Part shown: positions 1-23,970 of the stretch, piece after piece
How the letters are laid out: the number at the start of each line of letters is the position of its first letter
How positions within the stretch are numbered: position 1 is the stretch's first letter
Source: a virus
Virus record (IMG/VR): IMGVR_UViG_3300046488_000037
Coordinates: 1 to 23,970 of that record
Length of the DNA: 23,970 nucleotides
Strand: one strand, 5' to 3'
Notes under the pieces: generated by a model
Told to the model about the DNA's origin: nothing
The model's input: the letters and a program-made list of their open reading frames with translations, nothing else
Database searches by the model: none
Program-made: the position numbers and the translations under genes

Positions 1-157
1 TACGGCAAATACGGACTTCCCGGTTCCAATGGTCTTGGGCAATATCAAGATGCTGGTTGATTTCTGTCAACGAGTATCGAGAGTTGCTTGGATCGTTCAA
101 GTGATCGGAAATCAGGACTTGAAGATCGCTCAGAGTCTCAGGATAAGGGTTGCTCAT
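1..157 (-). CDS. Head-tail adaptor-like protein, N-terminal part (cut by window edge)
   Basis: Only the first 52 residues are inside the window; the gene continues beyond position 1. The start ATG (157-155) overlaps the TGA of the upstream glycosyltransferase as ATGA, so translation is probably coupled. The visible protein begins MSNPYPETLSDLQVLISDHL and continues with a D-x-S-N-x-R-Y-S-x-T-E-I-N-x-x-L-D-x-A-Q pattern. This resembles the N-terminus of small phage neck or adaptor proteins (helix, loop with R-[WY]-[ST], then a helix ending in 'A-Q'). Family knowledge: such proteins join portal to tail and lie downstream of the capsid gene, as here. The assignment is by resemblance only, and the C-terminal half is not available. 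Confidence 0.55.
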   Translation of the reverse strand, partial: MSNPYPETLSDLQVLISDHLNDPSNSRYSLTEINQHLDIAQDHWNREVRICR

Positions 158-1305
158 GAAGCTACCTCCCGCAAAAGTTGAAGATATGTCCGTGCCGTCT
201 TAGGAACGGAAAAGTCACGCTTAACCGTGTTGTAGGCCGATACACCCATGGCCCTTCTGTTGTCTTCGTTCTCAATGAGTTCCGAAAGACGATCTTTCCA
301 TTCGTCAATAGAATCCGCTAAATACCCGTTCTTTCCAGATTCAATGACACGTTTGAAATCAGGCAATGGAGATGCAACAGTAGGGACTTTCAGAGCCGAA
401 TACTCGAGCCAGCGAAGGTTCGATTTCCCACGATTGAAATTGTTGTCTACGAGAGGCGCAATCCCGATATCAAAGCAGTACGAAGCCATGTGCCGTGGAT
501 ACAGATTGATCGTCGCCCACTTGTGCGTCCAGTACACTTTCGGCATGTCCTTAAACACTTGAGGAACACCGTGGATACAGTAAAACCAGGCGTTCTTGTA
601 CTTCTGCGTCACATCCATAATGGCGGAAGCAACCATCTCCAAATCAGCCGAATGAGCCCCAGACCCAATCCACCCAATCCGAATCCGGTCCCCGCGTTTC
701 CTTGGCCTACTGGTCCATTCCTTCAGATCAATGCTGTTGGGAATAACGTAGATGTGTTCGTTGAATTCCTTGTATTGCTCCGCAAGATAAGGCGTAGAAA
801 CAACCAGACCGTCAGACATTTTGATTTGTTCCATCGCAATCTTGAAACGCGTAGACCCTGGACGATACCCGTTATGCGCTTCGTTCGATACCGGAACGTC
901 AGCAACGTAATCGTCGATCTCCATCAAGAACGGTTTTTGATGGCGTTCTCGCATGTCCTTAAACAGATTGAAACTATGGGGGAAATCCAACGCTTGCCAA
1001 ACCACCACATCCGATGTCTCGCAGAGCCAGTCAATGTACTGCCGGATGGTTAGAACTTCATGCAAAGACTTGACTGGAATGCGGGGAATGTCGTCCAGCA
1101 TATCAACTTGCCACGGATTCTGTACCGTCTCTTGGCTGGAATAGGGCCATAAATGAGTCTGCACTCCAGGCCATTTCCGCATCGCCCAAGCAAACGCACC
1201 CATGCGGTAATAAGATACACCGCTGACCGTCGTACAGATGAACGTGACCCGAAGCGTCTTAGACTTTTGTCGGGAAACGGTTTTCGATTCCATTAAGATA
1301 GGCAT
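154..1305 (-). CDS. Glycosyltransferase, GT-B fold (group 1 type)
   Basis: 383 residues, the usual length for a GT4-like glycosyltransferase. The N-terminal half begins after a short basic tail with a beta strand (RVTFICTTVSGVSYYRM). A nucleotide-sugar-binding C-terminal domain starts near residue 190 with VIPNSIDLKEW and IRIGWIGSGAH, motifs typical of group 1 enzymes. Near residues 300-320, 'KSNLRWLEYSALKVPTVAS' matches the conserved acidic motif that contacts the sugar donor. Last of four glycosyltransferases in the cassette; it overlaps the preceding GT2 gene by 47 nt and the adaptor gene by 4 nt. A second in-frame ATG at 1293 is an alternative start; neither has a strong Shine-Dalgarno sequence. 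No membrane segment is visible, so it is probably cytoplasmic. Donor and acceptor cannot be read from the sequence. Confidence 0.85.
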   Translation of the reverse strand: MPILMESKTVSRQKSKTLRVTFICTTVSGVSYYRMGAFAWAMRKWPGVQTHLWPYSSQETVQNPWQVDMLDDIPRIPVKSLHEVLTIRQYIDWLCETSDVVVWQALDFPHSFNLFKDMRERHQKPFLMEIDDYVADVPVSNEAHNGYRPGSTRFKIAMEQIKMSDGLVVSTPYLAEQYKEFNEHIYVIPNSIDLKEWTSRPRKRGDRIRIGWIGSGAHSADLEMVASAIMDVTQKYKNAWFYCIHGVPQVFKDMPKVYWTHKWATINLYPRHMASYCFDIGIAPLVDNNFNRGKSNLRWLEYSALKVPTVASPLPDFKRVIESGKNGYLADSIDEWKDRLSELIENEDNRRAMGVSAYNTVKRDFSVPKTARTYLQLLREVAS

Positions 1306-2011
1306 TCTTTAAGTTTTCCACTTCTTTCTTGTCTCGCTTTTCTTCCGTCTCAGACCCGAAAATGGTATTGTCGCCATGTTCCCGAAGAGCATAAATCCTG
1401 TTTCGCGTCAGCGGTGTTTTCGTAAAACCGAACTTGTACCCTTTCGTAAAACAGTCCCATTGGAACTTCCAGTCATCCAATCCAAGACACGAATAATCAC
1501 CTTCGTCGTAAAGAACATTGACAGCAACACCCTTCCGATACGCCATCGTGGAATGAACGATGTAATTCTCTTTCTTCTTGATTGACAGTTCCTTATTGAA
1601 CGGACCGGCTGGATGGTTCCCAATCACATTGTCATTCTCATCTATAACATGACAAGGACCATAGACGACATCGGGATTCTTCATCTGAAAAAGAATCAAG
1701 GTATCCCGAACGCGGTTCTTCGTCGCCTGATCATCCGAATCAAGGACAAAGATATACGGCGACTGAGCCATGGAATTCCCATGGTTTCGCGCCGCCGAAC
1801 GGTTCTTTGGAATAGGTGAATGAAGCATCTTGACCCTGGGATCGTGTTCGCAATGCCATTGAATCAATTCCCTTGTTCCATCCGTCGATCCGTTATCAAC
1901 AACAAGAATCTCGATCTCTTTGACGCTCTGCGCCCGACAGGAAAGAATCGTCTGCGCTAAATATGCATCAGCGTTATAGGCGGGAATAACAAAACTCGCT
2001 CTCAGTTTCAT
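1259..2011 (-). CDS. Family 2 glycosyltransferase (GT-A fold)
   Basis: 250 residues. The N-terminus ASFVIPAYNADAYLAQTI is the classic GT2 opening strand. It is followed by EILVVDNGSTDGT (nucleotide-binding D), RSAARNHG, and the metal-binding DXD motif in YIFVLDSDDQA near residues 90-96. A later GLDDWKFQWDCF segment could supply the catalytic base. The start ATG overlaps the TGA of the upstream glycosyltransferase (ATGA), and the 3' end runs 47 nt into the next glycosyltransferase, so the genes are translationally linked. Soluble, with no membrane helices. Family knowledge: GT2 enzymes transfer sugar from a nucleotide donor; the acceptor is unknown here. Confidence 0.88.
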   Translation of the reverse strand: MKLRASFVIPAYNADAYLAQTILSCRAQSVKEIEILVVDNGSTDGTRELIQWHCEHDPRVKMLHSPIPKNRSAARNHGNSMAQSPYIFVLDSDDQATKNRVRDTLILFQMKNPDVVYGPCHVIDENDNVIGNHPAGPFNKELSIKKKENYIVHSTMAYRKGVAVNVLYDEGDYSCLGLDDWKFQWDCFTKGYKFGFTKTPLTRNRIYALREHGDNTIFGSETEEKRDKKEVENLKNAYLNGIENRFPTKV

Positions 2012-3507
2012 AGAACACCCACTCTTGTTGGCATGAGACTTCTCAATTTCGCTTCAAACGCTTTCGGATCAACCTGCTTGACGTAGTAATCCTGCGCCTC
2101 TTTGTTGAACTTCAAGTACCGACCATCACGAATGCTTCGGATCAGGGCCTGCTTGAAGTCCTTCATCCCGATGTTCATATTGAAGTTTCCGCAGTAGAGA
2201 GCTTCCACATTTGAGATGATGTTGCGGCCATTGATTAAAAACCGCCTGATCCCTTCATTTACCGTCGGATGAGCCTGGAAAGAAACCAATAACGAATACT
2301 TTGAAATGTCGGCTATCGGGTTCGTCTTGAAATTCAAATCATCAATCTGAATGTAAGGCAAGTCCTGTTTTATCGTCTTGAAGATCGGTAAGTAAGACTC
2401 ATCAATGTCCAGAAGAACACGGTAGGTGTCAGGCAACTTCGTTTCAGCGTCAATTACTTCGCTCGGAAGCGGAACAATCTCTGGAGGTTTCATCCCAACA
2501 AACTCAAATAGTTTGCCAAGACGCCTCTGCGAAACCAACTCGTTCACGAAATGATGGTCGACACACCCCTTCATCCTTTCGAGCATACCAACAGACTTCA
2601 AGAACCCGTAGTTCTCAAGCCCCGCAATGTCCCACGGCATCCAGTATTGGACACGAACACAATCTTTCGGAGCGCCGTCAAACCAAATGCTCTCGCCAAA
2701 CCCCAAATTAAAGGCCAACTTATAGTCATCCACGCGGAAGTCTAGGAACTGAGAGAAGTCGGCATTGAGCATCTTGGCAATGTGCAGACCCTTCATTCGT
2801 TCCATGGCAGACCCTACTACGATCTCCCGATGTGGAATGCCATGCTTATCACGAACTTTCCAATGCGTACTTCGGAAGTTTTCTGGATTCCACGCTTTCC
2901 CTGTAATGGAATCTGGATTGGGCGGTTCCGTGATGTATCCGAATCCTTCAATGAACGATCCCTTTCCTCCATTTTTGACAATCGTCAACCACATGTCCCA
3001 GTCCTGGGCTCCAATAAGCGATTCATCGAATCCTGGAAACAGTTCTCGCTTCATGGGGAAACTCGTGGCGATGAAGTTGTTGCATGTCAAAAGGTACGGA
3101 TCAAAAGGATACCCCGATATCCCATTGGAATGGTCCTTGAATTCGTATCCGGAATAAACGAAATCCGCATCCGTCGATTGGAATTCCTCAATCCATCGTT
3201 TCGCCATCTCCGGTTTGGCATAACAATCAGAATCCCAAAAAGACAAGTATTCGCCAATCGTCAACTTGGCCCCAGCATTTCTGGCTTTTGGAGCCCCACC
3301 ATGCTCGATCTCAAGGATCTTTTCAGGAGATGTGTACTTCCTGACGATCTCCAAGAGTTCGAGTTCCGGTGGCCCGTCAAAGACAGTAATGATCTCAATG
3401 CGCCTATAAGACATATCCCGAAGTGTTTTCAAACACCGTTCCAGAACGTCGGGAGCCGTTTTGTATATCGGGATGACAAATGAGATTAGCGGATCTTTTT
3501 TAGCCAT
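2008..3507 (-). CDS. Large family 2 glycosyltransferase with C-terminal extension
   Basis: 499 residues. Residues 1-220 form a GT2 catalytic domain: LISFVIPIYKTAPDVLERCL, IITVFDGPPE, APKARNAGAK, and the DXD-like motif in YLSFWDSDCYAKPE. A GAQDWDMWLTIV segment near residue 165 fits the acceptor-side 'ED' region of GT2 enzymes. Residues from about 225 to 499 are an extra region, far longer than a minimal GT2, with YWMPWDIAGLENYGFL in the middle and a C-terminal part (LLVSFQAHPTVNEGIRRFL, RNIISNVEAL) that looks like the donor-binding half of a GT-B enzyme. The protein may therefore be bifunctional. The ATG overlaps the preceding TAA by one base, and the end overlaps the next GT by ATGA. The two-domain reading is inference. 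Confidence 0.82.
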   Translation of the reverse strand: MAKKDPLISFVIPIYKTAPDVLERCLKTLRDMSYRRIEIITVFDGPPELELLEIVRKYTSPEKILEIEHGGAPKARNAGAKLTIGEYLSFWDSDCYAKPEMAKRWIEEFQSTDADFVYSGYEFKDHSNGISGYPFDPYLLTCNNFIATSFPMKRELFPGFDESLIGAQDWDMWLTIVKNGGKGSFIEGFGYITEPPNPDSITGKAWNPENFRSTHWKVRDKHGIPHREIVVGSAMERMKGLHIAKMLNADFSQFLDFRVDDYKLAFNLGFGESIWFDGAPKDCVRVQYWMPWDIAGLENYGFLKSVGMLERMKGCVDHHFVNELVSQRRLGKLFEFVGMKPPEIVPLPSEVIDAETKLPDTYRVLLDIDESYLPIFKTIKQDLPYIQIDDLNFKTNPIADISKYSLLVSFQAHPTVNEGIRRFLINGRNIISNVEALYCGNFNMNIGMKDFKQALIRSIRDGRYLKFNKEAQDYYVKQVDPKAFEAKLRSLMPTRVGVL

Positions 3508-3788
3508 TATTTACATACCGTCCCAGTCGATAGAATGAATGAATTAGAATTCACTGATCCCGTGGAAATGCATTCTGTTCCTGATCCACCATTTGCAACG
3601 CAGTTGTAGCACCAGACTGGATATCCAATCGTAGGAGCCGTTGAATTGTTGATGTCAGTAACCGTCATCGTATCGTAAGAGAAGTTTATATACCCAAAAC
3701 TCGTTGGCTGATAAGTCGAAGCTCCTAAGAACGCAATCCCTTCAAACAGAATGAAGATTGTTAAAAGCGACCCAAGTACCTTTTTCAT
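3507..3788 (-). CDS. Small exported or membrane-anchored protein, unknown function
   Basis: 93 residues. The N-terminus MKKVLGSLLTIFILFEGIAF has two lysines followed by a hydrophobic stretch, ending LGASTYQ, which fits a Sec signal peptide or a single membrane anchor. The mature part is rich in Ser, Thr and Asn and carries four cysteines, two as WCYNC and two nearer the C-terminus (TECIS, TVCK), so disulfide pairing outside the cytoplasm is plausible. A clear ribosome binding site, AAAGGAGC, lies 6 nt before the ATG, overlapping the end of the upstream gene. It sits among glycosyltransferases and could be their substrate or a virion surface protein; this is inference. The family is not recognised. 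Confidence 0.7.
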   Translation of the reverse strand: MKKVLGSLLTIFILFEGIAFLGASTYQPTSFGYINFSYDTMTVTDINNSTAPTIGYPVWCYNCVANGGSGTECISTGSVNSNSFILSTGTVCK

Positions 3789-3789
3789 T

Positions 3790-4023
3790 TTAAGCTCCTT
3801 TAATAACCGTGTTGACCAACGCTCCTAAAGATCCATCAAGAGTTGGTTGGTTGTTTGCAATCACCTGTGCATAAGCCTGGATCGTCGCCGCTGTCGTGCC
3901 ATGCGCGAAAAAAGGCGTTACTGTAGGAAACGTATGCTGACCATCGCAGATGCTCAGATCAACAAAGATGTTCGTCCCATCATCCACAATAGACCCGATC
4001 TTTACCGTATACGGATTAGACAT
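3790..4023 (-). CDS. Small phage protein, unknown function
   Basis: 77 residues beginning MSNPYTVKIGSIVDDGTNIF. The composition is that of a small beta-rich structural or assembly protein: alternating hydrophobic strands, few charges, a Thr-rich middle and a helical end (IQAYAQVIANNQPTLDGSL). One cysteine only, no signal peptide. A strong GGGAGG site lies 7 nt before the ATG. It overlaps the glycosyltransferase upstream by 8 nt and is followed at once by the exported protein, so both tiny genes are embedded in the sugar cassette. A small virion or tail-associated component is possible. I do not recognise the family. Confidence 0.65.
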   Translation of the reverse strand: MSNPYTVKIGSIVDDGTNIFVDLSICDGQHTFPTVTPFFAHGTTAATIQAYAQVIANNQPTLDGSLGALVNTVIKGA

Positions 4024-4843
4024 AACAAACCTCCCTCTTTCGAATAGCCTCGAATTCCTCTTTGTGCTTTGTAATCACATCCGGTATTTGTTCATCGGAT
4101 GGAACAAATTCAAACTTCCCGAACTTTTCGTTTCCAGGATCAAGAATGACCCTCGGATGGTAAGATGCCATCTGCTCAATAACTCGATCATCAAAACCTG
4201 GGTGTTGAGTCTTCAAACAGAGCTTCATCTTCTCTAAACGCCTTCGATATGGTTTCAGCTCGCAATAATGATTGATCGAAAAACCGGACTCGCGTACTTC
4301 AAACGGATATTTCAAGAACTGGTCATCGTGATGCTTGTAGGCATTTCCCGTAATATCACGAAAGTAAAAATCCTCGCTATGCGATCCGTATGCCCCATAG
4401 TAGTGAAGTCCGAACTTCTTGGCATGGATGTTCTTCCAGCAAGAGGCTCTCCCATTGCTGATCTTCGTGTGAAAGTCTACGGCGAAACTTGTGACGTTCG
4501 TCCACCAGACTAACGGGCCTTCTTCAAGAACCGCGCCCTTAGTGATGATCATGTCGGGGTGAAGATATAGGATCGCGTCGCCTTCGGATTCATCAACAGC
4601 GTCATTGTAAGCCCGGTTATAAGACGCCATATCCAGAGGATCAAACGCATACTTCGACGAAATAAAGAACTTTAGTTTGTTTCCAAACCGAGGTTTAAGA
4701 TATTCCAGTAATTCAACCGTCCCATCATTGGAATCAGATGCCACGGTGTAAACGAATTCATGGACAAATGGAGCGGCGGCGTAAATAGAATAGCCCAACC
4801 AAGGAAACTCGTTTTTCACTGGAGCTATCACGCTGATCTTCAA
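4016..4843 (-). CDS. Glycosyltransferase, GT2-like, TTG start
   Basis: 275 residues. It begins MKISVIAPVKNEFPWLGYSI, then SDSNDGTVELLEYL, the GT2 nucleotide-binding region. DAILYLHPDMIIT near residues 90-102 occupies the place of the DXD motif but reads HPD, so the metal-binding residue pattern is altered. The start codon is TTG at 4843, supported by GGAGG 8 nt upstream and by a TTGA overlap with the methyltransferase stop. The C-terminal half (EDFYFRDITGNAYKHHDDQF and beyond) has no motif I can name. It follows the methyltransferase and precedes two tiny proteins. Function as a glycosyltransferase is likely; activity is uncertain because of the HPD motif. Confidence 0.78.
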   Translation of the reverse strand: MKISVIAPVKNEFPWLGYSIYAAAPFVHEFVYTVASDSNDGTVELLEYLKPRFGNKLKFFISSKYAFDPLDMASYNRAYNDAVDESEGDAILYLHPDMIITKGAVLEEGPLVWWTNVTSFAVDFHTKISNGRASCWKNIHAKKFGLHYYGAYGSHSEDFYFRDITGNAYKHHDDQFLKYPFEVRESGFSINHYCELKPYRRRLEKMKLCLKTQHPGFDDRVIEQMASYHPRVILDPGNEKFGKFEFVPSDEQIPDVITKHKEEFEAIRKREVCYV

Positions 4844-5415
4844 GCCGTGGCCTCCACTGTCAAAGAAATAGGCATGTGGAATACTGTGTCAACGAGCCGC
4901 GAACAATCATTAATCTCGTACGGCATCCATTTGATCTTTCTGCAATCGTCAAATCCGGCGTTGCTCAAAAGAAGACTCAGGATCGGGTACGTAAATCCGG
5001 TGTAATGGTACGCCATATCGTAACCCTGATCGCCCCAGAGCAAATGAATCAGAAAATCTGTCAGCATCCCGTAATCGTGATAAAGCCTTATCGCGGCGTC
5101 AAAGTCAGGGACGGAAATGTAGCACTTCCCACCCTTCGACAAAACGCGTCGCCACTCTTTCAAGATCGCCGGGGTCTTCAAATGCGAGGAATGTTCAAGA
5201 CAATGAGATGCGTAAATCTCACTGACTGACCCATCTTTGAACCTGCTTAAATCCGTAATGTCCATGACGTAATCAACTGTTGGGCCAGCCTTGAAGTCAA
5301 CCGTCTTAAAACCAGGAATGACCGTATCGCGACCGCCTAAATTCAGACGTAAAGAATCCCCGGCGACAGAAGAAGCCTTGCTCCCAAGAGCCTCGACTAT
5401 CGCCGGGGAATTCAT
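4840..5415 (-). CDS. Class I SAM-dependent methyltransferase
   Basis: 191 residues from the ATG at 5415. Motif I is LRLNLGGRDTVIPGFKTVDF, a variant seen in methyltransferases of sugar gene clusters. YVMDITDLSRFKDGSVSEIYASHCLEH gives the acidic post-I residue and the motif IV region. LKEWRRVLSKGGKCYISVPD is the typical Methyltransf_11 segment. An upstream in-frame GTG at 5469 would add 18 residues but would lie inside the capsid gene; the ATG, two bases after the capsid stop codon, is preferred although its ribosome binding site is weak. It overlaps the next glycosyltransferase by 4 nt. It probably methylates a sugar intermediate in the same cassette; a DNA target is unlikely because no DPPY or PC motif is present. 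Confidence 0.83.
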   Translation of the reverse strand: MNSPAIVEALGSKASSVAGDSLRLNLGGRDTVIPGFKTVDFKAGPTVDYVMDITDLSRFKDGSVSEIYASHCLEHSSHLKTPAILKEWRRVLSKGGKCYISVPDFDAAIRLYHDYGMLTDFLIHLLWGDQGYDMAYHYTGFTYPILSLLLSNAGFDDCRKIKWMPYEINDCSRLVDTVFHMPISLTVEATA

Positions 5416-5417
5416 TT

Positions 5418-5736
5418 TTATAGCACTTCGTGAGTGAACAAAAGTCTGCCAGCCGACGGGTTCAAACACACCGCCACGCCGTAGATTTTGTACGTCACGT
5501 CAATCAACTGATCGAACGGATCAGCCTTATCAGGCCCGCGAGCCACCATCATCTTGACGTTTCCATCAAGCGAAGTGAACCCGAACGCCTGCTGGCCGAA
5601 GATGAAGGTCGCATTGACGGAATGAGCCGTGACCGCATATCGCGGACAAAGAGCCGATTGAACAAACCGGACTCCGTTGACAGCCATTCCAACCTCGCCC
5701 TTGTATAGCGTTTCCTTGCTGTTCTGGTACTGATTC
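5418..5736 (-). CDS. Major capsid protein, N4-gp56 family, exon 2
   Basis: C-terminal part of the capsid protein, joined to exon 1 (6402-7144) by group I intron splicing. It reads NQYQNSKETLYKGEVG, then NGVRFVQS, ATFIFGQQAFGFTSLDGNVK and DPFDQLIDVTYKIYGVAVCL. This is the typical order for the end of N4-gp56 capsid proteins: Y-x-G-E-[IV]-G, G-V-R-F-V, G-x-x-A-[FY]-G, then D-P-x-x-Q and a final strand. Without splicing it has no proper start: the only initiator-like codon is a TTG at 5741 directly after the endonuclease TGA. Joining exon 1 ending at 6402 to 5736 keeps the frame and gives a 353-residue protein. The exact splice sites are inferred; 6410/5738 is an alternative junction that is also in frame. 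Confidence 0.78.
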
Positions 5737-6401
5737 CACAATCATCCATTGGATTTCTCCGACGGCTGGACTTTATCTTCACCCTTTTCAGGGGCAGAAC
5801 GTAAAGTCTCTGAGGATTCTTCACGGAAGTGATTTGTCCCTCTACCATTAAAATTCCAAATCCGCCGACACAATTCTTTCTCTGACTCTGAATATCGAAT
5901 ACCAGGCCCTTTTGTTAGGCGAGATTCGACAAACTCTAAGAGAAGAAGTGCGCGTTCTTTTTTGGAAACAAGGTAGGGAATTATCAACTTCAGGAATCTG
6001 ATCGCTCTTTTATAGCCAAGAATCGTGAGGTTCATCTTGGTTAACGTGGTTGCCGTTTTAGGAACCACATGAAGGTAATAAGCAATCTCATATTTCTTGA
6101 AAACCGCCATCACCTTCCGAACAATCAATTCATCCGTGTTGGTTATGTTGATATTGGGATGAGCGTAAGGATGTTTCCGCGTCTTTACACCTTTTGCTGA
6201 CACGGTAATGCATCCTTCGCCGTCTACAATACCTCCCAACCAACTCAGATCGTGAAGCCTTTCCTGCGGATTGCCCAATCTTTCGCTCTGTTCCATAGTT
6301 AGGGGCGAAAGCTCTAAGGGTGTTCCCGCATATAGTTCTGTATTTATTTGCACAGAGTTTCCTCTGAGGGGGACCGGAATCGATTTGAAAGTTCATCAAC
6401 G
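5737..6401 (-). ncRNA. Group I intron in the major capsid gene
   Basis: On the minus strand the conserved elements P, Q, R and S occur in order, and the helices pair by eye. P2: CAGAG-GAAA-CUCUG (6366-6353). P3: CAGAAC (6340-6335) with GUUCUG (5800-5795). P4: UGCGG (6330-6326) with CCGCA (6269-6265). P5 extension: CUUUCGC (6311-6305) with GCGAAAG (6286-6280). P6: CUUCACG (6257-6251) with CGUGAAG (5825-5819). P7: GACUUUA (5808-5802) with UAAAGUC (5775-5769). P8: CCCU-GAAA-AGGG (5793-5782). The S element reads AAGAUAAAGUCC. A possible P1 pairs exon GGAGUU with GAUUCC (6381-6376), giving the required U-G pair at the 5' site. A terminal G at 5737 puts the two capsid exons in frame. The core is strongly supported; the splice sites could shift by several bases. 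Confidence 0.88.
5742..6353 (-). CDS. LAGLIDADG homing endonuclease, intron-encoded
   Basis: 203 residues from GTG 6353 (184 from ATG 6296). WLGGIVDGEGCITV near residues 38-51 is a LAGLIDADG motif with E46 in the catalytic acid position, followed by a beta-strand region (HPNINITNTDELIVRKVMAV). Only one motif is visible, so the enzyme should act as a homodimer. It would cut an intronless capsid gene and drive copying of the intron. The reading frame runs through ribozyme elements: P3-P5 and Q underlie the first 35 residues, and P6', R, P8 and S underlie the last 26. A possible ribosome binding site, AGAGGA, and the GTG lie inside the P2 hairpin. Some family members also act as maturases; this cannot be judged here. 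Confidence 0.86.
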   Translation of the reverse strand: MQINTELYAGTPLELSPLTMEQSERLGNPQERLHDLSWLGGIVDGEGCITVSAKGVKTRKHPYAHPNINITNTDELIVRKVMAVFKKYEIAYYLHVVPKTATTLTKMNLTILGYKRAIRFLKLIIPYLVSKKERALLLLEFVESRLTKGPGIRYSESEKELCRRIWNFNGRGTNHFREESSETLRSAPEKGEDKVQPSEKSNG

Positions 6402-7144
6402 AACTCCCAAATACTTTGATCCTTCCATGTTGGATCTTTCATCAGACAGTGCAACGCATTGGGATGCGCGTATCCGACGAAATACCCGTCTGCGAAAGGC
6501 TTGGCGAACTTCGACCGCAGAACCGTAACGGTCTTGCGAACAGAGTACACCGATAGTCTCGCTGAAACGCTCGCGGCTGTCTTGGAAACGGCAGACAACG
6601 CCGTGCAAGAAGTCCCGAACACAGCAGGAAACTGAAACTGCAAGTCCGACAAGTTATGCGTTCCCGTAATCGCTGAAAAAGCCGACGCCGGAGACGACAT
6701 ATACCCGGAGAAGTTCGTGGTGGACACCTGGTTCTTGTTGATATGCGCCTTGAAAATACCCATCTGGCACATACGTTCTACCGTCTCAGCCGCAGAATCA
6801 GCCAACCTTTCCATGCCACCGTTAACGGCATCAAAGATCGTCGTCATCGTGGCAAGATCAGTCAACTGAATCCCGCGTCCGTATCCGGCAATCGTTCCGA
6901 CAACTCTGCGAGACGAAAGAGCAACCAGAGAATTCGCCGTGCCTTCAGACAAGGCCGAAGAAGCTCCCGTGATGCGGTTCCATCCGTTAAAAGTCGCCGT
7001 GGTTCCAGTTCGGAGCGGGAGTTCATCCCTCTGCGCGAACTCAATCAGCGGCGTTTTCGGAACGAGTGTCGCTAAAATCTTTCGGCTAAACCACGCCAAA
7101 AGAAGGTTATTCAAACTACTCGTTGTTGAAGGTGTATCAGCCAT
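6402..7144 (-). CDS. Major capsid protein, N4-gp56 family, exon 1
   Basis: About 247 N-terminal residues of the capsid protein. MADTPSTTSSLNNLLLAWFS is followed by LVPKTPLIEFAQRDELPLRT, typical of N4-gp56 proteins (a helix, then 'P-L-I... F-A-x... P-x-x-x-G-x-T-x-x-F'). Further along come VVGTIAGYGRGIQLTDLATM, a helix beginning ERLADSAAETVERM, and finally YVGYAHPNALHCLMKDPTW, the conserved 'hP-D' region before the break. Read without splicing, the frame runs on into the intron and stops at 6344 after unrelated residues. The order portal, scaffold-like protein, capsid is normal for phages. Only a weak AAGG lies upstream of the ATG. The missing C-terminal portion is exon 2 at 5418-5736. Confidence 0.84.
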
Positions 7145-7184
7145 CTAAGCTATACCTTGCTGGCACTTGTATTTAAGCGGACGC

Positions 7185-8156
7185 TCATCGCCAAAGATCA
7201 TTCGTCGCGGCCCTCAGCCTTTCTTCAAAAGCCTTGCCTTCGTCAGAGTAGGGATTAATCGCCCCTGCTTGACTGGCGAGAGCTTGCTGCGAAACGGGCC
7301 CTGGCAATGTCGAGACAGACGGTGGTGCGCCTCCTCCTAACGTCGGAGTCGGTGTGCTGGGTCGTGCCTGTTCTCCCAAACGCAACCGTTCTTTGGCTTC
7401 ATTCCAAGCAACTTTATGCGGGTTCTTGAGGCGCATCATGCCGGGATCTTCATCAAGAATCTGATTGACCACGGCAAAGTATTGAGGATTTAAGATTCGC
7501 GGATCATCCTGCGCTAATCGCGCAAGACCTTCCCGCATCGACGAGTCACGGCGGGCTTCATCATCCTGCCGAAGCCGTTCCAATAACGGACCAATCTCCT
7601 TCTGAACAATCGCCTGGTTCAGCATGATCGACGTACCCACCGGATCGCGTTGCATGTCCGCCAGCAATTGCTGGTGGATCTGCGCCATCTGCGGGTCCGT
7701 CGGAGGAGGTGGAGGAGCCATCGGAGCTATCGGTAAAGAAGAAGTCTGCTTTTGAAGTTCAGATTTCTTCTGCGATAGTTCCGCAAACTGCTTCTCTTTG
7801 GTCTTGTATTCAGAAAGAATCTCGTCAATACTCTTTTGTTTTCCCTCAATAGCCACATCAAGTTGCTTGGAAGAAGCCTTGAGCTTATCTTCGTCCACTG
7901 TCCCTTCTGGCGTTTTAAACTTCTCAGGAACCAGAGTTGTCGCAACAGGAGCTACTACCGGTTGTCCCACGACGGGGGCCGGGATATTGATCCTGTCATT
8001 CAAGTCGATTCCTTGCTTATCGGCATCCAAAAACATCTGCCGCAACTGCGCTTCTTCGTTCGCCGTCGGCATGGGAGCTAAGGCCGATTGTGACGCCGTG
8101 AATTTAGGCGGTTGCGCGTTTAGTTCCTGGGTCGTTTTGACTTCTGTCATTTCCAT
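7185..8156 (-). CDS. Probable capsid scaffolding protein
   Basis: 323 residues. The N-terminal third is Pro/Ala/Thr-rich and probably disordered. Residues of about 90-140 form a charged, likely coiled-coil segment (QKSIDEILSEYKTKEKQFAE). A proline cluster follows (APMAPPPPPTDPQ), then a helical region with many Arg, Glu and Gln residues and a second low-complexity stretch (PSTPTPTLGGGAPPSVSTL). The position between portal and major capsid, together with this charged helical composition, fits a scaffolding protein that shapes the procapsid and then leaves. No protease motif is seen. A strong AAGGAG precedes the ATG. The role is inferred from position and composition, not from a sequence motif. 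Confidence 0.68.
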   Translation of the reverse strand: MEMTEVKTTQELNAQPPKFTASQSALAPMPTANEEAQLRQMFLDADKQGIDLNDRINIPAPVVGQPVVAPVATTLVPEKFKTPEGTVDEDKLKASSKQLDVAIEGKQKSIDEILSEYKTKEKQFAELSQKKSELQKQTSSLPIAPMAPPPPPTDPQMAQIHQQLLADMQRDPVGTSIMLNQAIVQKEIGPLLERLRQDDEARRDSSMREGLARLAQDDPRILNPQYFAVVNQILDEDPGMMRLKNPHKVAWNEAKERLRLGEQARPSTPTPTLGGGAPPSVSTLPGPVSQQALASQAGAINPYSDEGKAFEERLRAATNDLWR

Positions 8157-8177
8157 CGTGTCTCCTTGGGCCGGTCC

Positions 8178-8555
8178 TTATGCGGGATTATCGGCCTGAC
8201 GTTTCTCCAGGGGCAAGGGAGCCGCCGCGCCTTCATAGAGCTTGAAGATTCGGTTCTGGCGTTCCTGCGTCTCCTGTTCGGACTCCAATGAGTTCTTGGC
8301 GTCCAAAATCATCGTGATACACCGCAAAATCGTGCGCCGCTCAATCGCCAACGTTTCCCACACTCTGTCTTTGTCGGGTTTGGATAAGAGATTGTCCAGC
8401 TCCATGTTCATGTCCTGAATCTTCGAAATAAGAAGATTGAGCCACACGCGCCGGATCGACGGGTTATCTAAGGCCACCGTCACATCATCAAGAGAAATAT
8501 CCGTCATGAACTGCATCTCGTTTGGATGCAGGATTTTCTTTAACCAGTTAATCAT
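8178..8555 (-). CDS. Small protein between portal and scaffold genes, unknown function
   Basis: 125 residues, starting MINWLKKILHPNEMQFMTDI. Largely helical, with many Asp, Glu, Arg and Leu residues (NMELDNLLSKPDKDRVWETL, LESEQETQERQNRIFKL), and may be a coiled coil in the second half. The ATG overlaps the portal stop codon (ATGA), so it is translationally coupled to the portal. Genes at this position often encode small head-assembly proteins. I do not recognise a family. Confidence 0.65.
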   Translation of the reverse strand: MINWLKKILHPNEMQFMTDISLDDVTVALDNPSIRRVWLNLLISKIQDMNMELDNLLSKPDKDRVWETLAIERRTILRCITMILDAKNSLESEQETQERQNRIFKLYEGAAAPLPLEKRQADNPA

Positions 8556-10732
8556 GTCGTCACCGGCTGTCTGCGTATCGGGTTAGGTGGAAGGAAACTC
8601 GGTTGGTTTCCATTCGGCCCGCCTTTCATTCCAGGTGTGGGCCGTCCCTGCATTCGATTGCCTGGGATTGTGTTAGGTGGAGTGACTCCCGCCATTGATC
8701 CTTGACCGGGAGGTTCACCGGGATTCGTGGGTGGAGGCAACATCCCCGGCATTCCCGGCATTCCTCCAGGAATCCCAGGCAACATCGGGAACGGCGGAAA
8801 CCATGCCTTCGCTTCCGGAACACCCTGCAACTTCTCAAGAACATACTGCAAAGCCGCCCCAATATTCATCAAACCAGGCTGTACACTCCCGACCTTGATC
8901 GCATCCATCACCTGCGCCGATTTCACAATCTTGTTTTCCATAGAGAAAATACCCATCGGCTTAAACCGATACGATTGCGCTACCATCTCGGGTGGAACAA
9001 ACACAAATGCTAAATAACGCGGAACCATGACAGGTTGCGGAGGAGCTGGCGGTAACGGCATCATCCCCGGAGGAGGAGGCGGAGGAGGCGGGGCAGGCAT
9101 AGTTCCAATCTGAACGGGTTCTGTCCCTAGGATCGCTTTCATGTCTTCAGGTTGAAGGTTCCCGTAAATGAGCGAGTAAATACGTTCAGCGGCCTCAATC
9201 AAGAACTGCGATTCAATAATCATCCCGTAAGCGGCAAGACGCTCATTGAACATCTGCTTCAAAAGTTCCATCCCACCCAGAGTCTGATTGGTGTCGCGCA
9301 CCAAACCAGAGGAACCCATCGTCACGCGGTTCGCGCCGGTCCGTTCCTGAATCTGCCGCTCAATTTCCATCGTCTCTTTGTAGGACGAAGCCGATATATC
9401 GGGAAACTCTAACGGAGTTATAACTTTCCTGATGTCGTCGGTGATGTGGTCTTTGAGTCGGATGATTCCGCCAGGCTGGGATGTTAAATCTTTGCGGCTG
9501 ACAATCGCTTTCTCAAATACCGCGATCATCTTGTTCATAATGAGATTGACGTTATCAACTCGCTGATTCCTCAACTCGTTGATTTCGTCCTGCTCATCAA
9601 GGATCATTTCAATGATCCCTTTGCCATATGGTTCGCCCGTCCGGATATAGTCCATCTTCAAAACGGAGTTGTATCCCTCAACATTGTCATTTTCTTCAGA
9701 CGACAACAACCACGCTCCGGATGCAAACAGCGCCTTGGCAGGAACTAACTCTTCCGCATCCGGCCCGTCGGGGATGTCGAATTGAATCCACTTGCGAGGT
9801 AAAGGCGCTTCGAGTTCCCAAATCGTGTGCTTCTTCTCGTATGTAGACCAAATCCGCGTCAGGTCAATGAACTTCCTGTCGGCTTTAGACGTGCGAAGAT
9901 CGTCATCAAACCGTTCGCCTTCCGTAACGCCAAATAAGTCCTGAGATACATCAAAGAACTTCCCGTCTTTGATCCCCTTCATAATCCATCCGTAAGACTT
10001 CTTTTCACGATGGATGTACTTATCCCAGTTGATCGTGTTAGGTTCAGGGAATATATTGCGAATGTGAACGTACTGCGCGTTAAGGCAGTTCTTTAGAAGA
10101 ACCCGTTTCTGGGCCATCCCAAATGATCCCTGAAATGGCGGTGTTCCCATCGGGGCTTGGCCGCGCAACTGATCGGAAGAAAGACCCTGAACAAAAGAAG
10201 CGGGGTCTTGCGTAATTGGGACTTTTCGACGACGCGTGTCTTCCTGCCGATCCCACCACAACTTCACGAACCCCGACCCATACCGACATGCTTCTTTCAT
10301 CGCATCATAAAACGCCAAGTCAAACTTCGCATGGTGCATCTCGTAGGCTTCGGAATCCTGAATGAGTTCCGCCTGTAAACTATCACCGTCCGGTCCTGCT
10401 TCCACTTCGACAGGCGGTTTCGGAGCCATCATAATCTTGTAGATGGAATTGCAGATGATCTCCACGTTCTGCATCGCCACCCCAACAAACATGTGCGACT
10501 GCCACGGCTCTTTACGCCCTAACAGAGTCGGGTCGTAAATGCTGTGGTAGTTCCTGTCGAACTTGTCCCACTGTGCATGATACCGGCTCGACCGCCAATC
10601 CCACGATGCCCGATAGAAAGACTTGGCATAGCCCATCAGTTCTTCCTTGCGCTGAACAGCCAACTGCGAATCCCCAGGCCGTGCGGCCTGTAAGGGAAAC
10701 GTGTTGGAATCGGGCATGTTGGGAATAGCCAT
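8552..10732 (-). CDS. Portal protein
   Basis: 726 residues from ATG 10732, which follows the upstream stop codon by one base; an upstream GTG at 10765 would add 11 residues and overlap that gene. Large portals of about 700-770 residues are usual for P22-like and N4-like phages. The N-terminal part (FYRASWDWRSSRYHAQWDKF, EPWQSHMFVGVAMQNVEIIC, EACRYGSGFVKLWWD) fits the wing and stem-entry regions of such portals. IIEMILDEQDEINELRNQRV and NLIMNKMIAVFEKAI match the conserved segment before the stem. Two Pro/Gly/Met-rich linkers occur, one containing a run of eight prolines. It would form the dodecameric ring at the packaging vertex. The position between terminase and capsid supports the call. Confidence 0.82.
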   Translation of the reverse strand: MAIPNMPDSNTFPLQAARPGDSQLAVQRKEELMGYAKSFYRASWDWRSSRYHAQWDKFDRNYHSIYDPTLLGRKEPWQSHMFVGVAMQNVEIICNSIYKIMMAPKPPVEVEAGPDGDSLQAELIQDSEAYEMHHAKFDLAFYDAMKEACRYGSGFVKLWWDRQEDTRRRKVPITQDPASFVQGLSSDQLRGQAPMGTPPFQGSFGMAQKRVLLKNCLNAQYVHIRNIFPEPNTINWDKYIHREKKSYGWIMKGIKDGKFFDVSQDLFGVTEGERFDDDLRTSKADRKFIDLTRIWSTYEKKHTIWELEAPLPRKWIQFDIPDGPDAEELVPAKALFASGAWLLSSEENDNVEGYNSVLKMDYIRTGEPYGKGIIEMILDEQDEINELRNQRVDNVNLIMNKMIAVFEKAIVSRKDLTSQPGGIIRLKDHITDDIRKVITPLEFPDISASSYKETMEIERQIQERTGANRVTMGSSGLVRDTNQTLGGMELLKQMFNERLAAYGMIIESQFLIEAAERIYSLIYGNLQPEDMKAILGTEPVQIGTMPAPPPPPPPPGMMPLPPAPPQPVMVPRYLAFVFVPPEMVAQSYRFKPMGIFSMENKIVKSAQVMDAIKVGSVQPGLMNIGAALQYVLEKLQGVPEAKAWFPPFPMLPGIPGGMPGMPGMLPPPTNPGEPPGQGSMAGVTPPNTIPGNRMQGRPTPGMKGGPNGNQPSFLPPNPIRRQPVTT

Positions 10733-10733
10733 T

Positions 10734-10949
10734 TTAGATATGCTCTTTACAGGCCACGCGGGCACCCGCTACTTGCGGATTAGTGCATCCTTCCTCCACG
10801 CACATCCCTGACTTTTTTACGACGGGATCTTTTTCGCCTTTCGCTTTGCGTTCGCCCGCATACCATTCCTCGTCCGCTTTTTCCTTGGCGTCATGTACTG
10901 CCTGTTCTTCCTGATAGTCGGAATCCGTCTTCTCTTTCTTAGCCTTCAT
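10734..10949 (-). CDS. Small Cys-containing protein, unknown function
   Basis: 71 residues. The N-terminal 45 residues are almost entirely Lys, Glu, Asp and Ala (a charged helix). The end, GMCVEEGCTNPQVAGARVAC followed by KEH, has C-x4-C-x10-C-x2-H spacing that could bind one zinc ion. The ribosome binding site AAGGAGG precedes the ATG. It lies directly upstream of the portal gene. No known function. Confidence 0.65.
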   Translation of the reverse strand: MKAKKEKTDSDYQEEQAVHDAKEKADEEWYAGERKAKGEKDPVVKKSGMCVEEGCTNPQVAGARVACKEHI

Positions 10950-10960
10950 GGGAATCCTCC

Positions 10961-11470
10961 TTAACGGGAAACCTTGAACTTCGGAGCCCCGCCGCCATCT
11001 TCGTCCGTATACTTCGTCTGCGGCATCTCAGAACCGATCTTCTGAGTATCTGGTTTCTGTAAGTCCGGGCTACCCGTATAATTGTCAGCCTCATCAGAAT
11101 CCGTCGGACCCGCATCGCCAGCCCCATTCGCATTACGGAATGTTCGTGGAAGACCCCTCTCCATCTGAATATCTTTATAAGAAGCCTTCTCATCCGTCGA
11201 ATCTTGCCCTTCAAACCGCAACGGAGACGGAGCCGCCGTGTCCTGATTTTCTCCGCTTGACCGTTGAATCGAATCGACAGACCGACTCTCTATCGTCGGG
11301 TTCTTGCCCTGAATAACCTTAATCCCTAATGTCGGACCCGTATTCGATCCCACAAAACCATCCGCACCTTCCTGCGGATCGAGGTTCTGCGATGGTTGTC
11401 TGGACTTCCCAGCGTTATTGCGATCCGTCGCGCTCCCTTCGTCTTCTCGATACGTCTGATTGTCTTTCAT
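10961..11470 (-). CDS. Disordered acidic protein, unknown function
   Basis: 169 residues from ATG 11470, chosen because GGGAGG lies 5 nt upstream and the start falls just after the preceding gene; a longer frame from GTG 11503 would overlap that gene. The sequence is rich in Asp, Glu, Gly, Ser, Asn and Gln with almost no hydrophobic clusters, so it is probably unfolded alone. It lies between the large terminase and the portal. It could be an assembly chaperone or a minor head protein; nothing in the sequence decides this. Confidence 0.6.
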   Translation of the reverse strand: MKDNQTYREDEGSATDRNNAGKSRQPSQNLDPQEGADGFVGSNTGPTLGIKVIQGKNPTIESRSVDSIQRSSGENQDTAAPSPLRFEGQDSTDEKASYKDIQMERGLPRTFRNANGAGDAGPTDSDEADNYTGSPDLQKPDTQKIGSEMPQTKYTDEDGGGAPKFKVSR

Positions 11471-11480
11471 TGATTCCTCC

Positions 11481-11666
11481 CTAGTTAATGAGTTCTCCAA
11501 CACGCGCTTTCTCGTCGTAATGCGATCGACAATAAGCCGTACCCTTGTGCATCAAATCGGCTTTGTGCGGACCATACAAACACTCAAACATAGGTTGCAG
11601 TTTCGGCAGTTCCCGCTGAATCTCAATCTGCTTTTCCTTCTGAAATTTCGGCCAGTCCGTCTTCAT
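11481..11666 (-). CDS. Small protein after the large terminase, unknown function
   Basis: 61 residues. The ATG overlaps the terminase stop codon (ATGA). The sequence starts MKTDWPKFQKEKQIEIQREL and contains FECLYGPHKADLMHKGTAYC followed by RSH, a C/H-containing segment (C-x3-H ... C-x2-H) that could bind a metal. It belongs to the packaging operon by spacing. Function unknown. Confidence 0.6.
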   Translation of the reverse strand: MKTDWPKFQKEKQIEIQRELPKLQPMFECLYGPHKADLMHKGTAYCRSHYDEKARVGELIN

Positions 11667-13141
11667 GCCGCTTCACCCACCCTCTGATCAATCCGCCTAG
11701 CAAGTCTAGACCCAAAATTAGTTCCACGCAAACTCCATCGCAAAGACTCCGTCGGCATCCACCCTTCGCCTTGTCCAACCTGATACCGAGGCCGCCCTTC
11801 CATCGACGCTTCTTCCATGTCCTTCGGAACACTCGATGCGCCGGAGTTCGGTTTCACCATGTCGGGATGAAAACAGTACGCCAACGCATCCACCAAATCG
11901 TCATGCTCTTTTGAACTGTCATCGAAACGATACGCATACAACTGCTCCCGCAACTGCTTCATTTCAGCGTGGATATGTACCGAGCGAGATTCCCAGCGAC
12001 TAACGAGGCCACCGACCATATTGATCCGCTTTTCCTTCGACACGCCGTGAGATTGCAACTCCACATACTTGAAGTCCCATAAATTGAGCCGGGTCCGCGC
12101 TTCACGGAAGGAATACGAGATGGCGTCTCCCTTGCGCTTCTCAATTCCGACAACAGTCGGATTCCACACTCGTATGGTTCGCACCAACTCTTTGACGACT
12201 TCACCTGGGTCTTCACGCCGAATGGCTTTGGATTCCAAGACGTAAGCATGGTTTCCCCCCGTAAGCCCTATCGTGACAATGGCGGAATAGTCTCCCTGAT
12301 TCTCAGAATAGGCCGGATCACAGACCGTGACGATGTATTGGAATCGCTGGGGGGCTTCTTGATAAAGAGTCTCATATTGGCTCTTGAACGGTTGCGTCGC
12401 CGGGTCAACCCTCTGAAGAAGCATCTCCCGCGCATAATTTAATGACCCCATTTCTTTCCGACGAAACGACAACCAATCATCCGTCCAGATGTCCTTGTAC
12501 TGATTGGTCCCTTCTTTCTCCGCAGGACGACGCCATTTGTTGTATGCCTCGTTCTTCGATACCTGTTCAAGAATATCTCCGAACTCCATCGGTGTCCCAA
12601 CCGTATACATCTGCGTCTCCGGCAAACACATCCCCGCAATCACGCCGAAATACATCCGGTCTTTATCTTCCCGGCTCATGCGATTGTTCTCACCCTCAAT
12701 GTCGTCGTTGATGATGATATCGGGATGCGTTCCGCGCTTACTCGTACCAAATCCCATGATCGTTACAAGACTCCCGTTTGGGAAACTGATCTGGTCCGTC
12801 CCCCACAACTCTTTTGTGCTTGGCCGCATCGGCATCAGTTCGTCTCGCGTCTCAATCACCTGCCGCATCAACCGCAAATTTTTGCTGGCTTGACCTTCGG
12901 AGTCACTCACAAGCAACACTTCCGTCTTGCTACGCAAGATCCGCCATAACGGATAAGCCAGCGAAAAGAAAAACGTCTTCCATGATCCACGCGGCGCTTC
13001 GTAAAGACCACGCTTCGACGCCATCACACTTCCTTCCCACTCCGAATAGTGAGAAGGCCATTTCAACCCCAGAGCATTCGTCGTGAAAAACTTTAAACTC
13101 TCACGACATCCGCGCCAAAACTTCAACTCACTCGCCGTCAT
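11663..13141 (-). CDS. terL: Terminase large subunit (packaging ATPase and nuclease)
   Basis: 492 residues. The ATPase domain shows LYEAPRGSWKTFFFSLAYP as Walker A, with GSWKT in place of the usual G-[KH]-[ST] pattern. TEVLLVSDSEGQASKNLRLM follows, then Walker B PDIIINDDIEGENN near residue 165. YTVGTPMEFGDIL fits the coupling motif region. The C-terminal RNase H-like nuclease has its acidic residues in VTVCDPAYSENQGDYSAIVT, VVGIEKRKGDAIS, and HDDLVDALAYCFHP. It cuts concatemeric DNA and drives it through the portal. Gene order with the small terminase upstream and the portal downstream is classical. GAGAG precedes the ATG. The family is clear; the packaging strategy (cos, pac or other) is not. 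Confidence 0.93.
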   Translation of the reverse strand: MTASELKFWRGCRESLKFFTTNALGLKWPSHYSEWEGSVMASKRGLYEAPRGSWKTFFFSLAYPLWRILRSKTEVLLVSDSEGQASKNLRLMRQVIETRDELMPMRPSTKELWGTDQISFPNGSLVTIMGFGTSKRGTHPDIIINDDIEGENNRMSREDKDRMYFGVIAGMCLPETQMYTVGTPMEFGDILEQVSKNEAYNKWRRPAEKEGTNQYKDIWTDDWLSFRRKEMGSLNYAREMLLQRVDPATQPFKSQYETLYQEAPQRFQYIVTVCDPAYSENQGDYSAIVTIGLTGGNHAYVLESKAIRREDPGEVVKELVRTIRVWNPTVVGIEKRKGDAISYSFREARTRLNLWDFKYVELQSHGVSKEKRINMVGGLVSRWESRSVHIHAEMKQLREQLYAYRFDDSSKEHDDLVDALAYCFHPDMVKPNSGASSVPKDMEEASMEGRPRYQVGQGEGWMPTESLRWSLRGTNFGSRLARRIDQRVGEAA

Positions 13142-13265
13142 GAAAATCTCTCAGATACTTTATTCCCGTCGCCATCACCTGCTCCCATAATTCCCAAAAG
13201 TGATCGTGCCTGTCACACGCTTCAAGATAATCAAGCACGTACGGCGATAGCTTATGCCGCGACAT
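13128..13265 (-). CDS. 45-residue protein between the terminase subunits
   Basis: A very short frame fills the gap between the small and large terminase genes, overlapping each by 14 nt. It begins MSRHKLSPYVLDYLEACDRH and ends YLRDFHDGE, rich in aromatic residues, His and Asp. AGGA lies upstream of its ATG. The exact filling of the gap and the overlaps argue for a real gene. No motif identified; it could modulate terminase assembly. Confidence 0.55.
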   Translation of the reverse strand: MSRHKLSPYVLDYLEACDRHDHFWELWEQVMATGIKYLRDFHDGE

Positions 13266-13794
13266 GATTATCCTGTAGCGCAATGGTGTCAAAAACTTCT
13301 TTGACCCTGACGGCTTGTTCGGGAGGAAGTTCGGGAAGATTAAAAACGTTGATCTGCGTGTTGACGGCGGTCTGCTTGTATGCCCCTTCTATCTTGGCGA
13401 GTTCTTGGAGTGACTTGTGTTCGGAGTCTTCGAGCGTCCCGCCTTCATAGACGTTCTGGACGTGCTTAGCCGCAATCCAATCCGGCGTCGGAATCTCACA
13501 GAGCGCTTTGACGCGGGCGTCTTCTTCACGGAAACAGGCAAGCTTTTTAACAAGTCTATCAGCGGCGTCCTGTTGAATACCGCATCTGTCGCAGGCTTTA
13601 GTAACATCCCAAGAGCTTTCTCTAAGAGCCTGGAGGAATCTGAGGTCTTTGAGCGAAAGTCGCTTGAAGATGAGTTTGTCGACCGTGGCGGGGTTGCCGT
13701 CTTCGTCAAACTTGAGCGGGACAATGGCTTGCTTCCCGCGTATCGTGACACGGCGGCTGGCATCGTTGACGGCCTTTGCAAGGTTCTCCTTCAA
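13252..13794 (-). CDS. Probable terminase small subunit
   Basis: 180 residues from a TTG start with a poor ribosome binding site; an in-frame TGA lies shortly upstream, so no ATG alternative exists. SLKDLRFLQALRESSWDVTK followed by ACDRCGIQQDAADRLVKKL (residues about 46-85) looks like the helix-turn-helix of phage small terminases ('...FL.al....n.t.Aa.raG....A..lvkr'). A helical middle and an acidic C-terminus (LPELPPEQAVRVKEVF) follow, as expected for the oligomerisation part and the part that contacts the large subunit. It would recognise phage DNA and load the large subunit. The call rests on HTH-like spacing and position upstream of terL. Confidence 0.7.
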   Translation of the reverse strand: MKENLAKAVNDASRRVTIRGKQAIVPLKFDEDGNPATVDKLIFKRLSLKDLRFLQALRESSWDVTKACDRCGIQQDAADRLVKKLACFREEDARVKALCEIPTPDWIAAKHVQNVYEGGTLEDSEHKSLQELAKIEGAYKQTAVNTQINVFNLPELPPEQAVRVKEVFDTIALQDNHVAA

Positions 13795-13855
13795 AACGGC
13801 CTGGGGAGAAATCGGTCCTCATCCCCAGCCGATCTCCTCGGGGAAGGAAAATCGG

Positions 13856-13877
13856 AAAAACGTGTCTCCCCCGAGAC
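13856..13877 (-). terminator. Probable rho-independent terminator after the FkbM-like gene
   Basis: On the minus strand GTCTC-GGGG-GAGAC forms a perfect 5-bp stem with a 4-nt loop (13877-13864), followed by ACG and five T residues. It lies 28 nt after the stop of the FkbM-like gene and before the small terminase gene, so it would separate the small-gene operon from the packaging operon. The stem is short. Confidence 0.5.
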
Positions 13878-13904
13878 TTCCGCTACACTTTTAGCCCTTA
13901 TTCT

Positions 13905-14642
13905 TCATTTTGTCAAGTTCACTTCGCCTTCATACCAATGCGTACGCCCATACGGCCCTATCCCCGTCTCTCGAAACGCACCACTGTAACTCGTCATCAA
14001 ATACACCATCTCGCCTTGGTTCGCAGCGTCATGCAAGTCCACGTCTAACTTCGGAATCTTGTTCAGCAAGTCCTTCCTCAAGAAAAACCCGTTGCTCTTC
14101 GTGTCCCCAATGTGCGCGTACCCCTTCTCATCCGCGACCCTCACTAACGCCCCTAAACTACACCCAAAGTTGTTGTCAGACGCATACGGCGTCACTACGT
14201 CCATCCACCCAGGTATCGTCGTGTTGTACTCCACCACGTATAACTTCGGACCCGGTGGACTGCCCTTGAATATCCAGTAGTCGTTCCCGTCTACGTCTAT
14301 CGACACTAAATCCATCCCGCTGTATCCAGCCACACACCGAGGCTCGTACCACCTCGTCCCTTCAATAATCCCTATCCGCTCACACATCACCCGCACATCC
14401 TTCGCCCCAACCACCGCCTTCTCTAATTCCTTGAACCTCTTCTCGTCAGCCTCTATCAAATCCGCCGACCACCCAGCCTTCCATAACCGCGCCGTGTTGC
14501 TGAACTTTATCCCGTCCCACGCCCCAAACTCTACACACCGCCCATGTAACGCTATAATCCCTATCCACCCCATCACCGCCCCTATCATCCCGTCCTCGCC
14601 ATGCTGGCTGTACTCGTTACTGGCAAAGTCTAACAACTTCAT
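13905..14642 (-). CDS. FkbM-like SAM methyltransferase
   Basis: 245 residues. NEYSQHGEDGMIGAVMGWIG then CVEFGAWDGIKFSNTARLWK and GWSADLIEADEKRFKELE follow the FkbM-type pattern (S-Q-x-G-E-D, then motif I 'E-x-G-A-x-D-G', S-N-T, and the acidic ribose-binding residue in 'IEAD'). GMDLVSIDVDGNDYWIFKG supplies motif IV (D-x-D-G-x-[DE]). Family knowledge: such enzymes O-methylate sugars or other small substrates. It could work with the glycosyltransferase cassette though it is encoded about 9 kb away, upstream of the terminase genes. The ATG overlaps the preceding TGA. Substrate unknown. Confidence 0.8.
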   Translation of the reverse strand: MKLLDFASNEYSQHGEDGMIGAVMGWIGIIALHGRCVEFGAWDGIKFSNTARLWKAGWSADLIEADEKRFKELEKAVVGAKDVRVMCERIGIIEGTRWYEPRCVAGYSGMDLVSIDVDGNDYWIFKGSPPGPKLYVVEYNTTIPGWMDVVTPYASDNNFGCSLGALVRVADEKGYAHIGDTKSNGFFLRKDLLNKIPKLDVDLHDAANQGEMVYLMTSYSGAFRETGIGPYGRTHWYEGEVNLTK

Positions 14643-14812
14643 CTAAATAACCTCTCCGCCTCTATCGCTTCACTTAACCCGCGATACTCACTCCATGGCT
14701 CGTTGTCAGGATGGTCATTGTCCTCTAAATCGTAAAAATGCCATAACGGCGGGTGCGCTCCGTATCGCCTAGTAATGTCTTCACCACAAATGCAAACCTC
14801 CCGCTTCGTCAT
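14639..14812 (-). CDS. 57-residue protein, unknown function
   Basis: Starts MTKREVCICGEDITRRYGAH and ends AIEAERLFR. A C-x-C pair (CICGED) near the N-terminus followed by His and Asp residues could hold a metal, as in small zinc-ribbon-like phage proteins, but a second Cys pair is missing. It overlaps its neighbours on both sides by 4 nt (ATGA at each end), which is strong support for a translated gene. Confidence 0.6.
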   Translation of the reverse strand: MTKREVCICGEDITRRYGAHPPLWHFYDLEDNDHPDNEPWSEYRGLSEAIEAERLFR

Positions 14813-15072
14813 CCTTCCCCTCCCCCGACAGAAGTTGTTGGGTTCGTTAACGGCGGATTTACGGCAACGTCAACAACAAGTCGGTTCGATCCAAGCGGTT
14901 TCCCGCATACCCAAAAATCCTTGATCGGATCATGAAAACCGTACCGGCTCATTAGGATGTTTCCGTCGGAGTCGGGGCGGATAGATAAGGCTTTCATTCG
15001 ATCGACAATGTCACGAATTCGGGTTTTCACAGGAAAAATTTTCTGTGGGGGGGGATGGATAACTATATTCAC
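14809..15072 (-). CDS. Small protein, possibly the second half of a frameshifted gene
   Basis: 87 residues from GTG 15072, which has no Shine-Dalgarno sequence. The first eight codons run through a stretch of eight C residues shared with the end of the frame upstream (15011-15214). Internal in-frame ATG codons exist (for example 14997). It contains RIRDIVDRMKALSIRPDSDG and FHDPIKDFWVCGKPLGSNRL and a Gly-rich tail. It overlaps the next gene by ATGA. Lack of a good start and the C-run suggest it may be joined to the upstream frame by slippage, or that the run length is wrong. Function unknown. Confidence 0.5.
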   Translation of the reverse strand: MNIVIHPPPQKIFPVKTRIRDIVDRMKALSIRPDSDGNILMSRYGFHDPIKDFWVCGKPLGSNRLVVDVAVNPPLTNPTTSVGGGEG

Positions 15073-15214
15073 CGGACAGTTTACGATTGACTTTTTTGAT
15101 CAGCTCCAGGCCATGCTCTACGTAGGCCTTTGGGTTCATGCCTAGGTAATCGCAAAGCCATTGATACTCTTGCTCTTTGGTCATTGAGTGCTGATAACCT
15201 ACATTATCTTTCAT
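15011..15214 (-). CDS. Small protein ending across a C8 run, unknown function
   Basis: 67 residues beginning MKDNVGYQHSMTKEQEYQWL, then CDYLGMNPKAYVEHGLELIK. The amphipathic helical part ends near residue 50; the last 17 residues lie beyond or at the C8 run (minus strand, near 15050) and look unlike a natural end. The downstream frame overlaps by 62 nt. A weak GAG precedes the ATG; the Met at residue 11 is an alternative start. See the frameshift note in findings. Confidence 0.5.
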   Translation of the reverse strand: MKDNVGYQHSMTKEQEYQWLCDYLGMNPKAYVEHGLELIKKVNRKLSGEYSYPSPPTENFSCENPNS

Positions 15215-15220
15215 GTTATC

Positions 15221-15439
15221 TCATTGAGGTTGATCTATTGGTGGATTGGTGCTAGTTATGTGAGAATCCCCACGCCGTTGGATGATCTCTTTGATTCTTC
15301 CCTCTTTTTCATCGTACCAACTCACGATAATCTCTCTGCATCGCCTACAGGTACGCATCCAGCGTTTACGGTCAGAATTGACGGCATGAGGGGAATTGTA
15401 GTGGTGAAAACCGTTACGGCAGTCAATGGTCAACGGCAT
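15221..15439 (-). CDS. Small Cys-containing protein, unknown function
   Basis: 72 residues: MPLTIDCRNGFHHYNSPHAV at the start, then RTCRRCREIIVSWYDEKEGR. The pattern C7, H12-H13, then C-x2-C suggests one zinc site of the short treble-clef kind common in phage accessory genes. A basic and aromatic middle is followed by a polar tail. It lies in the chain of tiny minus-strand genes. Start supported only by ATG and position. Confidence 0.55.
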   Translation of the reverse strand: MPLTIDCRNGFHHYNSPHAVNSDRKRWMRTCRRCREIIVSWYDEKEGRIKEIIQRRGDSHITSTNPPIDQPQ

Positions 15440-15475
15440 AGGAACCCAACCCTATCATAGAGTGATCTTCGATGG

Positions 15476-15658
15476 CTAGTCCTTCTTTCCATTCTCGGCG
15501 GCCCTGTTACGCTTACGAGCCCGACGGCCTAAGTGCGCTGTATACCGCCCGCTTGTGGCCGCTAGTCCGGCCTGCCTGCGTTTTGAGTGTACCACAAGAT
15601 CCCATGTCCTGCAACACTGGCACCATTTAAGTTTATCAATCAGCTCTTTAACAGTCAC
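15476..15658 (-). CDS. Small basic Cys-containing protein, unknown function
   Basis: 60 residues from GTG 15658, chosen because GGGAG lies 5 nt upstream; an upstream GTG at 15670 would overlap the preceding stop codon and would put that sequence inside the gene. The protein has VTVKELIDKLKWCQCCRTWD near the start (C-x-C-C) and a very basic C-terminal half with many Arg and Lys residues, so nucleic-acid binding is possible. No family recognised. Confidence 0.5.
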   Translation of the reverse strand: MTVKELIDKLKWCQCCRTWDLVVHSKRRQAGLAATSGRYTAHLGRRARKRNRAAENGKKD

Positions 15659-15669
15659 GTGATCTCCCA

Positions 15670-15849
15670 CTATCTCTTATGAGGACTAACCATATCATGA
15701 GGACAAGTTGATCCGCACCAGTGGCACGATTCATGAGTCCATCTTTTACAATCTAAATCTTTTCCTTCGCAAATATAACATGGAGGAACTTCCGCGAACT
15801 CTAGTGCCCGTTCAAAAAACTTCAAGAAACGCACAAACACTTCAGCCAT
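15670..15849 (-). CDS. 59-residue Cys-rich protein, likely zinc-binding
   Basis: Begins MAEVFVRFLKFFERALEFAE, an amphipathic helix, then PPCYICEGKDLDCKRWTHES and CHWCGSTCPHD. Six cysteines in C-x2-C ... C ... C-x2-C-x3-C order, with His beside them, can hold one or two zinc ions. The ATG follows directly after the TGA of the upstream small gene, and the TAG abuts the next gene. Compact coupling supports it. Function unknown. Confidence 0.6.
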   Translation of the reverse strand: MAEVFVRFLKFFERALEFAEVPPCYICEGKDLDCKRWTHESCHWCGSTCPHDMVSPHKR

Positions 15850-15975
15850 TCACCGCCGCCGCTTTGGCCTTACGCCGGGCCTGTGTCCGTAGTCTGCCAT
15901 GAAACGCATATGGTGGATGCTCGTCGTATCATCCGAATGACAGGGACGGACATGCCAAGCAGTAGGCTTACTCAT
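15850..15975 (-). CDS. 41-residue protein, unknown function
   Basis: Reads MSKPTAWHVRPCHSDDTTSI, then HHMRFMADYGHRPG and ends in a basic cluster (RPKRRR). Its TGA is followed immediately by the ATG of the next gene. No Shine-Dalgarno sequence is obvious. The call rests on gene-chain packing, so it is tentative. Confidence 0.42.
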   Translation of the reverse strand: MSKPTAWHVRPCHSDDTTSIHHMRFMADYGHRPGVRPKRRR

Positions 15976-16007
15976 GGTTCGGCAAGGCCGTAGAGCTGTA
16001 GGAGTAA

Positions 16008-16394
16008 TTAACGTGCGGAGTCATTGGCAGGGAATCGCCATTTAGCAAGTCGAGCCACGGCTTGAGCCTTTTGCTCAGGAGTCATAGACCGTTTACGTCG
16101 AGGAACTAGCCAATGGACGGCCTTATCATGGTGCGGTTCGGATACAAGTATCTTTTGTGTTTCATCTCCACCGCGAACATGAGAGTACGAGAAAGGCTTA
16201 GTACGTTCCAATTTTGGGAATACGCTATTCCTGATTTCCAAGGCAAGCGTAGATGGATTCTGAATATAGCACCAGCCGCGCCGTCCCCATAGTTCCCAAT
16301 ACCAATGCTTATCGGCTACGGGCTTTTCAAATTGCCATGACGGATCAAGCGCAACTTTGTACCGCTTGCCATACTGAGCCATTAAATCAATCAC
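16008..16394 (-). CDS. Phage protein of unknown function
   Basis: 128 residues. The start, QYGKRYKVALDPSWQFEKPV then WYWELWGRRGWCYIQN, resembles a small phage family with the pattern 'YG-x-R-[YW]-x-[VL]-x-L-D-x-S-W ... W-x-W-E-[IL]'. The C-terminal third is basic with a helix (SMTPEQKAQAVARLAKWRF). The GTG start overlaps the preceding stop codon (GTGA). Second gene of the minus operon that begins at 16570. No function can be assigned. Confidence 0.65.
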   Translation of the reverse strand: MIDLMAQYGKRYKVALDPSWQFEKPVADKHWYWELWGRRGWCYIQNPSTLALEIRNSVFPKLERTKPFSYSHVRGGDETQKILVSEPHHDKAVHWLVPRRKRSMTPEQKAQAVARLAKWRFPANDSAR

Positions 16395-16570
16395 GTTGTT
16401 TTTTCTCCGACGGGCGACGCGCTAGGATTCGATTTAACAGACTTTCCTAGAAGAATGAAACGTAAATACTCAGAGACACGTAGCCCACGGCTAGACGCTA
16501 GGCTCTTGATAGATTCGTTTTCCTTCGGAGATACTCGGATATTCAATTGGACGTTGCGTAGTCTTTCCAT
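16391..16570 (-). CDS. Ribbon-helix-helix DNA-binding protein
   Basis: 59 residues from ATG 16570. NVQLNIRVSPKENESIKSLA gives the N-terminal beta strand (alternating residues Q-N-R) and first helix. SRGLRVSEYLRFILLG gives the turn and second helix ending with the typical 'S-E-Y-[LI]-R-x-x-[IL]'. This is the Arc/CopG fold, which binds DNA as a dimer with the strand in the major groove. A longer frame from 16600 would start inside the promoter and is rejected. The predicted transcript starts at or next to the ATG, so the mRNA is probably leaderless. It is divergent from an HNH gene and is a good candidate to repress the shared promoter region. Confidence 0.75.
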   Translation of the reverse strand: MERLRNVQLNIRVSPKENESIKSLASSRGLRVSEYLRFILLGKSVKSNPSASPVGEKTT

Positions 16571-16605
16571 ATTCAATGTATAGCATACGTCTACAATCAT
16601 GTCAA
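16571..16605 (-). promoter_or_regulatory. Sigma70-type promoter for the minus-strand small-gene operon
   Basis: TTGACA (16605-16600), a 17-nt spacer, then TATACA (16582-16577). Only 6 nt separate the -10 box from the ATG at 16570, so the expected RNA start falls on the start codon and there is no room for a ribosome binding site. Its -10 box lies inside the sequence GCTATAC, which recurs at two neighbouring promoters. Confidence 0.75.
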
Positions 16606-16610
16606 GCCCA

Positions 16611-16645
16611 TTGACAATACTGTAGCCATTCGCTATACTTCCTAT
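16611..16645 (+). promoter_or_regulatory. Sigma70-type promoter for the HNH gene, back to back with the minus promoter
   Basis: TTGACA (16611-16616), a 17-nt spacer, TATACT (16634-16639), then 6 nt to the ATG at 16646. The design is the same as that of the divergent minus promoter; the two -35 boxes are 5 nt apart. GCTATAC (16632-16638) covers the -10 box. A leaderless transcript is expected. Confidence 0.75.
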
Positions 16646-17074
16646 ATGTTCAAACTAATCCCCGAATTACAGGCACGAGTAGACGAAGCACTCAGAAAGA
16701 AATATCACCTGCCAATACGCAAAAAGAGAATACCGTCAGTAAATAAGTTCATCAGAAAGTATTCAAAACGGATTACAAATAAAACTCCTGTTCCCTCTGC
16801 ATCAGGAACACTCGAATATAAAACATGGACGAATATGAAGCTACGTTGCTATGACTCAAGAGCAGGTGGATATGAATACTACGGCGGCAAAGGAATAAAG
16901 GTCTGTAACCGATGGCTTAAAAACTTCCAAGCCTTTGTAAACGATATGGGGCCTAGACCTTCTATCGACTACAGCATAGACCGTATCGACTCAGATAAAG
17001 ATTATGAACCGTCGAATTGCCGATGGTTGCTCAAGAGCCTCAATAGCGGTCGACACAAAAGAAAAGGTCTTTAG
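16646..17074 (+). CDS. HNH-type (His-Me finger) endonuclease, probably a homing enzyme
   Basis: 142 residues. A basic N-terminal 50 residues precede YKTWTNMKLRCYDSRAGGYE and YYGGKGIKVCNRWLKNFQAF, then DYSIDRIDSDKDYEPSNCRW. The last block is the signature of a phage HNH group ('D-R-I-D-[NS]-D-x-x-Y-x-P-x-N-C-R-W'), and the W-x-x-M-x-x-R-C and Y-G-x-[KR]-G-I blocks before it belong to the same family. Such enzymes are usually free-standing mobile endonucleases. No Shine-Dalgarno sequence precedes the ATG, which sits 6 nt after a -10 box. Its reading direction is opposite to the genes on its left, and it appears to be an insertion between them and the next plus-strand genes. Confidence 0.83.
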   Translation: MFKLIPELQARVDEALRKKYHLPIRKKRIPSVNKFIRKYSKRITNKTPVPSASGTLEYKTWTNMKLRCYDSRAGGYEYYGGKGIKVCNRWLKNFQAFVNDMGPRPSIDYSIDRIDSDKDYEPSNCRWLLKSLNSGRHKRKGL

Positions 17075-17079
17075 ACCCA

Positions 17080-17114
17080 TTGACTAGTGTATAGCCTTAT
17101 GCTATACTATTCCC
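17080..17114 (+). promoter_or_regulatory. Sigma70-type promoter with palindromic operator candidate
   Basis: TTGACT (17080-17085), a 17-nt spacer, TATACT (17103-17108), then 6 nt to an ATG at 17115. The perfect inverted repeat GTATAGC-CTTAT-GCTATAC (17089-17107) overlaps the -10 box. A second palindrome, GGTCTTTAGACC (17066-17077), lies just before the -35 box and spans the HNH stop codon. The transcript serves the genes at 17184 and 17360. Confidence 0.7.
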
Positions 17115-17183
17115 ATGAGAGTAAGACACGCCACGCCACCGCCGACAAAATCAAAGGGGGGAACAACCCCACAGGAGGATACG

Positions 17184-17360
17184 ATGGAAATTAAGATAGT
17201 CGAAAAGAAAAACCATTTAGCCGTTCATGGATTATTCGATAGCTATGAACGTGCCGAATGGTTTCTTCACCACGTTGTTCCTGAGTATGTCGCCAAAGGT
17301 TATTACATGGATAAAACATTAAAAGCCGATGACTTCACAATCGAGGGGGATGGATTCTAA
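17184..17360 (+). CDS. 58-residue protein, unknown function
   Basis: Start chosen at ATG 17184 because AGGAGG lies 6 nt upstream; a longer frame begins at ATG 17115, which has promoter spacing suited to a leaderless start but adds only a Pro/Lys/Thr-rich tail. The protein reads MEIKIVEKKNHLAVHGLFDS, then YERAEWFLHHVVPEYVAKGY: a beta strand pair, then a helix. This resembles small phage proteins that start with a sheet followed by 'A-E-x-F-L'. A GGGG-AACAA-CCCC hairpin lies just before the ribosome binding site. The TAA overlaps the next ATG (TAATG). Confidence 0.62.
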   Translation: MEIKIVEKKNHLAVHGLFDSYERAEWFLHHVVPEYVAKGYYMDKTLKADDFTIEGDGF

Positions 17361-17662
17361 TGAAAAAACAACCGACGCACACGCCGACGCTAGGCGAATC
17401 ACTAGACCATTACGGCGAAGCCTATTGCGCCGAGGCCATTCACGCCTATGTCACGACACACGCCGCCCTCCAGGCGGAGAACGCGGAACTGAAAAAGATA
17501 AATGAGGAATTGCTAGATGGGATGAGAGCTATTCTTGAACTGGATTTATCATCGGCTCATGACATGAAGCGGATCAAGTATACCGATGATGAAGTTGTCG
17601 GCTACTGTGAAGCACAAGTTATCGCCAAGCAAGCCCTCACCCGCCCCTCGGAGGTTAAATAA
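17360..17662 (+). CDS. 100-residue protein with coiled-coil centre, unknown function
   Basis: Starts at the A of the preceding TAA (TAATG), so it is translationally coupled. SLDHYGEAYCAEAIHAYVTT is followed by HAALQAENAELKKINEELLD, a clear heptad-type coiled coil at residues about 34-55, then an acidic end. Small coiled-coil proteins of this sort are common among early phage genes; no function is known. Confidence 0.6.
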   Translation: MKKQPTHTPTLGESLDHYGEAYCAEAIHAYVTTHAALQAENAELKKINEELLDGMRAILELDLSSAHDMKRIKYTDDEVVGYCEAQVIAKQALTRPSEVK

Positions 17663-17663
17663 C

Positions 17664-17702
17664 ATGAAAACATTCAGCGTGAAGACTCGCGGGGGGGAGT
17701 AG
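17664..17702 (+). pseudogene. Twelve-codon frame with a good ribosome binding site, possible gene remnant
   Basis: ATG 17664 has GGAGG 9 nt upstream and opens a frame (MKTFSVKTRGGE) that stops at 17702. It overlaps the end of the oppositely directed gene at 17674 by 29 nt. A real start followed by immediate truncation at the meeting point of two operons suggests the 5' end of a gene cut off by recombination. A functional micropeptide cannot be excluded. Confidence 0.35.
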
Positions 17703-18051
17703 AACGGGCGAGGGAGACAAGCTCACGTAGATAATGCTCAAAGATATTCTCAGGTTCTTCTGCCACATTCTTATAGTTCCATAAAATATCTTTTATGCAT
17801 CCCTCCACCGGATTATCGCAATCCTCACATTTTGAATCGTAAGTTATTTTGCTATTGCACTTCGGACACCATCCCGTACAGTTGGCGACAAACGGATTCC
17901 CCGCCTCGGCCTGGGGCTTGCCCTTTTGACAGATATGGACGGCTTCAAAGTATCCATTGTCACAACACTTTGTTAGCGTTGACTTGCACTCCCGCCCCGG
18001 CTGGAACACGGTCTTTTCCAAGGCTTCTACTCTACTGAGCAGGTCGGTCAT
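17674..18051 (-). CDS. Zinc-ribbon-like protein, unknown function
   Basis: 125 residues. A short coiled-coil start (MTDLLSRVEALEKTVF) is followed by cysteines in C-x6-C-C, then NCTGWCPKCNSKITYDSKCE and DCDNPVEGC. The W-C-P-K-C ... C-E-D-C arrangement is a zinc ribbon. The C-terminus is helical (ENIFEHYLRELVSLARS). The ATG overlaps the upstream stop codon (ATGA). Last gene of a three-gene minus operon that runs head-on into the plus operon. Confidence 0.65.
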   Translation of the reverse strand: MTDLLSRVEALEKTVFQPGRECKSTLTKCCDNGYFEAVHICQKGKPQAEAGNPFVANCTGWCPKCNSKITYDSKCEDCDNPVEGCIKDILWNYKNVAEEPENIFEHYLRELVSLARSTPPRESSR

Positions 18052-18356
18052 GGCGTCACCTTCTCGTATGTGGCCTCGAAGATATCGGGCTTGCAGGGGT
18101 AAAGTTCCCCTTTTACTCCGCGAATAATATAGTCACCCTCGGTGCCAATCATCAATCCTTCCAGCGTTGGGATGAGAAGTCCCATTTTGTCGGAAGTTTC
18201 ATGTCCTTCTCTTGGTTTCCCATCTGGTCCAACATAACAACCAGACGGTTTCCCGTCTTTCAGGAAACCAACTCCAGCGAATTGACACATTTCTTCCCAC
18301 GTATCCCACCCAAGTTTTACCGCTTCAATAACAACTGGTTTCTTCCTGAATTTCAT
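18048..18356 (-). CDS. Conserved phage protein ('RKKPVVIEA ... YPCKPDIFEATYE' family)
   Basis: 102 residues with both hallmarks of a widespread phage family: the N-terminus MKFRKKPVVIEAVKLGWDTW and the C-terminal GDYIIRGVKGELYPCKPDIF followed by EATYE. Members are about 90-130 residues, so the gene is complete. The function of the family is not known to me. It overlaps both neighbours by ATGA. Confidence 0.78.
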   Translation of the reverse strand: MKFRKKPVVIEAVKLGWDTWEEMCQFAGVGFLKDGKPSGCYVGPDGKPREGHETSDKMGLLIPTLEGLMIGTEGDYIIRGVKGELYPCKPDIFEATYEKVTP

Positions 18357-18535
18357 GTCGTCACCTCACCCGAGTTCGATTCAATCCACTCCCCGCGCAA
18401 GGCTTCCCGTAGCGGGTATACCCTGATCGGAGGTTGCTTGCGTAAACATTCCGTACACCATGGTTGCCACCCCTTCGCTGGCCTGGGTTTAACATGCTTC
18501 CGATGCCCACAACTTAGTTCCGCGTTTCTTTCCAT
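18353..18535 (-). CDS. Small zinc-binding-like protein, unknown function
   Basis: 60 residues. ELSCGHRKHVKPRPAKGWQP then WCTECLRKQPP: C-x-H, then C-x2-C about 19 residues later, a short zinc knuckle. AGGGGGG is upstream of the ATG. First gene of the operon running to 17674; the AT-rich region lies directly upstream. Confidence 0.62.
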   Translation of the reverse strand: MERNAELSCGHRKHVKPRPAKGWQPWCTECLRKQPPIRVYPLREALRGEWIESNSGEVTT

Positions 18536-18563
18536 TACACCCCCCTGAAGTTAGGCATGGTTT

Positions 18564-18700
18564 GGTAGATAGGTAGATAGATACATTCAAGTCTAATAGT
18601 ATTAAACAAATCAATATAACCCATTTATTCTCTTATACGCATATATAATAATAATAATAATATAATCTATATATCTATCTATGATTTACCGTCATAAAAG
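18564..18700. other. AT-rich, repeat-bearing, gene-free region; replication origin candidate
   Basis: No gene is seen between 18536 and 18724. The stretch is strongly AT-rich. It holds TAGATAGATA (18574-18583) and its exact inverted copy TATCTATCTA (18672-18681), an ATA-triplet run (about 18645-18664), and long unmelted-DNA-poor sequence between them. It lies between two minus-strand operons, directly after the DUF3987-like replication ATPase. This fits an origin or a regulatory region. No DnaA box or iteron family is obvious, so the call is tentative. Confidence 0.35.
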
Positions 18701-18728
18701 ATAGGTTACAAATGGCATAGTAACCTAT
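18701..18728 (-). terminator. Inverted repeat at the end of the ATPase gene, probable terminator
   Basis: Minus strand: ATAGGTTAC, a 10-nt loop, then GTAACCTAT (perfect 9-bp arms), followed by CTTTTATG. The left arm includes the TAG stop codon of the ATPase gene. The stem has only four G-C pairs and the T-run is short, so termination may be weak; a protein-binding palindrome next to the possible origin is an alternative. Confidence 0.45.
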
Positions 18729-19909
18729 TCGTTACCTTTCGAGATAAGTTCCATAACGCTTCCATCTATCTTTCCTACCCACTCCAGCATCCAGATGGGA
18801 TGAGTTGTGGCCTTTTCCTTTCGCATTAAAATCAGGTCATCAGCCTCTAATCCTTTGAGGTGTCTGGTAAGATTTTCGCCATGGATTCGGATATCATCAG
18901 CCAATGACTCACGGCGGCATATACCGCGCTTCTGGATATAGGAAATGATCTTACGGCGTTCAATGTCCCACTTGTTATCAGTCATGTCCTGCACTAGACC
19001 TGGGAGCATATCTTCCACATATCGCAAACAAAGTGACGCTTCACGAAACGCATCTAGGGTAATTTCCTGCTCCCCTCGATCAACCGCGAACAGGATACAG
19101 AGCTTATGGATGGCTTCGTTTTTGAAGTGTTCAAAGAACGGACCTAAAAGCGGTAATGCCTTGTTTTCGCGCTCTGTGGTATCGACATACCACTTCGCTA
19201 GCTTCGCTTTTGCTTCAGGGGTATAGTGGAACACCTGCTCGATCTTCTTATACTCCCAAAGCATCTCAGAAAGAGCTTTGAACTTATCGCTGTTATGCGG
19301 CGGCGGTAACGCCATCGGAGCGTTTCCATTACCAACAAACGGAACCATCAGGAACCGCGCCAAAAACCCCGACATGGCTGATTGCTCCGCATCTTGTAGG
19401 GATTGCCGCAACCATTCCGGCGTGGTAGCCATCCCCATTGGAAGGTACGCATTTTTGACGGAGAGAACACCGTGTTTTATGGTACTGCGGGAATAGCATG
19501 GCTTACGGTAGAGGATTGTAAACAGCGATTTCAAAGACTCGTTATACTTCTTCCCCAACATATCAAAGAACGATTTAGCCTCATCGAAAATGAACAGGCG
19601 TATTGGACTTTTTGATAAGGACTGGAGAATCGCTTCGGATGTGAATTCAGCAGGGGCAGATCGTTCCGGATCAACTTGTTCAATCAGGTCTTCAACAATC
19701 GAAATGGCTGTGCTTTTATGGGACGACGACTTTCCAATAAGAACGACCCAGATATGCGGCGATATGTTCCATGATCCGGCTTCGACATAAACACACCGAG
19801 ACAGCGAAGCGGATATGGCTAGAAGGGCTCCCCATAATAGGAATGGGTCTGGGCAATCCGTGAACTCGTTGGCATACTCTAAGTACTTCTCTGTAAATCG
19901 CTCAGTCAT
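18725..19909 (-). CDS. DUF3987-like ATPase (phage replication helicase/primase-associated)
   Basis: 394 residues. ISPHIWVVLIGKSSSHKSTA holds Walker A (G-K-S-S-S-H-K-S-T, residues about 55-63), and PIRLFIFDEAKSFFDML gives Walker B with DEA. Further features typical of DUF3987 proteins are the N-terminal FLLWGALLAISASLSRCVYV, MGMATTPEWLRQSL and SGFLARFLMVPF (sensor and arginine-finger region). A winged-helix-like C-terminus follows (CRRESLADDIRIHGENLTRH). These proteins are related to the helicase parts of phage primase-helicases and are usually encoded in replication modules. It overlaps the preceding gene by 8 nt. No primase domain is present in this protein. Confidence 0.78.
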   Translation of the reverse strand: MTERFTEKYLEYANEFTDCPDPFLLWGALLAISASLSRCVYVEAGSWNISPHIWVVLIGKSSSHKSTAISIVEDLIEQVDPERSAPAEFTSEAILQSLSKSPIRLFIFDEAKSFFDMLGKKYNESLKSLFTILYRKPCYSRSTIKHGVLSVKNAYLPMGMATTPEWLRQSLQDAEQSAMSGFLARFLMVPFVGNGNAPMALPPPHNSDKFKALSEMLWEYKKIEQVFHYTPEAKAKLAKWYVDTTERENKALPLLGPFFEHFKNEAIHKLCILFAVDRGEQEITLDAFREASLCLRYVEDMLPGLVQDMTDNKWDIERRKIISYIQKRGICRRESLADDIRIHGENLTRHLKGLEADDLILMRKEKATTHPIWMLEWVGKIDGSVMELISKGNE

Positions 19910-20456
19910 TGGCGCAGGCCAAGAGCCGCGCTTTCAATTGAAACGCGATCATGTTGTGCATGGCCTGCGAACCGTCGTAAGGTTGCCGCCCTTCCTGCCA
20001 CCGCTTAATCTCGGATCGAAACGTCTGCCATGCCTCTCCTAGTTCTTTCCATAGCTGGGGGTGATACCGCTTAAACATTTTCCGATCTGACTTAGGGATT
20101 GCAAGGTGATAGCGTTCAATAGCGAACCGCGTCCAGATGATCTGCTCTGAACGGCGGTCTAAAACAATTCCATGTGTATTGCGCTGTGCTTTCTCCTCAG
20201 CGATTTCAAGGTTTTCTCGTGAATCTTCTAGTTTCGATTGGCAGGCGATAATCTTCGGGATCATGTCATCCAAGAAACGGCCTAACGCAATCTCGGCTCG
20301 ACGGTAAACCAACGTATCCGCCGCCATTTTGTCAGGAGACGATTCAAACTCTTGACGGCATTTGTTGCGGTTGGATTGCAGGGCCAGAAACTCGCGGCCT
20401 AGCGCGGACTTCATCGGGCAGATGTGCTCGAACTGTTTTTCTTGTGGTTCAGTCAT
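19902..20456 (-). CDS. Helical protein upstream of the replication ATPase, unknown function
   Basis: 184 residues, nearly all helical, with Arg, Lys, Glu and Gln throughout. MKSALGREFLALQSNRNKCR and SKLEDSRENLEIAEEKAQRN suggest a coiled coil in the middle. GGAGGGG stands 2-3 nt before the ATG. First gene after the pseudoknot leader and its promoter, so its expression is the most likely target of that leader. It overlaps the ATPase gene by 8 nt. It may be an ATPase partner such as a loader; this is only a positional guess. Confidence 0.65.
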   Translation of the reverse strand: MTEPQEKQFEHICPMKSALGREFLALQSNRNKCRQEFESSPDKMAADTLVYRRAEIALGRFLDDMIPKIIACQSKLEDSRENLEIAEEKAQRNTHGIVLDRRSEQIIWTRFAIERYHLAIPKSDRKMFKRYHPQLWKELGEAWQTFRSEIKRWQEGRQPYDGSQAMHNMIAFQLKARLLACAND

Positions 20457-20476
20457 ATCCCCTCCACGAAATAGAA

Positions 20477-20552
20477 CCCCGGAGCGTAGCTGTACCCTTG
20501 CGAGGTTGGACTACAACTCCGGGGAAATTGGATTCTAGATTGCAAGGGTACA
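20477..20552 (-). ncRNA. Structured leader: H-type pseudoknot upstream of the replication genes
   Basis: Two perfect inverted repeats interleave. On the minus strand: UGUACCCUUGC (20552-20542), CCCCGGAG (20524-20517), GCAAGGGUACA (20501-20491), CUCCGGGG (20484-20477). The first pairs with the third (11 bp) and the second with the fourth (8 bp), the topology of an H-type pseudoknot. The promoter at 20587-20559 predicts an RNA start at about 20552, the first base of the first stem. The fold ends 20 nt before the GGAGGGG-ATG of the gene at 20456. This suggests a regulatory leader. No known riboswitch or ribozyme consensus was recognised. Confidence 0.55.
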
Positions 20553-20558
20553 TAAGAG

Positions 20559-20587
20559 ATTGTTGATTACTTATGCACCGTTGTCAA
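20559..20587 (-). promoter_or_regulatory. Probable promoter of the replication operon
   Basis: TTGACA (20587-20582), a 17-nt spacer, AACAAT (20564-20559). The -10 box matches consensus at four of six positions. The expected start, 7 nt further on, coincides with the 5' end of the pseudoknot. A 24-bp repeat copy ends 5 nt upstream of the -35 box. Confidence 0.5.
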
Positions 20588-20591
20588 TGCC

Positions 20592-20615
20592 CGCCGTCAT
20601 ACTCGGGCAGGGGGT
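20592..20615 (-). repeat. Boundary repeat A, copy 1 (24 bp)
   Basis: Minus strand ACCCCCTGCCCGAGTATGAC plus GGCG, identical to 20770-20793 and 21588-21611. Here it encodes the last residues and the TGA of the gene at 20597-20770 and lies just upstream of the replication promoter. Confidence 0.85.
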
Positions 20616-20770
20616 AGGCGTTTCCATCCAGAAGTTAGATAGACTTCGCTTACTGTCGAGAGTTTTCCGTTAGGCCCCACGATCACGTACTGATGATGCG
20701 GCAGGGCGCGAACGACGGTGACGACGTTGCCGCCGGGGCCTTCCAGCCGTTCGCCTTTAAGGAGTCTCAC
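20597..20770 (-). CDS. 57-residue protein with GTG start, unknown function
   Basis: Start taken at GTG 20770, which closes a boundary repeat (20770-20793); a longer frame from 20809 would overlap the upstream gene and only add repeat-encoded residues. The protein, VRLLKGERLEGPGGNVVTVV then ALPHHQYVIVGPNGKLSTVS, is beta-rich and looks like a small SH3-like or OB-like barrel. Its last residues (LPPARV) are encoded by another copy of the same repeat (20592-20615). Function unknown. Confidence 0.55.
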   Translation of the reverse strand: MRLLKGERLEGPGGNVVTVVRALPHHQYVIVGPNGKLSTVSEVYLTSGWKRLPPARV

Positions 20771-20793
20771 GCCGTCATACTCGGGCAGGGGGT
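20770..20793 (-). repeat. Boundary repeat A, copy 2 (24 bp)
   Basis: Identical to copies 1 and 3. It begins with the last base of the TGA of the cytosine methyltransferase-like gene and its final bases are shared with the GTG of the next gene, so it fills the whole junction. Confidence 0.85.
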
Positions 20794-21371
20794 CATGGGT
20801 TGGCCTCAAAAAATGCCATAGCGAAATTGATAGGGCAAAGACTTAATACATTTGGGTCTCTAGATATTTCTTTTCTCTTTCCTATAGCATTTCCTTTAAC
20901 GAATGGGCTAAAAAGAATAGGCCTTTTTGGGAGGTTGAAATATCCCCAAAGAGCTGTGCGCTTGCTCATGTAGCCGCCATATTCGGCATGGGAATATTCA
21001 AAAACAGGCTTTCCCAAAAACCAAGGCAGAAACCCTGTCGCGGGATTTTCAAGCGCCCAAAATTTAAGGGGCATTGACCAATCCCCCTTCCATTGAGTTT
21101 TATTCTGACATTCCCAGATAATCCGCAAGCACTCTTTAACGAGTCGCATCCCTTCCATTAAGTTTCTTGGCGTTTTTGCTTTCGTTCTAGCCATCGAAAA
21201 ATGAGTACATGGTGGATTGGCAATGATTCCGTAGACGTTTGGCGGCGGGGTGTAATTCTCCACGCCGATTTCTTCCCCGATGATCCGAACGTCATAGCCA
21301 GCGTCACGGTATGGCTTAGAGTCAGAGCCTTCCTTAGCGCACAAGTGCAGGATGATCTTGTCAGAGTTCAC
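20793..21371 (-). CDS. DNA cytosine (C5) methyltransferase-like protein
   Basis: 192 residues from GTG 21371, whose AAAGGTGAGG ribosome binding site lies in a repeated boundary element; a longer frame from 21428 would overlap the upstream gene. IILHLCAKEGSDSKPYRDAG then YDVRIIGEE is motif I and the acidic residue. YGIIANPPCTHFSMART holds the Pro-Cys catalytic motif (P-P-C-T-x-F-S). FWALENPATGFLPWF is the E-N-P motif. This is a short phage form about half the length of a standard C5 enzyme, without a clear target-recognition domain. It may modify phage DNA against host restriction. Next to an amino-methyltransferase gene. Confidence 0.75.
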   Translation of the reverse strand: MNSDKIILHLCAKEGSDSKPYRDAGYDVRIIGEEIGVENYTPPPNVYGIIANPPCTHFSMARTKAKTPRNLMEGMRLVKECLRIIWECQNKTQWKGDWSMPLKFWALENPATGFLPWFLGKPVFEYSHAEYGGYMSKRTALWGYFNLPKRPILFSPFVKGNAIGKRKEISRDPNVLSLCPINFAMAFFEANP

Positions 21372-21396
21372 GCCCTCACCTTTCGCGCGGGGGTCA
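21367..21396 (-). repeat. Boundary repeat B, copy 1 (30 bp)
   Basis: Minus strand: TGACCCCCGCGCGAAAGGTG plus AGGGCGTGAA. It begins with the TGA of the 54-residue gene and ends in the GTG start of the cytosine methyltransferase-like gene, with AAAGGTGAGG as the ribosome binding site. Identical to 22263-22292. Confidence 0.85.
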
Positions 21397-21558
21397 TTCG
21401 TAGTATTGGCATATATAATCGTCCCCACGTTCTACCGCTTCCCCGATTTCCTGATCCGTCAAAGCCCAACACAACCACCAGTTACGCTCATGCTTCCACG
21501 TCATACACCCGCAGGGCCAAGGAGAAACAAACGTCATCCCTTCCTTGGCGGGGTTCAT
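21394..21558 (-). CDS. 54-residue Cys/Trp-rich protein, unknown function
   Basis: Starts MNPAKEGMTFVSPWPCGCMT, then WKHERNWWLCWALTDQEIGE and ends in an acidic tail with Cys near the end. AAAGGAG lies 6 nt before the ATG. C-x-C plus two further Cys could bind a metal. The first codons carry repeat C, shared with the start of the frame at 22456. Its TGA opens boundary repeat B. Confidence 0.62.
   Translation of the reverse strand: MNPAKEGMTFVSPWPCGCMTWKHERNWWLCWALTDQEIGEAVERGDDYICQYYE
21538..21553 (-). repeat. Start-associated repeat C, copy 1 (16 bp)
   Basis: Minus strand CCCCGCCAAGGAAGGG, directly after the start codon of the 54-residue gene. Identical to 22430-22445, which lies at the start of another tiny gene. 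Confidence 0.7.
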
Positions 21559-21587
21559 GTAGTCTCCTTTTTTTCTTCACATTTTAC

Positions 21588-21611
21588 CGCCGTCATACTC
21601 GGGCAGGGGGT
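21588..21611 (-). repeat. Boundary repeat A, copy 3 (24 bp)
   Basis: Identical to copies 1 and 2. It starts at the last base of the TGA of the amino-methyltransferase and fills the intergenic space before the ribosome binding site of the 54-residue gene. Confidence 0.85.
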
Positions 21612-22267
21612 CAAAATAGAACTTCTTGAGCAAGACGCTTAACGGCAATCTCGCAGTATTTTTCCTCGATTTCGATACCGATAGCCTTGCGTCCTAAATC
21701 CTTTGCGGCGCGTAGGGTTGTGCCGGAACCCATGAAGGGGTCGAGGATGGTTTGGGCGTCGGGAACAAGACCAAGACACCAGCGCATAACCTCAGTTGGT
21801 TTTTGAGTCGGATGGTATCGTTCTTCTTTCTCTTTCATATTCTGCTGTAGCATCCCCATCCAACGGTGTTTAAACTTACGAACAGCCATATCTAAATTAG
21901 TCCAAGCTAACTCACAATCTGCGTAGCCGTTATCGCCATTGTCTTTATCCCAAACTAACCAACACTTTGAAGCGGGCATACCGAAATAGTTACCACCCCA
22001 TATTATCGACTGAGGAATTTTATCTGTGAATCTTTTAAGAGTGGCTGTATCACATGGCTCTCTATCCCATGTGCCTATGCCGTAGTCTTTTGATGGTGCG
22101 GCGGCTTTACCATGCTGTTTATTAGCTCTAAGGTTACGGTCTGCGCCAATACCATAGGGAGGATCGGTCAACAATAAATCTATCGAGGAATCCAACAATG
22201 ATGACCAAAGCTCACGACAGTCACCGTGGTAGATGGTGATGCCAGGTTCTTCGTAGTAGGGTTTCAC
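21611..22267 (-). CDS. DNA adenine-N6 or cytosine-N4 methyltransferase
   Basis: 218 residues from GTG 22267, supported by the AAAGGTGAGG site inside boundary repeat B; a longer frame from 22357 adds residues encoded by other genes. VKPYYEEPGITIYHGDCREL is the usual N-terminus of this phage group. IDLLLTDPPYGIGADR is catalytic motif IV (D-P-P-Y). YHPTQKPTEVMRWCL is the conserved H-P-[TA]-x-K-P block. TILDPFMGSGTTLRAAKDLG is motif I, followed by IGIEIEEKYCEIAVKRL. The order IV then I makes it a beta-class enzyme. DPPY is compatible with either N6-adenine or N4-cytosine. Confidence 0.9.
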   Translation of the reverse strand: MKPYYEEPGITIYHGDCRELWSSLLDSSIDLLLTDPPYGIGADRNLRANKQHGKAAAPSKDYGIGTWDREPCDTATLKRFTDKIPQSIIWGGNYFGMPASKCWLVWDKDNGDNGYADCELAWTNLDMAVRKFKHRWMGMLQQNMKEKEERYHPTQKPTEVMRWCLGLVPDAQTILDPFMGSGTTLRAAKDLGRKAIGIEIEEKYCEIAVKRLAQEVLF

Positions 22268-22292
22268 GCCCTCACCTTTCGCGCGGGGGTCA
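22263..22292 (-). repeat. Boundary repeat B, copy 2 (30 bp)
   Basis: Identical to 21367-21396. It holds the ribosome binding site and GTG start of the amino-methyltransferase. Here the upstream zinc-ribbon frame reads through the element and stops at the TGA that overlaps the GTG. Confidence 0.85.
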
Positions 22293-22456
22293 GGTCTATT
22301 TGAAACGGGCATGGCTTGTCGTGTTGGGCGTAGTAGGTACAAGAAAACGCTTCCCAACCTTTAAGAACATGAGGACGGCAATCGGCGCACCATTCAAATT
22401 GCGCGGGCCGTCCGCAACATCCACAGAAGCCCTTCCTTGGCGGGGGTTGATTTCAT
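22264..22456 (-). pseudogene. Zinc-ribbon protein gene, apparently frameshifted in a C5 run
   Basis: From ATG 22456 the frame stops after 20 codons. In the next frame a long Cys-rich stretch appears without any start codon: KGFCGCCGRPAQFEWCADCR, then a middle of about 14 residues (AFSCTYYAQHDKPCPFQ), ending at 22264 with a GTGA overlap with the methyltransferase. Removing one C from the CCCCC run (22446-22442) joins ATG and ribbon into a 63-residue protein. Either a sequencing or assembly slip, a decayed gene, or ribosomal slippage. The ATG has a promoter 7 nt upstream of it and no usual ribosome binding site. Confidence 0.55.
22430..22445 (-). repeat. Start-associated repeat C, copy 2 (16 bp)
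   Basis: Identical to 21538-21553. It lies 11 nt after the ATG at 22456 and includes four bases of the C run where the frame breaks. Confidence 0.7.
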
Positions 22457-22492
22457 GTCCACCATCCTAATAAAGCCTTGTACATTTGTCAA
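22457..22492 (-). promoter_or_regulatory. Sigma70-type promoter of the methyltransferase operon
   Basis: TTGACA (22492-22487), a 17-nt spacer, TAGGAT (22469-22464), then 7 nt to the ATG at 22456. Near-leaderless spacing, as at 16.6 kb. It overlaps the divergent promoter at 22478-22506. Confidence 0.6.
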
Positions 22493-22506
22493 CTATGTGC
22501 TAGACT
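22478..22506 (+). promoter_or_regulatory. Probable promoter of the second ribbon-helix-helix gene
   Basis: TTGTAC (22478-22483), a 17-nt spacer, TAGACT (22501-22506). Here the gene start is 18 nt downstream and has its own AAGGAG, so the mRNA has a normal short leader. Overlaps the minus promoter. Confidence 0.5.
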
Positions 22507-22524
22507 TCGGCGCAAGGAGAACTT

Positions 22525-22689
22525 ATGAACCCCAAGAACCGAGACAAACGCTTTATGATCCGAGTTAAGCCCGTCGAATGGCAATTCCTACAGAGAGAAG
22601 CCGACGAGAGATGTCAAAAGGTGTCGGAATATATCCGCGCCGTTCTCTTTGCCAATGCCGTTCTGACTTCCACCGACGATAGAAAATAA
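22525..22689 (+). CDS. Ribbon-helix-helix DNA-binding protein
   Basis: 54 residues: MNPKNRDKRFMIRVKPVEWQ, then READERCQKVSEYIRAVLFA. KRFMIRV is the DNA-contacting strand, EWQFLQREADER the first helix, and SEYIRAVLF the second helix, with the same S-E-Y-[LI]-R signature as the protein at 16570. AAGGAGA lies 5 nt before the ATG. It probably regulates the divergent promoters beside it and perhaps the HNH gene downstream. Confidence 0.75.
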   Translation: MNPKNRDKRFMIRVKPVEWQFLQREADERCQKVSEYIRAVLFANAVLTSTDDRK

Positions 22690-22692
22690 GTG

Positions 22693-22722
22693 TTGACAAG
22701 TGTCCACTACTCCTGATATAAA
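22693..22722 (+). promoter_or_regulatory. Promoter of the second HNH gene
   Basis: TTGACA (22693-22698), an 18-nt spacer, TATAAA (22717-22722), then 5 nt to the ATG at 22728. No ribosome binding site exists between the -10 box and the ATG, so a leaderless mRNA is expected. Confidence 0.65.
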
Positions 22723-22727
22723 TAAGC

Positions 22728-23024
22728 ATGTCCGTTTACCGTGAATCTTGGAAAGAAAGTCTGTACGTTAGGCTCTCTGAAATATATGGAGAAAAATGCT
22801 TGGCCTGTTGGAGGACGTTCACAATAGGCCAATTGAAAGAAAAGCACCCATTAACAATAGACCATATAAAACCTCTTTCTAAGGGCGGTACTTGGAACAT
22901 CGGAAATCTTCAGCTTTTATGTCGCCCCTGTAACTTCAGGAAGCATAGCAAGGTGACAGATTTCAGGAAATGCGCGTATCCGAAAGTGAAACGCCACGAA
23001 AGACCGCGCAACTCTTATGCGTGA
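22728..23024 (+). CDS. HNH endonuclease
   Basis: 98 residues. GEKCLACWRTFTIGQLKEKH gives the first Cys pair (C-x2-C). PLTIDHIKPLSKGGTWNIGN carries the catalytic D-H and the Asn, then LQLLCRPCNFRKHSK completes the zinc ribbon and final His/Asn region. This is a complete canonical HNH domain. It stands free of any intron, between a ribbon-helix-helix gene and a run of tiny genes, with its own promoter. A mobile homing-type nuclease is likely; a packaging HNH is unlikely because it is about 10 kb away from the terminase genes. Confidence 0.87.
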   Translation: MSVYRESWKESLYVRLSEIYGEKCLACWRTFTIGQLKEKHPLTIDHIKPLSKGGTWNIGNLQLLCRPCNFRKHSKVTDFRKCAYPKVKRHERPRNSYA

Positions 23025-23039
23025 CAAAATGGAGGGGCC

Positions 23040-23147
23040 ATGGAAAACAGACCGGCGGGGATCATTCGGTTATTTTGGATGGAACAAATAGTCATTGAAG
23101 AAGACGCCGAGATGTTGGAGCCGATCTACTTGAAGGAGGCCGCATGA
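23040..23147 (+). CDS. 35-residue protein, unknown function
   Basis: MENRPAGIIRLFWMEQIVIE and an acidic second half (EEDAEMLEPIYLKEAA). GGAGGGG lies just before the ATG, and the TGA overlaps the next ATG (ATGA). The good start and coupling support a real micro-gene. Confidence 0.5.
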   Translation: MENRPAGIIRLFWMEQIVIEEDAEMLEPIYLKEAA

Positions 23148-23305
23148 CCATTACGGAAATATCGGCTTGGTACATCGCCTACCGCAAAGCATTACGTATG
23201 GCGCAAGCGGAGCCGTGGAATTTGATCTATCAATACATGGCCGCGAAAGCCTATGCGAAACTAATCTGTTGCCAAGCGATCTACAAAATGGAGGTGACGT
23301 TGTGA
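23144..23305 (+). CDS. 53-residue protein, unknown function
   Basis: MTITEISAWYIAYRKALRMA, then WNLIYQYMAAKAYAKLICCQ: helical, aromatic, with a C-C pair near the end. GGAGG occurs 9 nt before the start, overlapping the upstream gene, and the TGA overlaps the next GTG. Unknown function. Confidence 0.55.
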   Translation: MTITEISAWYIAYRKALRMAQAEPWNLIYQYMAAKAYAKLICCQAIYKMEVTL

Positions 23306-23517
23306 GCGACTATGGGGATTTTAAGCGCGTCCAGATGGAACGCGAGATGGAATACGCCGAACGGGAATGGAAAGCGTTGAACCGTCTTAACCGAAGGCGG
23401 TCATGGTGGACTCGCCGGAGCGAAGAGGTCGGATTTATATTGTGGGTTTTCGCTATCCTCCTGGGCGGGTCGGCGCTGTGGCTGGCGTTAAATGGAGTCG
23501 AGAAATGGTTCCGGTAG
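23302..23517 (+). CDS. Small single-pass membrane protein
   Basis: 71 residues from GTG 23302, preceded by GGAGG; a longer frame from 23167 is the shadow of the preceding gene. The N-terminal 45 residues are charged and helical (EREMEYAEREWKALNRLNRR), followed by one membrane segment, VGFILWVFAILLGGSALWLA, and a short tail. Arg clusters before the segment suggest the N-terminus is inside. Role unknown; a holin is possible but there is no lysis gene nearby. Confidence 0.6.
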   Translation: MSDYGDFKRVQMEREMEYAEREWKALNRLNRRRSWWTRRSEEVGFILWVFAILLGGSALWLALNGVEKWFR

Positions 23518-23558
23518 TCTGTTGCGACATGTGCACATATTACGATAAGGAGATTAAC

Positions 23559-23774
23559 ATGACATGTGCGAAATGTAACAAGACAGCGGCGGCATTATAC
23601 GGTATTCCAACAGGACGATTCGCCCACATGCCGGACCCAATGGCTCCCAAGTATTGTTATGAGTGCTATGTCGAAGGCTACGGCACCGATGAAGAGCGGG
23701 AAGCGCTGGCAGAAGAGAAGCAGATTGACCAGGCGATTGAATCCGACATCGAATATCAATGCCACGGGATATGA
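23559..23774 (+). CDS. Zinc-ribbon-like protein, unknown function
   Basis: 71 residues from ATG 23559, chosen for the strong AAGGAG 6 nt upstream. MTCAKCNKTAAALYGIPTGR and APKYCYECYVEGYGTDEERE hold two C-x2-C pairs about 30 residues apart, a zinc ribbon. The tail is acidic. An in-frame ATG at 23505 would add 18 residues with three more Cys (VCCDMC) and overlap the membrane protein gene by 13 nt; it has a weaker GGAG. Both starts are possible. Confidence 0.6.
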   Translation: MTCAKCNKTAAALYGIPTGRFAHMPDPMAPKYCYECYVEGYGTDEEREALAEEKQIDQAIESDIEYQCHGI

Positions 23775-23944
23775 ACCGCCACCTCGAACGGCAGAAGTTA
23801 TTGAACCGCTTGAATCTCTTGGAGTCGCAGTACCAAGAAACCATATTAGAGGTCCGATCTATCGTGTTAAAGCGCGGCAGGATACTCGAAGAAAAAGAAA
23901 AGATAATAAGACTTCTAGACAATAACGAAAACAATTTGAAATAG
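23771..23944 (+). CDS. 57-residue coiled-coil protein
   Basis: Start at ATG 23771, overlapping the preceding TGA (ATGA); an in-frame ATG at 23759 is an alternative. MNRHLERQKLLNRLNLLESQ and KRGRILEEKEKIIRLLDNNE form an almost continuous heptad helix. The gene-free tail of the window (23945-23970) contains a short GGCGT-TAA-ACGCC hairpin. Function unknown. Confidence 0.55.
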   Translation: MNRHLERQKLLNRLNLLESQYQETILEVRSIVLKRGRILEEKEKIIRLLDNNENNLK

Positions 23945-23970
23945 AAGCCGTGGCGGGCGTTAAACGCCGG

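Follow-up and report, generated by a model that had tools for sequence, protein, structure and literature searches.

The window analyzed here, a stretch of 23,970 nucleotides that makes up an entire viral record, carries a region of head genes on an uncultured tailed phage genome. Upstream of the capsid gene, this region encodes the large subunit of a terminase (13141-11663) as well as a portal protein of SU10-like type (10765-8552). The major capsid gene itself, of the N4-gp56 type, is divided into two pieces in different reading frames of the minus strand, with the helices of a putative group I ribozyme between them, as the first-pass annotation had described. The insertion falls between capsid codons 242 (D) and 243 (W) and contains a long open frame resembling a LAGLIDADG endonuclease. 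Coordinates of all features are summarized in Table 1.

The frame directly downstream of the capsid gene (5418-4840) is that of a methyltransferase (Methyltransf_11); further frames within 154-5418, several in number, resemble glycosyltransferases. An HNH endonuclease gene (22728-23024) and a 142-codon frame (16646-17074, YYGGKGIKVCNRW...) with no match in Pfam were also observed in the window.

Table 1. Predicted features of the interrupted major capsid locus, in the order of the minus strand.
Feature	Position	Strand	Basis or remark
Exon 1, major capsid gene	7144-6419	minus	codons 1-242, ATG 7144, last base U 6419
Predicted group I intron, 680 nt	6418-5739	minus	first base C 6418, last base omega G 5739
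P1 extension, 12-bp hairpin	6412-6401 / 6394-6383	minus	MFE fold
Internal guide sequence AUUCCGGUCC	6380-6371	minus	10/10 pairing with ligated exons GGAU/UGGAAU
P10	guide 6380-6375 with exon-2 start UGGAAU	minus	ligated-exon pairing
P1	guide 6374-6371 with exon-1 end GGAU	minus	U-G at 5' splice site; free folding
P2 hairpin CAGAG-GAAA-CUCUG	6366-6353	minus	MFE fold
P3 5' strand CAGAAC	6340-6335, pairs with 5800-5795	minus	covariation, 13 introns
P4	6330-6326 / 6269-6265	minus	MFE fold; conserved
P5 and extension	6320-6318 / 6276-6274; 6311-6305 / 6286-6280	minus	MFE fold
LAGLIDADG homing endonuclease ORF, 184 aa	ATG 6296 to TGA 5742	minus	PF14528, phrog_5046 and I-CreI-type profile match
P6 CUUCACG/CGUGAAG, 7 bp	6257-6251 with 5825-5819	minus	sequence and coordinates
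P7 5' strand GACUUUA	5808-5802	minus	covariation; model R1
J7/3 (1 nt), then P3 3' strand GUUCUG	5800-5795 (P3 3' strand)	minus	covariation; model R1
P8 hairpin	5793-5782	minus	model R1; MFE fold
P7 3' strand UAAAGUC, within S element	5775-5769	minus	model R1; MFE fold
P9 hairpin CCGUCGGA-GAAA-UCCAAUGG	5765-5746	minus	MFE fold; model R1 alignment
Exon 2, major capsid gene	5738-5418	minus	106 codons and stop, first codon TGG

Intronless relatives of the capsid gene were retrieved by searching IMG/VR with each capsid half. In one of them (L002), the region of the junction reads ...TGGAAAGAT TGGAATCAG..., while the window reads ...TGGAAGGAT/CAAAG...GATTG/TGGAATCAG..., with slashes marking the intron ends. 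At the junction itself, the relative has AAAGAT TGGAATCAGTATC without an insert, the other relatives showing near-identical variants, and the window has AAGGAT/CAAAG ... GATTG/TGGAATCAGTACC. Since these empty sites lack the insert, both ends of the intron are fixed, at 6418 and 5739. The splice sites had previously been placed at about 6402 and 5736; comparison with the intronless relatives moves them to 6419/6418 and 5738, by 16 and 2 nt, respectively.

Joining of the exons yields a capsid protein of 348 residues rather than the 353 given before. Its alignment with intronless capsid proteins, proposed earlier as a check, was clean: identity to ten relatives was 77-90% over nearly the full length, with four gaps at most and mostly one. 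The spliced protein scored 115.3 bits against the N4-gp56 family model TIGR04387, above the curated cut-off of 60, whereas exon 1 (59.7) and exon 2 (40.4) each remained below it. Automated annotation would thus probably miss the gene, much as had been anticipated. The two matches adjoin on the model, exon 1 covering positions 12-206 and exon 2 positions 208-315, and phrog_1357 is divided likewise at position 232 (24-232 and 232-341). A tblastn search of 50,697 deposited phage records with exon 1 gave no match. A likeness between the unspliced tail of exon 1 (NRFRSPSEETLCK) and exon 2 (NQYQNSKETLYK), which suggested a duplication, was matched by 2-5% of shuffles and was treated as chance.

The helices named in the first-pass annotation, P3, P6 of 7 bp, P7 and the P8 hairpin, together with the S element AAGAUAAAGUCC, are all present in the sequence. 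MFE folding of the 5' part of the intron returned P1, its extension, P2, P4 and P5, and folding of the 3' part returned P7, P8 and P9; P3 links the two parts. P1 appeared in the free fold as GGAUC paired with GGUCC. The guide pairs with the ligated exons at all ten positions, a result also attained by about 1% of shuffled intron ends. The last base of exon 1 is U and that of the intron is G, which agrees with known group I introns.

A P7.1/P7.2 insertion between P7 and P3 is associated with group I subgroup IA. When this insertion was looked for in the window, it was found absent, the P7 5' strand and the P3 3' strand being separated by one base (J7/3). In a recent database, subgroup IA2 makes up over half of the group I introns from viruses (PMC11835236).

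Covariation was evaluated in 13 introns of the window's type, chosen without regard to P3. All six P3 pairs were formed in 12 of them, while with shuffled partners five or more pairs were reached in a mean of 3.9 of the 13 introns (maximum 9 in 2000 shuffles). Of the six pairs in each helix, five in P3 and three in P7 were exchanged on both strands. For P3, P4 and P7 together, 95.5% of cells were paired (all these counts refer to a gapless composite of helix strands and not to full sequences), compared to 26-48% when partners were slid by one to three columns, and 43 cells were doubly changed against 11.8 in shuffles. P4 hardly varies and so tells little. In the second alignment, which comprised 17 relatives and excluded the window, 97.0% of the P7, P8 and P9 cells were paired, with 70 doubly changed against 19.8 in shuffles.

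The covariance model built from this second alignment, R1, from which the window had been left out, matched the 3' core with 48.9 bits at 5823-5729 (E 3.8e-13, E-values of this model being rough according to the tool); the next match reached 11.3 bits. Rfam, in contrast, gave no match in the window at its gathering score. Pieces of the general group I model RF00028 were recovered in a lax E-value search, amid chance snoRNA matches, with 16.6 and 13.9 bits against the required 50. They flank a gap of 430 nt, and the P4/P5 part (6330-6265) is among the matched segments. The sub-threshold result is probably explained by the endonuclease gene, which fills the P6 loop and splits the match, and the RF00028 gathering score is not a defining property of group I introns. 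The covariance check suggested in the first-pass annotation succeeded with the family-specific model, although the Rfam model stayed under its gathering score. Among 341 control windows, a loose scan for the R/S-element motif matched 27, of which two or more were real introns; the intron claim is therefore based on the covariance model. When viral contigs were searched for exact matches to the core TCAGAGACTTTACGTTCTG, no further copy turned up.

The endonuclease frame had been overlooked when the insertion was first recognized as a group I intron. It is open from GTG 6353, and the ATG given in Table 1 is favored as the start because the N-terminus from there resembles that of its nearest relative, L029. 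The protein matched PF14528 (LAGLIDADG_3) above the cut-off with E 1.6e-6 and phrog_5046 with E 1e-17; the label of the latter family, HNH endonuclease, is probably an error, as the family matches a LAGLIDADG-domain protein. Among solved structures, profile matches were obtained to I-MsoI, I-CvuI and I-CreI (E 1e-13 to 5e-9), which likewise have a single LAGLIDADG motif and about equal length. Known members of this group come from introns in the rRNA genes of algal chloroplasts, whereas the one in the window is encoded in a phage protein gene. The motif WLGGIVDGEG keeps its catalytic acid, and WL(G/A)GI(V/I)DGEG is found in all six aligned relatives. Most of the gene is contained in the P6 loop (between 6251 and 5825). 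As the frame starts inside P5 and continues through P4', P6, P7, P3', P8 and P9, some ribozyme segments double as coding sequence.

The insertion is best read as a group I intron, in view of the empty sites, the family model and the guide pairing, and the locus very probably represents a mobile one in the major capsid gene. The intron contains an endonuclease gene, and in the alleles that lack the intron the site is intact. According to the proposed mechanism, the intron RNA would fold after transcription, and the guide would pair with the last bases of exon 1 to form P1, with the U-G pair falling at 6419. Exogenous guanosine would attack at 6419, and the freed exon would then attack after the terminal G at 5739. 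Ligation of GGAU to UGGAAU would restore the capsid reading frame, giving a predicted product of ...AAGGAU joined to UGGAAUCAG.... In a co-infecting relative, the single-motif endonuclease of the I-CreI/I-MsoI type would cleave the capsid allele that lacks the intron, and the intron would be copied into the cut allele during repair (homing). Read from the DNA itself are the empty site, the precise position of the junction, a core that is conserved and covaries, the pairing of the guide and an intact endonuclease frame; splicing in the cell, cutting and homing are expected here by analogy with known introns of group I and enzymes of the LAGLIDADG family.

Other explanations of the locus were also considered. 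A dead intron or a dead endonuclease, leaving a defective phage variant whose capsid gene is merely interrupted, would agree with the occurrence of the insertion in one contig only and with the small departures of the S element and P7 from the consensus of the relatives. This is improbable, however, as the core helices all pair and the guide fits the junction exactly, the endonuclease frame stays open for 184 codons with its LAGLIDADG motif retained, and both exons are unbroken and similar to intact relatives. Still less probable is a gene in pieces, in which two separate capsid proteins assemble and a free endonuclease gene lies between them with no RNA splicing. Exon 1 does continue into a frame of 266 residues, and a possible TTG precedes exon 2. 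This arrangement would nevertheless leave the intact group I core, the guide and the U and G bases at the splice sites unexplained; moreover, exon 2 starts mid-fold, and no separately encoded homologue of it was present among the relatives fetched.

Inteins too can contain LAGLIDADG endonucleases, but the frame of exon 1 reaches a stop at 6344, and exon 2 is read in a different frame from the endonuclease, so that no single precursor protein could be produced, and Pfam returned no intein domain. An assembly or frameshift error would have to account for insert ends that are exact group I-type boundaries and not a base slip. An intein or such an error is accordingly the least likely of these explanations, with a negligible chance of being correct.

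A group I-type intron in a phage capsid gene has precedents. For mycobacteriophage LittleE (Cluster J), splicing of a capsid intron was demonstrated by RT-PCR and N-terminal sequencing, and a capsid intron of lactococcal phage Tuc2009 is cited in the same work (PMC3706429). The LittleE intron resembles that of the window in being group I-type, in residing in the major capsid gene, in its LAGLIDADG-like (I-CreI-related) endonuclease and in its U/G ends. It differs in that the endonuclease frame lies on the opposite strand, the phage infects Mycobacterium and the intron type was called unclear. A tblastn search of the phage collection with P0001 gave no LittleE match.

The introns of T4 td, nrdB and nrdD, of the SPO1 and Bastille DNA polymerase genes and of Twort likewise pair a ribozyme with a homing endonuclease, in host genes that are conserved and essential (PMC11878797). 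Those introns mostly have DNA-metabolism genes as hosts and HNH or GIY-YIG enzymes, in contrast to the capsid gene and LAGLIDADG enzyme of the window. Among the intron nucleases of Bastillevirinae, LAGLIDADG enzymes are rare, with DNA polymerase as the host gene (PMC11878797). An endonuclease of an intron in a phage RNA polymerase gene was shown to serve as a weapon against a co-infecting phage (PMC11620839). The N4-gp56 family member of the window differs from the usual form in being coded in two exons, and no published case of an intron in an N4-gp56 capsid gene was found. Nor was a capsid-specialised intron or endonuclease lineage described in the searchable papers, among which subscription journals are thinly covered. 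The intron of the window thus joins the known phage capsid-gene introns, and it is the pattern around its endonuclease that is newer.

Relatives of the endonuclease were sought in IMG/VR and in genomes with P0001 and then with a six-sequence profile. The nearest, L029, shows 42-44% identity and is the sister of the window's endonuclease in the tree with a support of 98; it resides in a group I intron in a gene of another capsid family (phrog_283). In the profile search, 31 of 48 distinct viral loci interrupt or adjoin a major head protein gene (by PHROG or Pfam), a lower bound since seven unscored loci of the profile group were counted as non-capsid, in a set that retains near-copies and comes from viral contigs, which are enriched for head genes. 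The capsid families at these loci were phrog_1357, 283, 9953, 10/617, 1328 (SU10 MCP), and 267 and 371 (Mu gpT-like), some of which cross-match one another. Exceptions in the profile group included L064 (methyltransferase), L108 (DNA polymerase), L093 (an apparent terminase neighbor, by eye) and uncalled loci.

Among more distant LAGLIDADG relatives from the first search, only two of 18 (L051 and L052) adjoin a major head gene; the difference from the profile group was significant (Fisher p = 2e-4), with the two groups scored by somewhat different choices of neighbors. On the tree, which has many weak forks, the capsid label changes 14 times compared to 23.6 in shuffles, and none of 500 shuffles was as low. 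The capsid host gene, earlier called unusual, had in fact already been reported for introns (PMC3706429), and within this endonuclease lineage it is the rule.

The introns of the lineage appear to be inserted at varied points in capsid genes of unrelated families. One of them (L079) lies at nearly the same place as that of the window, its exon 2 starting WHQYTDPQ... against WNQYQNSK.... The introns of L029 (about 3945/4640) and L079 (about 2924/3585) are related and interrupt different capsid families, both apparently after GAGCU with GGCUC in the guide, a possible sign that they spread by way of short matches between sites. Seven further endonucleases (L062, L080, L088, L092, L097, L100 and L104) directly adjoin major capsid genes at loci where R1 detected no core, and they look free-standing.

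Several loci deserve separate mention. An SU10-type capsid gene in L077 (IMGVR_UViG_3300036760_000327, 1200-4900) is apparently broken by several group I introns, with R1 matches at 1353, 2402, 3447 and 4701, LAGLIDADG frames in two introns and a further core near 1620 by eye. Other multi-intron genes were indicated by rows of R1 core matches, six in L110 (3442-5993) and three in L073 (3471-5013). An SU10-type capsid gene of L072 has, at about 2281-2341, an apparent further group I core that lacks an endonuclease frame and lies upstream of the endonuclease-bearing one. Five Acidobacteria contigs (L111-L114 and L118) encode the same class of endonuclease with weak core matches of 17.6-25.7 bits, and four of these contigs have tRNA-His genes close to the locus. 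The idea that these loci are introns of a tRNA gene was not supported, as the nearby tRNA genes are intact and none was seen split.

The recurrence of these endonucleases in or beside capsid genes is a strong lead and not a finished survey. That they form an I-CreI-type LAGLIDADG lineage specialised on phage major capsid genes, in introns as well as free-standing, and moved between capsid families, is a tentative proposal to which we give slightly less than an even chance. The role of such a lineage may be to convert capsid genes in co-infecting relatives, or to put them out of action.

Taken alone, the intron of the window adds one case to the phage group I introns that interrupt essential genes. 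Automated calls lose the capsid gene, as its halves fall just under the cut-off and the intron is missed by the standard RNA model; because capsid genes serve as markers in virus surveys, hidden introns would bias the counts. If the pattern holds, these loci would provide a tractable set for the question of why mobile introns settle on particular genes. It could then also be asked whether introns jump between non-homologous genes via short matches of guide or target, and whether they serve phages as weapons against each other during co-infection.

Follow-up and report, generated by a model that had tools for sequence, protein, structure and literature searches.

A covarying pseudoknot leader at the head of the primase operon in a phage lineage

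On comparative sequence evidence, the leader of the primase operon in a phage record from IMG/VR is a real, selected pseudoknot element, and its fold is well supported. The record is IMGVR_UViG_3300046488_000037, and the window analysed here is the whole of it, 23,970 bases. The preliminary description of this DNA had proposed that the replication operon is headed by a pseudoknot leader under selection, and the comparison agrees with it: the fold has been kept while most of its letters have changed. For its function we tentatively favour, with somewhat less than even confidence, a 5'-terminal translational control element of the primase operon, of the general kind found at T4 gene 32; we infer this mechanism by analogy. 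On the minus strand, read from 20590 to 20454, the order was promoter, P1 5' arm, loop L1, P2 5' arm, loop L2, P1 3' arm, P2 3' arm, spacer, Shine-Dalgarno sequence (SD) and ATG. The features of the leader and of the genes behind it were as follows.

20582-20587, minus strand: -35 hexamer TTGACA, from the promoter scan; also kept in the homologous leader L002.
20559-20564, minus strand: -10 hexamer AACAAT, with a 17-nt spacer to the -35.
20551-20553, minus strand: AUG at the predicted RNA 5' end, its A at 20553, 6 nt past the -10.
20542-20552, minus strand: P1 5' arm, UGUACCCUUGC, from inverted repeat and comparison.
20525-20541, minus strand: loop L1, AAUCUAGAAUCCAAUUU, with the conserved AUC-n-AUC-nn-UUU.
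20511-20524, minus strand: P2 5' arm, CCCCGGAGUUGUAG, from inverted repeat and comparison.
20502-20510, minus strand: loop L2, UCCAACCUC, rich in pyrimidines, as it is in all 7 leaders.
20491-20501, minus strand: P1 3' arm, GCAAGGGUACA, from inverted repeat and comparison.
20477-20489, minus strand: P2 3' arm, CUACGCUCCGGGG, 1 nt downstream of P1.
20466-20476, minus strand: U-rich spacer, UUCUAUUUCGU, 11 nt from P2 to the SD.
20459-20465, minus strand: SD GGAGGGG, followed by AT and then the ATG at 20456.
20449-20553, minus strand: 34-codon open reading frame that opens at the 5'-terminal AUG, crosses the pseudoknot and overlaps the start of the first gene, with neither frame nor peptide conserved.
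19902-20456, minus strand: first gene, 184 aa, shared with 5 of the other 7 records.
18725-19909, minus strand: DUF3987 DNA primase (phrog_14296, E = 2.1e-25), common to the operons of all 8 records.

The two perfect inverted repeats reported earlier, 20491-20501/20542-20552 (11 bp) and 20477-20484/20517-20524 (8 bp), were recovered, and they do interleave in pseudoknot order between the TTGACA promoter and the GGAGGGG-ATG of the first gene. P2 runs further inward (GUAG/CUAC), to 13 bp with one bulge. The 20 nt that had been given as the distance from the end of the fold to the ribosome binding site is in fact the distance to the ATG, and the SD begins after 11 nt. The TTGACA promoter described before, here read as TTGACA-17-AACAAT (minus strand, 20587-20559), was the sole promoter-like site in 20300-20800, where the shuffle mean was 0.4. 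The RNA start had been placed on the first base of P1. A start near P1 stands; the exact base does not, as the predicted +1 is 20553, about one base earlier.

The length and perfection of the stems had been taken to argue for selection. Selection was borne out, by way of the homologues; within the single sequence, the stems are modest evidence only. A stem-length sum of at least 20 was reached by 3 of 20 shuffles of the window, though none of the 20 had both stems (at least 11 and at least 8 bp), and the energy score of the leader was -42.8 vs. -40.9 for the best of 40 shuffles. The sequence alone lies only modestly beyond chance; proof of the pseudoknot is comparative.

Searches of IMG/VR with the primase, with the 184-aa first gene and with an L1 pattern yielded seven further records of the primase family (G001 to G007), and every one of them has the pseudoknot in the same position: L002 in G001, L004 in G002, L005 in G003, L006 in G004, L007 in G005, L008 in G006 and L030 in G007. 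With the window included, the 8 records hold 7 distinct leaders, L006 being identical to L005 and counted once; L003, L022, L026, L033, L154 and L171 are the L002 contig and were merged with it. All 7 leaders represent one phage lineage; every record of it here derives from metagenomes, and the RNA ends are predicted. Given an integrase gene in G005 (L157 8213-9364, minus strand; phrog_1, E = 6.3e-51), the lineage may include at least one temperate member. A gene for a Sak4-like annealing protein was seen in G001 and G005.

Searches of GenBank phages, by tblastn with the first gene and by distant blastn with the leader, returned nothing convincing. A protein search of bacterial genome contigs gave no relative, and a pattern scan of such contigs (118 stretches, 150 pattern places scored) gave no further member among the matches listed, where the best non-member besides L020 scored 13.0 vs. 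18.0-19.5 for members. L020, from an unrelated phage, resembles the leader in layout: near 3112-3191 (minus strand), among tail-like genes, a hairpin resembling a terminator, interleaved with a second stem, lies 10 nt before a GAGGGG SD and an ATG. These stems scored below other sites in their own stretch; they were judged to be chance and dropped. The distant primases of PaP2, vir526 and a Desulfofustis phage come after a DNA polymerase gene, and the pseudoknot scan was blank at the head of those genes.

Compensatory changes in homologous leaders, named in the preliminary description as the check on its fold, were found in both P1 and P2. On a MAFFT alignment (A6), P1 had standard pairs in 93.2% of cells compared to 72.4% in shuffles, both-sided changes at 8 of 11 pairs (shuffles averaged 3.6, and 0 of 500 were as high), and a covariation score of 0.602 (0.259 in shuffles). 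Slid controls on the same alignment were at most 46.6% paired. L030 is misaligned in P1 of A6, and its cells count against the structure. Structure-guided cross-pairing identified the leader's own arm as the best partner, in both directions, in 7/7 cases for P1 and 7/7 for P2. Eleven G-U pairs were used on the sense strand, 5 in P1 and 6 in P2, and the antisense stems were equal or weaker; the functional strand is therefore the mRNA. Across the members, P1 measured 11-13 bp, P2 12-16 bp, L2 8-10 nt and the P1-P2 junction 1-2 nt, within a pseudoknot of 76-88 nt whose stem energies ranged from -17.7 to -29.2 kcal/mol. In each of the 8 records this leader was the best-scoring pseudoknot on either strand (-42.8 to -51.2; runner-up -34.9 or weaker), and it was single copy among the sequence searched. 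Chance inverted repeats or a DNA-level element, a reading for which the 3 matching window shuffles speak, is contradicted by the compensatory changes and the sense-strand G-U pairs and is extremely improbable. A third helix between L1 and the spacer (UAGAA/UUCUA in the window, for example) could be drawn by eye in some members; it fails in L008 and L030 and was rejected.

The 184-aa product of the first gene matched no PHROG or Pfam family, and its AlphaFold model was all-helical with a pLDDT of 68. In G005 an unrelated 117-aa gene takes the place of the first gene. In G007 there is no first gene, and the leader directly precedes the primase. Because the first gene is replaced or absent in these two phages, the leader is tied to the primase operon of this lineage and not to the first gene. 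Autogenous control by the first-gene product (19902-20456), which had been suggested earlier, is weakened for the same reason, as the pseudoknot stays in both. The primase was the only candidate binding protein common to all records. Pfam family PF00436 (SSB) was detected in 0 of the 8 records, which may be fragments, by a model that need not detect gp32-like SSBs. The window also encodes, at 16391-16600 (minus strand), a 69-aa protein matching the Pfam NikA-like mobilisation protein PF21983 (E = 8.7e-11), here in a phage record.

Loop L1 reads AUC, 1-5 nt, AUC, 2-3 nt, UUU in 7 of 7 leaders; when L1 was shuffled, this motif, which was defined on these same sequences, appeared in at most 1 of 7 over 5000 trials. 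The distance from P2 was 10-15 nt to the SD core and 19-28 nt to the ATG (7 leaders). Promoters were scored with sigma-70-like weights, and the best one ended 7-10 nt before P1 in 5 of the 7 (the window, L002, L004, L005 and L030), so that the predicted RNA start near the base of P1 holds in those five. L007 had no recognisable promoter, and in L008 a lower-ranked candidate, the nearest -10, lay 15 nt before P1. A dyad over the -10 region, at 20543-20583 in the window (CATAAG...CTTATG) and at 2870-2900 in L002 (CATATAAG...CTCATATG), is possibly a repressor operator of the leader promoter; by eye, it was not seen in the other leaders.

All seven leaders carry a start codon at offset -4 to 0 from P1: AUG in the window, L002, L004 and L008, and GUG in L005, L007 and L030. 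When five-base windows were scanned across -60 to +79 (140 in all), the mean number of start codons was 0.71 and no other window attained 7, the offset range having been picked after the data were seen. A shuffle product of 1.3e-6 refers to offsets -3 to +1, which hold 6 of 7, and was not relied upon. In the five leaders with a promoter the first base of the codon is 6-9 nt past the -10, and the codon would therefore sit at the RNA 5' end. Short open reading frames of 14-45 codons run from it into or through the pseudoknot. A leader peptide was considered and rejected: the start codon is conserved, but frame, peptide and stop vary.

We propose that the mRNA of the primase operon would start at the base of P1 and fold into a very stable pseudoknot, which would act at translation initiation of the operon. 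With the fold in place, the SD would stay open and the start codon at the 5' end would be buried. The folded RNA would be recognised via L1 by a factor, the likeliest candidate being a protein from the phage's own replication machinery; once bound, this factor would cover the adjacent ribosome site, and an excess of the protein would then lower expression, as in the logic of T4 gene 32. In T4 and RB69, the gene 32 mRNA has a pseudoknot near its 5' end, upstream of an accessible SD, with a conserved fold and a drifting sequence, and the T4 protein nucleates on the pseudoknot and covers the ribosome binding site (PMC535899 and PMC3014915, accessible portions). What the leader shares with it is a pseudoknot that precedes the SD in the mRNA of a phage replication gene. 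The differences, as far as the same portions describe T4, are those of size (a pseudoknot of about 28 nt in T4, 76-88 nt here), of the RNA before the start (more than 40 unstructured, UUAAA-rich nt in T4, 19-28 nt and no UUAAA repeats here), and of the partner: the T4 element is bound by the SSB gp32, its downstream product, whereas the present leader heads a primase operon with a conserved L1 and no SSB found. Several of these points argue against an operator of the gene 32 type. Its natural candidate, the first gene, is missing or replaced in two phages and no Pfam SSB was found; the spacer from P2 to ATG is much below that of T4; and the conservation of L1 could instead stem from tertiary contacts inside the RNA or from a small molecule.

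No conserved alternative pairing was found, which favours a stably folded element over a switch. For the SD-sequestering or alternative pairings L2:P1b, P1a:SD, L2:SD and P2a:SD, the leaders' own arms were no better than swapped ones: of 5040 permutations, the fraction with a mean no higher than that of the own arms came to 0.24, 0.33, 0.91 and 0.80, compared to 0.0002 for the P1 control, and 895 of 2000 L2 shuffles were equally good. Nested minimum-energy folds do offer pairings that hide the SD, but the comparison gives them no support. A riboswitch-type expression platform with conserved anti-SD switching was thus tested and is unsupported.

The conserved codon at the base of P1 suggests another hypothesis, that of a leaderless start. 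Ribosomes would begin at the 5'-terminal AUG or GUG, translate the short reading frame across the pseudoknot and terminate close to the first gene; P1 folding and translation of this frame would be mutually exclusive and would set operon expression. The position of the codon in 7/7 leaders and its distance from the -10 in the five with a promoter fit this, and there is a precedent in E. coli, where 5'-terminal AUGs on SD-leadered mRNAs bind 70S ribosomes and some of them affect the downstream gene (PMC4965119, accessible portion). The present leaders would resemble those mRNAs in placing an AUG at the 5' end of the RNA, ahead of an SD-led gene. They differ from what is described of them in that portion in that a pseudoknot has the AUG or GUG at its base, and their RNA ends are predicted. 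Against a leaderless start stand the post hoc choice of the offset window, the lack of a conserved frame or peptide over 14-45 codons, stop-free runs in other frames that are not clearly shorter, and the stop in L030, far upstream of the gene. We consider it unlikely. A wider form of the idea, distinctly unlikely in our judgement, is a hitherto undescribed phage RNA family with a 5' start codon in the pseudoknot base, where leaderless initiation and folding would compete and a factor at L1 would tip the balance. If this were true, competition on the nascent transcript would decide the amount of replication protein, and L1 would be the site of a phage or host factor.

A rather unlikely explanation is that the leader would protect the 5' end. 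P1, placed at +1, would pair the triphosphate end and hide it from RppH and RNase E or from RNase J, and the pseudoknot would stabilise the mRNA with the SD kept open and no ligand needed. The start of P1 at 7-10 nt past the -10 in 5 of 7 leaders, the stem energies, and the lack of support for competing pairings all point this way. The conserved unpaired L1 is left unexplained by it, however, one might expect a general stabiliser to recur at other operons while the leader is single copy, and L007 and L008 do not have the promoter spacing (no recognisable promoter in the former, P1 15 nt past the nearest -10 candidate in the latter).

That L1 forms part of the binding site of a small-molecule riboswitch, of the H-type pseudoknot kind, would account for its conserved unpaired bases and for a pseudoknot upstream of the SD. 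We regard it as very unlikely, since there was no Rfam match, the SD-sequestering alternatives went unsupported (the fractions of 0.24-0.91 above), the stems look too stable for switching, and the SD lies outside the fold. A transcription attenuator, with P2 as terminator hairpin modulated by P1, is highly unlikely. GC-rich P2 is followed by a U-rich stretch, most clearly in L030 (UUUGUUUUU), but in most members the U run is interrupted and starts some nt past P2, so only L030 fits well, and the loop of P2 spans some 20 nt or more. A terminator scan was blank at P2, weak evidence from a scan that allows loops of 3-8 nt only.

Among other known leaders, timP mRNA also links a leader pseudoknot to translation initiation; its pseudoknot forms between stem-loops SL1 and SL3, with a sequestered ribosome binding site and an antitoxin RNA (PMC11228461, accessible portion). 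The present fold does not include the SD, and the scan of 20300-20800 gave no promoter on the plus strand. This promoter result also led us to reject antisense RNA control. The pseudoknots of IncI-alpha repZ and IncL/M repA depend on a leader peptide and an antisense RNA, neither of which the present analysis supported. As is proposed here, a pseudoknot in those systems controls a replication gene (PMC10724649, accessible portion). A leader pseudoknot controlling a replication gene is thus a known kind of element. The STAXI motif is a pseudoknot RNA that has an Rfam family. It resembles the leader in lying near DNA-handling genes and differs in that, in the accessible portion of PMC2864571, it is described in tandem copies, the leader being single copy and having no match in Rfam. 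An HDV-like ribozyme was rejected on the 8-10 nt of L2, the 1-2 nt P1-P2 junction and the lack of an Rfam match. Such a ribozyme needs P3 and P4 helices and a catalytic joining region within the P1/P2 double pseudoknot.

The earlier impression that the leader matches no known ribozyme or riboswitch was upheld by Rfam 15, with 0 matches in the window at gathering thresholds; a scan of 20400-20640 gave only chance-level matches (LhrC and ceN39), both scans covering one of the seven leaders, that of the window. The published literature searched, with most subscription papers outside the search, held no description of this element. As far as these literature and Rfam searches go, the family, its size, the L1 motif and the codon at the base are apparently new. 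A 2010 paper regarded the gp32 pseudoknot as perhaps unique among viral pseudoknots in serving translational autoregulation (PMC3014915, accessible portion). The present leader would add another, unrelated phage pseudoknot leader, larger, with strong covariation, placed at a replication operon, and with a start codon, which was not expected, where the RNA is predicted to begin. How phages adjust the amount of their replication proteins could be tested on it, and it seeds an RNA family absent from Rfam 15 as searched.

Upstream of the promoter, an exact 23-nt repeat (CCCCCTGCCCGAGTATGACGGCG, minus strand) was observed at 20592-20614, 20770-20792 and 21588-21610 of the window and once in G001 (L154 7597-7619); 3 of these 4 copies come directly after a TGA stop. 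Past the last repeat, promoter and leader are homologous between the window and G001. Between or beyond the repeats lie DNA methyltransferase genes in the window or a Mom-like DNA modification gene in G001, and the repeat looks like a point at which cassettes of DNA modification genes are exchanged.
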